Assembly: GCF_001477625.1 (NCBI RefSeq)
Contig: NZ_CP013692.1
Coordinates: 4,030,001 to 4,094,000, forward strand
From: Paucibacter sp. KCTC 42545
Lineage (GTDB): Bacteria > Pseudomonadota > Gammaproteobacteria > Burkholderiales > Burkholderiaceae_C
Reading direction: 5' to 3'
Length of the DNA: 64,000 nucleotides
Below the pieces are notes generated by a model, which did not search any database, had not been told where the DNA came from, and was given only the letters and a program-made list of their open reading frames with translations. The translations under genes were made by a program, and so were the position numbers. This document shows positions 1-64,000 of this stretch, in pieces (the first letter of the stretch is position 1; each line of letters starts with the position of its first letter).

Positions 1-1295
1 AGGCGCAGCACCGGTTCGCGCAGCTTGCCATAACTGTTCGCATCAGCGGCAGGCGTGTTGCGCGCCTCGGGATCCAGCAGCACCGCCTTGAGCATGGCGC
101 GCATATCGCCGCTGGCACCAAAGGCCGCGCTGACCCGCGCCACATAGGCCGGGCTGGGGTGGCTGGTGACCAGGCGTTGAATCAGCTGGCGGCCAATGAA
201 GGGACCCACATTGGGGTGGCTGGCCAGGGTGTCGAGCGCCAGCTTGAGGCTCGCGTTCGGGTCAGCCCGGGTTTGCGCTGGCAGCACCTGGCCGAGAAAG
301 CGCTTCTCGGCCAGCGAGTGGTATTGGCCATAGCCCTGCATCGGCATGATGGCGCGGTCTGCCGAGCAGAAGCTCGGGCACCAGCCGAAGAAGCGGCCGT
401 TGTCGGTGTCGGGGCCGTCCCAGCTCCAGCCGGTGAAGACCTTGGCCATGCCGGCGATGTCGTCGGGGCCGTAGGTGGGTGTGCTCACACCAGCAGCCAG
501 TTTGGCGCTGCCATCGGGGTTGAGCGCGACCAGGCCGATGGAGAACAGCTGCATCACCTCGCGGGCGAAGTTCTCATCCGCAACGCGGCCGGTGGCGGGG
601 TCTTCTTTCTGGTTTTTCAGATGCGAGAGGTACAAGCCCATCATGGGATGGCGCGCCACCTGCTCCAGCAGATTGCGATAGCTGCCCAGGCCTTGCGCGG
701 CCAACATGTCCAGATAGCTGGCGGCGCCGCGCGGCTGGTCGCCCACCGCGCCCTGCGCCAGCGAGATCACAAAGATCTGCGACAAGGCATAGGCCATTCG
801 CTGACGCAGCTGGTCTTCGCCGCTGATGGCCGCTTTGTAAAACGAATCCAGCACCTCGCCCGTACCGGCGCTGGCCGTCGCCTTGGCGGCCTTGAGGCTG
901 GCGTCTGAGGCTTCCCAGTTGGCGCGGTGTGAGCTGGCGGGCAGGGCCAGTTGTTGATCGATCCAGGCCGCGTAGCCCTGATCCATCACCGCCTTGATGC
1001 TGGCCTCGGTGGGGCCGAAGCTGGCTTGCAGCAGAAAGCGGCGCGCCTCGTCACGGCTGGGCTTGGCGGGTGCGGGCTCAGGAGTGGAGGTACCCGCATT
1101 GGGCGTGGCGCCGGGGTCGCCTGCACTGCTACTGCTGCCACCGGCACCGCCACCGCAGGCCGTCAGTCCTGCTACAGCCAGGGACACTGACATCAGCAAG
1201 CTGGCCATGGCCCAGCGCGGCCGGGCTTGCGGCATCAGCGGCTGCTGCTGCAGCGGCGACTGGCTCAGGGCCAGCGGATCAAATTCGACTCTCAT
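1..1295 (-). CDS. DUF1800 family lipoprotein (3' end beyond the window)
   Basis: The frame reads from ATG at 1295 leftwards without a stop to the window edge, giving at least 431 residues. The N-terminus carries a hydrophobic stretch ending in the lipobox LTAC followed by GGG, so it is probably a lipoprotein. After a Gly/Ser/Pro linker comes the DUF1800 region, starting near RDEARRFLLQASFGPTEASI and continuing with ARHPMMGLYLSH and ENFAREVMQLFSIGL, all typical of this family. DUF1800 proteins are often encoded next to a DUF1501 (sulfatase-like, Tat-exported) partner, which would lie to the left of the window. The function of the family is unknown. The 180 bases before the next gene hold no further gene. 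Confidence 0.85.
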   Translation of the reverse strand, partial: MRVEFDPLALSQSPLQQQPLMPQARPRWAMASLLMSVSLAVAGLTACGGGAGGSSSSAGDPGATPNAGTSTPEPAPAKPSRDEARRFLLQASFGPTEASIKAVMDQGYAAWIDQQLALPASSHRANWEASDASLKAAKATASAGTGEVLDSFYKAAISGEDQLRQRMAYALSQIFVISLAQGAVGDQPRGAASYLDMLAAQGLGSYRNLLEQVARHPMMGLYLSHLKNQKEDPATGRVADENFAREVMQLFSIGLVALNPDGSAKLAAGVSTPTYGPDDIAGMAKVFTGWSWDGPDTDNGRFFGWCPSFCSADRAIMPMQGYGQYHSLAEKRFLGQVLPAQTRADPNASLKLALDTLASHPNVGPFIGRQLIQRLVTSHPSPAYVARVSAAFGASGDMRAMLKAVLLDPEARNTPAADANSYGKLREPVLR

Positions 1296-1475
1296 TGCGC
1301 TCCCACACACGGCGCCAAAAACAAAAGGCAGCGCCGAGGTCGGAACTCTAGTCAGGCCAAGCAGGCCGCAGTGCGACCAAAGCCAGCAGAATGTAAGCCG
1401 AGGTAACGTTTGGCGGGCGCATCTGCGCTTGCTGTGACTTTGTGCCGCAATAGGCCAAGTCGTGACCGAAGCCCA

Positions 1476-2786
1476 TCACTCTTCCCATTTGAAACGCGCC
1501 AAAGCCAGGGCCGCGAACAGCAGCGTGAAGCCCAGCATCACCGCCACCGGCAGTAAGGCTGACTGCAAGCCTTGGGCACGCCAGGTCATGGCGTCCAGCC
1601 CATCCACCGCCCAGCGTGTGGGCACAAACATCGACAAGGTTTGCAACCACTCCGGGAAGATGAAGGACGGCACCCAGGCGCCGCCGAGCATGACCATCAG
1701 CAAGGTGGCCAGAATCGCCAGCCCACGCGTGGCCTCGGGCGTTTTGCCCAACGCGGCAATCAACAAGCCAAAGCTCGATGTCAGCGCAGAGAAGGCCAGC
1801 AGCACCGCCACAAAACCCAGCCAGCTGCCTTCCACCCGCACCCCAAAAGCGGCCATGGCCACGGCATAAATGGCCGCGAACACCAGCAAGGCGATCAGCG
1901 CGCAGCTGGCCATGCGGCTGCCCAGCAAGGTGGCTCGCGACAAGGGTGCTGCGCGCAGGCGCAGCCACAGGCCTTGGCGGCGCAGCAGCAGCAAGCCCAC
2001 GCCGATGTCCACCCCCATCATCAAAATGAACTGCACCCCCATGCCGGCGAAGGAATGGGCATAGCTGTTGTAGTGCAACTCGGGCCGCGCGCTGGCCTCG
2101 GTTTCACGCGTGCTGAAGGGTGGGCTGAAGCTAGGCCCGGTCAATGCGGCAGAAGCGGCGGATGCTGCGGATGTCGGCGCTGAAGCCGAAGGTGTCGCGG
2201 TTTGCGCCTGCACGCGGCTGATGCTGTCGAACATCTGCAGCAAGTCCTGGCGCTGGGCGGCGGGCATCTGCGTGTCGGCGGCCACCTCGGACCGCGCATC
2301 CTTGAGGACCGGGCTGTTGGCACCAAAAGTCTGCTGCGCCACCAAGGCCATCGCATGCTGGGTCAGCAGGCCACGCACCAGCGGCAGCGCCATGGCTTGC
2401 GAGGGGTCGTAGACCAGGCCCACCTCCGGCTTGTGCTGGCCGCCGAACATGGCGCGGCCAGCTTGCGCGGCAAAGCCGGCGGGCAGCTCAATCGCGGCGC
2501 GCAGCTTGCCGGCCCTGACCTGCGCCTGGGCCTCATCGGCCGGCAATTCGCTGAGGGCCAAGCTGGGGTCCGCGCGCAGCGCCGCCACCAGTTTTTGGGA
2601 CAAGGCGCTGCGGTCCAGATCCGTGATGGCCACCGGCACATGGGCGGGCTTGTTGCCCGAGCCGCCGAAGAGGCTGCCGAAAAAGGCCGCGATCAAAATC
2701 GGCGCGGCAATACTCATCAAGACCGCGCGACGGTTGGAAAAGTGCAGGATCAGGTCCTTGCGCAAAAGAGCGAGAAAAGCGTGCAT
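1476..2786 (-). CDS. ABC-2 type transporter permease
   Basis: 436 residues. An N-terminal transmembrane helix (around residues 22-42, with ADDED basic residues before it) is followed by a large periplasmic domain to about residue 240, then five or six helices in the C-terminal half. This is the DrrB/YhhJ-type ABC-2 membrane layout. The start ATG at 2786 has AAGGA upstream. It lies 16 bases behind the ATP-binding gene on the same strand, so the two form one operon and one exporter. The substrate cannot be told from sequence; lipophilic drugs or an envelope component are typical for the family. Confidence 0.85.
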   Translation of the reverse strand: MHAFLALLRKDLILHFSNRRAVLMSIAAPILIAAFFGSLFGGSGNKPAHVPVAITDLDRSALSQKLVAALRADPSLALSELPADEAQAQVRAGKLRAAIELPAGFAAQAGRAMFGGQHKPEVGLVYDPSQAMALPLVRGLLTQHAMALVAQQTFGANSPVLKDARSEVAADTQMPAAQRQDLLQMFDSISRVQAQTATPSASAPTSAASAASAALTGPSFSPPFSTRETEASARPELHYNSYAHSFAGMGVQFILMMGVDIGVGLLLLRRQGLWLRLRAAPLSRATLLGSRMASCALIALLVFAAIYAVAMAAFGVRVEGSWLGFVAVLLAFSALTSSFGLLIAALGKTPEATRGLAILATLLMVMLGGAWVPSFIFPEWLQTLSMFVPTRWAVDGLDAMTWRAQGLQSALLPVAVMLGFTLLFAALALARFKWEE

Positions 2787-2802
2787 GGTGGTGTCCTTCC
2801 TC

Positions 2803-3741
2803 TCAATCGCGCAGCTGGCGGCCGGTCAGGGCCAGGAACACATCTTCCAGATTGGCTCGGCCTGAGCTGATGTGGCGCAGCTGCTGGCCTTGCGCGGCCA
2901 GGGCCTGCAAGACAAGCGGGGTGGCGAGGGTCAGGTCTTGCACGCCGAGCTTGAGCTGGCTGCCGTGCAACTCGACTTGCCTGACACCGGCCAGGGCCTG
3001 CAAGGCGGCCAGATCCAGCGGCGCGCCCTCGTCCAATTCCAGCTGCAGGGTTTGCGCGGCCGGCAAGCGGCGGTAAAGCTCGGGTAGGGTGCCGCTGGCC
3101 AGCACCTCGCCGTGGTCCATGATCAAGACCCGATCGGCCAGGCGCTCCACTTCTTCCATGTAATGGGTGGTGTAGACCAGGGCTTTGCCAGCGCGCTTGA
3201 GCCGTTCGAGCTGATCGAAGATGGCGTTACGGCTTTGCGGGTCAACCCCGGCGGTGGGCTCGTCCAGCAAGAGCACGTCGGGGTCATGGACCAGGGCGCA
3301 GGCGATATTGAGTCGGCGCTTCATGCCGCCGCTGAAGCTGGCGGGTTTGTCTTGGGCGCGCTCGGCCAAGCCGACCCAATCCAGCACCTCGCGGGCGCGC
3401 TGCCGCAGGGCGTGGCCGGACATGCCGTACAGCGCGCCGAACAATTCGATATTGGCCTGGGCCGGCAAATCCTCGAACAGCGCAATGTCCTGGGGCACCA
3501 AGCCGATGCGGCACTTGAACGCGTTCGCTTGCTCGGCCAAGCTGATGCCGGCCACATGGACCGAACCGCTGTCTGCGGGGATCAGGCCGGCCATCATCGC
3601 GAGCGTGGTGGACTTGCCCGCGCCATTGGGGCCGAGGAAGCCGAGCAACTCGCCGGCACGCACCTGGAAGGAAACTTCACGCACCGCCTGCCTGGCGCCA
3701 AAGGCTTTCTTCAGGCCCTGGACTTGCAAGATCTCTGTCAT
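2803..3741 (-). CDS. ABC transporter ATP-binding protein
   Basis: 312 residues. Walker A GPNGAGKST at residues 38-46, signature SFSGGMKRR, Walker B VLLLDEPTAGVDPQS and the H-loop (TTHYMEE) are all present, so the ATPase should be active. The long C-terminal part after about residue 220 is typical of DrrA/CcmA-like exporter ATPases. The start ATG at 3741 has a strong AGGAGG seven bases upstream. It is the first gene of a two-gene operon with the ABC-2 permease. Confidence 0.9.
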   Translation of the reverse strand: MTEILQVQGLKKAFGARQAVREVSFQVRAGELLGFLGPNGAGKSTTLAMMAGLIPADSGSVHVAGISLAEQANAFKCRIGLVPQDIALFEDLPAQANIELFGALYGMSGHALRQRAREVLDWVGLAERAQDKPASFSGGMKRRLNIACALVHDPDVLLLDEPTAGVDPQSRNAIFDQLERLKRAGKALVYTTHYMEEVERLADRVLIMDHGEVLASGTLPELYRRLPAAQTLQLELDEGAPLDLAALQALAGVRQVELHGSQLKLGVQDLTLATPLVLQALAAQGQQLRHISSGRANLEDVFLALTGRQLRD

Positions 3742-3861
3742 CGACCGCCCTCCTCAACTGGTGTGGCGCGATCTTAGAGATGAGGGTGGGAAATCAATCA
3801 GGTATTACGACGAACGGTGTGCCAAGCGGCGCCAAACGACAGGCGCCGACGCAGGCGGGCT

Positions 3862-4158
3862 TCAGCATTGCACGGGGTTGTTGCAGACCTTGGCCTTGGC
3901 CACCAAAACAGTGGAGTCGGCTGCCGCAGGCGTGCGGCGGGCTTCGATGACCACGCGCGGCAGCTTCTCAATCGGCTGCTGCTGGGCCACAGCGGCGGGG
4001 GTCACGGGGCGCTTGCCTTCGATGACCACACGCTCCAGCTTGACGACGCGCATAGAGGCCTCGGGCTTGGCCTGAACGACCCAGGCGGTGGCGGCGCCGG
4101 CGATCAGGCCGACAGCGGTGAACACGGTAACGAAGAGATTCTTGGGGCTGGCAATCAT
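3862..4158 (-). CDS. small one-helix protein with a VVxLERVVxE motif
   Basis: 98 residues from ATG 4158, chosen because AGGAGT lies eight bases upstream and the protein then begins with a membrane helix (about residues 6-28, ending GAATAWVVQ). A longer frame to 4251 exists but lacks a ribosome site. The tail carries RVVKLERVVIEG and, about 25 residues on, LPRVVIEARR, then ends with two cysteines. The same motif (RVVQLERVVVE) occurs in the small protein at 6456-6674, on the other side of the lipoprotein gene. I do not recognise a named family. The tail probably faces the periplasm. Confidence 0.6.
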   Translation of the reverse strand: MIASPKNLFVTVFTAVGLIAGAATAWVVQAKPEASMRVVKLERVVIEGKRPVTPAAVAQQQPIEKLPRVVIEARRTPAAADSTVLVAKAKVCNNPVQC

Positions 4159-4364
4159 GGCACTAACTCCTGCTGCTGCGAGTAGCAGATGCGCTACCCA
4201 TGAATGCAGTTTCGGCTTTGAGCGCGGTGCTTTCCAGGCCCAGGCGATCAAGCGACAGGAGAGGCGATTGAGTTGCAGCAGAGCCGGATGAACGCACTTC
4301 CGGCTACTGGAAAACCCCTGGTCTCAGCAGCATCAAGCGCCTGCAACAAGGGCTTGCTCGCGCT

Positions 4365-6353
4365 TCAGCGCGCGCGCAGCACGCGGGTGGTCTGCTCCTG
4401 CTCATTGAGGCGCTGCTGCGCCGTCAAAGGTTTGACCCGCGCCGCCGCCAACGCGGCCTGATCGAGATTGGCGCCCCAGGTCTGCCCGGCCCGCAAGGCC
4501 AGCGGCGCGGCCAGGCCGGCGCTGAAGTTGGCCGGCAACCAGGGCAGCAAATCGTTCAGCACCAGTTGCAGGCGCGGCCGGATGCTGGGCTCGCCGATGC
4601 GCCCGCGCTGGCCCCAGTTCAGCACCAGATCGGCGCTGCTGCTGCCGGGCTGCAACTGATTGGTCACGGCAAAGTCACGCAGCACGCCGTAGCGCAGCTG
4701 CATCATGCCCTCCTCCACCAGCATGGCGGCGTCCTCACGCGGCACGCTGGCGCCGCTGGGCACCGAATAGCTGTAATCGTCGTTGACCCGGTCCTGGCTG
4801 AAAAAACGGGTGATGTCCTCGGGGCGGTAGGCCTCTTGCACCGGCGTGGGTGTGGCGCCAAAGGACAGCACCGAGGCCAAGCCCTGCATCTCCTGCGAGA
4901 AGAAGGGCAAGGTTTGCGCCAGTTGCTGCGAGGCGGTGTTGACCGGGATGGCCTGGTAGACCCGCTTGCTGCTGTCCAGGCTGGCATGCACGCGGGGCGG
5001 CAGAAAGTCGTTGGCATGCGTCAGCTCGTGATACAGCAAACGCCCCAAGTCGTAGGGCAGCTCACTCAGGCTGCGGCTTTGGCGCGCGCTGATGGCGTAG
5101 CTGGTGACGGCATGCTGGTTATTCAGCACATAACGCCAAGGCGTGGCGAAGGCCAGCGTGCTGCCGTTGCCGGAGCGCGGGTCGGCGGCTTCGCTGATGC
5201 TGTCGCGCTGGGCGGGGGTGAGCCACAGATAGCTGGCATCCAGATAGATGGCGCCAGTCGTGCTCCAGTAAAAAGCCGGCCGCACCTGGCCGCCGATCAC
5301 CACGGCGGTGACGGCCGCCAGCATGCGGCGGAAGTCGCCATTGACGTCTTGCTCGCGCAAAAAGCGCTCGAACACCTCGGCCATCCAGTCGTTGGAGACG
5401 ACGACGCGCTGCATCACCTGCTCTACCGTCGGCGCCGCCCCGCCGCTGGTCTGGCCGAGGATGGGCAACTGGCCCAGGGTGCAGGTGTTGTTGGGATTGC
5501 TGCGGCTCAGGTAAGGGCTGAAGACACAGTCGCGCAGGGCCGCCGCATAAGGGCCTTGGGCCAGATAGGGGTAAGTGCGGCTGACCGGATTGCTGCTGGT
5601 GAACAAAGGGTCGGCCGGCAGACCCGGCACGGCTTGCACCAGCAGGCTGAACTGCCCCGTGGCCGTACGGCCATCGGCCAGGGTGAGCCGCACGCTCAAG
5701 CTCAGGCTGCTATCGCGCTGCAGCGCTGGCGCTTTGATGATGACGCGCCAGCCGTCGGTGCCGCTCAACGTGGCGCTGGCGTCGCCGCTCTGGCTCCAGG
5801 CCACTTGGGCGCCTTCCAATTCGGCCTCGCTGAAGCCGGGTGCCCAAGCGCGCAGCGAAGTCTGCCCACCGGCCAGCACCGAGGGCTCGCCGCGGACCAC
5901 CAGGGCCGGGGCTGCCGCCGCACTGCTGCTGTTGAACTGCACCGGCGCTTGAAAAGAGCGCCCCTTGGCATCGACATAGCGCAGATCAAACTGATAAGCC
6001 CCCGCCGCCGTGGGCTCAACACTGAGCGCCTGCGAGCGGCTGGACATGGCATTCAGGGCAGGGCCGGCGGTTTGCGTCCATTGCAGGCCGCTGAGCGTGG
6101 CGCCCTCGCAGGCGAGCAGAGCCAGTTCGGTGTTGCGGCCGGCCGGCGGTGCGGCCTCAAGCGCCAAGCGTGCCACCGAGCCGGCTTCACATTGGCTGCT
6201 GAGCGCGGGGACGGGCAGTGGCGTGGGCGTGGGGGTCGGTGGCTCATTGCCAGCAGCGCCGCTGCCTCCACCACCACCGCAGGCCGCCAAAAAGAGCAAG
6301 AGCGCCAAGCTCCAGGCTTGCGCGCCCATATTGAATGCTTTGTTCTTTTTCAT
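4365..6353 (-). CDS. large lipoprotein with an HExxH motif, possible metallopeptidase
   Basis: 662 residues from ATG 6353, which places the signal sequence at the N-terminus: LALLLFLAAC with lipobox LAAC, then a GGGGG run and a Thr/Pro linker (PTPTPTPLP). Residues about 60-260 look like Ig-type or PKD-like beta domains. HELTH at residues 442-446 (in RLLYHELTHANDF) is a zincin-type zinc motif, and a later EEGMMQLRYG could give a third ligand. Outer-membrane or periplasmic location is likely. No named peptidase family is recognised and no substrate is evident. It lies between two small one-helix proteins on the same strand. Confidence 0.6.
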   Translation of the reverse strand: MKKNKAFNMGAQAWSLALLLFLAACGGGGGSGAAGNEPPTPTPTPLPVPALSSQCEAGSVARLALEAAPPAGRNTELALLACEGATLSGLQWTQTAGPALNAMSSRSQALSVEPTAAGAYQFDLRYVDAKGRSFQAPVQFNSSSAAAAPALVVRGEPSVLAGGQTSLRAWAPGFSEAELEGAQVAWSQSGDASATLSGTDGWRVIIKAPALQRDSSLSLSVRLTLADGRTATGQFSLLVQAVPGLPADPLFTSSNPVSRTYPYLAQGPYAAALRDCVFSPYLSRSNPNNTCTLGQLPILGQTSGGAAPTVEQVMQRVVVSNDWMAEVFERFLREQDVNGDFRRMLAAVTAVVIGGQVRPAFYWSTTGAIYLDASYLWLTPAQRDSISEAADPRSGNGSTLAFATPWRYVLNNQHAVTSYAISARQSRSLSELPYDLGRLLYHELTHANDFLPPRVHASLDSSKRVYQAIPVNTASQQLAQTLPFFSQEMQGLASVLSFGATPTPVQEAYRPEDITRFFSQDRVNDDYSYSVPSGASVPREDAAMLVEEGMMQLRYGVLRDFAVTNQLQPGSSSADLVLNWGQRGRIGEPSIRPRLQLVLNDLLPWLPANFSAGLAAPLALRAGQTWGANLDQAALAAARVKPLTAQQRLNEQEQTTRVLRAR

Positions 6354-6455
6354 CGCCTTGTCTCGGTCCGGTCCCGCCATGCGGGCGGCCATATTACAAG
6401 GCGGCAGGATCAGGCGCGCAGCGGCCTAGGGGCGGCCGCTGCACATCTCAGCAGA

Positions 6456-6674
6456 TCAACTTTGAGGAGCCGACTGCAAGCTGCTGGCCTGAGCCGAGCG
6501 CGGTGCCAGCGTGCTGCGGGGTGACTCCACCACCACACGTTCCAGCTGCACCACGCGCGGCGTGGCGGCCGGCGGCGATTCAGACAAGGCGGCCAGGTTC
6601 AGCCCCAACAGCGCCGCGGCGGCGACTGCGATCAGAGCGGTCAACAAAGTGCGCAAAGCGAGTTGGGATTTCAT
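6456..6674 (-). CDS. small one-helix protein, motif paralogue of the 3862-4158 product
   Basis: 72 residues from ATG 6674 (MKSQLALR). A hydrophobic segment at about residues 9-31 is followed by a Ser/Pro/Ala-rich tail containing RVVQLERVVVE at residues 40-50. The in-frame extension up to 6731 has no sign of being translated. It precedes the HExxH lipoprotein on the same strand with a 102-base gap. The motif match to the other small protein is short, but both are N-terminal-helix proteins with the same spacing from helix to motif. Function unknown. Confidence 0.5.
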   Translation of the reverse strand: MKSQLALRTLLTALIAVAAAALLGLNLAALSESPPAATPRVVQLERVVVESPRSTLAPRSAQASSLQSAPQS

Positions 6675-6973
6675 GACGAGGGCCTTTCGGTGTTGCCTGC
6701 CAATTTTTGACAGTGAACACAGTGTCGGCAAAGGCGGGGCCGCATGCCAGCGCCGCGAGACGAAGGCGCAAATAGGCTGCGTGAACGGCGCGGGGCGGCG
6801 ATGAATGGCTGACGGGAACAGTGGCGAAAGGCAGCGCCCATCAGCGCGACCAAGCCCCTTCTAGCCCAAGACCCCAGCCCTCTCAAGCCCTATTATTTGC
6901 CACGACAAGAGCGGCCAAGCCGCCTATCGTGCGCACGGTCCGCGGGCCCACACACAACAAATCAGGGAGCACT
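6675..6973. other. divergent intergenic region before the peroxidase-P450 gene
   Basis: 299 bases between the small minus-strand gene and the fusion gene. A TTGACA lies near 6708-6713 and a possible -10 TATTAT at 6891-6896 for the rightward gene, but no good -35 pairs with the latter. AGGGAGC just before ATG 6974 is the ribosome site. Confidence 0.3.
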
Positions 6974-9900
6974 ATGAGCAAGCCAGCCTTCGAAACCCAG
7001 CTGCAAGGCATCACCGATCTGGTGCTGATCACACCGATCAAGCCCGGTTTCGTCACCGCCTTCGAGACCATCACTTATGTGGACCGGCTGCGCCGGGTGC
7101 TGAAGTCGCTCAATGCCTTGCGCCTGGGCGCGCGCGAGTCCAGCGATGCGCCGGGCTTGTTCACCGATGTGGTGAGCCGCTTCCACATCGTCCACTCCTT
7201 CCGCTGGGCCATCATCGCCCCGCCGGCTGATGCCGCACCCGGCACGCCGCACAAGCTGCTGCTCAATGTCTGCTTCGACGGCGGCTGGGAGCCCTATATG
7301 CGAGTGATCTGGGACCAGCTTGGCAGCATGCTGGACCTGATTCTGTGCCACGCCGAAGGCTACCGCCTGGCCAAGGAAACCAGCTTCGAGCGCTACAAGG
7401 ACTGGGTGCGCGAGCATGAGATCGCCAGCGATTTCCTCTACTTCGAAACCGGCCGCAGCAGCGCCGACCACGACTATTTGGCCGCCCTGGAATGGCAAGA
7501 GCGCGAGCACCCCGAGACCGATGCGGCGCTGGCCGCCACCCGCATACGCACGCCCGTGCCCGGCGAAACCGCGCCCTTGCCCGATGGCCTGCCCGCCCGC
7601 GCCGCCATGGCCGTGCGCGCCCTGCCGGCCCTGGCCACGCTGTACACGCTGGACCGCTACTTCATGCGCGATGACCCCAGCGTGGCGGACGGCCAATGCC
7701 TGATCCGCGCCGCCCGCGACATCTTGTTCGAGCTGGTGCAACTCGACACCGCCAAACTGTTCCCGCCGGGCAGCCCCCTGCGCGCCGCCTACTACCGCAT
7801 GCTGGACTGGTTTGAAAAGCCCGCCCGCGTGGCCGAGATCAGCACCCGCCAGCTTGACTACCAGCCCAGCGACATCCAAGGCGGCATGCTGACGGCCTAC
7901 CCCGACTTGAGCGGCGGCGCCATGGTCTTGCTGCGCGTGGTGCAAGCGCCGCAGGCAGTGGCCTGGCTGGCGGCCTTCCCGGCCAGCAACGAGGACGACA
8001 CGGTGAAGGGCAACAAGCCGGCCGACGGCTTCTACCGCAATGTGGCGCTGAGCCTGGCCGGCCTGCGCGCGCTGGGCGTCAGCAGCAGCCGGCTGGAGCG
8101 CATGCCCCAGCCCTTTGTGGAAGGCATGGAAGCACGCGCCGGTGTGCTGGGTGATCTGCGCCACAACCACCCGCGCTACTGGAAACTGCCGCAGCGCAAC
8201 TGGCCTGCCGCAAGCGCTAACGCCGAAAGTGGCCGGGTTGATCTGAACGCGGTGCATGTGCTGATTCAGCTGCGCCATGGCACCCAAGTCAGCGAGGCGG
8301 CGCGCCAAGCCGCCATCCAACAACTGGAGCAAGGCAGCGGCTTGCAAGTGCTGTCGGTGCAGGCCATGCGCCGCAATAGCGCACCCGGCAAGCCCAAGCA
8401 GACGGTAGAGAGCTTTGGCTTTGTCGACGGCATCAGCCAACCAGTGGTGGGCGAGCCCAGCGGCCCGACGCCGGCGCAGCCTTGGTCAGATGCGGTGCAG
8501 CGCGGCGAGCTGCTGCTGGGTTATCGCACCGATCGGGAGCGCTACGCCGTGCCCGAGCAGGCCGACGCCTTGCTGGACAAAGGCACCTTCCTGGTGGTGC
8601 GCAAGCTGCGCCAGTTTCCCGGCCGCTTGCAGCAGACCCTGGACAGCCAAGTCACCGAACTGGGTCTGGACCGCAAAACCTTGCTGGCCAAGATGATGGG
8701 CCGCTGGCCCGACGGCGTGCCCCTGGCCGCGCCCGCCATCGGCCCCGGCAACAACTTCAATTACAGCCAGGATGCCCAAGGCAAGGCCTGCCCCTTCCAC
8801 GCCCACATCCGCCGGGCCAACCCGCGCACCGACCCCACCCTGGCCACCCCGGTGCCACGCCTGCTGCGCCGCGGCATGTCCTACGGCCCGCCGCTGCAGC
8901 CGGGCCAGGCCCCGGCCGACATGGATAAGGACGAACGCGGCCTGATCTTCATGGCCTATAACGCCAGCTTGGCCGAGCAGTTCGAGACCGTGCAGCGCTG
9001 GATCTCCGGCGGCAATAGCAGCGGCGGCTATGCCGGCCAGTCCGACCCCTTTTTAGGCGTGGCCGTGCCCAAGGCCGCTGCCGCTGAGCGTCTACCCAGC
9101 ACCACGCCACGGGTGTTCCGCTTCGAGCATGAAGGCCGTGCGCTGAGCCTCAATCTGGGCGAGCAACCGCTGGTGGAGCTGCAGTGGGGCGCTTACTTCT
9201 TCGTGCCTGCCATCACCGCCCTGCGCCAGCTGCCCATGCTGGTGGAGCTGCCGGCCTTCCCCACGCCGATTGCCGTGCCGGCCCGCGCCCCCGATGTGGC
9301 CGACGCCAAAGCCTGGCAGGAATGGCTGGAAGACAGCAATAGCCGCGACGCCGCCTGGGCCTATGTGCGCAGCCAGCCGGGCGGCGTTTTGCGCACCGCC
9401 TACGGCGTGCTGGTGGGCGAGGCTGCGCGGGTCTGCGATGTGTTCCGCGACGTGGATTCGCGCTACTCGGTCAGCGGCTATGGCAGCCGCATGGCGCAAT
9501 CGGTGGGGCGCGGCTACCTCGGCATGGACGAGGACAGCGGCCACCGCGAACAGGCCCCCCTGATCAACGCAGCCATCGAGCGCATCGACGAAGCCAGTGC
9601 CTTCGGTGCCGCCCGCACCATCGCTAACGCGGTGATCAAGCAGACCGTGGGCGGCGCCCGCCAGCTGCAACTCAAAGAAGCCTTGCTGGACCTGGAGCAG
9701 CTGTCCGAACATGTGCTGGCCGCCCTGTGCCAGCAATGGTTCGGCCTGCCCGACCAGCGCCTGATGTGGGGCACCGAATGGCATGCCGCCAGCGACACAC
9801 CGGCGCCGCGCTGCCCGCGCGACTTCATCGCCGTGTCTCGCTATGTGTTCGGCCCCCACCCCAGCCCGGTGGTGGAAAAGACAGCCAGCAAAAAGGGTCA

Positions 9901-10531
9901 GGCCTTGCAGGCCGCCGTGCGCCAATGGCTGGCCGCGCAAAAGCCCGGCGCCAAGCTGCCGCCCTTGAGCCAGGCGATTGCCGAAGCCCTGGCGCCGCTG
10001 AGCCAGCAAGACCCCGACATCATCCCGCGCACCCTCACCGGCATCATGCTGGGCTTCCCGCCCACCGTGCATGGCAACACCCTGGCCTGCCTGGGCGCTT
10101 GGGTGATGAGCAAAAAGCTCTGGGATGTGCAGCAGGACTGGCCCGCCGCGCCGGCAAGCACGCCGCCGGCCCAGCTCTACAGCCGCGCAGTGTCAGCCCT
10201 GCGGCCCACGCTGCTGGCCACCATGGTGGGGCGGCCGGTGCCGAATATGGTCTGGCGCACAGCCCGCAAAGCCCATCAGTTAGGGCTGGTGGAGGTGCAG
10301 CAGGGCGAAACGCTGATCGTGGGCATTGCCTCGGCCACGCAGCAAAACCCGCGCGAGCACTACACGATGTTTGGCGGCGACCGGCGCGACGCCGTCAAGC
10401 CCGCGCCGCTGCATGCCTGCCCCGGCTATGCCATGGCCATGGGCGTGATGATGGGCGTGGCCGCGGCCGTTCTGGAGGCCGGCACGCTGCGCTTCACCGG
10501 CTCACCCACAGTGCTGGGCGTGCAGGTTTAA
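6974..10531 (+). CDS. fusion protein: N-terminal domain + DyP peroxidase + cytochrome P450-like domain
   Basis: 1185 residues from ATG 6974, preceded by AGGGAGC; the frame stays open 153 bases upstream but without a ribosome site. Residues 1 to about 295 are a domain I cannot assign. From residue 300 (DIQG) a dye-decolorizing peroxidase domain begins: GFVDG at 482-486 with catalytic Asp485, the likely proximal haem His611 in HIRRANPR, and the distal Arg632/633 in LLRRG, with spacings as in fungal and bacterial DyPs. From about residue 800 the sequence changes to a P450-like domain ending in HACPGYAMAMG, where Cys1149 would be the thiolate ligand. The usual ExxR and FxxG parts are weak, so this half is divergent. 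No signal peptide is seen. Two haems per chain are expected. It converges with the cyclase gene, 19 bases away. Confidence 0.8.
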   Translation: MSKPAFETQLQGITDLVLITPIKPGFVTAFETITYVDRLRRVLKSLNALRLGARESSDAPGLFTDVVSRFHIVHSFRWAIIAPPADAAPGTPHKLLLNVCFDGGWEPYMRVIWDQLGSMLDLILCHAEGYRLAKETSFERYKDWVREHEIASDFLYFETGRSSADHDYLAALEWQEREHPETDAALAATRIRTPVPGETAPLPDGLPARAAMAVRALPALATLYTLDRYFMRDDPSVADGQCLIRAARDILFELVQLDTAKLFPPGSPLRAAYYRMLDWFEKPARVAEISTRQLDYQPSDIQGGMLTAYPDLSGGAMVLLRVVQAPQAVAWLAAFPASNEDDTVKGNKPADGFYRNVALSLAGLRALGVSSSRLERMPQPFVEGMEARAGVLGDLRHNHPRYWKLPQRNWPAASANAESGRVDLNAVHVLIQLRHGTQVSEAARQAAIQQLEQGSGLQVLSVQAMRRNSAPGKPKQTVESFGFVDGISQPVVGEPSGPTPAQPWSDAVQRGELLLGYRTDRERYAVPEQADALLDKGTFLVVRKLRQFPGRLQQTLDSQVTELGLDRKTLLAKMMGRWPDGVPLAAPAIGPGNNFNYSQDAQGKACPFHAHIRRANPRTDPTLATPVPRLLRRGMSYGPPLQPGQAPADMDKDERGLIFMAYNASLAEQFETVQRWISGGNSSGGYAGQSDPFLGVAVPKAAAAERLPSTTPRVFRFEHEGRALSLNLGEQPLVELQWGAYFFVPAITALRQLPMLVELPAFPTPIAVPARAPDVADAKAWQEWLEDSNSRDAAWAYVRSQPGGVLRTAYGVLVGEAARVCDVFRDVDSRYSVSGYGSRMAQSVGRGYLGMDEDSGHREQAPLINAAIERIDEASAFGAARTIANAVIKQTVGGARQLQLKEALLDLEQLSEHVLAALCQQWFGLPDQRLMWGTEWHAASDTPAPRCPRDFIAVSRYVFGPHPSPVVEKTASKKGQALQAAVRQWLAAQKPGAKLPPLSQAIAEALAPLSQQDPDIIPRTLTGIMLGFPPTVHGNTLACLGAWVMSKKLWDVQQDWPAAPASTPPAQLYSRAVSALRPTLLATMVGRPVPNMVWRTARKAHQLGLVEVQQGETLIVGIASATQQNPREHYTMFGGDRRDAVKPAPLHACPGYAMAMGVMMGVAAAVLEAGTLRFTGSPTVLGVQV

Positions 10532-10550
10532 GCGAGCGCGCCGCGGGCCT

Positions 10551-13500
10551 TCAGGCCGCGGCGGCGCGCAGCCGCGCCACTTCGGCCAAATGCCAGTCCA
10601 TGCCCATGCGGGCGAACAAGGGCTCGGCCTGATCGAGCTCAGGCCCGCCGCTGCGCCCCAGGGCGGTGGCCAGCTCGGCCGCGCACAGCAGCGTCACGGC
10701 GCGCTCATGGGCCGAGCCGCGCCGCTCGGCCACGCCGAAGGCGCGCGCCAAATAGTGATCCACGCGCGCGGCGGCGGCTGCGGCCTGGCTGGCATCAGTC
10801 GCCGCCACCGCATCAGCGGCCGCCAGCCGTGCGGCGACCCGGTAAGCCATGGCCACACCGATCAAATCATTGCGGCGGGCGCGATTCAGCGCCTCGGCAA
10901 TGTGATGGCGGGCGGCCTCGACCTGGCCTTGCTCGGCCATGATTTCGGCCAACCAGCCGTGGTTGAATGAATTGAACAAGCCGCCACCGCGCGGTGCCAG
11001 CCAATGCGTGGCGTTCAGCAAGACCTGGCTGGCAGCCACCGAGCGCGTGCTCTTCCAGGCCGCGTAGGCCTGCGCCGCATGGCCCATCGCGCAGGTGAAC
11101 AGGCTGCGCACCTGGGTGCCGATGCGGTGCGCTTCTGCCGCGCAGACTTGCGCCTCGTCCCAGCGCCCTTGCCACAGCAGCACGGCGGCGCGCCAGCCCT
11201 GGATGGAGGCTTCCACCGCATGATTGCTGCCGCGCACATCGGTCAGCGCTTCCTCGAAGACGCTGTGGGCCTCCGAGAAATGGCCTTGGTCGCCCAGCAC
11301 ATAGGCCTGCACGGCCAAGGAGTAAGCCAGGCCCACATTGACCCGCCCGGGGCGATGACGCGGGCGTTGGTAGGCAATCGCCTGACCCAGCAGCGCCAGG
11401 GCCGGCTCATACTGGCCCGCCGCCGCGCGGATCTGGCCCAGCACGCCGCGCAACTGGGCCACCAGGCCTTCGTCCGTGCCTTGCTGAGCCGCGGCCAGGC
11501 CCTGCTCACAATGCTGGGCACCCACATGCGCCTGGCCGAGCGCGTAGTGCACATAACCCAGCCAATACTCGGCGCGGGCGATCAGATCCTGCTTGCCGCT
11601 GATTTGCGCCAGCTTGGCCGCATGCTTCAAGACCCGCAGGTCGGCAGCCGAGGCGTCGAACACGCAAGCCATGCCGAAGCGCTGGGCGATGGAGATCCAG
11701 CGTAGGGCAATCTCGTCGCTGGCCGGCAGATGCTCCAGCGCCTCCAGCACCGCGCGGTACTGCTGCTTGGCGCGGTCCAGGGCGGAGCCGGCCAGCGCCT
11801 GGTCACCCGCTTGTTCGGCATGCTGAGCGGCGGCTTCCCATTGGCGGGCAGCGCGGCTGTGATAGGCCAGCAGCTCATGCACCGGCGCTTGGCCCGGCTG
11901 GGCCATACGCTCGTTCAACTCGGTCAGGATGCGGCGGTGCAAAGCCTGGCGGGCCTGCATGCCAATGGCCTCATAGACCACATCGCGGGCCATGCCGTGC
12001 TTGAAACGCAAATAGCCGGGGCGCTGCGCCGGGAACACAAAGTCCTGCGCCGCGAGATTGCGCACCGCCGGGTGCGACTCATCGCAACCGGTCAAGCGCT
12101 GCAGCAGCCAGCTGGGAATCACATTGCCGATCACCGCCGTCACTCGCAGCAACTCGGCCTCGTCGGCCGCCAAGCGCGCCATGCGCGACTCAACCAGGGC
12201 CGACAACCAAGCGCTGCCATGCCCCAAGGGGTTAGCCGCCATCGCCCCAGCCGGCGACACCTGTGACACAAAGGCGCCGAAGTTGCGCAAGGCATCTTCC
12301 GCCCCGCCCTCATGCGCCAGGGCATGGCAGAGCTCCTCGATGAAGAGCGGGTTGCCACCGGCATGACGCTGGATCTCGACGGCCCAGAACGGGTCCACCC
12401 GAGGCAGCAGCTGGGCCGTGGCGGCTTGCGCCTCCTGGGCGCTGAAGGGCTGCAATTCATGCACCTGCACCGGGTCACGCCAAAGTTCGGGGGCGCTACT
12501 GAGTAAGTCGGGTGCCGCGTTCAGTCCACACTGCGCCTGCGGCCGGCTGGCGGTCAACAGCATCAGCGGCAGTTGCGCTTGCGCGGCCGTGGCGCGCAGG
12601 CGGTGCAAGAGGGCTGTGCTGGCATCGTCGGCCCAATGCAGGTCGTCGATGAAGATCAGCTGGGGCAGCTGCTGCGCCAGTTGCAGGAAGTAAGTCAGTA
12701 TGGCCTCGGCGCGTGCCTTGACTGGCAGCTGCATGACTTCAGCCGCCTGCTGGCTGCCCAGGGCGCGCTGGCTGCGCAGCATCTGCAGAAAAGGCTGCAA
12801 GGGCTCGGCGCTCAAATGGCTTTCGCAGTAGCCGCGATGGATCTGGCAATCCTCATCGGCGGAGCGGTACAGAAACTCTTCGGTCAGCCGGGTCTTGCCC
12901 AGGCCCGGCTCGGCCTGCACATTGATCCAGCGCGGCCGGCCGCGGCTGGCGGCGGCCAAGGCCTGCTCCAGCAGGTTCAGCTCGGCGCCACGCCCGACAA
13001 AGGGGCTGAGGCCGCGCAGCTGGCTGGCCTCAAAGCGGCGCTTGATGGCCGAAGTGCCAAAGATGCGGTAGACCGACAAAGGCGTCGCGCGCCCCTTGAC
13101 CAGCAGGGGCCGGCGCTCATCGGTTTGGAAGTAATGGCATTGCAGGCCCAAGCTGGCTTCGCTGACCAGGATTTCGTCGGGGCCGGCGGCCTCGCACAGG
13201 CGCGCCGCGATATTGGGCACATTGCCCAGCAGTTCGAACTTGCCGCGCACCTCGTCGCCGGCTTCCATCAGCACCATGCCGGCATGAATGCCGGAGTGCA
13301 GGGTCAGGACTTGCCTGTGCGGCCAGCAGGGCTGGCCCGAGGCTGGGCGCATCTCACGCACCGCCGCGTGCAACTCCAGGGCCGCCATGGTGGCATGCCG
13401 CCCTGCTTCTTCATCCGGCTGCGGATGGCCAAAAATGGCCAGCATGCCATCGCCTTGGATGCGCACCACCGTGCCGCCGTGTTTGGCCACCAGGCCTTGG

Positions 13501-13658
13501 TAGAGGCCGCGCAACTCGGCCAGCATCAAGGCATAGTCTTCGGCCTCCATGGCTCCCGCCAGCCGTGTCGATTCCGACAAATCAGCAAACAAGATGGTCA
13601 GGTTGCGCCTATGACCGGATGCCCTCAGTGCCGGCGCTAAATCGGACTGCTCGCTCAT
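10551..13658 (-). CDS. class III adenylate/guanylate cyclase fused to AAA ATPase and TPR region
   Basis: 1035 residues from ATG 13658 (MSEQSDLAP), which follows CAGGGGC; the longer open frame to 13994 encodes unrelated translation of the neighbour's tail. Residues about 17-200 are a class III cyclase: first metal Asp26 in LFADLSES, second metal Asp in RIQGDGMLAIFG, and LGNVPNIAARL with the transition-state Asn and Arg. From about residue 215 (FVGRGAELNLLEQAL) an AAA/STAND-type ATPase follows with Walker A EPGLGKT and the Walker B-like IFIDDLHW. The rest, to the C-terminus, is alpha-helical TPR-like repeats. This cyclase-ATPase-TPR design is common in soil and freshwater bacteria. It probably makes cAMP in response to a signal sensed by the TPR or ATPase part. 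Confidence 0.88.
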   Translation of the reverse strand: MSEQSDLAPALRASGHRRNLTILFADLSESTRLAGAMEAEDYALMLAELRGLYQGLVAKHGGTVVRIQGDGMLAIFGHPQPDEEAGRHATMAALELHAAVREMRPASGQPCWPHRQVLTLHSGIHAGMVLMEAGDEVRGKFELLGNVPNIAARLCEAAGPDEILVSEASLGLQCHYFQTDERRPLLVKGRATPLSVYRIFGTSAIKRRFEASQLRGLSPFVGRGAELNLLEQALAAASRGRPRWINVQAEPGLGKTRLTEEFLYRSADEDCQIHRGYCESHLSAEPLQPFLQMLRSQRALGSQQAAEVMQLPVKARAEAILTYFLQLAQQLPQLIFIDDLHWADDASTALLHRLRATAAQAQLPLMLLTASRPQAQCGLNAAPDLLSSAPELWRDPVQVHELQPFSAQEAQAATAQLLPRVDPFWAVEIQRHAGGNPLFIEELCHALAHEGGAEDALRNFGAFVSQVSPAGAMAANPLGHGSAWLSALVESRMARLAADEAELLRVTAVIGNVIPSWLLQRLTGCDESHPAVRNLAAQDFVFPAQRPGYLRFKHGMARDVVYEAIGMQARQALHRRILTELNERMAQPGQAPVHELLAYHSRAARQWEAAAQHAEQAGDQALAGSALDRAKQQYRAVLEALEHLPASDEIALRWISIAQRFGMACVFDASAADLRVLKHAAKLAQISGKQDLIARAEYWLGYVHYALGQAHVGAQHCEQGLAAAQQGTDEGLVAQLRGVLGQIRAAAGQYEPALALLGQAIAYQRPRHRPGRVNVGLAYSLAVQAYVLGDQGHFSEAHSVFEEALTDVRGSNHAVEASIQGWRAAVLLWQGRWDEAQVCAAEAHRIGTQVRSLFTCAMGHAAQAYAAWKSTRSVAASQVLLNATHWLAPRGGGLFNSFNHGWLAEIMAEQGQVEAARHHIAEALNRARRNDLIGVAMAYRVAARLAAADAVAATDASQAAAAAARVDHYLARAFGVAERRGSAHERAVTLLCAAELATALGRSGGPELDQAEPLFARMGMDWHLAEVARLRAAAA

Positions 13659-13824
13659 GCCCCTGTTCTCATTTTTTTCGGGCTGAGGTACACCGCCTTC
13701 GCCCAGCAAGCCAATGGCTTGTTGCGAAAGACGGTCTTGCGCCAACCCTTTTTTGATCACCCGCGGCTCTTTGGCCGACGTTCTGGCGCGTATCGTACCG
13801 CTTGGTGATAGAAAAAAGGAATTA

Positions 13825-13938
13825 CTACCTTTCCAGGGGGATGCCGAAGTCCGCCAAATCCTCTTCGCGCAGGCCCAGGTAAATGGATTCCCCCTGGCGG
13901 CGGTGGATATTGATCTTGGCGTTATAGACCCGGTGCTA
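13825..13938 (-). other. in-frame coding-like extension beyond the amber stop of the cyclase-like gene
   Basis: Reading on in the same frame after TAG (13936-13938), 36 further codons encode a well-formed protein tail (HRVYNAKINIHRR, then GESIYLGLREEDLADFGI) before a second TAG at 13825-13827. Codon use matches the neighbouring genes, and the composition is that of a soluble domain end, unlike the odd Ser/Thr-rich translation of the overlapping frame. This suggests that the ancestral protein was about 420 residues long. The sequence alone cannot tell a recent nonsense mutation from readthrough or a base error. Confidence 0.6.
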
Positions 13939-15087
13939 TAGACCATGCTTGTCGCGGATGGCGAATTCGCTGATGTCGAATTGGCTCTCTTCATCGCGCC
14001 GCCCGGTCAGGTAGCAGGCGATTTCGTCAATCTCCGAACCACCCAGGGCCAGGCCGTCGAGTTGCTTGAGCGGGGAGCGAGCGCGCTCCACAAAGTCTTT
14101 GCTGTCGATGCGCTGGCTATTGCCGCCCTGGCTGTCGTGCATCAAGGTGCTGAATTTTCCCACCAGGATCTGGCCGGGCAAGGCGCGGTCCAGCATGCGC
14201 GCCAACTCGATCGTGACCTGGCCCACCAAATAGCTGAAAGAGGTCGGGTTCAGGCCTTCGGACTGATAGAACTCGTAGTGCGAACCGACATGGAAGGCGG
14301 CGCGCAGGCGCGGCACCGATTCCGGCCGCAATGCCCGCTCACGCGCCAGGGCGTTATCGGCCAGGATGAATTGCAGCAGCTGGTAAAGCTCCACATTGGC
14401 TTCGATGCCGCGCATGCGGTTCCAGATGTAGAAGCCGTCGCCGGTGGTGGTGCGGGCGAAATTGATATTGATCTCGCGGTCCAGCAGCTTGGCATAAGCG
14501 GCGTTGACCGAGCAGGACAAGCTGCCCAACTGCACCACTTGCTGCAGCGGCTTGAGCAGGGAGAAGCCCACTGTGTCGAGCAGAATCACGGCGCGATCTT
14601 CCACCAGGCGGATGCTGTAGCGCGCCACGATGGCGGCCACCAGCTCCAGGCCCAAGCCCAGCTTGGGCTCGAAGGGCAGGTCCACATGCAGGGGCGCGAT
14701 ACCGAATTCGGCCGCCAGGGCATCTAACTGGGCGTCGGGCAGCTGGCCGGGTTGGGCCAGCACCTCGTCGAGCAAGCGGCTGCGGCGTTCGCCTTCGGCC
14801 TCATCATTGGCGGCCTGGGCCGCCTGCACGAACTCGGTCAACATCGGGTGCGGGGCCAGCAGCAAGCGCAAACCCTGCGCACTGGGCGCCCAGCCGTAGA
14901 CCAGGTTCTGACCCAGGTCCCACAACTCGTAGAGGCGTTGGTCGAGCAGCATGATGTGCTCGCGCACCTCGGCCTCGCTCAATTGCGCTGGCCAGTCGTA
15001 GGCCATGAAGCCGTCCAGCCATGACTTGCGGCGGCGTAACACTTCGTTCAATCCCAACACTCCTTGGCGACTCTCAATGCCGCGCAT
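13936..15087 (-). CDS. divergent class III nucleotide cyclase-like protein, apparently truncated by an amber codon
   Basis: 383 residues from ATG 15087; no clear ribosome site, and MAYDWPAQ at residue 28 is an alternative start. The first half is helical and unassigned. From about residue 165 the order of motifs matches the class III cyclase fold: ILLDTVGFSLL (metal Asp), TTTGDGFYIWN (second Asp), AAFHVGSHYEF, and YLVGQVTIELARMLDRALPG followed by QILVG. The Asn of the usual VNxAAR motif is not conserved (VTIELAR), so activity is doubtful. It ends at TAG 13936, but coding-like sequence continues in frame for 36 codons. It lies upstream of the true cyclase gene on the same strand and may be co-transcribed with it. 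Confidence 0.6.
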   Translation of the reverse strand: MRGIESRQGVLGLNEVLRRRKSWLDGFMAYDWPAQLSEAEVREHIMLLDQRLYELWDLGQNLVYGWAPSAQGLRLLLAPHPMLTEFVQAAQAANDEAEGERRSRLLDEVLAQPGQLPDAQLDALAAEFGIAPLHVDLPFEPKLGLGLELVAAIVARYSIRLVEDRAVILLDTVGFSLLKPLQQVVQLGSLSCSVNAAYAKLLDREININFARTTTGDGFYIWNRMRGIEANVELYQLLQFILADNALARERALRPESVPRLRAAFHVGSHYEFYQSEGLNPTSFSYLVGQVTIELARMLDRALPGQILVGKFSTLMHDSQGGNSQRIDSKDFVERARSPLKQLDGLALGGSEIDEIACYLTGRRDEESQFDISEFAIRDKHGL

Positions 15088-15153
15088 TGTCGGTCAGCCG
15101 GGGCGGCTTGGGCTGCTTGGCCTGGATTCTCGGGAGTGGCCGGGTGTCGGCAC

Positions 15154-17157
15154 TCACCAGCTGCGCGGCGCGTTGCCACCGGCCAATAACTGCGTAATGC
15201 TGGGGACCAGCTCATCAAGCAAATGCTCTTTCTTGATCAGCCGCGCCAGGCCCATGGCCTGCACCTGCTGCTGCAGATGCTCGCTGACGTAGCCGGTGGA
15301 CAAAAACAGCGGCAGCTGCGGGTGGCTGCTCTGCATCGCCTTGGCCAGGCCCAGGCCGTCGCGCCCGGGCATGTTGTAGTCGCTCACCACGACGGCGATG
15401 TCCTGGCCATATGCCGCCAGACTGGCCAGCGCCTCGTCCACCGAGGCGCACAACAGCACCCGGTAGCCGGCCCGCCGCAGCAGGCCTTCGACGGTCAGGC
15501 GCATCACCTCGTCGTCATCCACGTACAAAACCTGCGGGCGCACAGCGATTTGAGCCGGCAACGCCGCAGGGCCATGGGCTTGGGGGCCGGGCGATGGCGC
15601 CTGCACCGCCGCGCCGGTGTAACTGGGCAGATAGACGCTGAAGCAGCTGCCCGCGCCGAGCTGGCTCTCCAGCGCCACAGCGCCGCGATGGCTGCGCACG
15701 ATGCCATGCACCACCGACAAGCCCAAGCCCGTGCCCTGCTCCACCGGCTTGGTGGTGAAAAAAGGCTCGAAGATGCGCGCGCGGGTCTCCTCGCTGATGC
15801 CGCTGCCGTCATCACGTACGAAAAGATGGGCATAGTCGCCGGCCGGCAAATCCAGCTCGGGACGGTCCTCGGGCAAGTGGCAGGCGCGCAGGCCGACTTC
15901 AATCTTGCCGCCCTGGGCAGGCAGCGCCTGCCAGGCATTGGTGCAGAGGTTGAACAAGACCTGCTGCAACTCGCTGGCATCGGCCTCGACCCGCAAGGAC
16001 TCGTCCGCCTCAACGATGCGCAGGCTCACCCGTGGCGGCAGACTGGCTTGCAGCAGCGCCAGGTTGTCCTTGACCTGCTCGGCCAGCGGAATAACTTCCA
16101 GGCTGTGCGGCGCGTGGCGGCTGAAGGCCAACATCTTCTGCACCATGCTGCGGGCGCGCTCACCGCCGCGGCTAATCAGGCGCAGCGGCTGGCGGGCCGG
16201 GTGATCCTCGGCCAACAAGGCGCTGGCCAGGCTGACATTGGCCAGAATGGCGCCCAACACATTGTTGAAGTCGTGCGCAATGCCGCCGGCCATGGTGCCC
16301 AAGGCCTCCAGCTTCTGGGCTTCACGCAGGCGCAGTTCAAGCTGATGACGCACCGCCTCGGCCTGCACCCGCTCACTCAAATCCACATCCACGCAGTACA
16401 GCAAAGCCTCGCCGCTGCCGCTGCGCTGCATGGAATGGCTGGAAAACACCGGCACCGGCGAACCGTTCTTGTGGCGCAAAACCAGCTCCTCGGCCGGCAC
16501 CGACACCACGCCGGACTGCAACCATTGCTGCGTGCCGGCGATCACCAGTTCGCGCATCTCGGGCGGGATGATCAGATCCTCCAGCTTTTGCCCGATCGCC
16601 TCCTCGGCGCTGAAGCCATAAAGCCGCTCACTGGCCTTGTTCCAGAAAATCACCCGGCGCTGGCTGTCATAGCCCTGCACCGAAACGCGCTCCACCCCTT
16701 CAATCAGCGCGCGAAAGCGCATCTCGCTTTCTTGCAGCGAGGCCTCAGCCAGCTTGGCCGCGCTGATATCGCGGAACACGCCTTGGGTGGCGGTGACGCG
16801 CCCTTGCTCATCCAGCACCGGCTCGGCCTGCACGCGAACCCACAATGGCACGGTAGCCCGCTGTTTCAAGCGCAAGTCCAGGGCATAGGCGAGGCCCTGA
16901 GACTCGCAGCGCGCCTGGGCGGCGATGACGCTGTCGCGGTCAGCGTCCTGCATTAGCGCCCAGCAGTCGGCAAGGGTGTGCAGGCTGTCCGGTGGCGCGC
17001 GCAGGATTTGATAGCTCGTGCCGCATGCATGAAGCACCCCCGCGACGCCACAGTCCTGGCGCCAAGCGCCTAACTCGGAGAAAGTGGCCGCGATTTGCAG
17101 CAGGCGCGGATCAGGCGCATGGCCGCGGTCCATACCTGCACCCGTCACAACGCCCAT
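15154..17157 (-). CDS. PAS-containing hybrid sensor histidine kinase with C-terminal receiver domain
   Basis: 667 residues; the start ATG at 17157 has GAGGAG eight bases upstream. Two PAS/PAC-like regions cover about residues 25-270 (with FWNKASERLYGFSAEEAIGQ). The dimerisation/phosphoacceptor segment GGIAHDFNNVLGA has His295. The ATPase domain follows with DDGSGI and GTGLGLSVVHG. A receiver domain starts near residue 542 (VLYVDDDE) with phosphoacceptor Asp593 in SDYNMPGRDG and the conserved Lys as IKKEHL. No membrane helix is seen, so it is probably a cytoplasmic sensor. It lies 66 bases upstream of the cyclase-like gene on the same strand, so it may belong to the same signalling group. Confidence 0.9.
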   Translation of the reverse strand: MGVVTGAGMDRGHAPDPRLLQIAATFSELGAWRQDCGVAGVLHACGTSYQILRAPPDSLHTLADCWALMQDADRDSVIAAQARCESQGLAYALDLRLKQRATVPLWVRVQAEPVLDEQGRVTATQGVFRDISAAKLAEASLQESEMRFRALIEGVERVSVQGYDSQRRVIFWNKASERLYGFSAEEAIGQKLEDLIIPPEMRELVIAGTQQWLQSGVVSVPAEELVLRHKNGSPVPVFSSHSMQRSGSGEALLYCVDVDLSERVQAEAVRHQLELRLREAQKLEALGTMAGGIAHDFNNVLGAILANVSLASALLAEDHPARQPLRLISRGGERARSMVQKMLAFSRHAPHSLEVIPLAEQVKDNLALLQASLPPRVSLRIVEADESLRVEADASELQQVLFNLCTNAWQALPAQGGKIEVGLRACHLPEDRPELDLPAGDYAHLFVRDDGSGISEETRARIFEPFFTTKPVEQGTGLGLSVVHGIVRSHRGAVALESQLGAGSCFSVYLPSYTGAAVQAPSPGPQAHGPAALPAQIAVRPQVLYVDDDEVMRLTVEGLLRRAGYRVLLCASVDEALASLAAYGQDIAVVVSDYNMPGRDGLGLAKAMQSSHPQLPLFLSTGYVSEHLQQQVQAMGLARLIKKEHLLDELVPSITQLLAGGNAPRSW

Positions 17158-17445
17158 AAATGGCTCTCCTCATTTGATTGGCTGAAGCCACCCCGAACGG
17201 GAATGCGCACGCCAGCACCCGCATGATGGTCTGCAAACCGTCATCGGCGCTCTTGCGAACGACTTTAATCCCTACTCGGCCCGGTCCTAGACTTGAATTG
17301 ACACGGTAAGAAGGTTCCGCCGCACCCTTGGAGGCCAATATGCCCCCTTTTCCAGTGCCTGCGGTGCTGCAAACAGACATTCAGAAGGCAAGCGGCCTAT
17401 GATGCTCAGTTGTTTTTCCTTGGCCTGCAGTAGCTCCCCACCATC
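17158..17445. other. divergent promoter region between the hybrid kinase and uvrA
   Basis: 288 bases. I looked for an SOS box (CTGT-N8-ACAG) before uvrA and found no convincing match, so LexA control is not supported here. No other feature stands out. Confidence 0.3.
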
Positions 17446-20385
17446 ATGTCCGACATCGAAACCCGCCCGGCCTCTCCTCTTGCGGATGTGCCGATGATCC
17501 GCGTGCGGGGTGCGCGAACCCACAATCTGAAGAACATTGATGTTGACCTGCCGCGCAACAAGCTGGTCGTCATCACCGGGCTGAGCGGCTCGGGCAAGTC
17601 CAGTCTTGCTTTTGACACCTTGTATGCCGAGGGCCAGCGCCGTTATGTCGAAAGCCTGTCGGCCTATGCCCGGCAGTTTCTGCAGCTGATGGACAAGCCC
17701 GATGTGGATGTGATTGAGGGCCTGTCCCCCGCCATCTCCATCGAACAAAAAGCCACCAGCCACAACCCGCGCTCCACCGTCGGCACGGTGACCGAGATCC
17801 ACGATTACCTGCGCTTGCTCTATGCCCGCGCCGGCACACCGTTCTGCCCCGACCACCACCTGCCGCTGGAGGCCCAAAGCATTGCCCAGATGGTGGACGC
17901 CGTGCTGGCCATGCCCGAAGGCGCCAAGCTGATGTTGCTGGCACCGGTGGTGCGCGACCGCAAAGGCGAGTTCATTGACCTCTTTGAGCAGTTGCAGGCC
18001 CAGGGCTATGTGCGCTTCCGGGTTGACGGCGTGACGGTGGATGCGCCCGACTTCCCTGCGCTCAAAAAGGCCGAGAAGCATGACATCGACGTGGTGGTGG
18101 ACCGGGTCAAGATTCGCACGGCCGGGCCCGAGGGCGATGCCAGCGCCCATGATCTGCGCCAACGCTTGGCCGAAAGCTTTGAGGCCGCGCTACGTCTGGC
18201 CGAAGGCCGCGCCCTGGTCCTGAATATGGACACCGGCGTGGAGCAGATCTTCTCCAGCAAATTCGCCTGCCCGATCTGCAGCTATTCGCTGTCGGAGTTG
18301 GAGCCGCGCCTGTTTTCCTTCAATTCACCGGTGGGCGCCTGCCCTTCCTGTGAAGGCCTGGGCCAGATGACGCTGTTCGACCCCGAGCGCGTGGTGGCCT
18401 TCCCCTCTCTCAGCCTGGGCAGCGGCGCGGTCAAGGGCTGGGACCGGCGCAATGCCTACACCTTCTCGATGCTGGAGGCGGTGGCCGCGCATTACCAGTT
18501 CGATATCGAACTGCCCTTCGAGCAGCTGCCCGAACAAGCCCGCCACGCCTTGCTACACGGCTCGGGCAGCGAAGAGATCGCCTTTGTCTACCAGGCCGAA
18601 TCCAGCGGCGCGACCCGCAAGCGCGCGGTCAAGCGCAGCCACCCGTTTGAAGGCATCTTGCCCAATCTGCAGCGCCGCTTCAAAGAAACCGATTCCAGCG
18701 CGGTGCGCGAGGACTTGGCGCGTTATATGGCCGCCAAGCCCTGCCCGCATTGCGAAGGCTCGCGCCTGCGCCGCGAAGCCCGCAATGTGGTGCTGCAGGC
18801 GGTGGACGCACCCGAAGGCAGCAAAGGCCGGCCCATTTACGAGGTGGAGCATTCCACCTTGCGCGATTGCCTGCACTACTTCGAAGGCCTCAAGCTCAAG
18901 GGCTCCAAGGCCGAGATCGGCGACAAGGTGGTGCGCGAAATCACCTCGCGCCTGCGCTTCCTCAACGATGTGGGCCTCAACTACTTGAGCCTGGATCGCA
19001 GCGCCGACACGCTCTCGGGCGGCGAAGCCCAGCGCATCCGCCTGGCCTCGCAGATCGGCTCAGGCCTGACCGGCGTGATGTATGTGCTGGACGAACCGTC
19101 CATCGGCCTGCATCAACGCGATAACGACCGGCTGATCGCCACCCTGCGCCGCCTGCGCGACCTCGGCAACACCGTGATCGTGGTGGAGCATGACGAGGAC
19201 GCCATCCGCGCCGCCGACTATGTGCTGGACCTGGGGCCAGGCGCCGGTGTGCACGGCGGCCACATCATTGCGCAGGGCACGCCCGACGAGGTGGCAAACA
19301 ACCCGGCCTCGCTGACCGGCCGCTATCTGTCTGGCACGGCCTGCATCGAGGTGCCCAAGGAACGCCACAAGCTGGCCGACATGAAGGAGCCGCATTCGCT
19401 CAAGATCGTCAACGCGCGTGGCAATAATTTGAAAGGTGTGACGGTGGAGATTCCCGTCGGCCTGCTGACCTGCGTGACCGGCGTGTCCGGCTCGGGCAAG
19501 AGCACCTTGGTCAACGACACGCTCTACACCGCCGTGGCCAAGAAGCTCTACCAAAGCCATGCCGACCCGGCGCCGCATGACGAGATCGAAGGCCTGGACG
19601 CCTTCGACAAGGTCATCAATGTGGACCAGTCGCCCATCGGCCGCACGCCGCGCTCCAACCCCGCCACCTACACCGGCCTGTTCACCCCCATCCGCGAATT
19701 GTTCGCCGAGATGAATACCGCGCGCGAACGCGGTTATGGCCCCGGCCGCTTCAGCTTCAACGTGGCCGGCGGCCGCTGCGAGGCCTGCCAGGGCGACGGC
19801 GTGCTGAAGGTGGAGATGCACTTCCTGCCCGATGTCTACGTGCCTTGCGACACCTGCCACGGCGCGCGCTACAACCGCGAAACGCTGGAGGTGCTCTACA
19901 AGGGCAAGAACATCACCCAGGTGCTGGGCATGACCATTGAGGACGCCCACCAGTTCTTCAATGCCGTGCCGACGCTGGCGCGCAAGCTGCAAACCTTGCT
20001 GGACGTGGGCCTGGGCTATGTGAAGCTGGGGCAAAGCGCCACCACGCTGTCGGGCGGCGAGGCACAGCGCGTCAAGCTGGCGCTTGAGCTGAGCAAGCGC
20101 GACACCGGCCGCACGCTCTACATCCTGGACGAGCCCACCACCGGCCTGCACTTCGCCGACATCGCCCTGCTGCTCAAGGTGCTGCATCAGCTGCGCGATG
20201 CGGGCAACACCATCGTCGTCATCGAACACAACCTCGACGTCATCAAGACGGCCGATTGGTTGATCGATATGGGCCCCGAGGGCGGCTCGGGCGGGGGCCA
20301 GCTCTTGTTGGCCGGCACGCCGGAACAGCTGGCGGCCTGCGAGGCCAGCCACACCGGGCGCTATCTGAAGCAATTGCTGCGCTGA
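17446..20385 (+). CDS. uvrA: UvrABC excinuclease subunit A
   Basis: 979 residues, a little longer than E. coli UvrA (940). It is the damage-recognition ATPase of nucleotide excision repair. Two ABC modules are complete: Walker [10 protein letters not shown] near residue 45 and GVSGSGKST near 680, and two LSGGEAQR signatures. Zinc modules CPIC...CPSC (around residues 270-305) and CEAC...CDTC (around 778-804) are present. The start is ATG 17446 in MSDIETRPA. It is transcribed alone and ends in a strong terminator. Confidence 0.98.
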
Positions 20386-20390
20386 ATGAC

Positions 20391-20416
20391 AAACGGGGCC
20401 ACAAGGCCCCGTTTTT
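20391..20416 (+). terminator. rho-independent terminator after uvrA
   Basis: A perfect 10-base-pair stem (AAACGGGGCC / GGCCCCGTTT) with an ACAA loop, followed by further T residues, six bases after the uvrA stop. The arms begin and end in A/T runs, so it may also stop leftward transcription of the PEP-CTERM gene. Confidence 0.9.
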
Positions 20417-20460
20417 AGTTCGGCAGGATCACGGCAAGCGCTGGCCCGCCGGATCTGAGA

Positions 20461-21228
20461 TCAGTGCTGGCGGCGGCGGGCGATGAAGCCCAGTGCGGCC
20501 AAGCCCGCCAAGAGCAGAGCCCAAGTGCCGGGCTCAGGCACGACCGGCGGCGGTGCTGGCGGCAAGGAAGGCACGCCGGGAGGCGCGATCGGATTCGCAC
20601 CACCACCCGGGCCGAAGGCCAGCGGCGGCGTCGACGGTCCCGCAGAGGTAAAGGTCGACCCTGGCACCAGAGGCGCGACATCCGAGCCGCCACCCGCACC
20701 GGCTGCGAAGGAGCCCGGCGCTGCCAAAGGACCGGCCGATGTTGGTTCCAGTTCCAGCGGTGCTTGCGAGTCACCGGTCGCCGAGTTGGCGCCACCGGGC
20801 GCAGCGGCCCGCGCGGGCATGCGATCAATGCGGCTGACGTTGCGGCACACGGTTGGCACCAAGATGCACTGGCCGTCTTCGCAGTAAACCAGGCCGCGCT
20901 CTTCAAGCTTGGCCGACCACTTGGCACGGCTGACCGTCTTGCAAACATTGTTGGCACCGAAGTGCATGTCGCGAATTTCGCTGCCGTACTGGGCATTGCC
21001 CTTGATGCCGTCGCGCTGAATGCTGACCAACTCGTCGTAGTCGCGCTTCTTCATGCGCTCTTTCAACTTGGCTCGGGTCGGCGCAGGAATATCGGTGTAG
21101 CGGTCGACTGCGGCCACCACATCACCCATGAAGGGGTTCACGCCCGGCTTGTCCCAGGAGCAATGCGGCAGCACGGCGCCAGACGCCGCGCCGGAGGCCG
21201 CAAGTGCAAGAGTAGCAAGCAAAGACAT
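20461..21228 (-). CDS. MHFG family PEP-CTERM protein
   Basis: 255 residues; ATG 21228 has AGGAATC upstream. It begins with a signal peptide (LLATLALAASGAASGA). A conserved segment follows with DMHFGANNVCKTVSRAKW and YCEDGQCILVPTVCRNVSRI, which match the MHFG-type PEP-CTERM proteins of Burkholderiales, including four cysteines. Residues about 135-225 are a Gly/Pro/Ala-rich linker. The C-terminus is a classic PEP-CTERM sorting tail: VPEPGTWALLLAGLAALGF then basic RRR. Such proteins are processed by an exosortase (EpsH/XrtA type) and linked to exopolysaccharide production; the exosortase is not in this window. Confidence 0.88.
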   Translation of the reverse strand: MSLLATLALAASGAASGAVLPHCSWDKPGVNPFMGDVVAAVDRYTDIPAPTRAKLKERMKKRDYDELVSIQRDGIKGNAQYGSEIRDMHFGANNVCKTVSRAKWSAKLEERGLVYCEDGQCILVPTVCRNVSRIDRMPARAAAPGGANSATGDSQAPLELEPTSAGPLAAPGSFAAGAGGGSDVAPLVPGSTFTSAGPSTPPLAFGPGGGANPIAPPGVPSLPPAPPPVVPEPGTWALLLAGLAALGFIARRRQH

Positions 21229-21572
21229 GATGATTCCTGGTTATCTCAATCGGCAAAAATGCTGAAATTGATCGGCAAAACTACTGCCATTTGGTGTTCG
21301 ATAGTGGCAAAAATCGCCGCCGAAGCGCCTCCATCGGCCACATCGCTAGTGTAAAGAATGCACCCTGTCGATTTACGTTCAGATACAACAGGTGAATGCC
21401 CTGGAGGTGCGCAATTTCACGCTCTTGAGTTTTTAATCGCACAAATGTGACGAAATTCACATTTTGATGAATCGCAAATTTCTAGGTTTTGCAGCTTAAA
21501 CAGCGTTGGCGCCAGCACTTTCACTGCTACGCTCTGCGCCGTCCCGTCCAACCGCCCATCGCACACTCAGCC
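21229..21572. other. divergent intergenic region, AT-rich, containing a CRP-type site
   Basis: 344 bases between the PEP-CTERM gene and the response regulator. It is clearly richer in A/T than its surroundings. The only strong element is the CRP-type palindrome at 21443-21464. No gene is visible. Confidence 0.5.
21443..21464. promoter_or_regulatory. perfect CRP-type operator
   Basis: AAATGTGA - CGAAAT - TCACATTT: a perfect palindrome of eight-base arms, identical to the TGTGA-N6-TCACA consensus of E. coli CRP including the flanking A/T. It is centred 119 bases before the response-regulator ATG and 225 bases before the PEP-CTERM start. The window encodes a CRP-family regulator (39587-40228) whose recognition helix resembles that of CRP. 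Confidence 0.7.
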
Positions 21573-21968
21573 ATGCAGCAGGATTCAGCCGCCCAAGTGC
21601 TCTACGTCGAAGACGACCGCATCAACATCGTCTTGATGGAAGAAGTGTTTCGACGCCTGCCAGGCTGGGAATTGATCTGCGCCGAGACCGGCGCCGAGGC
21701 CATGGCCTTGCTGCATGAGGGCTTGCGCCCGGACTTGCTGCTGATCGATATGAACCTGCCCGACACCAATGGCATGGACTTGTTTGCCCGCTTGCAGGCT
21801 GATCCGCGCTTGGCGGGCTTGCGCTGCGCCGCGCTGTCGGCCGACGACGACCGGCGCCAAGTCGACGCCGCGCTGGCGGCCGGCTTTAGCGATTACTGGA
21901 TCAAGCCGATTGCCGTGCCGCGCTTCGCTGCACAACTGCAAGCCAGCTTGGCTTTACAGACAGCGTAG
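21573..21968 (+). CDS. single-domain response regulator
   Basis: 131 residues, receiver domain only. Acidic pocket VEDD at residues 12-15, phosphoacceptor Asp59 in LLLIDMNLPDTNG, the switch Ser in AALSADDD and the conserved Lys-Pro in DYWIKPI. No output domain. The start MQQDSAAQ at 21573 is chosen because the receiver fold begins at once; upstream in-frame codons look non-coding. CheY/DivK-like proteins of this type usually relay phosphate or act by protein contact. Its kinase partner is not adjacent; the hybrid kinase at 15154-17157 is a candidate only by distance. Confidence 0.85.
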   Translation: MQQDSAAQVLYVEDDRINIVLMEEVFRRLPGWELICAETGAEAMALLHEGLRPDLLLIDMNLPDTNGMDLFARLQADPRLAGLRCAALSADDDRRQVDAALAAGFSDYWIKPIAVPRFAAQLQASLALQTA

Positions 21969-22019
21969 GTTCCGCAGAGTCGCTGGCGCCAGCCACCCGA
22001 CATTCAAACTCAACTGACA

Positions 22020-22048
22020 AAGAAAAAGGCCCGGTCAACCCGGGCCTT
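22020..22048 (-). terminator. rho-independent terminator of the SWIB gene
   Basis: Stem AAGGCCCGG / CCGGGCCTT (nine pairs, five-base loop), followed on the minus strand by TTTTCTTT. It lies 47 bases after the SWIB stop and 58 bases after the response-regulator stop, and may serve both. Confidence 0.8.
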
Positions 22049-22094
22049 CTTGCAAGCCGCCGCTGAGCACGAAGCCCGGCGGCGCCATGACGCA

Positions 22095-22526
22095 TTACTT
22101 CAGGTGGCTGTTGATCAGCTTGGTCATCTCGAACATATCGGCCTTGGCCTTGCCGAAGATTTCCTTCAGGGCGGCGTCGGCAACGATGATGCGCTTTTGC
22201 ACTTCGTCCTGCAGCTTGTGCTTCTTGATGTATTCCCACACCTTCTTGGTCACATCGGTGCGTGGCAGCGGAGCTGCGCCGACGATGGCGGCCAAAGCGG
22301 CGCTGGGGGTCAAGGCCTTCATGAAGGCAGCGTTGGGGGTGCGCTTCTTCGCAGGAGCAGCAGCCTTCTTCGCAGCAGGAGCCTTCTTTGCAGCGGGAGC
22401 AGCCTTCTTAGCGGGGGCTGCTTTCTTTGCCGGTGCAGCAGCCTTCACGGCCACTTTTTTAGCCGCAGGGGCCTTGGTTGCCGCTGCCGCCTTCTTTGCG
22501 GGCGCGGCCTTCTTCGCAGTTGCCAT
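22095..22526 (-). CDS. SWIB/MDM2 domain protein with histone H1-like Lys/Ala-rich N-terminus
   Basis: 143 residues from ATG 22526 (MATAKKAAP), with GGAGAG seven bases upstream. Residues 1 to about 60 are a repeated AKKAAPAKK/APAAKK low-complexity arm like histone H1 and bacterial H1 homologues. Residues about 62-143 form a SWIB domain (LTPSAALAAIVG, KKVWEYIKKHKLQD, KRIIVADAALKEIFG). Proteins of this design occur in betaproteobacteria and Chlamydia and are thought to bind DNA and act on nucleoid structure. A strong terminator follows. Confidence 0.9.
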   Translation of the reverse strand: MATAKKAAPAKKAAAATKAPAAKKVAVKAAAPAKKAAPAKKAAPAAKKAPAAKKAAAPAKKRTPNAAFMKALTPSAALAAIVGAAPLPRTDVTKKVWEYIKKHKLQDEVQKRIIVADAALKEIFGKAKADMFEMTKLINSHLK

Positions 22527-22742
22527 TTCAATTCTCTCCATCAAAGTGTTGTTGATGTGCCGGGTCCGGGTGAAGACCGCATAAGCCTTCAATTCTCTCT
22601 AGCACCTAGCGAGGGCAATGGTACTGCGCGCCTCCTGCATTGAGAAGGCTTTCATAGGAGAGCGCGGCTCAATCACACACGGAAATGACCCTTGTTTACC
22701 CTGGGTGTCGCGCACCCGCATCACTCAATGGCCGTCAGCAGG

Positions 22743-23876
22743 CTATTTCCGTGCTGACCACAGCAAATGTGGGCCGGCTTCGGCCAAGGTTTTGCAGCCG
22801 CTCAAGGCCATTGCAATCTCGAGTTCATCGCGCAAAAGTCGCAGCGCATGGGCCACGCCATGCGCGCCCGCCGCCGCCAAAGCATGAACATATGGGCGCC
22901 CCAGCAAGACCGCGTTAGCACCGAGGGCCATGGCCTTCAGCACATCGGTGCCGCGACGGATGCCCCCATCGACCAAGACGCAGAAATCAGCGCCGACACC
23001 TTCACGCAGGCGCGGCAGCAGCTCGGCGCTGGCGGGCACGGTGTCCAGGGTGCGGCCGCCGTGGTTGGACACGATCACGCCACACGCGCCGCGCTTGTGA
23101 GCCTCAAGCGCATCGTCGGCATGCGTCACGCCTTTGAGCAGCAGCGGCAGGCGGCTATTGGCACGCAGCCAGTCGACCTCGGCCCAGGTGGCGGCACGCG
23201 GCATCAGGCCGTCAAACAAGGCGCTCTGGCCGGGCTGCAAGTCCAGCGGCTTTTTGAGGCCACCCAGGTTGACGGCGCGCACATCCGCGGGCAACTTGAA
23301 GCCGGCACGGCGCTCGCGGTCGCGGGCACCATGCACCGGCGCGTCCACTGTCAGCACCAAGGCGGTGAAGCCGGCTCGCTCAACCCGCTGCAAGAGTTCC
23401 AGCATGAAGCCGCGGTCATCGCGCCAGTAAAGCTGAAACCACAGGGGCCCGCTTTGCGGCTCGGCGGCGAAAGCCTGCGCCACCGCCTCCATCGCCACCG
23501 AGGCCTGCGCGCTCAGCACCATGCCCGCGCCTTGCGCCGCGGCCGCATAGGCCGAGGCCAACTCGCCATCGGCATGGGCGAGGCGCTGATAAGCAATCGG
23601 CGCCAGCAGAACGGGATGGGCCAGCTCGCTGCCCAGCAAAGGCACACGAGTGTGGCCACCGCTCAGATCGCGCAGCACACGCGGCTGCAACTGGATGGCA
23701 TCCCAAGCGCTGCGGTTGGCGCGCAAGGTGATCTCGTCGGCCGCGCCGCCATTCAGATAGGCCCAGGCCTCGGCGTTCATCGCCGCTTGCGCATGGGCTT
23801 CGAAGTCCGCCAGATTGGCGACGCCGGCCGGAATGGGCTGCAGCGCGCTCAAGCTCATGGGCGCCTCGCCACTCAT
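22743..23876 (-). CDS. FMN-dependent alpha-hydroxy-acid oxidase/dehydrogenase
   Basis: 377 residues. Family features: [12 protein letters not shown] near the N-terminus, [18 protein letters not shown] with the FMN-binding Lys, catalytic His in [12 protein letters not shown], and [28 protein letters not shown] at the phosphate site. It resembles glycolate/lactate oxidases and LldD, but the substrate is not defined. The ATG (23876) overlaps the TGA of the PKHD hydroxylase gene by four bases (ATGA), so translation is probably coupled. This places it at the end of the iron operon. The alternative start a few codons upstream lies inside the hydroxylase gene. Confidence 0.88.
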
Positions 23877-24556
23877 GTGTCCGCCCACATGCGCAAGAGG
23901 TTGTGATACGTGCCGGTCAGGGCGACCGCCGCCTCACACTCGCCCTGCTCGGCGCGCAAGCGCATCAAGGCCTGGTCCATCTCGAACAGCAAGCGGCGCT
24001 GCTCATCGCTGCGCACCATGCTTTCGATCCAGAAGAAGCTGGCCAGGCGCGCGCCGCGCGTGACCGGCTCGACCCGGTGCACGCTGGTGCCGGGATACAA
24101 AACCATATCGCCCGCCGCCAGCTTGACGCGTTGCTCGCCGTAGGTGTCGGCAATCACCAGCTCACCGCCCTCGTAGTCGGCCGGCTCGGCCAAGAACAAG
24201 GTGCAAGACAGATCGGTGCGCACCCGCTGACCACTGCCCGGCGTGTAGCGAATCGCCTGATCGACATGATTGCCGTAGGTGTTCGCCGCGCCGCTGTAGC
24301 GGTTGAACATGGGCGGCAGCACCCGCTTGGGCAGGGCCGCCGAGAAGAAGGTGGTGTTGCGCTCCAGCGCGCCCAAGATCAAGACTTGCAAGCTGCGCGC
24401 GGCCTCACTGCCGGAGGCGAGCTGCTCGTTGTTCTTGACCAGGGCGGCCTGCACCCCCGCCGTCTTGCGCCCATGCTCCCAGCTGGCCTGGGCCAGCAAG
24501 GCCTGCGCCTGCTGCAAAGCATCGGAATCAAGAACGGCGGGAATGCGGATCAACAT
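23873..24556 (-). CDS. PKHD-type Fe(II)/2-oxoglutarate hydroxylase (PiuC/YbiX family)
   Basis: 227 residues. The Fe-binding triad is His97 and Asp99 (NHVDQ) and His160 (TSVHRV), with Arg170 ten residues on for 2-oxoglutarate. N-terminal [17 protein letters not shown] is typical of PiuC/YbiX. In many proteobacteria this gene follows a Fiu/PiuA catecholate-siderophore receptor under Fur control, as here: the receptor gene ends 25 bases upstream. Its substrate is not known in the family at large. Confidence 0.92.
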
Positions 24557-24581
24557 GGGCGTACCAAGCCTTGCGGCCCCT

Positions 24582-26834
24582 TTAGAACTTATAGCTGCCG
24601 GTCAGGCTGACCATGCGGCCCGCGCCCGGCACGTAGTGACCGGTGTAGAGCGAGTCGGCATACAGCTTGTCGGCCACATTGCTGACATTGAGTTTAAGCA
24701 GCAACTGCTTGGGGATGACGGCGTACTCGGCCATTACGTCCGCAGTGACCCAGCCCGGCGCGGCCCAGCCTGGGTTGCGGTTGGGCGTCTGCTCGCTGCG
24801 GGCGGTCAGGCCGGCGCCGATGCGCAGGCTTTGCGTCAGCTGGTAGCTGCTCCAGATGGTGCCGCTGTGACGCGGGGTCAGCGAAGGACGATCACCGACC
24901 TTCTCAGACGCGGTGGCCGCAATGCCTTCGTCGATGCGGGCAATCGGCATCCACATATAGGAACCATAGACCTCCCAGCCCGGGGCCAGATTGCCGCTGA
25001 AGTCCATCTCGAAGCCGGCCACATGGCGCTTGCCTGACAGCACCACCAAGTTCACCAGCGGATCGGTATTGCGCTCATGCAGCTTGGTGGTCTGGAAGAT
25101 CGCGTAGCGGCTGCTGAACTTGCCGTCAGCGCTGTCGATCTTGGCACCCAGTTCCAAGTTGATGGACTGCTCGGGCGGCGTGTCCACATTCGTGGCCCCC
25201 AGCGAGTAGGCATCGCCCGAGGTGTTGAACGAAGTGGCGGCCGAGGCGTGGAAAGACATGCGCTCGTTCGGTTGGAACAGCACGCCCAGGCGCTTGCTCC
25301 ACTCCTTGACCTTCATGGTGTAGGACGAGGTGGTCACCGGGCCGGCGGCATTGGCCGGAATGGCGTAGCTGTCGTAGTCGCCCTTCAGGTGGTCGAAACG
25401 CAAGCCGGCCAGAATTTTCCAGGCCGGTGCGACCTGCACCAGATCCTGCACATAGGCACCCACACCACGCGAGGTGTACTCATTGGCGGTGCGCAGCACG
25501 CGGGCGCTTTCATCAATCCAGGCGCCGTCATCGGGCGAGCCCAGCGTTGTGGTGGGCTTGGTCAGGTTGACGCCGCCTTGTGCCGCGCTGCGCGGCGTGA
25601 ACACCTGCTTCTTTTCCTGCGCAAAGTCGACGCCGGCTTGCAGCTCGTGGCCCAGACCCCAGCCCTTGAACTTGGCGTTCAGATCGCTCTGGGCATGCAC
25701 GGTCTGCATGTCTTGAATCTTCAGCTGGGTGCCGCGCGAAATCACGGTCTTGGCGCTCAGCGTTTCCAGCGTCACGTCTTTGCCATCGGGCTGCAAATTG
25801 GCGCGGGCAAAGCGCACGGTGCCGGCACGTTGGTCGCGGGTGTAGTCGCTGAAGCGCAGCTTGCTGGTCAGCTCCACATTGCTGCTGAAGCGGTGGGTGT
25901 GCGCGCCGGTCAGCTGGGTGGCGGTACCCCGGTTGTAGTCGCTGGCCATGCCGTAGTAGGCGGTCGGCTTGAGCGGCGTCAGCGTCACCGCGCTGTCCGG
26001 CGAGCTCAGGCTGGGGTCGATCCAAGGCATGCCGTAATTCATGCCGTTGTTGTTATTGAGGTGGAAGGCGGTCAGGGTGAACTCATCCGCTTCGCCAATG
26101 CCGAAGCGGTAGGCGGCGATGGCGCCCTTTTTGTCCAGGCTGGAGCCGGCGCCGTTGTTGTCGGAGCGGTTGACCATGGCGGCCACGCGCAGGGCCGAGC
26201 TCTCGCCGGTCTTGAAATTGAAGTCACCCACCGCACGCAGCGAGTTGTGGCTGGCCACGCTCAGGTCGACTTGATGCTCATCGATCAAGCGCGGAGTCTT
26301 GGTCACCAAATTGACCGCGCCACCCGTGGAGCCACGGCCGAACAGCATGGAGGCCGAGCCGCGCATCACTTCAACGCGGTCTGCAAAGAAAGTGTCGCGG
26401 TCGTAGAAAGCGGGGTCGCGCACGCCGTCAACAAAAATGTCGCCGGTGGCTTGCAAGGCAAAACCGCGCAGGCGGATGTCTTCTTCGCCACCTTCGGCCG
26501 CCATGAAGCTGATGCCGGAGGTGTTGCGCAGTGCGTCTTTCAAGGTGTCGAGGTTGCGGTCATCCATCAGCTTCTCGGTCACCACGGTGACGGATTGCGG
26601 GATGTCGCGCAGCTCTTGCTTGCCCTTGCCGATGCGGGTCTCCACCGCTTGGTAAGACGTTTTGCCGTCACGCTCGGCGCTGGCTTTGCCGCGCACGATG
26701 GGCAGCGAGCTTTCGACCGGCTCAGTGGCAGGCGCGGTCTGCGCCAAAGCGGCAGTGGCCAGGCCAAAACCGGCGGCCAAAGCACCCAAGGGCAGCAAGG
26801 CGGAAGTAGCTAGGCGGCGATTGCGGGGTTGCAT
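24582..26834 (-). CDS. TonB-dependent siderophore receptor (Fiu/PiuA type)
   Basis: 750 residues from ATG 26834 (MQPRNRRL), GGAG ten bases upstream. A signal peptide ends at ATAALAQ. The plug domain carries [33 protein letters not shown] and [19 protein letters not shown]. The barrel ends in the usual aromatic residue (GSYKF). The neighbouring PKHD hydroxylase and TonB-ExbB-ExbD genes point to ferric catecholate-type siderophore uptake across the outer membrane. Confidence 0.93.
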
Positions 26835-26970
26835 ATTCTTGGTACTCCAGGAGAAGAGTGCAGGCATGGCGATGCCTGAAGCCGCCCGTTCAACAGGGCG
26901 GACTTGGGTTCAAAGACGAGGCTGGCTGGAGGCTGGCGAAGACGAAAAGAAGTTCGGGTGCAGCGCGTGT

Positions 26971-27390
26971 TCAGGGCCGCTCGGGCTCGCTGACGAAGCC
27001 GACCTTGCTGAGGCCGGCCTTGCTGGCATCGGCCAGGGTCTCGGCCACAAAGCGATAGGGCACGGCTTGGTCGGCGCGCAAATGCACTTCGGGCTGCTGG
27101 GGCTTGAGGCCTTCGGCGGCAAAACGCGCGGCGGCTTCGGCGCGGTTCAGCGCCTCACCGTTCCAAAAGCGCTGACCCGTGGCATCGATGGCCAGCTCAA
27201 TCTTGTCGGGCACGGCTTGATTGAGTGTGCTGCTGACCTTGGGCAGATCCAGCTTGACCGAGTGGCTCAAGAGCGGGGCGGTGACGATGAAGATCACCAG
27301 CAGCACCAGCATCACATCGATCAGCGGCACCATATTGATCTCCGCCACCGGGCCGGCCGAGCGCTTATTGTCAAAAGACGCGAAAGCCAT
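26971..27390 (-). CDS. exbD: biopolymer transport protein ExbD
   Basis: 139 residues from ATG 27390 (MAFASFDNKR), four bases after the exbB stop. One N-terminal membrane helix with the conserved Asp in EINMVPLIDVMLVLLVIF, then a periplasmic domain. It is part of the proton-driven ExbBD-TonB motor that powers the receptor encoded next to it. Confidence 0.95.
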   Translation of the reverse strand: MAFASFDNKRSAGPVAEINMVPLIDVMLVLLVIFIVTAPLLSHSVKLDLPKVSSTLNQAVPDKIELAIDATGQRFWNGEALNRAEAAARFAAEGLKPQQPEVHLRADQAVPYRFVAETLADASKAGLSKVGFVSEPERP

Positions 27391-27394
27391 GGCC

Positions 27395-28171
27395 TCAGAC
27401 CGCTGCGCTGTTGGAAGCGGCGCGCAGATTGCGCACCGGTGCAGCGGCCTGCGCGGCGCTCGGGGCTTGCGCCGCAGCGCTGGCACCGGGCGCTTCGCCC
27501 AGGGTCAAAAAGCTGTGCAGCTCGTAGGCAAAGGCATCGAGGCGGCCGCCGAGCACGCGGTTGCTGCGGCTGAACGCGTTGTAAGCCATCACGGCAGGAA
27601 TCGCCACGGCCAGGCCAACGCCGGTCATGATCAAAGCCTCACCCACCGGGCCGGCCACTTTGTCCAGCGTACCCGCGCCACTCATGCCGATGGCCACCAG
27701 CGCGTGATACACGCCCCAAACGGTGCCGAACAAGCCCACAAACGGTGCAGTCGCGCCGATGGTGGCCAGGGTGGTCAGGCCGGATTCCAGCCGCGTGGTT
27801 TCCTCGTCCAGCACTTTCTTGATCGTGCGGGTGATGAAGTCATTGCTGCTGCCGGCTTCGGCCAGGCGCGCCGCGCCGTGGCGGGCATGGTGAGCCTGAG
27901 CATGCAAGGCCTGAGCACTCAAATGCGCGAAAGGGTCACGCGCGCCATGCGCGCTGAGTTCGGCCTGCACCGCATCGAGCGAGCCGGCGTTCCAGAAGAA
28001 GTCCAGAAACACGCTGCTGCGCTTACCGCGCAAATACTGCGTTAGGCTTTTGGAGGCGATCAGCACCCAGGACGCCACCGACATCAGCACCAGCACGCCG
28101 AACAGGAACTTGCCGACAAAGTCGGACTGCGCAATGAAGTGGCCAAAGCCAACCGTTGAAGTAGGTTCCAT
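27395..28171 (-). CDS. exbB: MotA/TolQ/ExbB proton channel family protein
   Basis: 258 residues; ATG 28171. One N-terminal helix (LFGVLVLMSVASWVLI) and a helical pair with GLFGTVWGVYHALVAIG and the conserved GEALIMTGVGLAVAIPAV. The C-terminal 35 residues form an Ala/Pro-rich tail. It lies between tonB and exbD on the same strand. Confidence 0.95.
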   Translation of the reverse strand: MEPTSTVGFGHFIAQSDFVGKFLFGVLVLMSVASWVLIASKSLTQYLRGKRSSVFLDFFWNAGSLDAVQAELSAHGARDPFAHLSAQALHAQAHHARHGAARLAEAGSSNDFITRTIKKVLDEETTRLESGLTTLATIGATAPFVGLFGTVWGVYHALVAIGMSGAGTLDKVAGPVGEALIMTGVGLAVAIPAVMAYNAFSRSNRVLGGRLDAFAYELHSFLTLGEAPGASAAAQAPSAAQAAAPVRNLRAASNSAAV

Positions 28172-28229
28172 ATCTTCTTTATTGGGGTCAGAGTCGATTT
28201 ATTTGATGTTGAGCGCGAAGCGGAGGATC

Positions 28230-29111
28230 TCAGCGCTCCAGCTCGTAAGACAGCACGGCGATGCTTTCCACCTGCAGCGCCTGGCCGTTTTCCATGTGTG
28301 CGACAAAACGCGCGCTGCGGATGTCTTCCAAGGCTTGTTTGTCCAGCCGCTCGAAGCCCGAAGACTTCTTCACGCTGGCTTCCTTGAGATTGCCCTTGGC
28401 ATCGACCACGATGCGCAAATGCACCATGCCGCTTTCGCCCAGGCGGCGCGACAGCAAGGGCACATTCACCCGCGGCTCGATCAGATAGCGCAAGGCATTG
28501 GGAGCAATCTTCTTCGCGGCAGGTGGCTCGACGCTGGTGGCCGCAGGCGCTGGCGGCGTCGACAAGGTCGTCGGCACGCTGCTGCTTGCCGGCACGGGCA
28601 AGGCTTCGATCGGCTCAGCGCGGGCAGCAACAAAGTCGGTCGGCTGCGACAGCTGAGGCGCTGCCGCCAGCAAATTGGTGGGGCGAACCACCGGCTGGCT
28701 AGGCTGGGGCTTGAGCAGCGGCTGCGGCGGTGCCGGCTGGGGCTTGACCGGCTCATTCGGCCGCACTGGCGCCAGCAAGCTGACCATGATGGGCGCGGCC
28801 TCTACCACCGCTTCACGCACTTCCCGCACTTGCAGCAGCGCCCAACCGGCCAGGGCGTGCAAAAGGACGACGACGATGGCCAAGCTGCGGCGCGCCACCG
28901 GGTCCAGCCCGTCATGGCGGGGCGTCAGATGCAAGGGCTGCACCTTGGCGCGGGGCGACACCGCCGGCGCTTGAGCGGCCGCACGTCGCCGCTCACCCGT
29001 GGCCTGCGTCGGCACAAGATCGCAAGCCGCAAGCGGCGTGGTGTCAGGCAAGGCGAGAAGGGGTTTCACGAGCAGAAGGGGCAGCGCGCTGCGAAGGTCA
29101 TCAATAAACAA
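28230..29111 (-). CDS. tonB: energy transducer TonB
   Basis: About 293 residues. The only upstream in-frame start codons are TTG (29111) and GTG (29069); neither has a good ribosome site, so the start is uncertain. The single helix (RSLAIVVVLLHALAGWALLQV) begins near residue 74, preceded by an unusually long cytoplasmic part. A Pro-rich spacer (NEPVKPQPAPPQP) and the C-terminal TonB domain (SGMVHLRIVVDAKGNLKEA, VKKSSGFERLDKQALE) follow. It heads the tonB-exbB-exbD cluster. Confidence 0.9.
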   Translation of the reverse strand: MFIDDLRSALPLLLVKPLLALPDTTPLAACDLVPTQATGERRRAAAQAPAVSPRAKVQPLHLTPRHDGLDPVARRSLAIVVVLLHALAGWALLQVREVREAVVEAAPIMVSLLAPVRPNEPVKPQPAPPQPLLKPQPSQPVVRPTNLLAAAPQLSQPTDFVAARAEPIEALPVPASSSVPTTLSTPPAPAATSVEPPAAKKIAPNALRYLIEPRVNVPLLSRRLGESGMVHLRIVVDAKGNLKEASVKKSSGFERLDKQALEDIRSARFVAHMENGQALQVESIAVLSYELER

Positions 29112-29125
29112 ATCTTAACACAAAC

Positions 29126-29144
29126 AAGAACGATTCTCATTACA
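29126..29144 (-). promoter_or_regulatory. Fur-box-like sequence before tonB
   Basis: On the minus strand AATGAGAATCGTTCTT matches the AATGATAAT-type hexamer repeats of Fur boxes (partial match, two to three hexamers). It is 15 bases before the first possible tonB start, a position that would block transcription in iron-replete cells. Confidence 0.55.
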
Positions 29145-29202
29145 GAGGTTGAGAAGCAATTGCTATTCAGTAGGGTTGAAGCTCTTGGCAGCAAGGCGCA
29201 GG

Positions 29203-29241
29203 GACGAAAAAAAACCCACCCGCTGTGTGCGGATGGGTTTT
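29203..29241 (-). terminator. rho-independent terminator of terC
   Basis: Stem AAAACCCA(C)CCGC / GCGG(A)TGGGTTTT with a TGTGT loop and one mismatch, followed on the minus strand by eight T residues. It lies 70 bases past the terC stop. Confidence 0.88.
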
Positions 29242-29310
29242 TGGCGATGAGATGTCGGGCGGGGCGTCAGCGGCAACAGCGCGACTGCGCTGCTGCCCCG
29301 CTTACCCCGA

Positions 29311-30276
29311 TCAGGACTTGTCGGTGGCGATCTTCGGGGCGGTCTTCAAGCTCCAGACCATGGTGATGGCCAGAACCACCACCACCACACCCAGGGACAC
29401 CAAGACCGGGATCTTGTAGATGTCGATCAACATCATCTTGGTGCCGATGAAGGCCAGCACCACTGCCAGGCCGTAGCTCAGCAAATGGAACTTGGAAGCC
29501 ATCGCCGCCAGCAGGAAGTACATGGCACGCAGACCCAGGATCGCGAAGATGTTCGAGGTCAGCACGATGAAGGGGTCCTTGGTGATGGCGAAGATGGCCG
29601 GGATCGAATCCACCGCGAAGATCACGTCGGTCATGCCCACCAAGGCAATCACCAACAGCAGCGGCGTGGCCACGCGCTTGCCGTTCTCCATCGTCAAGAA
29701 CTTCTCACCGTCGAAGTTCTTGCTCACAGGCATGGTCTTGCGCAGCAGCTTGAGGGCCGGATTGGATTCCAAATCAGGCTCTTTGCCCGACGCCCACCAC
29801 ATCTTGATACCCGTCAGCAGCAAGAAGGCGCCGAAGATGTACAGAACCCAGTGGAACTCTTCGATCAGCCAGCTGCCGACCAGAATCATCACGGTACGCA
29901 GAATGATGGCGCCGATGATGCCGTACATCAGCACCCGCTTCTGGTACGCCGCAGGCACCGAGAAGTAGGTGAAGATCATCAGGAAGACAAAGATATTGTC
30001 GACCGCGAGTGATTTTTCGATCAGGTAACCGGTCAGGAATTCCAGCGCCTTGGTATTGGCCAGGGCCACATCACCCGTGCTGTCTTTGACGGCCCACCAG
30101 AACAGGCCGTTGAAAGCCAAGCTCAGCGCCACCCACACCAAAGACCAGTTGATGGCCTCTTTGACCGAGACTTCATGCGCGCCCTGCTTGCGCAGCACGA
30201 CAAAGTCCACAAACAGGGCCACGATGACCGAGCCCACGAAAAAGTACCAAAGCCAGAGCGGCGCGACTGTATCCAT
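29311..30276 (-). CDS. TerC/Alx family membrane protein
   Basis: 321 residues from ATG 30276, GGAGA seven bases upstream (a TTG one codon earlier is less likely). About nine membrane helices. Family motifs: the acidic SLAVDNIFVF and TDVIFAVDSIPAIFAIT, which carry the Asp residues thought to bind the metal. Alx of E. coli, the closest well-known relative, has been linked to manganese export and high-pH response and is controlled by a yybP-ykoY element. Such an element precedes this gene too, so a role in manganese export is the best inference. Confidence 0.92.
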   Translation of the reverse strand: MDTVAPLWLWYFFVGSVIVALFVDFVVLRKQGAHEVSVKEAINWSLVWVALSLAFNGLFWWAVKDSTGDVALANTKALEFLTGYLIEKSLAVDNIFVFLMIFTYFSVPAAYQKRVLMYGIIGAIILRTVMILVGSWLIEEFHWVLYIFGAFLLLTGIKMWWASGKEPDLESNPALKLLRKTMPVSKNFDGEKFLTMENGKRVATPLLLVIALVGMTDVIFAVDSIPAIFAITKDPFIVLTSNIFAILGLRAMYFLLAAMASKFHLLSYGLAVVLAFIGTKMMLIDIYKIPVLVSLGVVVVVLAITMVWSLKTAPKIATDKS

Positions 30277-30720
30277 CAAGAATCTCCTGCAAAAACAAAA
30301 CGACCAGACATGCCATCAGAGTGCTTCAGGCAGAGTCTGACTGAAGGCACGCAAAAGGCCAAGGTCGAAAGGTCTTGCGGGACAGGGCGTGGACAGCTTT
30401 ATGCATCCACTCACCAGCTGCGGCGCCCGGGCATCTTCACAGACGCCGTGTTGACGGACCACCGCCACGACATGGATTGGGCCCATGCCGCGTAGCTACT
30501 CCCCTTTCGGAAAATCGGATTATGCCTGAGCCCGCGCAAGACCTGGCCCCATATGAGGACATCGCGCCGGCGCGCTGCGTGACGCTTGCCACATGTCAGG
30601 GGCCGATACCTGGATCAAGGCGGCAGATGAAGTACGCTTAGCAGCACGGCGCTGACTGCGCCATGCCATACGTACCCTGCATTTCGCGCCATGCGCACCC
30701 AACAAACAGGCTGGAGGCCT
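30277..30720. other. divergent intergenic region holding the terC leader
   Basis: 444 bases. The left two-thirds is the terC leader with a yybP-ykoY element (30363-30510). A -10-like CATAAT on the minus strand at 30519-30524 could start this transcript. The rest, before the small membrane protein gene, shows nothing clear. Confidence 0.5.
30363..30510 (-). ncRNA. yybP-ykoY manganese riboswitch
   Basis: On the minus strand the leader begins with AAAGGGGAGTAGC (30495-30507), the hallmark 5' segment of this riboswitch, and closes with GCAAGACCTTTC (around 30367-30378), the conserved 3' segment. Between them lie GC-rich complementary segments that can form the two coaxial arms (for example GGCGGTGGTCC...CGCCG). 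It ends 86 bases before the terC ATG. Class members bind Mn2+ and switch on Mn exporters or Alx/TerC. Confidence 0.82.
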
Positions 30721-31077
30721 ATGAAGATACTGATACGCTGGCTTTTGCTGGCCGGAGCCCTGCTCTTGGTGGCCCACCTCTATTCGGGCGTGATGGTCAC
30801 CAGCTTCACCTCGGCGCTGATCGCCGCGCTGGTGTTGGGCTTGCTCAACACCTTGCTGCGGCCCATTCTGGTGCTGCTGACCCTGCCGGTAACGGTGATC
30901 AGCATGGGCCTGTTCCTGTTCGTCATCAACGCGCTGATGTTCTGGGCCGCCGCTTACTTACTCAATGGCTTTGTGGTGGCCAACTTCACGGCCGCGCTGA
31001 TCGGCTCACTGATCTACAGCCTGTGCGGCATGTTGATCGATGTGGTGATGGAACGGCTATTCCCTTCGCTGGACTAA
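30721..31077 (+). CDS. small membrane protein, phage holin family IV-like (YvlD/DUF360)
   Basis: 118 residues from ATG 30721, with GGAGG three bases before it; another in-frame ATG lies at 30691. Four hydrophobic helices: ILIRWLLLAGALLLVAHLY, IAALVLGLLNTLLRPILVLLTLP, VISMGLFLFVINALMFWAAAYLL and the C-terminal ALIGSLIYSLCGMLIDVVM. The LLNTLLRPIL motif is typical of the family. No phage genes are nearby, so it is a chromosomal membrane protein of unknown function. Confidence 0.8.
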   Translation: MKILIRWLLLAGALLLVAHLYSGVMVTSFTSALIAALVLGLLNTLLRPILVLLTLPVTVISMGLFLFVINALMFWAAAYLLNGFVVANFTAALIGSLIYSLCGMLIDVVMERLFPSLD

Positions 31078-31093
31078 GTCGACGTCAGGGCAG

Positions 31094-32728
31094 TCAAGGC
31101 AGTTCAGCGCCCGGCGGCACGCCACGCGGGTACATCTCGGCCAGCAATTGGCGGCGCTCGTAGGTGAGCGCGCGCAAGCGCGAATCGATCACCGCCGCCT
31201 CGATCTGATCGGCATCACGGCCGCGCGACTGCCGCAGACCTGAGCGCAAACGGTCAATCGCGCCATTCAAATCTCCCATGGCCGCGCGCACCTCGCCTTG
31301 CGCCCGCAGCGCACGCAAGGGCTGGTTCAAGCGATCCCACAGCTGGGCCAATTGCGCCCAAGCGCCGGGGTCATGCGGATTGAGGCTCACATAGGTTTGC
31401 AAATCATCGGCCGCCTGGCGGGCCGATGCGGTGCCGCTGCTGTCCACCATGGCCAGCTGGGCGCGCTGCATCAGCATGGGCCGGGAGCGCTCACCCGCCA
31501 GCCCAGCCAGCGCCGCAAAGCCATCGCTCGCCTGGCCCTTGGCCGCAGCCAACTCGGCACGCAGATAGCGCAGATCACGGCTGGCGCGCTCGTCTGGACC
31601 CAAGAGCTGCAGGGTCAGCTCGGCACTGCGCAGGGCGTTCTCGGCACGCGTGAAATCACGCATCTTGATGGAAGCCAGGGCGCTGGCATAGCGTGCGCCG
31701 AGTTGCTCATAACCCTTGCCGCCGTCCTTGCTGCTGGTGTCGCGCACGCCGGCGTCAAGGTTCTGTAGCGCGGCCCAGGCTTCCGCGCGCGGGTCCATCA
31801 AGACCTTGGCCCGCGCCGCCATCAATGCATGCTCAGCCACGCCCAGCGGGCGCACAAAGGCCTCGGTGCCCATGCGGGTGCGGGCGTCACCGATGCGCTC
31901 GCTGGTCAGCGGGTGCGAGCGCAGATAGGGGTAGTTGCCCGCGTCCATCAGGTGATAGCTCTGCTCCATGCGCTCGAACATGCTAAACATGCCGGCCGGC
32001 GCATAGCCCGCCTGCGTCATCACCTGAAAGCCCACCCGGTCGGCCTCGCGCTCCATATCGCGCGAGAAAGCCAGCGAGGCCGCTGCCGCCGCCGCCTGGC
32101 TGCCGACGATGGCCGCGTTGGCGCCGTCCACGCTGCCGCTGCGCGCCGCGATGATGAGGCCGGCCACCATCGCCGCCGTGGCCAGCAAGCTATTGCGCGA
32201 GTCGCCGACGATGCGGCGCGCGATATGCCGCTGCGTCACATGCGACAACTCGTGGCCCAACACGGAAGCCAACTCATCGCGCGACACCGTCATCGCAATC
32301 AAGCCCAGGTGAACGCCCACAAAGCCGCCCGGCAGCGCGAAAGCGTTGACGCTCTTGTCGCGCACCAAGAAGATTTCCCAGGCGAAGTGATCCTTGGTCT
32401 CGTCACCGATATTGCCCAACCGAATCCCGGCCGCCACCAGCGGCGCCCAAACGCCCTGCACATACTCCAGCAAGATGGGGTCGTCCAGCAAGTCCGGGTC
32501 GGGGCGGATCTGGCGCATGATTTGGTCGCCGAAACGCCGCTCGGCGCCCACATCCAAATCGGCCGAAACTGAATCGCCCAGGGTTGGCAGATTCACTTGC
32601 GCTACACCGGGCCGCGGCCCACTGACCAACAACAAGGCTGCCAGCACGCTCAGCGCCAATTTGCGCGGCAAGACGCTGCGCGGCGCGCTGCCACGGCGCG
32701 AAAAAAGGCGAGGTGTTTGCTTCAACAA
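31094..32728 (-). CDS. M48 family metalloprotease with TPR tail, BepA-like
   Basis: 544 residues if translation begins at TTG 32728, which has GGAGA eight bases upstream and puts a signal peptide (KLALSVLAALLLVSG...GVAQ) at the N-terminus; no ATG fits. HELSH with EREADRVGF supplies the zinc site of M48 peptidases. The C-terminal half (from about residue 330) is TPR-like. The closest known relative is BepA/YfgC, a periplasmic chaperone-protease for outer-membrane proteins. It is divergent from moaC. Confidence 0.88.
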   Translation of the reverse strand: MLKQTPRLFSRRGSAPRSVLPRKLALSVLAALLLVSGPRPGVAQVNLPTLGDSVSADLDVGAERRFGDQIMRQIRPDPDLLDDPILLEYVQGVWAPLVAAGIRLGNIGDETKDHFAWEIFLVRDKSVNAFALPGGFVGVHLGLIAMTVSRDELASVLGHELSHVTQRHIARRIVGDSRNSLLATAAMVAGLIIAARSGSVDGANAAIVGSQAAAAAASLAFSRDMEREADRVGFQVMTQAGYAPAGMFSMFERMEQSYHLMDAGNYPYLRSHPLTSERIGDARTRMGTEAFVRPLGVAEHALMAARAKVLMDPRAEAWAALQNLDAGVRDTSSKDGGKGYEQLGARYASALASIKMRDFTRAENALRSAELTLQLLGPDERASRDLRYLRAELAAAKGQASDGFAALAGLAGERSRPMLMQRAQLAMVDSSGTASARQAADDLQTYVSLNPHDPGAWAQLAQLWDRLNQPLRALRAQGEVRAAMGDLNGAIDRLRSGLRQSRGRDADQIEAAVIDSRLRALTYERRQLLAEMYPRGVPPGAELP

Positions 32729-32831
32729 GAAAGAATCTCCAAGGGCGCCGCCGTGAGCACACTCACTATGATGAGGCCAGTATCGTCCCCACATGCAACT
32801 CAATTGTTGCTGCACTTTAAAGACTCGCACC

Positions 32832-33314
32832 ATGACCAGCGCACATCTGACCCATTTTGACGCCCAGGGCCAAGCCCATATGGTGGACGTGGCGGCCAAA
32901 GCCGTCACCCATCGCGTGGCGCGCGCCGCCGGCCACATCGAGATGCTGCCCGCCACCCTGGCCATGATCAGCGCCGGCACCGCCAAAAAGGGCGATGTGC
33001 TGGGCATCGCCCGCATCGCCGCGATTCAGGCCGCCAAGCGCACGTCCGACTTGATTCCGCTCTGCCACCCCCTGCCCCTGACGCGGGTGACGGTGGACTT
33101 CGAGATCGACGCCGCAGCGAACCGCGTCAGCTGCATGGCCCAGGTCGAAACTCTGGGCCAGACCGGCGTCGAAATGGAGGCCCTGACCGCCGTGCAAATC
33201 GGCCTGCTGACGATCTACGACATGTGCAAGGCCGTGGACCGCGGCATGGTGATGGGCGCCATCCGCGTGCTGGAGAAAAAGGGCGGCAAAAGCGGCGACT
33301 GGTCCGCAGCTTGA
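32832..33314 (+). CDS. moaC: cyclic pyranopterin monophosphate synthase MoaC
   Basis: 160 residues from ATG 32832 (MTSAHLTHF). Family motifs [41 protein letters not shown] and [12 protein letters not shown]. It converts the MoaA product to cyclic pyranopterin monophosphate in molybdenum cofactor synthesis. It stands apart from other moa genes here, and its end meets the next, convergent gene two bases away. Confidence 0.97.
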
Positions 33315-33317
33315 GCC

Positions 33318-35072
33318 TCAGCGCAGCTCGCGCCACTCAAACATCTGCTTGGGCGGCTCGCACTGGAAGAATTTGAAGGCGCCCAGATCGGTCTCCTCAC
33401 ATTCGCTGAGGAAGCTTGCCGCGCTGGCATTGTGAAACTCACGCAGGCGCGCCACGACATAACGGGCCTTTTCATCGTCACCCACACGGTGCAGCGACTT
33501 GGCCCACGCCATCATCAGGCGCGCATCGATGAGCTGATGCGCGCTGCGCTGCGCCGCCGCCAGCGTCTGCGGGCCCGGGTCCAGGCTTGTGGCTGCGGCG
33601 TAATCGGCCTGCGTGGCGAAGAACACCGAATGTTGCCCCTCGGCAATCCGGGTCGCCAGCGGGCCGGCATTCTCGCCCGGCGCGTAAATCACCACCACGC
33701 GGTGATAGTCCCACACCGCAAACACCACGCCCACCACCAGGGCCAGGCCGGCCACGCGCAGAGCCGGTGCGAGATCGGCCTTGGCCGGCACAAACGCGGC
33801 CTCACGCTGGGGCGCACCCAGCGCCAGCCCGAAGGCAAAGGCGGTGGGTAAGAGGAAGTAGGCGTACCAAAGCGGGTATTCGAGCAAGCTGTGTAGGCCG
33901 ATCATCAGCACCAGCATGAAGGCGCTGCGGCGCACCGCGGCCTGAGCCGCATCCACTTCTTGCATGCTGAGCCGGAAGGCGCGCCACAAAGACCAGCTGA
34001 GCAAGGCCAGAATGCTCAAGCTCCAGGGCAGGCCCAGCTCCACCGCCAGCTGCATCGGCAGGTTGTGGCAATGGTCGAAGAAGGCCACCGGGCGCTGCGG
34101 AAACTCGCTCATGGTCCAGGCCAGATTGAACTCACCCCAGCCCACGCCCGTCCAGGGGCTCTGCTTAAGCAAGGCCCAGCTATTGGCCAGAATCGCCAGC
34201 CGCGAGGGCGAGCCCGCGCCCTCGGCCAAGCGCGACTCCACCCCCAGCGCGTGGCCACTGCTGGCCGACCAGATCGCCAGCAACCAAGCGCAAAGGCCCA
34301 GCATGACGGGCGTGGCCAACAGTGAGAACTTGGTGGCACGGCTCAAGCGCCGATCGAGCAAGCCCCAAACCGCCAGAATGAGCACGCCGATCACGCCGGT
34401 GCGAGAGCCGCTCAACATCACCGCGAAGACCAAGGCGAACAGCAGCGCCGGCAATGCCCAGACCGAGCGCAAGGACCAAGGCCGCCCCGACTCCGCCAGG
34501 TAGACCGCCGCCACGCAGGACCACATCAGCAAGCTGGCCAGATGATTGGGCTGGCGCATATTGCCCACCGCCCGGCCCGGCACGCCGCTGCGTGCGATCA
34601 CGCTGCCGTCCGCCCACTGCGGCGCAAACACCTGCACGACGCTAACGACCACGCTCAGCAGGCCTGCCACCAGCAGCCCCCAGCAAAACACCTCGAACCA
34701 GGCCGAACGCGCCTCGGCATGCAAGCCCTGCGCGGCAAGCAACAGCAAGGTCGCCGCGCCAATCAAGGCCGTGTTCGACAGCGCCAGCGACAGCGGCAAG
34801 CCCGCCCAAAAATGCGAAACCAGCGGCGCCAGCAGCAGCAAAAGCATGGCGCCCAGCGCCGCCGTCATGCGCAGCTGCGGCTGGGCGGCAGCCAGCAGCG
34901 CCAGCACACCACCCCAAGCCGCCAAAGCCGCCAGCTGGTTGAACAAGGTGGCCGAAGGCGTCAGGTTGTAGGCCAGCAGTGGCGCCACGATGCAGGCCAG
35001 CAACATGGCCAGCACCGCCACGGGCGGCAAAGAAAAGTGGGGGGAGTTCAAACGTGTCATGGGGCGAATCAT
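33318..35072 (-). CDS. O-antigen ligase/PglL-type O-oligosaccharyltransferase family protein
   Basis: About 584 residues from ATG 35072 (ATG 35060 is equally possible). Ten or more membrane helices; a large periplasmic loop carries MRQPNHLA and, later, WTGVGWGEFN with HCHNLPMQLAVELGLP, which match the Wzy_C ligase core. A soluble C-terminal domain after about residue 430 resembles Wzy_C_2 in PglL-like enzymes. It could attach glycans to proteins or to lipid A core; no pilin or O-antigen genes are adjacent to decide. Confidence 0.85.
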   Translation of the reverse strand: MIRPMTRLNSPHFSLPPVAVLAMLLACIVAPLLAYNLTPSATLFNQLAALAAWGGVLALLAAAQPQLRMTAALGAMLLLLLAPLVSHFWAGLPLSLALSNTALIGAATLLLLAAQGLHAEARSAWFEVFCWGLLVAGLLSVVVSVVQVFAPQWADGSVIARSGVPGRAVGNMRQPNHLASLLMWSCVAAVYLAESGRPWSLRSVWALPALLFALVFAVMLSGSRTGVIGVLILAVWGLLDRRLSRATKFSLLATPVMLGLCAWLLAIWSASSGHALGVESRLAEGAGSPSRLAILANSWALLKQSPWTGVGWGEFNLAWTMSEFPQRPVAFFDHCHNLPMQLAVELGLPWSLSILALLSWSLWRAFRLSMQEVDAAQAAVRRSAFMLVLMIGLHSLLEYPLWYAYFLLPTAFAFGLALGAPQREAAFVPAKADLAPALRVAGLALVVGVVFAVWDYHRVVVIYAPGENAGPLATRIAEGQHSVFFATQADYAAATSLDPGPQTLAAAQRSAHQLIDARLMMAWAKSLHRVGDDEKARYVVARLREFHNASAASFLSECEETDLGAFKFFQCEPPKQMFEWRELR

Positions 35073-35170
35073 CACATGGCGGAAGCCTGGCCGAAATTGT
35101 CCACGCCCCACTTGCTCGGTTGGGCGAGCGTGCACGCAAGGACTATTCGCCCCCTCGCAACGAGAACTTG

Positions 35171-35200
35171 TTGACCTCCGGCGAATAGGTGTACTACGAT
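35171..35200 (+). promoter_or_regulatory. promoter of the GntR-ABC operon
   Basis: TTGACC at 35171-35176 (-35) and TACGAT at 35195-35200 (-10), 18 bases apart. The leader to the TTG start would be less than 20 bases. Confidence 0.5.
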
Positions 35201-35211
35201 ACCGATACACC
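35188..35211. promoter_or_regulatory. palindromic operator, YtrA type
   Basis: GGTGTA-N12-TACACC, perfect six-base arms covering the -10 box. The GTGTA...TACAC pattern is like operators of the YtrA subfamily of GntR regulators. The likely ligand is the GntR protein encoded 13 bases downstream, acting as an autorepressor. Confidence 0.65.
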
Positions 35212-35223
35212 AAGGGGATCACT

Positions 35224-35625
35224 TTGAGTAGCGACGCGTTCTTCTTTCGCATCAACACCGGCTCCACCGAGCCGATCTACCGCCAGCTGATGGAGCAGCT
35301 GCGCCGGCGCGTGGCCAGCGGCAGCTTGAGCGCCGGCCAGGAGATTCCTTCGGTGCGCGAGCTGGCCCAGGTGCTGGCCGTACACCCAATGACCATCTCC
35401 AAGGCCTATAGCTTGCTGGAGGCCGAAGGCTTGCTGGAACGCCGCCGCGGCCTGGCCATGCGCATCGCCCCTCAGCACAGCAAGGCCCAACCCACCGCCT
35501 CACGCATCGACCTGCTGCGCCCCAGCCTGGAGCGCGCTGCCGCGCAGACCCGCGAGCTCGAACTCAAGCCTGCCCAGGCCCTGCATCTGTTTGAACAAAT
35601 TCTCAAAGAGGGAGACCCGGAATGA
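35224..35625 (+). CDS. GntR family transcriptional regulator, YtrA subfamily
   Basis: 133 residues starting at TTG 35224, which has AGGGG six bases upstream. The winged helix lies at about residues 15-80 (PIYRQLMEQLRRRVASGSL, PSVRELAQVLAVHPMTISKAY, LLEAEGLLERR). The short C-terminal helix pair without a large ligand domain is typical of YtrA. These regulators commonly control an ABC transporter operon they belong to; here the ATPase gene overlaps by four bases (ATGA). Confidence 0.9.
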   Translation: MSSDAFFFRINTGSTEPIYRQLMEQLRRRVASGSLSAGQEIPSVRELAQVLAVHPMTISKAYSLLEAEGLLERRRGLAMRIAPQHSKAQPTASRIDLLRPSLERAAAQTRELELKPAQALHLFEQILKEGDPE

Positions 35626-36509
35626 GCACCGCCACTTTGCCGCAGCCCACGGCCACCTTGGATCAGCTTGAACTCTATTACCCCGGCCAAGCGCCGGTGC
35701 TGCGGGGCTTGAGCTGGCAGCTGCTGCCCGGCCAGGTGGTGGGCTTGCTGGGCCGCAACGGTGCGGGCAAGACCACGCTGCTGGAAGCCCTGCTGGGTCT
35801 GCGCGAACCGCAAGCCGGCCAGGTGCGCCTGTTCGGCCAGGCGGCTGCCGAGATTGACGACGCCACCCGCGCCCGCATCGGCTATGTGCCGCAGCAAAGC
35901 GATTTGTTCGACGGCTTCACCCCCGCCCAGCTGCTGAGTTACTTCAAGAGCTTCTACCCACGCTGGAACGAGGCCAAGGTGGAGGGGTTGATGTCACGCT
36001 GGGACATTGCCCGCGACAAGCCCATCGCCAAACTCTCCGGCGGCCAACAGCAGCGCCTGAGCATCATCCGCGCCCTGGCGCATGAGCCGGACCTGCTGGT
36101 GCTGGACGAACCCGTTGCCAGCCTTGACCCCGCCGGCCGGCGCGACTTTCTGCGCGAGCTGGTGGACCAGGTGTTGGACCGCGGCACCACCGTGGTGTTC
36201 AGCACCCACATCCTCTCGGATCTGGAGCGGGTCGCCTTCAACCTGGCGTTTTTGCAAGCCGGCCGCATCGCGGTGCAAGCGCCGCTGGACGAGTTGATCG
36301 AGCAAGTGCGCAGCGTGCAGGGTTCAGCGGCCGAGCTGCAGGCGCTGACGCAGGCCTGCGGCGCCCAAGTGCTGCGCAGCCATGCGCTGGACGGCGGCCA
36401 AGAGCGCCGCCTGATTCGCCTGCCCGCTGAAGCTGCTGCCGCCACCGCCGCGCTGGACGAGCGCCTGCAGGCCGTCAACCTGGAAGACCTGTTCATGGAG
36501 TTGACTTGA
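35622..36509 (+). CDS. ABC transporter ATP-binding protein
   Basis: 295 residues. Walker A GRNGAGKTT, Q-loop YVPQQSD, signature KLSGGQQQRLSI, Walker B LLVLDEPVASLDP and the H-loop STHILSDLE are intact. The C-terminal part after residue 215 resembles YtrB/CcmA relatives. Its ATG overlaps the regulator stop (ATGA); the permease follows without a gap. Confidence 0.92.
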   Translation: MSTATLPQPTATLDQLELYYPGQAPVLRGLSWQLLPGQVVGLLGRNGAGKTTLLEALLGLREPQAGQVRLFGQAAAEIDDATRARIGYVPQQSDLFDGFTPAQLLSYFKSFYPRWNEAKVEGLMSRWDIARDKPIAKLSGGQQQRLSIIRALAHEPDLLVLDEPVASLDPAGRRDFLRELVDQVLDRGTTVVFSTHILSDLERVAFNLAFLQAGRIAVQAPLDELIEQVRSVQGSAAELQALTQACGAQVLRSHALDGGQERRLIRLPAEAAAATAALDERLQAVNLEDLFMELT

Positions 36510-36511
36510 AA

Positions 36512-37996
36512 ATGGCGACCTCCATTCACCAGGCCCACGCCCTGCACTATCGCCCGGTACTGCTCGCCGCCTGGCAGCAGCATCGCAACGGCCGCTCGCG
36601 CTACTTTGTGCCACTGGTGGTCGGCTTGTCGGCCTTGCTGCTGCTGGCCATTGGCTTGACGGCCAGTTGGAGCGCGGCCCTGCAAACCGCAGCCGCCCTG
36701 GCCAGCGCCGGCCTGCTGGGACTGTGGACCGCACTGTTTGCCAATCTGTGCCGGCAGAACCACCCACACCACGCCCGTCTGCTGCCGCTGCAATTGCAAA
36801 GTTTGCGCGCCACCTTGGCGCTCAGCCAGTTGATGCTTTCAGCCGCCATCGCCCTGCTGATGGGCCTGAGCCAGGGCCATGCGCTGGCCTGGGGCCTGGG
36901 TGCGGGCTTGTTGATGTTGGTGATTGCCGCCTGTGTGCGCTGGTGGCAGATGAGTGTGCTGGTGTGGCTGGGCTTTATGGTGCTGGTCGAGCATCTACAA
37001 AGTCCCTGGGTGCAGGCGCCCTGGCAAGCCTTGCTGGCTTGGTACACATTGCAGCCCGCCACCCTGGCGCTGGCGGCAGCTTTGCTGCTGCCCTGGTGCA
37101 CCAGCCGCTTGCTGCAAGCGGGCGGCAGCCGCCACGCGGCCAACTATCAGCGCCGCGCGAGGGCGCGCCAGATGTTCCGCGAGCAAATGACGGGCGCCAA
37201 GTACACGCCGAAACATTTCAGCCCCGTCGGCTTGTGGCTTTGGGAATTGTTCACCTGGCCAGTGCCGCTGTGGACCCGCCATTTGCTGCGCCAGGCCCGC
37301 CCCACAGCGAAAAGCGCCATCGCCCGCGCAGAGCTGGTGACCCTGGGCAATGTGCACTGGGTGGCCATGCTGGGCTCCGCCAGCCTGGTGCTGAGCATTG
37401 CAGTCGTGGTCATATTAGCGATGCAGATCTGGCTTGAACCCTTCGACTGGCAGCACGTGCATCAGGGCGGCAATCTTGGCCTGCAAATCGGCCTCGTCAG
37501 CATGGCCATGAACCCCTTATTCGGCCTGGCCGCCAACCTCTACCGCACACGCCGCGAGCAGGCCTTGCTGATGCTGCTGCCGGGCATGCCGCGCGGCCGC
37601 GCGCTGAACACGCTGATGGCGCGCCGCACTGCCATCCAGTTTCTGGCGCAGTGGCTGATCGCTCTGTGCGCCTTGGTGCTGGTGGCAGGAGGGAATGAGG
37701 CCCTGGCCGGCATGAACTTCTCCGGCCTGCATTTGCTGCTGGCCTGCCTGCCGGCGGGCAGCTTGCTGCTGCGGGACTGGTCCAGCCTGCCCTCACCGGG
37801 TCAGGGCCCGGCCATTCTGGTGTTTATCGGCGTGGTGGCGTTCGCGCTCGCCATGGCTGGCCTGCAGTGGCTGGGGCTGAGTATGTGGCTGATGGCCGCG
37901 GCCGCCGTGCTGCTCAGTTTGGCGCTGCTGCGCTGGCGTTGGCAGGGCTTGATTCTCAAGAGCCCAGCGGCGATGCCGGTGGGGCGCTGGGGCTAG
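36512..37996 (+). CDS. multi-helix membrane protein, ABC permease partner
   Basis: About 494 residues. ATG 36512 or, two codons earlier, TTG 36506 overlapping the ATPase stop; GGAG lies 11 or 5 bases upstream respectively. Twelve or so hydrophobic segments, with a cytoplasmic loop around residues 210-265 rich in basic residues. It has no clear family motif, but the position behind a GntR-ATPase pair makes it the transporter subunit. Substrate unknown; YtrA-type ABC systems often respond to cell-wall-active compounds. Confidence 0.75.
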   Translation: MATSIHQAHALHYRPVLLAAWQQHRNGRSRYFVPLVVGLSALLLLAIGLTASWSAALQTAAALASAGLLGLWTALFANLCRQNHPHHARLLPLQLQSLRATLALSQLMLSAAIALLMGLSQGHALAWGLGAGLLMLVIAACVRWWQMSVLVWLGFMVLVEHLQSPWVQAPWQALLAWYTLQPATLALAAALLLPWCTSRLLQAGGSRHAANYQRRARARQMFREQMTGAKYTPKHFSPVGLWLWELFTWPVPLWTRHLLRQARPTAKSAIARAELVTLGNVHWVAMLGSASLVLSIAVVVILAMQIWLEPFDWQHVHQGGNLGLQIGLVSMAMNPLFGLAANLYRTRREQALLMLLPGMPRGRALNTLMARRTAIQFLAQWLIALCALVLVAGGNEALAGMNFSGLHLLLACLPAGSLLLRDWSSLPSPGQGPAILVFIGVVAFALAMAGLQWLGLSMWLMAAAAVLLSLALLRWRWQGLILKSPAAMPVGRWG

Positions 37997-38021
37997 CCTG
38001 GCGCGATGTCAGATCAATCGC

Positions 38022-38528
38022 TCAGATCGGCAGTTCGGTGAAATAGCGCCCACCGTGGAAGATCAGCGGCTGCGCGCCGGCGCGCCAGGCACAGCTTTCC
38101 ACTTCACCGACAAAGATGACATGGTCGCCCTCTTCGTACTGGCTGCGGTTGGCGCACTCGAACACGGCGGCCACGCCGTCCAGCACCGGCGCGCCACCGG
38201 CGCCCTCACGCCAGGACACGCCGGCAAAGCGGTCAATATCCCGCGTGGCAAAGCGCTGGGCCAGCTCTTTTTGGTCGGCCGCCAGGATATTGATGGCGTA
38301 GTGCGAGCCACGGCTGAACACGGGCATGGACCCGGCGCGCTGCGCCAGGCTCCACAGCACCAAGCGCGGTGACAGCGACACGGAGTTGAAGGAATTGGCA
38401 GTCAGGCCGACCAGGCTGCCGTCGGGCGCGCGGGCGGTGACGATGGTCACCCCGGTGGCAAACATGCCCAGCGCAGCACGGAATTCTTGCTGTTGTTCGG
38501 CTGGGCTGGGGTTGGACGTTTGAAGCAT
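38022..38528 (-). CDS. flavin reductase family protein
   Basis: 168 residues from ATG 38528 (MLQTSNPSP). Flavin-binding split-barrel motifs: FATGVTIVTARAPDG, GLTANSFNSVSLSPRLVLWSL, YAINILAADQ, and the C-terminal PLIFHGGRYF. Such proteins use NAD(P)H to reduce FMN or FAD for a partner oxygenase (HpaC/NtaB type). No partner oxygenase gene is adjacent. Confidence 0.9.
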   Translation of the reverse strand: MLQTSNPSPAEQQQEFRAALGMFATGVTIVTARAPDGSLVGLTANSFNSVSLSPRLVLWSLAQRAGSMPVFSRGSHYAINILAADQKELAQRFATRDIDRFAGVSWREGAGGAPVLDGVAAVFECANRSQYEEGDHVIFVGEVESCAWRAGAQPLIFHGGRYFTELPI

Positions 38529-38620
38529 GGCGCATTGTCGGGGCTGAAGCCGATCTCGTCTTGCAGCGGGCGAAATTAACCCCATTTAGAGCAGCCCCCC
38601 GAGGCATTAAGCTCTAGGCC

Positions 38621-39559
38621 ATGACCGCAAGATTTGACCCCCACGCCGACCCCATTCTGCCCAGCGCGCCCCTGCACGGCTTCGGCCGCTGCGCCTGCCA
38701 CACGCACCAGCCCTCGCGGCGCCTGTTCACCAGCCTGCTGGGCGCGGTGGCGCTGGCGCCCGCCTTGTCTTCACCCGCCAGCGCCCGCGAAGGCGTGGAC
38801 GTTGGCGGCACCAGCGGCCTGGCCAAGCTGGTGCCGGCCGAGCAAGTGGAGGCCGCCGGCGCGCAGCAGTATCAGCAGATGATGCGCGAGGCCGCCAACC
38901 AACGCGCCTTGGCGCCGGCCAATCACCCGCAGCTGATTCGCCTGCGCGAGATCGCCAAACGCATCATTCCGCAATCGGAACCCTGGAACCCGCGTGCCAA
39001 GCAATGGCGCTGGGAGGTCAATTTGATCGCCAGCCCGCAGCTCAATGCCTTTTGCATGCCGGGCGGGAAGATCGCCTTCTACTCCGGCATTCTCGAAAAG
39101 CTCAAGCTCAGTGACGACGAGGTCGCCACCATCATGGGCCACGAAGTGGCGCACGCCCTGCGCGAACATGCCCGCGAGCGCATGGCCAAGACGCAGGCCA
39201 CGCGCCTGGGCGCCAGCCTGATCTCCAGCCTGTTCGGCCTGGGCGGCGTGGGTGACACCTTGCTGAATATGGGCGGCCAATTGCTGACCCTGACCTTCAG
39301 CCGCGAGGATGAGAGCGAGGCCGATCTGGTCGGCATGGAGTTGGCCGCACGCGCCGGCTACGACCCGGAGGCCGGCGTCACGCTGTGGCAGAAAATGGGC
39401 GCGGCAGCCAAGGGTGCGCCGCCGCAGTGGCTGTCCACCCACCCGGCGGGCCCGACCCGCATCAAGGACATTCAGGCCAATCTGCCCAAGGTGGAGCCGC
39501 TGTACGCGCGGGCTGACAAGCCCAAGCAGCGCTTTGAGGTGGCGCAGCCCAGCCGCTAG
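38621..39559 (+). CDS. M48 family metalloprotease (periplasmic, LoiP-like)
   Basis: 312 residues. An N-terminal RRLFTSLLGAVALAPAL stretch looks like an export signal, possibly Tat. Zinc motif GHEVAHALREH and the third ligand in EDESEADLVGMELAARAGY. Conserved NAFCMPGGKIAFYSGIL precedes the motif. No TPR tail, unlike the protease at 31094-32728, so it is closer to the short YcaL/LoiP group of envelope quality-control proteases. Confidence 0.92.
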   Translation: MTARFDPHADPILPSAPLHGFGRCACHTHQPSRRLFTSLLGAVALAPALSSPASAREGVDVGGTSGLAKLVPAEQVEAAGAQQYQQMMREAANQRALAPANHPQLIRLREIAKRIIPQSEPWNPRAKQWRWEVNLIASPQLNAFCMPGGKIAFYSGILEKLKLSDDEVATIMGHEVAHALREHARERMAKTQATRLGASLISSLFGLGGVGDTLLNMGGQLLTLTFSREDESEADLVGMELAARAGYDPEAGVTLWQKMGAAAKGAPPQWLSTHPAGPTRIKDIQANLPKVEPLYARADKPKQRFEVAQPSR

Positions 39560-39586
39560 GGCTGAGCTGAGAGGGGGTGCGGCTGC

Positions 39587-40228
39587 TTACCAGCGCGCCG
39601 GCAAGGCGCGCAGCTTGCGGTAACGGCCGTTGGACACGCGCATCAGATAGCCGCCCAATTCCAGGTCCTTCACCAGCTTGGACACCATCTCGCGCGAACA
39701 ACCCAGGCGCTGAGCCATCGCTTGATGGGTCAGCTGCACTTCGTCGGTCGTCAGCGTGGCGGTTTCGAGCAAGGCCTTGAGGCGGCCGTACACATCGTTG
39801 AGTGCCAGCTGTTTGGTCGACAAAGTGGCGGCGCGGGCGCGGCGAATCACCTTGGTCAACAACTCAAAGGCGAACTCGGGGTACTCGCTGATATGCGCCA
39901 ACAAGCTGGCACGGGTCAGCATCACGCAGCGTGAATTCTGTTCGGTGATGACGCTGGCCGAGCGCGCGCCGCCGTCCAGGCTCATCTCGCCAACGTACTC
40001 GCCAGCGCCGTAAATGCCGTAGGTGACTTCGCGGCCACGCGCGTCGCAGCCGTAAACCCGCAAGCTACCCGACAGCACCAGATAGAGGGCATCGCCCTGC
40101 GAGCCTTCTTCGATTAGCAGGGTGCCGCGACGGTAATTGCGCGCCACACCTCGCGCGGCCAGGGCGCGCAAGCTAGCAGGCAATTCCGTGTAATCCGAGG
40201 CCGAAGCCAGCAATGCATCAGTTTCCAT
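39587..40228 (-). CDS. CRP/FNR family transcriptional regulator
   Basis: 213 residues; ATG 40228. A cyclic-nucleotide-binding domain with the phosphate cassette GEMSLDGGARSAS (Glu81, Arg89, Ser90 match the cAMP contacts of CRP). The dimerisation helix is at about residues 108-140. The winged helix ends with GCSREMVSKLVKDLE: Arg179 and Glu180 match CRP residues that read the TGTGA half-site, with Lys184 for CRP Arg185. No iron-sulfur cysteine cluster, so it is not FNR. It may be the cAMP receptor protein of this organism or a close paralogue. Confidence 0.92.
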   Translation of the reverse strand: METDALLASASDYTELPASLRALAARGVARNYRRGTLLIEEGSQGDALYLVLSGSLRVYGCDARGREVTYGIYGAGEYVGEMSLDGGARSASVITEQNSRCVMLTRASLLAHISEYPEFAFELLTKVIRRARAATLSTKQLALNDVYGRLKALLETATLTTDEVQLTHQAMAQRLGCSREMVSKLVKDLELGGYLMRVSNGRYRKLRALPARW

Positions 40229-40636
40229 ACGAGAGGCGCCACGGAAGACAGCCGTGGTCGCGCCCGCATATTACGAGACAGACGTAGCCGTTCTCGTCGC
40301 GCTGATACGACAAACAGGCCCTATCCCCATTCGGTGGGTATAGGGCCTGTTGATGGCGAATTTGGGCTAGGGATGGCGCGGAAAGCTGAGTCGATGAGGG
40401 GCCGAGCGACTTGGAAGCACTTTCGAGCGGTCTGTCACGCAAAGCCTTAGTCAGTTGGTGACAGCCTTGCCGCGTGTATCGCGGCAAGTCCTTCGGCAGT
40501 CGAGCCAAGCCCTCTGGCTTGGCTGTGCAGCCTCAGAGCTACTCGGGGGCCCTCGGGCGGTCTGTCACGCAAAGCCTTAGTCAGTTGGTGACAGAGCTAC
40601 TCGGGGGTACCCTCGGGCGGTCTGTCACGCAAAGTC
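40229..40636. other. intergenic region with hairpins and tandem repeats
   Basis: 408 bases between the CRP-family gene and the LuxR-type gene, both leftward. It holds a long hairpin (40313-40351), two perfect short hairpins (40466-40488 and 40504-40523) and three copies of a 38-base repeat that ends at the LuxR stop codon. No gene is supported. Confidence 0.7.
40313..40351. terminator. strong hairpin, possible bidirectional terminator
   Basis: Arms AACAGGCCCTAT / ATAGGGCCTGTT pair perfectly over 12 bases, with an inner CCC/GGG pairing around the ATTCGGT loop. It lies in the CRP-gene leader on the minus strand. The U-tail is weak on both sides, so attenuation or another RNA role is possible. 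Confidence 0.55.
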
Positions 40637-40640
40637 TTAG
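40427..40640. repeat. three-copy repeat with internal inverted repeats
   Basis: A 38-base unit (GCGGTCTGTCACGCAAAGCC and 18 more bases) occurs identically at 40427-40464 and 40557-40594, and its first 24 bases recur with one change at 40617-40640. Each full unit contains CTGTCAC...GTGACAG arms. Between copies one and two lie perfect hairpins CTTGCCGCG-TGTAT-CGCGGCAAG and GCCAAGCC-CTCT-GGCTTGGC. A 26-28-base spacer (AGAGCTACTCGGGGG...) precedes copies two and three. The last copy includes the LuxR stop codon. Confidence 0.85.
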
Positions 40641-41302
40641 TTGAACTCCATGCGTAAGGCGGACATCAGCGGCGGCAGCACCGCCAACTGGCGCATCAGC
40701 TCGCCGATGCTGTCGGCACCGGACTTGGCGCGGATGCTTTGAATCTGGGTGCGCACCGTGGAGATGGCCACACCCTGCTGCTCGGCCACAAAGTTGGGCC
40801 GCACGCCGGCGCTGAGGGCTTTGAGCACTTCGGTTTCGGTGGGCGTCAGGCCATAGCGCAGCGCGAACCATTGCGCCGCCAATTCGCCGCAGAGCTGACC
40901 TCGCTCGAGCACCAGCAAAACGGCGGCGCGCGACACATCGCGATTCAGAGGCACCACCACGACATTGCTGCGGCGCTCGCCTTCACCCAGGCGCAAGAGG
41001 CAGCGCCGACCGTCGCGCTCGGCATTCTGCAAGGCTTCGGCCAGGGGCGCGGCATCACGCGGGTCGCGGCAACGCAGGTGGTTGGCGCTGATTTCCAAAG
41101 GATGAGATTCATCCAGGCCGCGCCGCGCCGAGAGATTGCAGTGCAGCACGCGGCCAGAGGCATTCAACAGCAACACGCCGTAGTCCAGCTCCTCCAGAAC
41201 CAAACTCAGCCAGTGGCTGCTGAGCGAATCAGCCTGCCGTCTTTCCGTCTTGCCCGCTGCGGGAGTGAAGGCACTCACCATGGACCCGATTGCTACTTCC
41301 AT
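40637..41302 (-). CDS. LuxR-type HTH transcriptional regulator
   Basis: 221 residues; ATG 41302 has GAGGAG six bases upstream. Residues about 30-140 look like a PAS-type sensor (LDYGVLLLNASGRVLHCN). The C-terminal HTH is LTPTETEVLKALSAGVRPNFVAEQQGVAISTVRTQIQSIRAKSGA, typical of the LuxR/FixJ superfamily. No quorum-sensing autoinducer domain or receiver Asp is present. The stop codon falls inside the third copy of the downstream repeat. Confidence 0.85.
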   Translation of the reverse strand: MEVAIGSMVSAFTPAAGKTERRQADSLSSHWLSLVLEELDYGVLLLNASGRVLHCNLSARRGLDESHPLEISANHLRCRDPRDAAPLAEALQNAERDGRRCLLRLGEGERRSNVVVVPLNRDVSRAAVLLVLERGQLCGELAAQWFALRYGLTPTETEVLKALSAGVRPNFVAEQQGVAISTVRTQIQSIRAKSGADSIGELMRQLAVLPPLMSALRMEFN

Positions 41303-41728
41303 ACCGATCTCCTCAGTGCGCGTTTGGACTCACACAACGCCGGCACAGATTAGGGCGCTAATCGCACGCGCAGCCGTAAATCTTCAAGCGGCACTTTGTG
41401 AGCAATTCACTGGCCTTTCTGAGACTTTTGCCCTCTTTTTCACTCAGGTAGGCGACAAGATCCACGCAAGTTGAATCAACTGGCGGCCAGCTGCTGCGCC
41501 ACCCATCCGCTCCTTTGTTGCGTTAGGCCTGATTTGAAAGACTTGATCAGCGGGCGGCAAGACTGCGGCTGCTTCGGGCTCTTTTCATTCGGCCGAGCCA
41601 CCGGCCAAGCTCGCCAGGCCGAAAAAAAGGCCCCGCATCGCGGGGCCTACTTTCTGGGGAGCAAGCGCGTTGGAAAACGGCTCGCGCACCCGGCATTGGG
41701 GGCTGACTGCGTCAGCTGACCGCAGCCA
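41303..41728. other. intergenic region upstream of the LuxR-type gene
   Basis: 426 bases. It contains a palindrome GATTAG-GGCG-CTAATC at 41348-41363, a likely operator for the regulator, and near its right end the terminator of the peptide transporter gene. No gene is seen. Confidence 0.45.
41625..41651 (-). terminator. rho-independent terminator of the peptide transporter
   Basis: AGGCCCCGC-ATC-GCGGGGCCT, nine pairs, followed on the minus strand by seven T residues; 78 bases past the transporter stop. Confidence 0.88.
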
Positions 41729-43270
41729 TCAATGCACGCCGTGCATCTTTTTCTTCATCCAGGGTGTCAGCAGCATCAAGACCACACCCGCACCCATGGG
41801 GATCAGGGTGAAGATCAGGAAGAAGGTGGACATCGAATACGTGGCCGAGATGTAGTCGATATAGGCACCCGTCTTGCCGCCGATGAAGTTGGCGATGGCC
41901 GAGTTCAGGAACCAGACGCCGAACATCAGGCCCAGCAGGCGCGCGGGCGCCAGCTTGGAGATGTAGGACAGGCCCACCGGCGACACGCACAGCTCACCCA
42001 TGGTGTGCAGCAGATAGGCCAGGCACAGGAAGAGCATGCTGACCTGAGCGGTCTTGGCGCCCGAAGGGATGCCGGCGGCGCCAAAAGCCAGGGCGGCAAA
42101 GCCCAGGCCCAGCAGCACCAGACCGACGCCGAACTTGACCGGGCCGCTCGGATTCCAGTGCTTCTCCCACAACTTGGAAAACGCCGGCGCCAGGATGACG
42201 ATGAAGAAGGAGTTCAGCACACCGAACCAGGTGGCCGGCACTTCGCTTTGATCCATGGCGAATTCGCGGCCCAGCATCCAGATCACCAAGCCCCAGATCA
42301 GGGCAAAGGCCAGCACCAGCAGCAGATTGCCCAGCCACTGGCTCTTGCCGGTGGCGCGGTGCAGTTGGAACAACAGCCAGGTCAGCACCGCTGCCGGGAT
42401 CACCGTCATCAGCGTGTTGACGATCTTGAAGACCAAGCCGCTGGTGCCGACGAGGGTACGGTCGGTGTAATCGGCCGCGAAGATGGTCATGGAGCCGCCG
42501 GCCTGCTCGAAAGCAAACCAGAAGAAGATGGTGAAGAAGGCAAACACAAAGACGGCCTTCAGGCGATCGGCCACCACATGGGCGGGCGTGTCGTCAGCCG
42601 CGTGGGCGGCGGCGGTCTTCTCCTTGGTCGGCGCGGTGCCGATGTCGCCGAACACCTTCTGGCTGAAGAAGAACTGCAAGGCGCCCAAAATCATGAAGAC
42701 ACCGGCCAGACCGAAGCCCAGGTTCCAAGACACTTTTTCACCGATATAGCCGCACAGCGAGATGCCGAAGAAGGCACCGGCGTTCACGCCCATATAGAAC
42801 AGCGTGTAGCCACCGTCACGGCCGCCTTCGTTGTCCTTGCCGTAAAGCTGGCCGACGATGGCCGAGATATTCGGCTTGAACAAGCCCGTGCCCGCAATCA
42901 CCAGGCCCAGGCCCAGGTAGAAGGAAGGAATCGTCTCCAGGAACAGCGAGATGTGGCCTGCGGCGATGATGAAGCCGCCGAGCAGAACAGCGCGACGCGT
43001 GCCCAGATAGCGGTCAGCCAGGTAGCCGCCCAGGATAGGGGTGAAGTACACCAGCATGGTGTACCAGGCGTACAGCGAGGTGGCGTCGGCGCGGCTCCAG
43101 CCCCAGCCGCCCTTGGCGGTTTCTGAGATCAGGAACAGCACCAGCAGGGCGCGCATGCCGTAGTAGGAGAAGCGTTCCCACATCTCGGTGAAGAACAGGA
43201 CAAACAGGCTGTTCGGATGGCCCAGGATGGTGTGCCCACCCGTGGTTTTAACTTGGTTGTTGGTGCTCAA
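41729..43270 (-). CDS. POT/PTR family peptide transporter
   Basis: 513 residues starting at TTG 43270 with GGAGA upstream (no nearby ATG). MFS fold with about 14 helices. POT hallmarks: ERFSYYGMRALLVLFL in helix 1 and GGYLADRYLGTRRAVLLGG after helix 2, FYMGVNAGAFFG in helix 5 and, late in the protein, GELCVSPVGLSYISKLAP. It imports di- and tripeptides with protons (DtpA relatives). It is transcribed alone and ends in a strong terminator. Confidence 0.95.
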   Translation of the reverse strand: MSTNNQVKTTGGHTILGHPNSLFVLFFTEMWERFSYYGMRALLVLFLISETAKGGWGWSRADATSLYAWYTMLVYFTPILGGYLADRYLGTRRAVLLGGFIIAAGHISLFLETIPSFYLGLGLVIAGTGLFKPNISAIVGQLYGKDNEGGRDGGYTLFYMGVNAGAFFGISLCGYIGEKVSWNLGFGLAGVFMILGALQFFFSQKVFGDIGTAPTKEKTAAAHAADDTPAHVVADRLKAVFVFAFFTIFFWFAFEQAGGSMTIFAADYTDRTLVGTSGLVFKIVNTLMTVIPAAVLTWLLFQLHRATGKSQWLGNLLLVLAFALIWGLVIWMLGREFAMDQSEVPATWFGVLNSFFIVILAPAFSKLWEKHWNPSGPVKFGVGLVLLGLGFAALAFGAAGIPSGAKTAQVSMLFLCLAYLLHTMGELCVSPVGLSYISKLAPARLLGLMFGVWFLNSAIANFIGGKTGAYIDYISATYSMSTFFLIFTLIPMGAGVVLMLLTPWMKKKMHGVH

Positions 43271-43469
43271 GCGATTCTCCGTGCTTGGTCTGAAAGGTGG
43301 CCGGGCCTGGGTGTGCTCGAGCCTGCGGTTTGCGTGATGGCGCAGCGTTCACTCATCGCGGCAAAGCCGAATTCCCTGATGTTGAGCACGCAACAGCCTG
43401 GCTTGTGGCCACGCAGCGAGGGCGCATTGTCACCGCTGCACTGCTGCGATTCCGGCCGGGGCGGGCTGG

Positions 43470-43488
43470 GGTTTTCCCGAGGAAAACC
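43470..43488 (-). terminator. hairpin after the aldolase gene
   Basis: GGTTTTCC-CGA-GGAAAACC, perfect eight-pair stem 31 bases past the aldolase stop. No U-rich tail, so it is only a possible terminator. Confidence 0.35.
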
Positions 43489-43519
43489 AGACTCGGCAGG
43501 CCCGGCGGGCTGACCCGGC

Positions 43520-44293
43520 TCAGCTGCGGTAGCTGGCGTCCAAGCGCTCCAACTTGCGCAGCAGCGCCGGCCAAGCAAGGTCGGAGCCCATGCCCACAGT
43601 CACCGTCTTCATCACCGTCGCCATGCCTTGGAGGATTTGCGGGTTCACCTGATGCAACTCGCCGCCGGCCTGCGCGTCGAGCTGGATGCGGCAGGTGGAC
43701 TCGAAGATATACATATTCAAGAACGCATCCGGGATGCTCTTGCCCACGGTCAGCAGGCCGTGATTGCGCAGCATCAGAAAGCGCTTATTGCCCAGGTCCG
43801 CTTGCAAGCGCGGCTGTTCGTCCTCGCGCAGGGCCACGCCTTCATAGTCGTGATAGGCCAGCGCGCCCAGCACAAAGGTGGACTGCTGACTGATCGGCAG
43901 CACGCCACATTTTTGCGCCGAGACCGCCACACCCGCGCGGCTGTGGGTGTGCAAAACGCAGCCGGCATCCTCACGCGCCTGATGCACGCAGCTGTGAATG
44001 GTGAAGCCGGCCGGGTTGACCGGGAAGGGCGACTGGCTGAGCTTGTTGCAGGCTTGGTCCACCTTGATCAGGCTGGAGGCGGTGATCTCATCAAACATCA
44101 GCCCGTAGGGATTGATCAAGAAGTGATGCTCGGGCCCAGGGATGCGCGCGCTGATATGGGTGAACACCAGGTCGCTCCAGCCGTACAAGGCCACCAGGCG
44201 GTAGGCAGCGGCCAAGTCGCAGCGCAGCTGCCATTCGGCCGGGCTGACCTTGCCTTGCAGCGAGGGGATGTTGAGGGATTCGTTGATGTTCAT
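43520..44293 (-). CDS. class II aldolase/adducin family protein
   Basis: 257 residues from ATG 44293 (MNINESLN). Zinc-site pattern: FTHISARIPG, CVLHTHSRAGVAVS and LRNHGLLTVG. The family covers sugar-phosphate aldolases, epimerases and related decarboxylases; this member matches the group lacking a clear sugar-phosphate signature, so the substrate is open. It lies downstream of the HD-domain gene on the same strand (80-base gap). Confidence 0.88.
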   Translation of the reverse strand: MNINESLNIPSLQGKVSPAEWQLRCDLAAAYRLVALYGWSDLVFTHISARIPGPEHHFLINPYGLMFDEITASSLIKVDQACNKLSQSPFPVNPAGFTIHSCVHQAREDAGCVLHTHSRAGVAVSAQKCGVLPISQQSTFVLGALAYHDYEGVALREDEQPRLQADLGNKRFLMLRNHGLLTVGKSIPDAFLNMYIFESTCRIQLDAQAGGELHQVNPQILQGMATVMKTVTVGMGSDLAWPALLRKLERLDASYRS

Positions 44294-44373
44294 GGTGGTG
44301 TGCTCTTGTTGTCTTGTGGATGCGCCGCAGGCAGGAAACTGATCTGCCCGCATCGCACCAGGGTTTGCCGGCC

Positions 44374-44964
44374 TCAGGCCGATTGACGCTGCGTCAGCGC
44401 CGCCTTGTAAAGCGACTGCTTGGGCTGGGCCAGCACGCGGCGCAGCATGGGTTCAAAGGCGCTGATCGGCAAAGTCTCCGCAGCGGGGTCGAAAGAGGGG
44501 TTGTCGTACAGCTCACAGAACTCGGCCGTGCGTGCGTAAGCCGGGTGGTCCTTGAACTGCTCGCGCATATCGCGGTCCATGCCCAGGTGATGGAAAAAAT
44601 AGTGGCCCTGAAAGATCGCGTGATGCGCCACCATCCAGTGGTTCTCTTCGCTGACAAAAGGCTTGAGGATGGCCGCGGCAATATCGGCATGGTTGAAGCT
44701 GCCCAGGGTGTCGCCCATATCGTGCAGCAGGGCGCACACCACATATTCCTCGTCACGGCCATCGCGCAGGGCGCGGGTGGCGGTTTGCAGGCAGTGGGTG
44801 TAGCGGTCGATGGGAAAGCCGCCGTAGTCGTTCTCCAGCAGCTTGAGGTGGGTCATCAGGCGATCCGGCAGCTGGCCCGCGAACTGCATGAACTCAGCAC
44901 CGATCAGCCGCCAATCGGCAGCCACGCTGTCTTCCATGCGGGTGAAACTGGCACGCTGGCTCAT
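44374..44964 (-). CDS. HD-domain protein, phosphohydrolase or mixed-valent di-iron oxygenase-like
   Basis: 196 residues from ATG 44964 (MSQRASF). The metal-ligand order is H (RYTHCLQT), HD (LLHDMGD), H (FNHAD), H (MVAHHA) and a late D (NPSFD), which is the H-HD-H-H-D pattern of the HD superfamily. The overall length and the GHYFFHHLG segment recall PhnZ/TmpB-type HD oxygenases, but plain phosphohydrolases share most of these residues. Neighbours are an aldolase and an aldehyde dehydrogenase, which fits a carbon-catabolic role. Confidence 0.65.
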   Translation of the reverse strand: MSQRASFTRMEDSVAADWRLIGAEFMQFAGQLPDRLMTHLKLLENDYGGFPIDRYTHCLQTATRALRDGRDEEYVVCALLHDMGDTLGSFNHADIAAAILKPFVSEENHWMVAHHAIFQGHYFFHHLGMDRDMREQFKDHPAYARTAEFCELYDNPSFDPAAETLPISAFEPMLRRVLAQPKQSLYKAALTQRQSA

Positions 44965-45264
44965 GGCTTTGTCTCCGGTGTTGTGCGCCCATTCTGCGCG
45001 GCCGGGGCCGACATCACATGTCATCTAGGTGCCAGGCCTTGAGCATGCAAACCGTGACAATGCCTTTGCGCCCTGTGCGGTGCTGACGAATTGCTGCGTA
45101 AGCGGTGGCATGCCAGGGCTGAATGCGCACACCCTGGGACTTTCCCGGTCTGTCGCCAAATGACAATAGTTTGTCCGGCAAAGCCCGTGCAATCCGCGCG
45201 GCAAAAGACGATCCTTAAGATCAAGAGCGCCCGCCACTGCGTGCGCGCCAGCCAGGAACTCCCC
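44965..45264. other. divergent promoter region of HD-domain and aldehyde dehydrogenase genes
   Basis: 300 bases. A small inverted repeat GACAA-TAGT-TTGTC lies at 45162-45175. AGGAA ten bases before ATG 45265 is the likely ribosome site of the dehydrogenase. No other element is clear. Confidence 0.35.
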
Positions 45265-46707
45265 ATGAGCCCCAATCTTCAGAACTTTGCGATTCCCGCC
45301 GACGTGGTCCAGGCCCAGTTGCAAGCCTGCCTGGCCAAGCAGCGCCAGGCCTATCACGCCGACCCGGTGCCCACGCTGGCGCAACGCCGCAGCGACCTGA
45401 AAACCCTGCAGCGCTTCATCCGTGAAAACAAAGACGCGTTGTGCGAGGCGGTGAGCGCCGACTACGGCCACCGCTCCAAACACGAAACCCTGCTGGCCGA
45501 AATCTTCCCGGCCATCGACGGCATCGACCAAATCCTCAAGCACCTCAAGAGCTGGATGAAGCCGCAGCGCCGCAGCGTCGACATCCGCAACTTCCTCGGC
45601 GCGCGCAACCGCGTGATTCCGCAACCCCTGGGCGTGGTGGGCGTGATCGTGCCCTGGAACTTCCCCATCAACCTCAGCCTGGTGCCGCTGAGCTTCATCT
45701 TCGCCGCCGGCAACCGCGCCATGGTGAAGATGAGCGAGAACTCACGCCACCTGGCCGCCTTGCTGATCGAGCGCTTGCCGGCCTACTTCCCGCCCGAGAA
45801 GTTGCAGGTGTTTGACGAGACCGGCGGCGTCGGCGTTGAGTTCTCCCAGCTGCACTTCGACCACCTGCTGTTCACCGGCTCGGGCCAGACCGGCCGCGCC
45901 GTGATGGCCGCCGCGGCCAAAAACCTCTGCCCCGTGACCTTGGAGTTAGGCGGCAAAGCCCCGGCCGTGCTGCTGGACGACTTTCCGCTGCGCTTGGCGA
46001 CCGAACGCATCATGTTCGTCAAATGCCTCAACGCCGGGCAGATCTGCACCACGGTTGACCATCTGTGGATGAGCCAGCCGCGGGTGGCCGACTTTGTGCA
46101 GGCCGCGCGCGAAATCGTCAGCAAGCGCTACCCCAGCCTGGACTCGCCGGACTACACCGCCATCATCGACGAGCGCGCCTTCCGCCGCCTGCTTGCCGCC
46201 ATGGAGGAAGCGCGTGCTGCGGGCGCAGAGCTGATCCAGCTGATCCCCGGCCCCGCTTTTGATGAAGCCAGCCGCAAGATCGCGCCTCACATCGTGCTGA
46301 ATGCGCCGGCTGATTGCGCGCTGAACCAGCGCGAGATCTTCGGCCCCATCTTGCCCATCCACAGCTACGCGACGCTGGAGCAAGTCATCACCGCCATCAA
46401 CAGCGGCCCGCGCCCGCTGGCGCTCTACCCCTTCAGCTACGACGGCCGCCAGGTGCAGACCTTGCTGGACCGGGTGATGTCGGGCGGCGTGTCGGTCAAC
46501 GACGCGCTCTTCCACGTCGGCCAGCACGACCTGCCCTTTGGCGGCGTGGGCGATTCGGGCATGGGCCATTACCACGGCCGTGAAGGCTTCGACACCTTCT
46601 CCAAGCTGCGCCCGGTGTTCTACCAGGCGCGCTTCTCCAGCCTCAAATTCATGATGCCGCCCTACGGCAAGTTTGCCGACCGCATGCTGGCGTTCTTGAC
46701 CAAGTAA
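45265..46707 (+). CDS. coniferyl aldehyde dehydrogenase
   Basis: 480 residues from ATG 45265 (MSPNLQNF). Aldehyde dehydrogenase features: VPWNFPINLSLVPL, the NAD-site FTGSGQTGRAV, active-site Glu in TLELGGKAP and Cys in NAGQICTTVDH. The N-terminal ALCEAVSADYGHRSKHETLLAE and C-terminal FDTFSKLRPVFYQARF are typical of coniferyl aldehyde dehydrogenases, which oxidise the lignin-derived aldehyde to ferulate; the family also takes other aldehydes. Its 3' end overlaps the AraC-type gene end by 46 bases on opposite strands. Confidence 0.9.
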   Translation: MSPNLQNFAIPADVVQAQLQACLAKQRQAYHADPVPTLAQRRSDLKTLQRFIRENKDALCEAVSADYGHRSKHETLLAEIFPAIDGIDQILKHLKSWMKPQRRSVDIRNFLGARNRVIPQPLGVVGVIVPWNFPINLSLVPLSFIFAAGNRAMVKMSENSRHLAALLIERLPAYFPPEKLQVFDETGGVGVEFSQLHFDHLLFTGSGQTGRAVMAAAAKNLCPVTLELGGKAPAVLLDDFPLRLATERIMFVKCLNAGQICTTVDHLWMSQPRVADFVQAAREIVSKRYPSLDSPDYTAIIDERAFRRLLAAMEEARAAGAELIQLIPGPAFDEASRKIAPHIVLNAPADCALNQREIFGPILPIHSYATLEQVITAINSGPRPLALYPFSYDGRQVQTLLDRVMSGGVSVNDALFHVGQHDLPFGGVGDSGMGHYHGREGFDTFSKLRPVFYQARFSSLKFMMPPYGKFADRMLAFLTK

Positions 46708-47714
46708 GCCTCGTCCTTGCGCAAGGCGCTGGGCGTGCAGCCATACCAGCGCTTGCAGCTGCGCGTCAACGCGGCCTGCTCGGAGTAGCCCAGCATCAGG
46801 GCGATCTGAGTCAGGCTCAGGCGGGCGACAGGGCGCAGCAGGTCCAGCAGCTTGTCGCGCCGCAGCTCGTCCAGGATCTGCTCGAAATGCCAGCCCTCGG
46901 CCGCCAAGCGGCGCTGCAAGGTGCTGGGGTGGATGGACATGGCCTCGGCCACATGCCGCTGGCTGGCCTGGCCGGCGTCCAGCAGATGCCGCAACAGCGC
47001 CCGCACCCGATCGGCCACCGCTTGCTCGGGCGCCGGGAACTGCTGGGCCAAATAGGTCTCGGCCATGGCGCGCACATGGGGGTCGTGGCTCAGGATGGGG
47101 CGCGCCAGATCGCGCCGCCACAGGCGCAGGGCGCAGCGCTCGGCGCCAAAACGGCAGTCACAGCCATAGCTCTCGGCATAGCTGGCCAGCGGCCCCTGGC
47201 GGGCATGAGGGAACAGCGCCAGCAAGGGCTGGGCCTCGCCCGGACACACCATGCGCAGGCCTTGCAGCATCACACCCAGGGACAACTCCAAAGTCTGCGC
47301 ATGGGGCGGCAGCGCGGGCATGTCAATCGCAAAGCACAGGTCCACCTGAGTGGGCCGACCGGCCACGTCCTGCAGCACAAAGCGCACGGCCGGGCTGTGG
47401 ACAAAGATATAGCTGGAGGCCAGGCTCAGCGCCTCGCCCACCGTGGCGGCATGGCGCAGCAAAACCGCCAGCGGCCCCAACACGCCCAGGTTTTGCAGAC
47501 GAGCCAGACGCTGGCCAAAGTCCGGGCAGGCGGCGGCCGCCGCCGAATGCTCCAACAAATGAATCAGGGAAAGATAAGGGATCAAGGCCTCGGGCTGGGC
47601 CAGGCTGCGGCGCGACAGGCCAACCCGCCGCAACTCGCGTGTCACGTCCAGACCCAGACTGGCGGCCAGATTTTCATAAGAACTCAGGCTGGCGGCGCGG
47701 ACAAGTGCGGTCAT
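46662..47714 (-). CDS. AraC family transcriptional regulator
   Basis: 350 residues; ATG 47714. An N-terminal Arabinose_bd-type domain (LAASLGLDVTRELRRVGLSR, YIFVHSPAVRFVL) and a C-terminal AraC HTH pair (RHVAEAMSIHPSTLQRRLAAEGW, SLTQIALMLGYSEQAALTRSCKRWYGCTPSALR). It is divergent from the amidohydrolase gene (128-base gap), a usual arrangement for a regulator and its target, and convergent with the dehydrogenase gene with overlapping 3' ends. Confidence 0.92.
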   Translation of the reverse strand: MTALVRAASLSSYENLAASLGLDVTRELRRVGLSRRSLAQPEALIPYLSLIHLLEHSAAAAACPDFGQRLARLQNLGVLGPLAVLLRHAATVGEALSLASSYIFVHSPAVRFVLQDVAGRPTQVDLCFAIDMPALPPHAQTLELSLGVMLQGLRMVCPGEAQPLLALFPHARQGPLASYAESYGCDCRFGAERCALRLWRRDLARPILSHDPHVRAMAETYLAQQFPAPEQAVADRVRALLRHLLDAGQASQRHVAEAMSIHPSTLQRRLAAEGWHFEQILDELRRDKLLDLLRPVARLSLTQIALMLGYSEQAALTRSCKRWYGCTPSALRKDEAYLVKNASMRSANLP

Positions 47715-47842
47715 AGGGGCTGAGGACTAGGGCTTCCACGGGTGATGCGAAATGTTAAAAGTTTGAGGTCGCAAGTCAATCGGCCCAGACCCACCCGAGG
47801 AACAATCCGCCCACACTCAAAAAGCAAAGCGAGACAGCGGCC

Positions 47843-49615
47843 ATGGACATCAGCTACGACCTGCTCATTCAAGGCGGCACCGTGATGGACGGCAGCGGTG
47901 CCGCGGCCTTTGTGGCCGATGTGGCCCTGCGGCAGGGCAAGGTGGTGGAGATCAGCCGCGCGCCCCTGCCCACCGAGCGCGCGGCGCGCGTGCTGCCCGC
48001 GCAAGGGCTGTGGGTCACGCCAGGCTTTATTGACATCCACACCCACTACGACGCCGAGGTGCTGATGGCGCCCGGCCTGCCCGAGTCGGTGCGGCACGGC
48101 GTGACCACCGCCTTCATCGGCAGCTGCTCCATCAGCATGATTTACACCGCGGCCGAAGACGCCTCGGACATCTTCACCCGGGTCGAGTCCATCCCGCGCG
48201 AATACGTGCTGCCCACGCTACAAAAAGACAAGACCTGGACGGACGCCGCCGGCTATATCGCCAAACTGGAGTCCCTGCCTCTGGGGCCGAATATCTGCAG
48301 CTATATGGGCCACTCCGATCTGCGCACCGCCGTGATGGGCCTGGGCCGCGCGGTGGACCCCAAGGCCCGCCCCAGCGAGGCCGAGATGCAGGCCATGGAG
48401 CGCCATCTGGACGAAGGCATCAGCCAAGGCCTGCTGGGCATGTCGGGCATGACCAATCCCTGGGACAAGGTGGACGGCGAGCGCTACCGCTCCAGCGCAC
48501 TGCCCTCCGTCTACGCACGCTGGAGCGAGTACCGCCGCTTGCACAAGCTGCTGCGGCGGCGCGGCGCGATTCTGCAAAGCGCGCCCAACTTGAACAATCC
48601 CGTCAACGCGGTCTTCTACCTCTTCAGCTCCGCCAGCCTGGGCCTGCGCAAGACGCTCAAAACCACCTTGATCACCTTGATGGACGTGAAGGCCAAGCCG
48701 GGTCTGGACCGCCTGGTCGCCCTCGGCACCAATTTCTTCAATCGCCGCCTGGGCGCCAACTTCCGCTGGCAGGCCTTGCCCCAGCCCTTCCAGGTCTATG
48801 CCGATGGCATTGACTTCATCATCTTCGAAGAGTTCCCGGCCGGTGAAGCGGCCCTGCACCTCAAGCACGACTTCGACCGCAACAAGCTCTTTGCCGACCC
48901 CGCCTACCGCAGCCAGTTCAAGGCTGAGTACCGGCGCAAATGGGGCGGCAAGGTTTGGCACCGCGACTTCAGCGACGCCCATGTGATCGCCTGCCCCGAG
49001 CCCGGCCTGGTGGGCAAGTCGGTGCAGCAGATTGCGGCTGAGCGCGGCCAGCACGAGGTCGACACCTTTCTGGACCTGATCATCGACCACGGCCGCGCCC
49101 TGCGTTGGTCCACAGTCATCGCTAACCACCGACCCGAGCGCATGGCCAGCAATCTGCGCGAGCCTTGCAGCCTGGTCGGCTTCTCCGATGCTGGCGCCCA
49201 TCTGCGCAATATGGCGTTCTACAACTTCGGCCTGGCCATGTTGCAGCAAAGCCTGTTGCCGCGCCCCACCCTATCGCCCGAGAAGGCCGTGTGGCGCTTG
49301 AGCGGCGAGATTGCTGACTGGTATGAGATCGACGCCGGCCGCCTGCGCGTCGGCGCGCAAGCCGACTTGGTGGTGCTGGACCCCGAGGCCTTGCGCCGCG
49401 CCAAGTTGGATGCCTATGCCGAAGCCAGCTTTGAAGTGATGGGCGGCATGCAGCGCATGGTCAACCGCAACGACGGCATCATCAAAGTCACGGTGATCAA
49501 TGGCCATATCGCCTTCGAGGACGACAAGCCTCACCCCGAGCTAGGCCGGGCGCCAGGCTTCGGGCGATTCTTGCGGCGCAAGCCAGGCTTAGGCACGGCC
49601 TCGGCGCTGGCCTGA
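47843..49615 (+). CDS. N-acyl-D-amino-acid deacylase family amidohydrolase
   Basis: 590 residues from ATG 47843. Metal motif TPGFIDIHTHYDAE near residue 60, SYMGHSD, and the late VGFSDAGAHLRNMAF with its catalytic Asp; WRLSGEIADWYEIDAGRLRVGAQADLVV closes the composite beta-sandwich domain. The family hydrolyses N-acyl-D-amino acids or related amides. It is divergent from an AraC-type regulator that may control it. Its last 27 bases overlap the arsenate reductase gene on the other strand. Confidence 0.9.
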   Translation: MDISYDLLIQGGTVMDGSGAAAFVADVALRQGKVVEISRAPLPTERAARVLPAQGLWVTPGFIDIHTHYDAEVLMAPGLPESVRHGVTTAFIGSCSISMIYTAAEDASDIFTRVESIPREYVLPTLQKDKTWTDAAGYIAKLESLPLGPNICSYMGHSDLRTAVMGLGRAVDPKARPSEAEMQAMERHLDEGISQGLLGMSGMTNPWDKVDGERYRSSALPSVYARWSEYRRLHKLLRRRGAILQSAPNLNNPVNAVFYLFSSASLGLRKTLKTTLITLMDVKAKPGLDRLVALGTNFFNRRLGANFRWQALPQPFQVYADGIDFIIFEEFPAGEAALHLKHDFDRNKLFADPAYRSQFKAEYRRKWGGKVWHRDFSDAHVIACPEPGLVGKSVQQIAAERGQHEVDTFLDLIIDHGRALRWSTVIANHRPERMASNLREPCSLVGFSDAGAHLRNMAFYNFGLAMLQQSLLPRPTLSPEKAVWRLSGEIADWYEIDAGRLRVGAQADLVVLDPEALRRAKLDAYAEASFEVMGGMQRMVNRNDGIIKVTVINGHIAFEDDKPHPELGRAPGFGRFLRRKPGLGTASALA

Positions 49616-50017
49616 ATCGATCACCTGCTCACCATCCGACTTGGTGAAGGGCGCCAGCGGGCCCACGGGCAGCAAGTCCAGCACCTCTTCCGAGGGCCGG
49701 CAGAGCTTGGCACCCAGCGGCGTCACCACCACAGGGCGGTTCATCAAAATCGGGTGCTGCTCGATGAAGCCCAGCAGTTCGGCATCGCTCCACTTGGCAT
49801 CGGCCAAGCCCAGCTCGGTGAACGGCGTGCCTTTTTCGCGCAGCAAATCACGCACCGGAATGGCCAGTGCCGCCACCAGCTCGGCCAGTTGGGCCGCCGT
49901 CAAAGGCGTTTTCAAGTACTCCACCACCACCGGCTCGATGCCGGCATGACGGATCAGGGCCAAGGTATTGCGCGAGGTGCCGCAGGCCGGGTTGTGATAA
50001 ATCGTGATGGAGGACAT
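49589..50017 (-). CDS. arsC: arsenate reductase, glutaredoxin-dependent ArsC family
   Basis: 142 residues from ATG 50017 (MSSITIYHNPACGTSR). Catalytic Cys12 in the HNPxCGTSR loop, and the downstream VEYLKTPLT and ILMNRPVVVTPLGAKLCRP segments with the family Arg residues are present. It reduces arsenate to arsenite with glutathione and glutaredoxin. No arsR, arsB or acr3 gene is next to it, so it is a lone ArsC. The in-frame stretch upstream to 50407 is not part of the gene. Confidence 0.95.
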   Translation of the reverse strand: MSSITIYHNPACGTSRNTLALIRHAGIEPVVVEYLKTPLTAAQLAELVAALAIPVRDLLREKGTPFTELGLADAKWSDAELLGFIEQHPILMNRPVVVTPLGAKLCRPSEEVLDLLPVGPLAPFTKSDGEQVIDSGQRRGRA

Positions 50018-50391
50018 GGCGTGAGCAGGAGCGTGAGGGAGAAGAAAGGTCAACACTGCTTGAAATCCGGGCGGCGGCCGAGGCCACTCGCCGCATTGAA
50101 CTCCATGAGGCAGCTTCTTAGTGCGCGTCATTTTCCTCCAGTGCCACACCCCCCTAATTTCGCCACCCCAGGGCGACTTCGTGCGGTCATCGCCCTCGCG
50201 TACACTCGCCTCGCGCCTAACCCTTAAGTTAGGCGCATTTCCCGCCGATGTGCAGCGAGTTACCGCCGCAGTCTGCGGGTGGACTTGGCCTGTTGCCCGA
50301 AAAGTTGGCGTGACAGACTGCCTGAGAGTGCGTTCAGCCCTGCGAACGCATCGCTCTGTCACCAACCCTTCTTTGCCGGTTCTTGCGTGCC
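50018..50391. other. divergent region before arsC and the HD-GYP-like gene
   Basis: 374 bases. A perfect nine-pair inverted repeat GCGCCTAAC-CCTTAA-GTTAGGCGC lies at 50213-50236, a possible operator or leader hairpin. Nothing else is clear. Confidence 0.45.
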
Positions 50392-51525
50392 ATGCGTGTC
50401 TGCTCACTGTCGTCGGTCAAAAATCGCATCGTGCTCGGCGCGCCCTTGCCTTTCAGCGTGCGCGACGCGGCCCATATGCTCTTGCTGGCGCGCGGCCAGG
50501 TGATTGCCGATGAAGCGCAGCTGACCGAGTTGTTCCAGCGCGGCGCCTTGGTGGAGATTGAGGAGCTGGCCGTTTCAGCGCAAACGCCGCGTCAGGTCTC
50601 CAAAGCGCAGCGCATGACTCGTTTGCCGAGCGATTGGGACAATAGCAAGCAGCAGGTGCGCCAAGCCCTCAGCGCGCCGGTGGCCGAGCTGGCCGCATCG
50701 GTGGATGAGTGCACCGACCATCTGCTCAGCCTGATCGAACTCTCACCCGATGTGGCTTTGTCCCAAGTGGTGCGCCAGCCCGAAGGCGGCGCCGGGCATT
50801 ACGGCGTCAACCATTCCATCCACGCCGCCACCGCCTGCCTGGCCTCCGCCCGCTACCTGGGCTGGAACGACGCCGAACAGCGCCGTGCCTTCCAAGCCGC
50901 GCTGACCATGAATGTGGCCATGCTGGACCTGCAAGCGCGCCTGGCGCATCAGGTGTCGGCCCTCACCAATTTGCAACGCGAGACCATTCGCGAGCACCCC
51001 GAGAAGGGTGCCGAGATGCTCAGCCAGGCCGGCATCGACGATGCGGATTGGCTCGAAGCCGTGCTGCAGCACCACGAGCTGAGCGATGGCTCAGGCTACC
51101 CGCGCGGCAGCAGCGATATTGGTGAGCTGGCGGAATTGCTGCGCTTTGCCGATGTCTACACCGCCCGCCTGAGCGCTCGCAGCAATCGCCCGGCCATGAG
51201 CGCCCAACAAGCCGGCCGCGAGATTTTGCAAATGGCCGCCTCCAGCCCGATGGCCGCGGCGCTGATCAAGGCCTTTGGCATCTTCCCGCCGGGCTGCATG
51301 GTCAAGCTGGCCTCGGGCGAGATTGGCGTGGTGCTGCGCAACGGCGCCAAGGCTTATCACCCGGTGGTGGCCGCCCTGACCAATGCGCAAGGTGAGTCGC
51401 GCAAGCAGCCGCTGACCCGCGACAGCGCCCGCAGCGAGCACACGGTGGTGGCGCTGCTATCAGCCCAGTCCTTGCCCATGCGCTTGAGCGATGAGCGCAT
51501 CGTCAGCCTGATCGGCGGCGAATGA
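50392..51525 (+). CDS. HD-GYP-like protein with degenerate HD pair
   Basis: 377 residues from ATG 50392 (MRVCSLSS); a TTG three codons earlier is possible. The C-terminal half follows the HD-GYP pattern: VNHSIHAATACLASARYLG, REHPEKGAEML, HHELSDGSGYPRG and RFADVYTARLS, all retained. But the place of the canonical LLHDIGK reads LTMNVAML, so the HD metal pair is missing. It is probably no active c-di-GMP phosphodiesterase and may act as a sensor. The N-terminal 100 residues are unassigned. Confidence 0.75.
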   Translation: MRVCSLSSVKNRIVLGAPLPFSVRDAAHMLLLARGQVIADEAQLTELFQRGALVEIEELAVSAQTPRQVSKAQRMTRLPSDWDNSKQQVRQALSAPVAELAASVDECTDHLLSLIELSPDVALSQVVRQPEGGAGHYGVNHSIHAATACLASARYLGWNDAEQRRAFQAALTMNVAMLDLQARLAHQVSALTNLQRETIREHPEKGAEMLSQAGIDDADWLEAVLQHHELSDGSGYPRGSSDIGELAELLRFADVYTARLSARSNRPAMSAQQAGREILQMAASSPMAAALIKAFGIFPPGCMVKLASGEIGVVLRNGAKAYHPVVAALTNAQGESRKQPLTRDSARSEHTVVALLSAQSLPMRLSDERIVSLIGGE

Positions 51526-51540
51526 TTGGCGGCGAATAGG

Positions 51541-52008
51541 TCAGGAATTGACCCGCTGCCTGAGCCAGCGCATCAGGCCGCCCAGCAAGGGAATCTTTTC
51601 ATAAAGCTCTTCGGCCGCGTCCCAGTAGTCGCGGTGCATGGTGATGCGGCCCTGCTCATCGAGCCGCAGCTGCGAGCCGCCAATGATGCACTGCTCCTGA
51701 TCGCGCCGGAAGCTCTTGAAGCGGAAGCGGAATTCCCAGGCCAGAAAGCACTGCGCGCCGTCGACGATGCGCTCGGTGATGACAAAGCGCGGCGACTCCA
51801 GATTGACGAACATATGGCGAAAAATCGCCTGTATCGCCGGCACCCCGCGCACACTGTTGAAGGGGTCTTTGAATTCGGCGTTAGGCGCGTAAATCGTGCC
51901 CAGCTGTTCCACCTGCGCGGGGCTGAGGGTTTCAAAGAACTGCACGATGGCGTCGATGGCCGCGGTGTTGGCAGTGGCGTTGGAGGTAGGTACGTTTGCG
52001 CTCGTCAT
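51541..52008 (-). CDS. SnoaL/NTF2-like protein
   Basis: 155 residues; ATG 52008. The NTF2-like cone fold is suggested by IDAIVQFFETLSPAQVEQL, YAPNAEFKDPFNSVRG and the C-terminal GRITMHRDYWDAAEELYEKIP. In related operons of proteobacteria a protein of this type accompanies the Cfa-like gene. It is the last gene of the lipid operon, ten bases behind the SDR gene. Confidence 0.82.
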   Translation of the reverse strand: MTSANVPTSNATANTAAIDAIVQFFETLSPAQVEQLGTIYAPNAEFKDPFNSVRGVPAIQAIFRHMFVNLESPRFVITERIVDGAQCFLAWEFRFRFKSFRRDQEQCIIGGSQLRLDEQGRITMHRDYWDAAEELYEKIPLLGGLMRWLRQRVNS

Positions 52009-52018
52009 GGCTGAACTC

Positions 52019-52810
52019 TCAAGGGCGATTCAAGCGCCGGGTGATGGCGAAGTAGGCGGGATAAGGCAAGAGCTGCAAGAGCTTGAGCCAAACGGTGAAG
52101 CGGCGCGGGAAGTGAATCTCAAACGCGCCGCGCGCCCAGCCGCGCAGAATCGCACTGGCGGCCTGGGCCGGGCTGATCAGCGCGGGCATTTTGAAATCAT
52201 TCTGTGCCGTCAGCGGGGTGTCGACAAAGCCGGGGTTGATCACCGACACCGCCACACCCTGGCGATGCAGATCCAGGTAAAGCGTTTCAGACAGATTGAT
52301 CAAGGCCGCCTTGGTGGGCCCGTAAGCCAGGCTTTTGGGCAGGCCGCGGTAGCCGGCCACGCTGGCCATCAGGCTGATGTGGGCGCGCTGGCCGGTGGCG
52401 GGGTTGAAGGGTTGCGCCAGCAGTTGCGGCAGCAAGGCATCCAGCAGGTAGAGCGCGCCGAGGTAATTGACCTCGTTGTGGCGCAGCAGATCGGGCAGGT
52501 CGAGCTGATTGGCCTCCATCGCCCGGTAGTGACCGGCGCAGTAAACCACCCAGTCCAGCGGGCCGCCGGCCAGCACTTGGGCCACGGTCGCCTGCATGGC
52601 TTGCGGGTCGGTCACATCCAGCGCTAGCGCCTCGGCACCCGGATGGGCACTGACGAATTCGGCCAGCGCAGTAGCACCCCGCGCCGACACTATCACCCGC
52701 GCGCCGGCGGCGTGCAGGGCCGAGGCCGTGGCGCGGCCAATGCCGGTGGAGGCGCCCACCAGCCAGACCCGGCGGCCGGCCCAATCGTGGATTTGAGGGT
52801 TGCTTGACAT
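52019..52810 (-). CDS. short-chain dehydrogenase/reductase (SDR)
   Basis: 263 residues; ATG 52810. Coenzyme motif VGASTGIGRATASAL, NAG-like YCAGHYRA, active-site Ser (LMASVAGYRG) and YGPTKAAL for Tyr-x3-Lys. NAD(P)-dependent oxidoreductase of unknown substrate in the lipid-modification operon. Confidence 0.92.
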   Translation of the reverse strand: MSSNPQIHDWAGRRVWLVGASTGIGRATASALHAAGARVIVSARGATALAEFVSAHPGAEALALDVTDPQAMQATVAQVLAGGPLDWVVYCAGHYRAMEANQLDLPDLLRHNEVNYLGALYLLDALLPQLLAQPFNPATGQRAHISLMASVAGYRGLPKSLAYGPTKAALINLSETLYLDLHRQGVAVSVINPGFVDTPLTAQNDFKMPALISPAQAASAILRGWARGAFEIHFPRRFTVWLKLLQLLPYPAYFAITRRLNRP

Positions 52811-52830
52811 CGCTCTGCGCTGCTAGTCGT

Positions 52831-53364
52831 TCAGCGTTTGACGAAGGACAGCGTGACCTCGCCCAGATGGACACCCCATTTGCTCATGGCGGCCTTGTTC
52901 AGCATCACCCGCTGATCCATCAGATACATCCAGTCATCGAACTGCACCTCGATCACCCGGCCGTCCACCGGCAAGGCCAGGGTGTAGGCCCACTGGAAGG
53001 CGTTGCCGCTTTGCTGGCCCTGGGCGGTGCCGATCACATCGTCGGCGCTGCCGGTGTAGCGGCCATCGGCCAGGCGCTGCAGGCGCCAGACGCGGCGCTG
53101 GGTGCTGCCGTCGGAGTAGGTGAACAACTCGTCCAGCACGCCTTGGTCGCCATTCCAGCTGCAGTTCATCACCACCGTGAAGCGTTTGACGACCTGACCC
53201 GAACGGTCGGTGAAGATGCCGTAGGCATCCAGCGTGCCGTTGAAGTACTCGCGCAATTCCAGGCGCGGCTTTTCCTGCGCGTAGTGGGTGACCGGCGGCG
53301 GGCTGCCGCAGCCTTGCAGCAAGCTGGCTGTGAGCAGCAGCGTGAGCCAATGGCGTCGTTTCAT
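52831..53364 (-). CDS. DUF3833 family lipoprotein
   Basis: 177 residues from ATG 53364 (MKRRHWLTL). Signal with lipobox LLQGC, so probably a lipoprotein. LELREYFNGTLDAYGIFTDRSGQV and the late FDDWMYLMDQRVMLNKAAMSKWG are typical of DUF3833. The family is regularly encoded with Cfa-like and COG2907 proteins. Function not known. Confidence 0.88.
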   Translation of the reverse strand: MKRRHWLTLLLTASLLQGCGSPPPVTHYAQEKPRLELREYFNGTLDAYGIFTDRSGQVVKRFTVVMNCSWNGDQGVLDELFTYSDGSTQRRVWRLQRLADGRYTGSADDVIGTAQGQQSGNAFQWAYTLALPVDGRVIEVQFDDWMYLMDQRVMLNKAAMSKWGVHLGEVTLSFVKR

Positions 53365-53376
53365 GATGGGCAAGCC

Positions 53377-54630
53377 TTAAGAGTTGGACGTGAATGAAAA
53401 GCGCAGCGCCAGCGCCGCCAGCGCCTTGAGCAGGCAAGGCAGCAGGCAATAGGCCAGGCTGAGCATCTGCAAAGCCTCAGGGTCGCGCGTGCCGGGCTGA
53501 TAGCCCAGCCAAGCCAGCAGGGGCAGCGTCAGGCCCGCGGCCAGGGCCAGATTGAGCTTGCTGGCAAAGTTCCACCAGCCGAAGTAGCTGCCCTCCGAGC
53601 GCCCACGCTCACCAGCCGCGTGGATGACGCCAGCCAGCAAGGCGCTGGGCATGGTGAGGTCGCTGCCCAGGGCCAGGCCGGACAAGGCGCAGACCAGCAA
53701 GAACGCCGGCATGTCCCCGGCACCCAGCTGCGCCGCGCCGAGGAAGACCGCGATCGACAAGAGCATGCCGAGCAGCCAGCTGCGCCGTAGGCCCAGCCGC
53801 CCCACCAAGCGCAGCCACAGCGGCATGGAAATCGCGGCGCACACAAAGTAAAGCCCCAAGCTGGCCGACTGCCAGCCCGCGCCGCCCTGCAAACGATCTT
53901 GCACAAAGAACAGCACCAAGGTGGCCGGAATGGCGCTGGCAATGCCGTTGAGCAAATAGACCAGCAGCAAGCGCCGGAAGGCGGCTTGGCGCCAAGGCCG
54001 CCAGGCATCCGTCGCCAGTGGCTCAGGATGGACCTGTGCCGTGGGGTAAGGCGCCCGCGTCCAGGCCCAGAAACCCAAGGCCAGGCCAGCCACCAGCAAG
54101 GCCACCAAGGCCGGCTCCCCCAGCAGCGCCGGGGTGGCCGCCGCCAGCAACACACCCAGCAGGCCCAGGCCTTCACGCCAAGCCACGATATGGCCTTGCT
54201 GGCCCTCGCCGCCGCCCAGGCGCGCGCCCCAAGATTGGTGAACCACCGTCAGTGCGCTATAGGCCAGATAGGTGCCCAGCAAGCAGGCCCCGGCCCAGAC
54301 CAGCAGCGCGGTAGCGCCGCGCACCTGCGGCAAGAACAGCAGGCCAAAACTCAGCGCCAGCAAGGCGGCAGCCGCCGCGCCAAAACCCAGCACGGCACAG
54401 CGCGAGCGCCCGAACAGTCGGTCGCTCCAGCGACCCAGCCACGGGTCCACCAGGGCATCGAGCAAGCGCGTAGCCAGGAGCAGCGCACCCAGCGCGCCCA
54501 GGGGCACGCCCCATTCACGCGCATACAGATTGGGCATCAGCATGTAGAGCGGCAGGGCGCAGAACGCCAAGGGCAGGCCCAGCAGGCCGTAGCGCAGGCC
54601 GTCCCGCCAGCTCAAGCCAGCGTGGTTCAT
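53377..54630 (-). CDS. MFS transporter of the GPH/MelB-like group
   Basis: 417 residues; the ATG overlaps the upstream stop by four bases. Twelve helices; LLATRLLDALVDPWLGRWSDR after helix 2 is the MelB/GPH-type motif. These cluster-associated transporters may move lipids or precursors, but no substrate is proven. Confidence 0.88.
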   Translation of the reverse strand: MNHAGLSWRDGLRYGLLGLPLAFCALPLYMLMPNLYAREWGVPLGALGALLLATRLLDALVDPWLGRWSDRLFGRSRCAVLGFGAAAAALLALSFGLLFLPQVRGATALLVWAGACLLGTYLAYSALTVVHQSWGARLGGGEGQQGHIVAWREGLGLLGVLLAAATPALLGEPALVALLVAGLALGFWAWTRAPYPTAQVHPEPLATDAWRPWRQAAFRRLLLVYLLNGIASAIPATLVLFFVQDRLQGGAGWQSASLGLYFVCAAISMPLWLRLVGRLGLRRSWLLGMLLSIAVFLGAAQLGAGDMPAFLLVCALSGLALGSDLTMPSALLAGVIHAAGERGRSEGSYFGWWNFASKLNLALAAGLTLPLLAWLGYQPGTRDPEALQMLSLAYCLLPCLLKALAALALRFSFTSNS

Positions 54631-55184
54631 GGTGCCTCGGCGGCGGCGCCCAGCAGGCTGCTGCGCATGCGGGGTTCCGACGTTTGCGGCGCCAGCCAGA
54701 TGCCGAAGAAGAGCTTGGCAAAGGTCGGGTCGCGGATCTCGCCCAGGGGCTGGCCGTTGTACAAGAACACCGCGCCGCGGCCGACTTGATGAATGCCGGT
54801 GATGCGCTGGTTGGTCTTCACATCGGGAAACAGGGTGCGCATCTGCGTTTCCCAGCCGGCCTCTTGACCGGCAGCCATCGGGCCCTGGCGGCGCATCTCT
54901 TTGATCGAGCGGCTGGCGATGTCGGCACCGCTGAAGTCGCGCAGATAGATCAGCTCCAGCGCGAAGTTATGTTTGGCGTAGTCACTGCTTTTGAAACCCG
55001 GCGCCACCCACAGGCGGGCGCGGTAGACCTCGAAGCCCCAGAAGCTCAAAGTGGCCTGGCCGGCCAGCTCGGCCTGCGGCAAGGCCGCCCGCAGCTCAGG
55101 CGTCAGGGCCGCAGCGCCCTCGCTGGCGCGCAGCGGCATGGCCACGGCCGCCAGCATCAGCGCAGCAGCATCACGGCGTTTCAT
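54627..55184 (-). CDS. chalcone isomerase-like protein
   Basis: 185 residues from ATG 55184 (MKRRDAAAL), signal-like N-terminus ending near MPLRASEG. FWGFEVYRARLWVAPGF, ALELIYLRDFSGADIASRSIKEM and the later GQPLGEIRDPTFAKLFFGIWLAPQT match the chalcone-isomerase-like family of bacteria. It is probably a periplasmic lipid-binding protein, not an isomerase. ATG overlaps the stop of the Cfa-like gene. Confidence 0.85.
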   Translation of the reverse strand: MKRRDAAALMLAAVAMPLRASEGAAALTPELRAALPQAELAGQATLSFWGFEVYRARLWVAPGFKSSDYAKHNFALELIYLRDFSGADIASRSIKEMRRQGPMAAGQEAGWETQMRTLFPDVKTNQRITGIHQVGRGAVFLYNGQPLGEIRDPTFAKLFFGIWLAPQTSEPRMRSSLLGAAAEAP

Positions 55185-56440
55185 GACCGGGCCTTTGCGG
55201 GCGCAGCGGGCTTGCGCAAACTGAACTGGGTCAGGCTGATGTCGCCGGTATCGAAGGCAGCCTCGCAATAGGCCAGATAGAACTCCCAGATGCGCATGAA
55301 GCGCTCGTCAAAGCCCAGCGCCGCGACTTCGGCCTGGCGCGCCTGGAAGGCATCGCGCCAGCGCCGCAGGGTCTCGGCATAGTCCGGGCCGAAGGAAAAC
55401 TCGTCCACCACCTCCAGGCCCGCAGCCTCGGCTTGACGGCGGAACTCGCTCGGGCTGGGCAGGCAGCCGCCGGGGAAGATGTATTGCTGGATGAAATCGG
55501 TGGAGCTGAGATAACGCTCAAACAGCTTGTCATCGATGACGATGCTCTGCACGCAAGCGTGGCCGCCGGGCTTGAGCAAACGGGCCACGGTTTGGAAATA
55601 GACCGGCCAGTAGCGCTGACCCACGGCCTCGACCATTTCGATGGAGCAGATGGCGTCGAAAGGTTCGTCGCGAATATCGCGATAGTCCTGCAGGCGCAGA
55701 TCGGCCCGATCTGGCACGCGGGCCTGGGCGTATTTGAGTTGCTCGGTGCTCAGCGTCACGCCCACCACGCTGGCGTCAAATTCCTGGGTGGCCGCCTCGG
55801 CCAGGGCGCCCCAGCCGCAGCCGATCTCCAGCACCCGGTCACCTGGCTTGACTTGGGCCATGCGCAGCGCGCGCCGCACCTTGGCGTCCTGGGCCTGGCG
55901 CAGTGGACGGCTCAGGTCACCCTCGAACCAGGCGCTGGAGTAGTTCATGCTTTCATCCAGCCACAGGCGGTAGAAGGCATTGCCCAGGTCGTAATGCGCG
56001 TGGATGTTCTTGCGGCTATTGGCGCGGCTGTTGTGCTGCAGCAGATGCTTGACGCGGTAGAACAAGCGGCCGACCCAGCTGCCGAAGATCACCGCATCAA
56101 TCGCCTGGCGGTTGACCGAGAAGAGCTTGATCAGCTCGGTCAGGTCGGGCGTGCTCCAGTCGCCAGCGATATAGGACTCGGCAAAGCCGATGTCACCCGA
56201 CTTCAACGCGGCGCCAAACACCCGCCAGTTGTGCAGCACCAAATGGGCGCAGGGGTAGTGGTGGCCGGCCAGGGCGTTTTGCTGCGGGTGCTCGCCGAAG
56301 CGCCGCAGCGTGCCATCGGGCAACTGCATGCTCAGCTCGCCATGTTGAATTTTCTGCAACAGACGCAGGGCGCTGCGGGCGGCAGCGGGCGCATCGCTAG
56401 GCAGGGCGTGGGTGCGTGTGGGGAGGGTGGTGGTGTTCAT
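55181..56440 (-). CDS. Cfa-like SAM-dependent fatty acyl methyltransferase
   Basis: 419 residues from ATG 56440 (MNTTTLP). SAM motif VLEIGCGWGALAEAA, then VGVTLSTEQLKYAQAR, and SIEMVEAVGQRYWPVYFQTV with the family Glu; upstream HYDLGNAFYRLWLDESMNYSSAWF is the cyclopropane synthase signature. It could form cyclopropane or methylated (e.g. furan-precursor) fatty acyl chains. The neighbouring DUF1365 and COG2907 genes are the usual partners of this subgroup. Confidence 0.93.
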   Translation of the reverse strand: MNTTTLPTRTHALPSDAPAAARSALRLLQKIQHGELSMQLPDGTLRRFGEHPQQNALAGHHYPCAHLVLHNWRVFGAALKSGDIGFAESYIAGDWSTPDLTELIKLFSVNRQAIDAVIFGSWVGRLFYRVKHLLQHNSRANSRKNIHAHYDLGNAFYRLWLDESMNYSSAWFEGDLSRPLRQAQDAKVRRALRMAQVKPGDRVLEIGCGWGALAEAATQEFDASVVGVTLSTEQLKYAQARVPDRADLRLQDYRDIRDEPFDAICSIEMVEAVGQRYWPVYFQTVARLLKPGGHACVQSIVIDDKLFERYLSSTDFIQQYIFPGGCLPSPSEFRRQAEAAGLEVVDEFSFGPDYAETLRRWRDAFQARQAEVAALGFDERFMRIWEFYLAYCEAAFDTGDISLTQFSLRKPAAPAKARS

Positions 56441-56452
56441 GCTCGGCAAGGT

Positions 56453-57313
56453 TCAACTGGGTTCGGCAGGGTTCGGCGAGAGCTGGCGCGATACAAAGGC
56501 TTGGGGCGCTGCGGGCTTGCTGAAAAAAGGCAGCTTCTTCTTGCGCCACAGCTGCCAGGCATGCAGGTGGATGCGCACGAGCACACCCAGGGTCATGACG
56601 GGGTAGCGCCAGAAGGCGCGGCGCAGGGTCTGCGCGTTCAGCGCTTCCAGCCGGCCACTCAGGCTGGTCTGCAACAGCACGGGCTGCTCGTCAGCGTCTG
56701 CACCTTTGCCGTCGCCCTCACACAGGTCGATGCGGGCAATGCAGCGATCCTGGCTGCGCATGAAGCGAAAGCGGTAGTGGCCCTCAACCTTGAAGAAGGG
56801 CGAGACATGGAAGACCTTGTCCGCCCTCAGCTCCGCACCCCAGCGCGGGGCGTCGAGCAAATAGCAGTGGCGCTCGCCGAAGGTGTTGTTCACCTCCACC
56901 ACGATGGCGCGCAGCGCGCCGCCCTGGTCGTCGGCCGCGCGGTGACAGTACCAGAAGCTCACCGGCTTGAAGGTGTAGCCCAGCACGCGGGGGAAGCAGT
57001 GCAGCCAGGCTTCGCCGGTGGCGTCGTGAATGCCTTCGCGCTGCAGCAACTCGTCCAGCCAGGCCAGCGCGCCGCCTTGTGCAACAGGGCGGCCATCGCC
57101 GTGGTCGGCCTCGAAAAAGCTCAGCAGCCCGGGCTGGTTGATGCGCCAGCCCTTCCGGCCTTCGCCCTCGGCTTGGGCCGCTTCCCGCTTCAAGCTGCGC
57201 AGCGGCAGCATCAGAAAATAGCTGGGGTAGGCAAAGGCATGCAGCACCGGCCGCAGGCGGGTGTGGCGCACTTGGCCAAAGCCCAACATGGCGACAGGGC
57301 TGCCGGTGTTCAT
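56453..57313 (-). CDS. DUF1365 family protein
   Basis: 286 residues from ATG 57313 (MNTGSPV), overlapping the upstream stop by four bases. GQVRHTRLRPVLHAFAYPSYF, RVLGYTFKPVSFWYCHRA and EVNNTFGERHCYLL are family signatures. Almost always next to a COG2907 flavoprotein and a Cfa-like methyltransferase. Function unknown. Confidence 0.92.
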   Translation of the reverse strand: MNTGSPVAMLGFGQVRHTRLRPVLHAFAYPSYFLMLPLRSLKREAAQAEGEGRKGWRINQPGLLSFFEADHGDGRPVAQGGALAWLDELLQREGIHDATGEAWLHCFPRVLGYTFKPVSFWYCHRAADDQGGALRAIVVEVNNTFGERHCYLLDAPRWGAELRADKVFHVSPFFKVEGHYRFRFMRSQDRCIARIDLCEGDGKGADADEQPVLLQTSLSGRLEALNAQTLRRAFWRYPVMTLGVLVRIHLHAWQLWRKKKLPFFSKPAAPQAFVSRQLSPNPAEPS

Positions 57314-58653
57314 GCGTACACCGCCACGGCGCAATCATGCAGCAATTGCTTGGCTGCGGCCTGGCCGGCCTTGAGCCCGTCTTCGTGGAAGCCGTAGCCC
57401 ATCCAGGCGCCTGCAAAGTAGCAATGTTCCCAGCCCTGCAAATGCGGCATGCGGGCCTGCGCGGCGACGGCAGCCAGGTCCAGCACGGGGTGGGCGTAGT
57501 CAAACTCGCCCAAGACCTTGGTCGGGTCGATGGGGCGCAGGGGGTTGAGCGACACCAGCACCGGCTGCGTCCAGGGCAGCGGCTGCAGGCGGTTGAGGTA
57601 GTAGTGCAGGCAAACGCGCTGTTCGGTCGCTTCTGCACCCTTTGCACCCTCGGTTTGCACGGCGCTGCGCTCGTAGTTCCAGGCCGCCCAGGCCGCTTGG
57701 TGGCGCGGCAACACGCTGGCGTCGGTATGCAAGACGGCCTTATTGCTTTGGTAGCGAATCTTGCCCAGGGTTGAGCGTTCCGCGGCCGTGGGTTCGGCCA
57801 GCAAGGCCAAGGCCTGATCGGAGTGCGTGGCGATGATGACTTTGTCAAAGCGCTCCGTGCCGCTGTCCAGGCTCAGCATCACCCCGCCGCTTGGCCCGCT
57901 CAGCCGCTTGATGCTGCGCACCGGCGTGTTCAGGCGCTTGTCGGCGATGGCGGCCACGATCTTCTCAACATAGTGCTTGGAGCCGCCCTGCACCGTGTAC
58001 CACTGCGGCCGGCCGGTGATCTGCAGCAGGCCGTGGTTATGGCAAAAGCGCAGCATGGTGGCCACCGGGAAGGCCAACATTTGGCGGGTCGGGCAACTCC
58101 AGATGCAGGCCATCATGGGCAGCAGATAGTCCTCGCAGAAGGCGTCGCCAAAACGCTGCTCACACAAAAAGTCGCCCAGGGTCTGGCTCAGCTGCTGCTC
58201 GGTGCCTTGTTCGGCAATGTGGGTGCACAGGGCATTGAAGCGCAGCAAGTCCTTCAACATGCCCCAAAAGCGCGGGCTGAACAGATTGCTGCGCTGAGCA
58301 AACAAGGAAGCCAAATTGCTGCCCCCCCATTCCAGCGGCGCCTGGCCGGCCGCGCGCTCGGATTGCACCGAGAAGGACATCTCAGACTTGGCGCTGGCCA
58401 CGCCCAACTGCTTCAACAAGCCGATCAAGTTCGGGTAGGTGCGCTCATTGAGCACCAGAAAGCCGGTATCCACCCCGTGGGTGACCGGGCCCTGCGGCGT
58501 GGGCAAGGTGATGTCCACCGTGTTGGCGTGGCCACCGTAGTAAGCCCCGGCCTCCAGCAGCGTCAGCTGTACCGCGCCACCTTGGGCCGACAGCGCATGC
58601 GCGGCGGCCAGGCCTGAGATTCCTGAACCAATGATGGCAACTTTGAGCGGCAT
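57310..58653 (-). CDS. FAD-dependent oxidoreductase (COG2907, amine-oxidase fold)
   Basis: 447 residues; ATG 58653. Rossmann motif KVAIIGSGISGLAAAHALS, Glu near LLEAGAYYGGHANTVD, and SIKRL-FDKVIIATHSDQALALL. It is the first gene of the eight-gene lipid operon and would oxidise (desaturate) an acyl substrate. Relatives near Cfa-like genes act in fatty-acid modification (the UfaD-type role is inferred, not shown). Confidence 0.9.
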   Translation of the reverse strand: MPLKVAIIGSGISGLAAAHALSAQGGAVQLTLLEAGAYYGGHANTVDITLPTPQGPVTHGVDTGFLVLNERTYPNLIGLLKQLGVASAKSEMSFSVQSERAAGQAPLEWGGSNLASLFAQRSNLFSPRFWGMLKDLLRFNALCTHIAEQGTEQQLSQTLGDFLCEQRFGDAFCEDYLLPMMACIWSCPTRQMLAFPVATMLRFCHNHGLLQITGRPQWYTVQGGSKHYVEKIVAAIADKRLNTPVRSIKRLSGPSGGVMLSLDSGTERFDKVIIATHSDQALALLAEPTAAERSTLGKIRYQSNKAVLHTDASVLPRHQAAWAAWNYERSAVQTEGAKGAEATEQRVCLHYYLNRLQPLPWTQPVLVSLNPLRPIDPTKVLGEFDYAHPVLDLAAVAAQARMPHLQGWEHCYFAGAWMGYGFHEDGLKAGQAAAKQLLHDCAVAVYA

Positions 58654-58666
58654 AGTTGAATTTGTT

Positions 58667-58695
58667 ACTAATCAGTCTTTTGTGAACTGTATAGT
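58667..58695. promoter_or_regulatory. palindromic operator between the TetR gene and the lipid operon
   Basis: ACTAATCAGT-N9-ACTGTATAGT, arms complementary at eight of ten positions, midway between the two start codons (14 bases before the FAD gene start on the minus strand, 53 bases before the TetR ATG). This is where a TetR dimer would control both directions. Confidence 0.65.
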
Positions 58696-58747
58696 ATTTT
58701 TCCAGCCGCTGCATTCGATTCTTTACCGGCTCGACTACAATTTCGCC

Positions 58748-59443
58748 ATGCTTACCCGCCTCGCCCCCAAACTCTCTTTCAAAGCGCAGATGCTGCAAGC
58801 CCGGGAGGGCGCCATCATTCAGGTGGTCAACCGCCTATTGGCGGAAAAAGGCTTCGAAGCCATGACGGTGGATGAGGTGGCAGCCGAGGTCGGCATCGCC
58901 AAGGCCAGCTTGTACAAACACTTCGCCAGCAAAGAAGACCTGGCCGCAGCGGCCATGGCCTCGGTGATGCAGCGGGCACAAACCTTTCTGGCCGAGCTGC
59001 CGCCCGACGCCGCGCCGATGGCGCAACTGCGCGCCGTGGTGGCCTGGACCATGGGTCTGAAATTGGTGGGCGAAATGCCGGCCTTGCCGAGCCAGAACTC
59101 CAGCCTGCGCACCGCCTTGATGGGCTGCCGCCCGTATATGGACGGGCTGATGGAAGTGAGCGAGCGCCTGGGCGAATGGATCGAAGCCGCGCAAGCCGAA
59201 GGCAGCCTGAATCCCAAGCTGCCACCCATCGCCGTGCTCTACACCTTGTTCGCTCGGGCCTGCGACCCGGTGCTGGAGTTCCTGAAAATGGGCGGCCAGT
59301 ACGGCGATGAGGAGATCATCGAGCTGGTGCTCAGCACTTGTTTTGATGGCTTGAGCGCGCGCACTGAGGTGGCAGCGCCACCAGCGGCCAAGGCTGCATC
59401 AACACGCAAACCCAAGGCAGCTGCGCAGCGCGCAAAGCCCTGA
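58748..59443 (+). CDS. TetR family transcriptional regulator
   Basis: 231 residues from ATG 58748 (MLTRLAPKLSF). TetR HTH at about residues 22-65: NRLLAEKGFEAMTVDEVAAEVGIAKASLYKHFASKEDLA. The C-terminal ligand domain is followed by a Lys/Ala-rich tail. It is divergent from the lipid operon with a shared palindrome, so it most likely represses it; an acyl or lipid ligand is inferred. Confidence 0.93.
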   Translation: MLTRLAPKLSFKAQMLQAREGAIIQVVNRLLAEKGFEAMTVDEVAAEVGIAKASLYKHFASKEDLAAAAMASVMQRAQTFLAELPPDAAPMAQLRAVVAWTMGLKLVGEMPALPSQNSSLRTALMGCRPYMDGLMEVSERLGEWIEAAQAEGSLNPKLPPIAVLYTLFARACDPVLEFLKMGGQYGDEEIIELVLSTCFDGLSARTEVAAPPAAKAASTRKPKAAAQRAKP

Positions 59444-59553
59444 TCCACAGTCAGGGGCGCTGAGCGGACGCGTTTTGCAGCTGGAGGCTTGCCGTGGGAA
59501 GGCGGCCAATCAGGCAGAACTCAGGATTCGAGCCCGCCCAGCGCTGCACGCCA

Positions 59554-60732
59554 TCACTTCCCCTCGGGTCGCTCCCCCACCAATGCCGTCAAGATGGCAT
59601 GGGCCGCCTCAACCCGCGCCGGAATCGGATAGTTTTTGTTCGCCAGGATCACCAGGCCGAACTGTGCGGCGGGAACGAAAAGCACGTACGCGCCAAAGCC
59701 GCCCGTCGAGCCGGTTTTATTGAACAAGCGCGGCCCTTGCTGCTGGCCTGCCAAGACCTTTTGCACCGGCTGGGGGTCGAAGATCACCTCCTCCGCATTG
59801 CCTCCCAAGAGCCACTCGCGGCTGGTGGGGTAGCCATACTGCTCCCAGCCCAAGCCCTGCACCAGGGGCCCAGCGCGGAAGCGCCCGACCTGGGTCGACT
59901 GCACCGCGCGCTTCATCGCTCCGCTGAGCGTGGCGGGGTCCAAATTGGCTTGCACAAAGCGCAGCAAGTCTGAGGCCGTGGTTTTCACGCCGTAAGTCTG
60001 CTCATCCATCGGGCCTGGGTTGACGCGCACCGCCTGCTCACCGCGGTAGCCCCAGGCGTAGTTGGCAGCAGCCCGCTCGGGCACATGGATAAACGTGCTC
60101 GTCATGCCGAAGGCGGGGAACACGAGGGTCTCCATCGCGCTGGCAAAGCTCGTGCCCAGCGCATGGCTGGCCGCCAGGCCGAAGAGGCCCAGGCTCGGGT
60201 TGGAGTACTCGCGGATGCTGGCCGGTGGCGCCGCCGGTCGCCAGTCGGCGTAGTAGGCCAGCATGGCTTTTTGACCGACCACTGCCTCGGGAAACTGCAA
60301 GGGCAAGCCGCCCGCCGTGTAGGTGCCGAAATGCAGCAGCGTCGCCCGGTCGATGGCCTTGCCGCGCAGCTCGGGGATGTATTTTCCGGGGTGATCGGAT
60401 AGAGAGAGCTTGCCCGTGGCCTCGGCATACGCGCCCAGCGTGGCGGTCAGCGTCTTGCTGATGGAGCCGACCTCGAAAATCGTGGCATCGGTGACCGCTT
60501 GGCCCGAGGCCTTGGACGCCACACCGAAATTGAGGACATGGGCTTGCCCATGCAGCGAAATCGCTACCGCCATGCCGGGCACGGCATATTGGCTCATCAA
60601 GGGGCCAATGATGGGCTCAAGCGCGCTGCGGACGCGCGCCGCATCGTCGGCCACAGCGGCTTGGTGGCCCAGAAGGGCCAGCACGGCTGCACCGAAGACG
60701 CTCAGAAAGCCGTGGGAACAAGGGACTGGCAC
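59554..60732 (-). CDS. class C beta-lactamase-like serine hydrolase
   Basis: About 392 residues; start assigned to GTG 60732 (TTG 60738 equally possible), with no clear ribosome site. The N-terminus has a hydrophobic segment (FLSVFGAAVLALLGHQAAVA) consistent with export. The three motifs of class C enzymes are present: S-x-x-K in VGSISKTLTA, Y-S-N in REYSNPSLGLFG, and K-T-G in NKTGSTGGFGAYV. AmpC-like length and spacing suggest a true cephalosporinase, but the resistance profile cannot be read from sequence; no ampR gene is adjacent. Confidence 0.85.
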   Translation of the reverse strand: MPVPCSHGFLSVFGAAVLALLGHQAAVADDAARVRSALEPIIGPLMSQYAVPGMAVAISLHGQAHVLNFGVASKASGQAVTDATIFEVGSISKTLTATLGAYAEATGKLSLSDHPGKYIPELRGKAIDRATLLHFGTYTAGGLPLQFPEAVVGQKAMLAYYADWRPAAPPASIREYSNPSLGLFGLAASHALGTSFASAMETLVFPAFGMTSTFIHVPERAAANYAWGYRGEQAVRVNPGPMDEQTYGVKTTASDLLRFVQANLDPATLSGAMKRAVQSTQVGRFRAGPLVQGLGWEQYGYPTSREWLLGGNAEEVIFDPQPVQKVLAGQQQGPRLFNKTGSTGGFGAYVLFVPAAQFGLVILANKNYPIPARVEAAHAILTALVGERPEGK

Positions 60733-60812
60733 ACGCAACTCTTGGAACGCGCTTGATGAAAAGACGCCGCGGCTGAGCGGCCGCAAGCGCGACCGGCCCT
60801 CAGCGGATTGCC

Positions 60813-61613
60813 TCAAAGCGCAAAGTCGTAGTCGATGGTCAGCGGCGCGTGATCGCTGAACTTCTGCGCTTTGTAGATGGAGGCACTCTTGGCCAGGGCC
60901 GCGAGCTTCGGGGTCGCGAAGTGGTAGTCCAAGCGCCAGCCCACGTTCTTGGCATAGGCCTGGCCGCGGTTGCTCCACCAGGTGTAGCTCTCGTCGGTGG
61001 TGTCGGAATGGAGCTGGCGGTACACATCGACCAGGCCGCCGTGCTCAGGGCCGCTGCCGAAGAGATGATCCAACCAGGCGCGTTCCTCGGGCAGGAAGCC
61101 GCTGTTCTTCAGATTGCCCTTCCAGTTCTTCAGGTCAGCGGGCTTGTGGGCGATGTTGACGTCGGCCACCAGGATGAACTCGCGCTCGCCCTTCAAAGCG
61201 GCCAGGTGGGGGCGCATGGCGTCGAGGAATCGGTACTTGGCTTCTTGGCGCTCGGGGCCGCTGCTGCCGCTGGGGAAGTAGCAGCTGATCAGGCTGAGCT
61301 TGCGGCCGGGTTTGTCGAAGCGCTTTTCGATGTAGCGGCCTTCATCGTCAAACTCTTGCACGCCGATGCCGGTGATGATCTCGCTGGGTTCCTCGCGGGT
61401 GTAGAGGCCCACGCCGGAGTAGCCCTTTTTCTGCGCGTAGTGGAAGTGACCCTTCAAGTCATTCGAGCTGCAAAAAGTACCGGCCACATGCTCGTCCTGG
61501 GCCTTAACCTCTTGCACGCCCAGGGCATCGGCCTGCTGCGCGGGCAACCAGTCAAAAAAGCCCTTGGTGGCGGCGGAGCGAATGCCGTTCAGATTGGCGG
61601 TGATGAAGCGCAT
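60813..61613 (-). CDS. xth: exodeoxyribonuclease III
   Basis: 266 residues from ATG 61613 (MRFITANLNGIRSA). Motifs of the ExoIII/APE group: LGVQEVKAQDEH (metal Glu), SCYFPSGSSGPERQEAKYRF, LVADVNIAHKPADL, and the C-terminal WRLDYHFATP with KFSDHAPLTIDYDF (catalytic Asp-His). It cuts DNA at abasic sites in base excision repair. The hydrolase gene starts about 80 bases after its stop. Confidence 0.95.
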   Translation of the reverse strand: MRFITANLNGIRSAATKGFFDWLPAQQADALGVQEVKAQDEHVAGTFCSSNDLKGHFHYAQKKGYSGVGLYTREEPSEIITGIGVQEFDDEGRYIEKRFDKPGRKLSLISCYFPSGSSGPERQEAKYRFLDAMRPHLAALKGEREFILVADVNIAHKPADLKNWKGNLKNSGFLPEERAWLDHLFGSGPEHGGLVDVYRQLHSDTTDESYTWWSNRGQAYAKNVGWRLDYHFATPKLAALAKSASIYKAQKFSDHAPLTIDYDFAL

Positions 61614-61945
61614 GGTGGAGAAGCCGTTCTTGCTGGTCACTGGGGCTGCGCAGTATCGCAGCAGGGCGGCATGCCGCCACAGCGTAAGGCGGTGACAGGA
61701 CCGAGCGCAGGCCAGACCCGTCCGCTGTTTTTTGACAACAATCAAGGCAAGAAGGCCCCAGATCGAAGCCCAAGCTCTAACTTTCCGGCACGCGACTTGC
61801 TAGATTCGAAGCCTTGCCCAAATGCGTGCCGTGGAGACCTTGCATTGGATCACCCATCGCCCCAAGCGAATCCAGCACCCACGCGCGTCACCCAAGCCCG
61901 TTTTTCTCTTCTCCTCCCCTTTTCCACTCATTCCGGAGCCCTCGC
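61614..61945. other. divergent intergenic region before xth and the TonB-dependent receptor
   Basis: 332 bases. A 14-base perfect palindrome GGCGGCATGCCGCC lies at 61665-61678. GGAG seven bases before ATG 61946 is the receptor's ribosome site. No convincing promoter or operator, and no Fur box, is seen. Confidence 0.4.
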
Positions 61946-64000
61946 ATGAGCCTCTTCCACTCATCGCCCTCTGCCGCCGCTCGGCGCCCTCAACACCTGG
62001 CCCTGTCCATCGCCATGGCCCTGGCGGCTTGGCCGGCGGCACAAGCCGTGGCGCAAGAAAAGACGGCTGACAAAACTCAGCTGGAGACCGTCACCATCAC
62101 GGCCGAGCGCCGCACTGAGAACATCAAGGAAGTGCCCACCGCCGTCACCAGCATCAGCGGTGAGAAGCTGGATGTGCTGAACTCCGGCGGCCAGGATGTG
62201 CGCTTCCTGTCCGGCCGCGTGCCCAGCCTGAACATCGAGTCCTCCTTCGGCCGCGCCTTCCCGCGCTTTTACATTCGCGGCTACGGCAATACCGACTTCC
62301 GCCTGAATGCCTCGCAGCCCGTCTCGCTGATTTACGACGATGTGGTGCAAGAGAACCCGATCCTGAAGGGCTTCCCGGTGTTCGACATGAAGGCCGTCGA
62401 AGTGATCGCCGGCCCGCAAGGCACGCTGTTTGGCCGCAACACACCGGCTGGCGTGGTGAAGTTTGACTCGGTCAAGCCCGGCAAGACGCAGGAAGGCTAT
62501 GTCAACCTGTCCTACGGCACCTACGGCACCAGCAATATCGAAGGCGCCTTCAATCTGCCCCTGGGCGGCGACTGGGCCGCACGCATCTCGGCGCAAGTGC
62601 AGCACCGTGACAACTGGGTCAAGAACGTCAACACCAAGGGCACCCAAGACACCGAAGGCTACGACGACCGCGCCGTGCGCCTGCAGGCCCTGTACGAGCC
62701 GAACAAGGACTTCAGCGCCCTGTTCAATATCCACAACCGCGATCTGAAGGGCAGCCCGCGCCTGTTCCGCTCCAGCATCATCAAGCCCGGCACCAATGAA
62801 CTGGTGGACGGCTTCGATCCGGCCAAGATGTACATCGACGCCACCAACGAGCAGACCCTCAAGGCCACCGGCGGCAGCATGCGCCTGAAGTGGGCCCTGA
62901 ACGGCATCACCCTGCACTCCATCACCGGCATCGAAACGGTTGAGCCTTTCAGCCGCGCAGACGTCGATGGCGGCTACATCAACAACTTCGTCAAGCCGCC
63001 ACCATTTGGCGCCGAAGGCAATGTGTTCTGGAGCGCCGAGACCTCTGACGCGCTGAAGAACCACCGCCAGCTCTCGCAAGAGTTCCGCGCTGAGTCGACC
63101 GCTGCGGGCCCGCTGCGTTGGCAAGCCGGCCTCTACCTGTTCGATGAGCGCTACGACATGGAGAGCGTCGACTATCTGGCCGCCCCCGCCGACGCGCTGG
63201 TGTCCACCCACCAGACCAACCGCGCCTGGGCCTTGTTCGGCTCGGTCAACTACGAAGTCAGCCCCAATCTGAAACTGCGCGGCGGCCTGCGTTACACCCA
63301 GGACAAGAAGACCTTGGCCACGGTGGGCAAGGTCAACGCCAGCGCCGGCACCAGCGACAGCACGGACGACAACAAGGTCAACTGGGATGTCTCGGCCACC
63401 TATATCCTGACCCCGGAAACCAATCTGTACGCCCGCGTGGCCACCGGCTTCCGCGCCGCCTCGATCTACCCGGCCAGCGGCTTCGGCCCGCAGTCCAAGG
63501 CTCGCCCGGAAAACACCACCTCCTACGAGATGGGCGTGAAGTCGGAGTTCTGGGATCGCCGCGCACGCTTGTCCGCCAATGTGTTCGCCTACACAGTGAA
63601 GGACCAGCAACTCACCGCCGTCGGTGGCACCAACAACTCCAACACCTTGCTCAACGCCAGCAAGGGCGAGGGCCGCGGCTTTGAGTTCAACCTGGACCTG
63701 ATCCCCGTCGACAACCTCTTGCTGACCCTGGGCGGCAGCTATAACGACACCGCCATCAAGGACCGCAGCCTGGCCCTGCCACGCTCCGGCAGCAACCCGA
63801 CCGTGCTGGACCCGGTCAATGCCAGCGGCAACTACAGCATCTATGACAACCCGCTGCCCAACGCACCCAAGTGGATCGCCAACCTGACGGCTCGCTACGG
63901 CATCCCGACCAAGGACGGCAATGAGTTCTACGTCTACACCGACTGGGCTTACCGCAGCAAGGTCAACTTCTTCCTGCAGGAATCGGTGGAGTTCACCGGC
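61946..64000 (+). CDS. TonB-dependent receptor (3' end beyond the window)
   Basis: At least 685 residues from ATG 61946. A signal peptide (LALSIAMALAAWPAAQAVAQ) is followed by a TonB-box-like LETVTITAERR and the plug: NIKEVPTAVTSISGEKLD, FYIRGYGNTDFRL, VEVIAGPQGTLFGRNTPAG. Barrel strands continue to the window end with no stop. It is of the general TonB-dependent type, not the siderophore-receptor class; sugar or other substrates are possible. Its own cognate genes may lie further right. Confidence 0.93.
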   Translation, partial: MSLFHSSPSAAARRPQHLALSIAMALAAWPAAQAVAQEKTADKTQLETVTITAERRTENIKEVPTAVTSISGEKLDVLNSGGQDVRFLSGRVPSLNIESSFGRAFPRFYIRGYGNTDFRLNASQPVSLIYDDVVQENPILKGFPVFDMKAVEVIAGPQGTLFGRNTPAGVVKFDSVKPGKTQEGYVNLSYGTYGTSNIEGAFNLPLGGDWAARISAQVQHRDNWVKNVNTKGTQDTEGYDDRAVRLQALYEPNKDFSALFNIHNRDLKGSPRLFRSSIIKPGTNELVDGFDPAKMYIDATNEQTLKATGGSMRLKWALNGITLHSITGIETVEPFSRADVDGGYINNFVKPPPFGAEGNVFWSAETSDALKNHRQLSQEFRAESTAAGPLRWQAGLYLFDERYDMESVDYLAAPADALVSTHQTNRAWALFGSVNYEVSPNLKLRGGLRYTQDKKTLATVGKVNASAGTSDSTDDNKVNWDVSATYILTPETNLYARVATGFRAASIYPASGFGPQSKARPENTTSYEMGVKSEFWDRRARLSANVFAYTVKDQQLTAVGGTNNSNTLLNASKGEGRGFEFNLDLIPVDNLLLTLGGSYNDTAIKDRSLALPRSGSNPTVLDPVNASGNYSIYDNPLPNAPKWIANLTARYGIPTKDGNEFYVYTDWAYRSKVNFFLQESVEFTG

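Follow-up and report, generated by a model that had tools for sequence, protein, structure and literature searches.

Fungal DOX-CYP fusions (linoleate diol, allene oxide and epoxy alcohol synthases) carry a peroxidase-type haem domain and a P450 on one chain, the first domain belonging to the peroxidase-cyclooxygenase superfamily and not to the DyP family. On fatty acid hydroperoxides, the role that a catalase-like protein has in corals (allene oxide synthase-lipoxygenase) can equally be taken by a P450 in plants (CYP74), and CYP74 acts on (hydro)peroxides without external electrons. The K-helix motif ExxR is near-universal in P450s with known exceptions, and CYP157-type enzymes are Streptomyces P450s that are not known to be fused to a peroxidase. 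According to passages of PMC3990721, every P450 has the Cys and EXXR has exceptions: CYP157-type P450s lack EXXR and retain the Cys, and Streptomyces P450s that have lost the motif are stated to be functional. The fungal fusions are described in a portion of PMC13049297 as having an HxC Cys loop and as self-sufficient. For DyPs, sections of PMC10820274 call the physiological role and natural substrates unclear, list dyes and lignin compounds as what known members oxidise, and present the solved DyP that best matches the domain studied here as low-spin and inactive at pH 7.5, or physiological pH. Among class V (C-type) DyPs, the Deinococcus radiodurans enzyme DrDyP (8re2) was solved as a separate chain of 442 residues. 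Two-domain chains in other bacteria also have a DyP followed by a P450, both of which are detected by Pfam; no paper on these chains was found in the literature searched.

In a stretch of 64,000 nucleotides from Paucibacter sp. KCTC 42545 (the window, by which all positions are numbered), an open reading frame on the forward strand (6974..10531) encodes a chain of 1185 aa with an N-domain, a DyP domain and a P450 domain. Upon inspection only, a Shine-Dalgarno-like AGGGAG (6964..6969, forward strand) stands ahead of the ATG, which lies 4 nt further on, and the N-terminus shows no obvious secretion signal. The N-domain (residues 1-295; 6974..7858) comprises a putative ferredoxin-like module (residues about 10-160), a candidate for the dimeric alpha+beta barrel or antibiotic-monooxygenase-like type, and a helical tail. 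It is followed on the same strand by the DyP domain (residues about 296-758; 7859..9247) and the P450 domain (residues about 775-1185; 9296..10528). A spacer of 19 bp (10532..10550) separates the stop codon from that of a convergent gene on the reverse strand (10551..13994), which encodes a protein of 1147 aa with a class III nucleotide cyclase, an AAA_16 NTPase and TPRs (PF00211, PF13191 and TPR models). Pfam and NCBIfam have no match for the P450 half or for the N-domain, and on their own would point to a plain DyP. The initial annotation had proposed a fusion in one continuous frame with a P450-like C-terminus and had considered that the domains might always be split by a sequencing gap in homologues. 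We found the domains on a single chain across many genera, and a structure model gave both a DyP fold and, at the C-terminus, a P450 fold.

The chain resembles the fungal DOX-CYP fusions in layout and in the HxC Cys loop, and we compare the two only in how they may work: at a threshold of E 0.1, PF03098 (animal haem peroxidase, the Ppo/LDS N-terminus) gave no hit to the chain, and a DyP is found instead. To our knowledge, an N-domain and a cyclase gene are no part of the fungal fusions. The partner of the coral enzyme is a lipoxygenase, whereas here it is a DyP, and unlike DrDyP this DyP domain is placed between the N-domain and a P450. No description of an N-domain-DyP-P450 chain with a cyclase partner was found in the literature searched.

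The catalytic residues predicted from the letters alone proved to be conserved. Asp485 of the distal GxxDG motif (8426..8428), His611 at the proximal haem ligand position (8804..8806) and the distal arginine, Arg633 (8870..8872), are invariant in all 47 aligned chains, and the first Gly of GxxDG is present in 46 of them. Likewise, the candidate thiolate ligand Cys1149 within HACPG (10418..10420) is kept in 47/47 aligned chains and in all 198 homologues with a residue at that position. The surrounding FxxGxHxCxG loop is present but long, the span from F to C being 12-22 residues compared to the usual 8. In the I-helix (GFPPT, residues 1027-1031; 10052..10066), Thr is retained and Pro stands in place of the acid, so that the acid-alcohol pair of P450 monooxygenases is missing from the chain; across the family, T1031 occurs in 195/200 members and an acid at 1030 in none of the 200 with letters there. 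At the K-helix ExxR position (residues 1082-1085; 10217..10228), both residues are absent in this chain. The pair is in register at 1082/1085 in 6/200 relatives and lost in the other 194; any ExxR within 1074-1090 was found by profile alignment in 15/200, including these six, and the alignment of 47 chains holds a single ExxR, out of register. A plain text-pattern count, which had given ExxR in 33 of 196 three-domain proteins, mostly hit the wrong place and was superseded by the profile-aligned count.

As the Cys is the invariant P450 residue and EXXR has exceptions, we refer to this half as a divergent P450; the loss of ExxR could nevertheless mean an inactive one. Compared to the CYP157-type enzymes, the loss spans most of a fusion family. 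In contrast to the three-domain chain, two-domain DyP-P450 relatives keep ExxR in 46/46 proteins in which the Cys-loop pattern was found (among 120 proteins listed). Five loci of this type (L050, L053, L054, L060 and L080) encode the N-domain separately, in an upstream gene of its own. The P450 parts of these five and of L078 match the profile of the window's P450 half (E 5e-26 to 1e-4), and the free-standing P450 of L059 was not recognised by it (E 0.15). A Pfam scan of neighbouring genes at the window locus showed no redox partner.

The tail-to-tail arrangement with the cyclase gene is conserved. Twenty of 200 family genomes have the chain, and all twenty have the cyclase orthologue, convergent and on the same contig, compared to 2 of the 180 genomes without the chain (Fisher p 1.4e-25, on the assumption, which does not hold, that the genomes are independent). 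Of these two, one (G154) has the orthologue but no chain within the 11 kb examined; the contig of the other (G118) breaks off at the cyclase. Some cyclase-type match occurs in 184/200 family genomes, from which the orthologue was told by a score gap only, and the base rate in the source genome is two PF00211 matches. The 200 genomes may overlap the named-genome set, in which, together with the window, 34/48 three-domain reading frames have the cyclase within 200 bp and nine more have it within 7 kb; no cyclase was found within 8 kb in L007 and L012 or in 1.2 kb in L010. D138 and D182, presumably the metal-binding Asp pair, are invariant in 19 aligned cyclases, and N261 and R265, which we take to be the active-site Asn and Arg of class III cyclases, are present in at least 90%; in a set of 46, the four residues are kept in 45, 45, 42 and 44. 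The domain order is shared with class III cyclase-AAA-TPR proteins and is the soluble adenylyl cyclase layout. What sets the partner apart from those proteins is a near-constant haem-enzyme neighbour and that the usual base-selecting (adenine) Lys was not seen, the positions before GDG being R, Q, N, S and others. In L120 and L127 the gene next to the cyclase on its upstream side encodes a cNMP-binding protein, as do only these two of the seven upstream-side neighbours scanned, and the window gene upstream of the cyclase (13936-15087) had no Pfam match.

The N-domain, DyP, P450 and cyclase recur in other fusions and operons across proteobacterial classes, with the N-domain as a recurrent partner of the DyP. 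We drew loci L002-L080 by two patterns, one of them an N-domain motif, keeping only the best 80 matches. Among the 80 loci that were not selected for a cyclase, N-domains occur in 79, P450s in 61, catalase-like genes in 11 and cyclases in 50; L056 holds both a P450 and a catalase-like gene as well as an animal haem peroxidase, and of the nine loci with neither, four (L041, L055, L061, L072) reach a contig end. In 10 of these 80 loci, the catalase-like gene stands at the place of the P450. A profile search of the PDB placed this gene closest to coral allene oxide synthase (1u5u, E 1e-4), over a single stretch of about 60 residues that was found only with a five-sequence profile; for the 404-aa gene beside the N. 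europaea DyP, a single-sequence PDB search gave chance hits only and Pfam and NCBIfam gave nothing. Nine further loci (L118-L126), chosen because DyP and cyclase were shown on the same contig, bring the set to 89. Patatin is found in 10/89: two have it fused and the other eight have it in the vicinity of the DyP or its cyclase, with six of the ten falling among the nine loci picked in this way. This count leaves out a further weak patatin-like match in L071. Moreover, lipase_3 occurs in L078 and FadL adjoins the chain in three Nitrospirota loci. The scanned neighbours of the window locus included no patatin, lipase or FadL, and all 10 patatin matches of the source genome (nine over cut-off) lie outside the window. 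The profiles for the cyclase, N-domain, P450, catalase-like gene and patatin derive from a few members of these same loci. Thirty ordinary P450 loci gave no match to the cyclase, N-domain, DyP, catalase-like and patatin profiles, a weak control as the loci are short (114 kb in all), and the rest of the window had no matches to the adjacency-control profiles. Record titles of some relatives name roots, soil or groundwater.

Our findings confirm the observation and support the interpretation in the initial annotation, in which the chain may bind two haems and might pass peroxide or oxidised substrate between the sites, and which had not seen the recurrent N-domain, the missing ExxR and I-helix acid or the conserved cyclase gene. 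The best explanation, which we favour tentatively and place just short of an even chance, is that the chain is a two-haem oxidation enzyme of the oxylipin-synthase type that forms one system with the nucleotide cyclase. Loaded with haem at both sites, it would oxidise an acyl-lipid substrate at the DyP domain, or make or handle its hydroperoxide there, and the P450 domain would then rearrange or cleave the (hydro)peroxide without external electrons. The N-domain may act in docking, or in the entry of substrate into the DyP, and the cyclase-AAA-TPR protein would read the product or its state and make a cyclic nucleotide in response. In the electron-free step, the P450 domain would act as CYP74, thromboxane synthase and the P450 parts of the DOX-CYP fusions do. 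The DyP and P450 folds with their invariant ligands, the loss of the acid (200/200) and of the in-register ExxR (194/200), the cyclase pairing, the recurrence of the modules, the coral allene oxide synthase-like replacement of the P450, the lipid genes in relatives and the cNMP-binding protein of L120 and L127 argue for this reading. Against it, the lipid clues come from relatives only, with patatin in just 10/89 loci, the catalase-like match is short, the ExxR loss could mean an inactive P450, the base-selecting Lys was not seen in the cyclase, a cNMP-binding gene is found in only two of seven upstream-side neighbours, cyclase-type genes are common (184/200) and the best-matching solved DyP is reported, in the sections cited, to be inactive (PMC10820274).

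That low-spin, inactive state at pH 7.5 (PMC10820274, in part) would also suit a sensor that detects peroxide or oxidised lipid by means of haem, in which an eroded P450 binds haem or ligand without turnover and signals to the cyclase by contact. The loss of ExxR and the acid from a P450 that retains Cys and fold, next to a near-obligate cyclase, is consistent with this. However, the DyP catalytic residues are invariant, EXXR-less Streptomyces P450s are stated to be functional in passages of PMC3990721, and in relatives the P450 keeps ExxR or gives way to a catalase-like protein, which suits chemistry better than sensing; we regard a sensor as unlikely. An ordinary broad-range peroxide-driven oxidase for aromatics or detoxification, with a cyclase that only regulates expression or adjoins by history, would fit the dyes and lignin compounds on which known DyPs act (PMC10820274, in part) and the roots, soil and groundwater in record titles. 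Yet the N-terminus has no apparent secretion signal, the pairing and the re-use of modules in different fusions seem to go beyond shared history, and the additional genes that recur in the scanned set are lipid genes, which makes such an oxidase rather improbable.

A P450 that lacks the I-helix acid, and for which the Pfam scan of neighbours showed no redox partner, could likewise be a peroxygenase for a single specialised metabolite, with the DyP tuning or removing its H2O2. The scanned neighbours included no biosynthetic cluster, and a catalase-like gene at the P450's place would not keep peroxygenase chemistry, so we give this little credence. A Pycsar-like defence pair, with infection sensed by the cyclase and the haem chain acting as effector, was weighed because PADLOC models of PycC hit the cyclase domain (best E 3.5e-15). 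When chain and cyclase were scanned, the match was limited to that domain and the chain had none; we set this highly improbable reading aside.

Returning to the oxylipin-synthase-like enzyme, the company of the cyclase and, in some relatives, of lipid-cutting enzymes hints at a bacterial counterpart of animal, plant and fungal oxidised-fatty-acid signalling. A bolder version, possible but on the whole doubtful, is a compact, shuffled eicosanoid-like cascade of patatin, DyP, reductase-free P450 or allene oxide synthase-like catalase, cyclase and cNMP-binding output protein, sometimes several per chain. It would be an independent invention of signalling from oxidised lipid to cyclic nucleotide, derived from a peroxidase unrelated to cyclooxygenase, and would represent the physiological role of class V DyPs.

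A large group of DyPs has a constant partner domain and usually a second haem enzyme, fused or adjacent, with a near-constant cyclase in one large clade. This reduces the DyP substrate question to a short list: turnover of lipids or lipid hydroperoxides, and a response of the cyclase to the product. Even without the lipid reading, a fusion family whose P450 half is invisible to Pfam and has mostly shed ExxR is useful for defining what a P450 requires to fold and work. If the lipid reading is true, this family would couple bacterial reductase-free P450 chemistry to a cyclase, on a peroxidase unrelated to cyclooxygenase.

The chain is a single frame: the 1185 continuous codons claimed by the initial annotation were borne out, as positions 6974-10531 on the forward strand encode 1185 residues without interruption. 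These comprise an N-terminal domain (N-domain, residues 1-295), a DyP domain (about 296-758) and a P450 domain (about 775-1185). The sequence AGGGAG lies 4 bases upstream of the ATG. The closest database relative (Roseateles sp. PN1) shares 99% identity. In its own genome, where the window is part of one 5.17-Mb contig, the chain is present once, together with one further P450 (PF00067 search) and no second DyP (PF20628 search). Divergent from the chain, a 675-aa ORF (4365-6392, reverse strand) gave PKD, M36-peptidase-tail and 'lipo-invert' matches, all sub-threshold.

A DNA-pattern scan of one genome per species yielded 79 loci, the best of 571 encoding a relative. Among these 79, full chains occurred in Roseateles, Pelomonas, Paucibacter, Rubrivivax, Variovorax, Pseudorhodoferax, Sphingomonas, Novosphingobium, Sphingopyxis and Erythrobacter as well as in delta-, gamma- and myxobacterial assemblies; the shorter forms, either DyP-P450 or DyP alone, came from Nitrospira, Archangium, Bradyrhizobium, Nitrosomonas, Methylomonas, Actinomycetota, Bacteroidota and Acidobacteriota. 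Within the window's family, the full chain was found in 20 of 200 genomes (the match in genome G071 is in two pieces). In a tree of DyP domains, all 50 three-domain rows, including the cut or split ORFs of L041 and L048, fell on one side of a branch with 100/100 support. On a Sphingopyxis plasmid (L127, 3944-13037), the chain copy begins inside the DyP region, adjoining a Tn3 transposase gene; the cyclase and a Crp/Fnr regulator still lie beside it.

A near-constant neighbor of the chain is a class III nucleotide cyclase with AAA and TPR regions (10551-13994, reverse strand), located downstream and facing the chain tail to tail across 19 bp. Counting the window and the loci together, a convergent cyclase lay within at most 200 bp in 34 of 48 three-domain ORFs (with overlapping ends in 12 of the 34) and 1.4-6.9 kb away in nine; it was absent despite sufficient room (1.2 to 8 kb) in three, and two more had no room. 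Orthologs, called as full-length matches of at least 891 bits (next match, 443 bits), occurred in 22 of the 200 family genomes, including all 20 with the chain. In each of these 20, the ortholog is on the same contig and opposite strand, facing the chain at 0 to 5.5 kb. The remaining two are G154, whose examined 11 kb contain no chain, and G118, with the ortholog at a contig end. Weaker cyclase-type matches are widespread (184/200). The same kind of cyclase also abuts DyPs that do not belong to the three-domain clade (L059, L061, L079, L080; layout Pfam-confirmed in three). The cyclase retains the metal-binding and transition-state residues, and the usual base-selecting Lys was not seen in it. 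Seven neighbors upstream of cyclases were scanned: two encode cNMP-binding proteins (L120, L127), and the other five were two different dehydrogenases, an enoyl-CoA hydratase, part of a kinase ATPase and one protein that matched nothing. In the window, a 383-aa ORF without Pfam match (13936-15087, reverse strand) shares 59 bp at its end with the start of the cyclase gene and is possibly co-translated with it.

The N-domain has no Pfam match and a weak match to a ferredoxin-like fold. It was also found upstream of other DyPs, as separate small genes or as larger two-copy proteins with a hydrophobic middle. It occurred in 37 of the 200 family genomes, all among the 38 with a chain-type DyP (46 matched; eight were set aside, their match being limited to the short stretch 535-674 or to the P450 part); the remaining one, G097, has a weak N-domain match found locally. 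Four of five plasmid records (Granulicella, Sinorhizobium, Nostoc, Rhizobium) carry it upstream of DyP, and the fifth (Sphingopyxis) has a chain without the N-terminal part. Judged by this co-occurrence, the N-domain is a partner of the DyP.

Across 89 loci (the window, L002-L080 and nine chosen for carrying DyP and cyclase), the N-domain was present in 87 (79 of 80 unselected), a P450 or a catalase-like gene in 80 (68 and 13, both in one; 71 of 80 unselected) and the cyclase in 59 (50 of 80 unselected). Among the layouts of these modules are a single N-DyP-P450 chain, an N gene followed by DyP-P450, a series of cyclase, P450-N and DyP genes (L118, L119, L121, L123, L125, L126), separate N, DyP and P450 genes (L078), and N genes together with DyP, a catalase-like gene and the cyclase (L120, L122). 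For the P450-N genes, Pfam supported the P450 in L123, fell just below cut-off in L118 and gave none in L126. The best PDB matches of the catalase-like profile, confined to one 60-residue stretch, were coral allene oxide synthase-lipoxygenase (1u5u, E 1e-4; 3dy5, E 0.0015). DyP loci of Nitrosomonas, Methylomonas and others (L066 6661-10723, L062, L073, L077) contain a protein with two N-domains and a hydrophobic middle, a DyP and a gene of about 400 aa that is related to coral allene oxide synthase and has no Pfam name. In a Desulfuromonadales locus (L056, 1841-10608), genes for an animal haem peroxidase, a P450, an N-domain, a DyP and a catalase-like protein follow one another.

A patatin phospholipase, each PF01734-confirmed, occurred in ten of the 89 loci, six of them among the nine picked. 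It is fused in front of N-DyP-P450 in one 1552-residue ORF of an uncultured Myxococcales assembly (L044 6924-11585, forward strand; convergent cyclase adjoining) and C-terminally to DyP in a relative from the window's family (L124 1187-5242, reverse strand; P450-like ORF and cyclase upstream). Elsewhere it adjoins DyP (L119, L121, L123, L125, L126), immediately precedes the chain (L030), lies on the far side of the cyclase (L040) or is near DyP (L067). L078 has a class 3 lipase, and FadL directly follows the chain in three Nitrospirota loci. The window's scanned neighbors included no patatin, class 3 lipase, FadL or animal haem peroxidase.

The P450 half is itself unusual. At the I-helix (GFPPT, 1027-1031), none of the 200 relatives with letters there has the acid of the acid-Thr pair (Pro in 186, Ala in 14), and 195 of 200 retain the Thr. 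The ExxR pair at 1082/1085 is left in 6 of 200; E1082 occurs in 18 rows and R1085 in 43, a scatter that looks like erosion of the motif. A comparison set of 120 proteins, mostly two-domain DyP-P450 chains by precomputed Pfam, had a pattern-recognizable Cys loop in 46; ExxR lies upstream of it in 46/46, and the acid-Thr pattern matched in 25/46. EXXR-less P450s are known, and a passage of PMC3990721 states that they are functional. We infer that the chain's P450 would perform chemistry without need for reductive O2 activation. In genome G114 (C1:1152988-1153248), the P450 part of the family profile matched (E 1.8e-5) a 417-aa frame that has no DyP and is perhaps a free-standing relative of the chain's P450.

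Some relatives are named 'deferrochelatase/peroxidase EfeB/cytochrome P450' at JGI, and the fusion is therefore already annotated in databases. Among the papers that full-text searches of the open PMC collection listed on DyP with P450 fusion, on DyP with adenylate cyclase or oxylipin, and on patatin plus cyclase plus P450, no title or abstract start describes this layout. By analogy, the chain may work like DOX-CYP fusions; it is not one of them, because its peroxidase half is a DyP. The replacement of P450 by a catalase resembling allene oxide synthase, the phospholipases on the same chain and the acid-less P450 together point to lipid (hydro)peroxide chemistry, and the cyclase with the two cNMP-binding neighbors points, likewise by gene association, to a tie with signaling.
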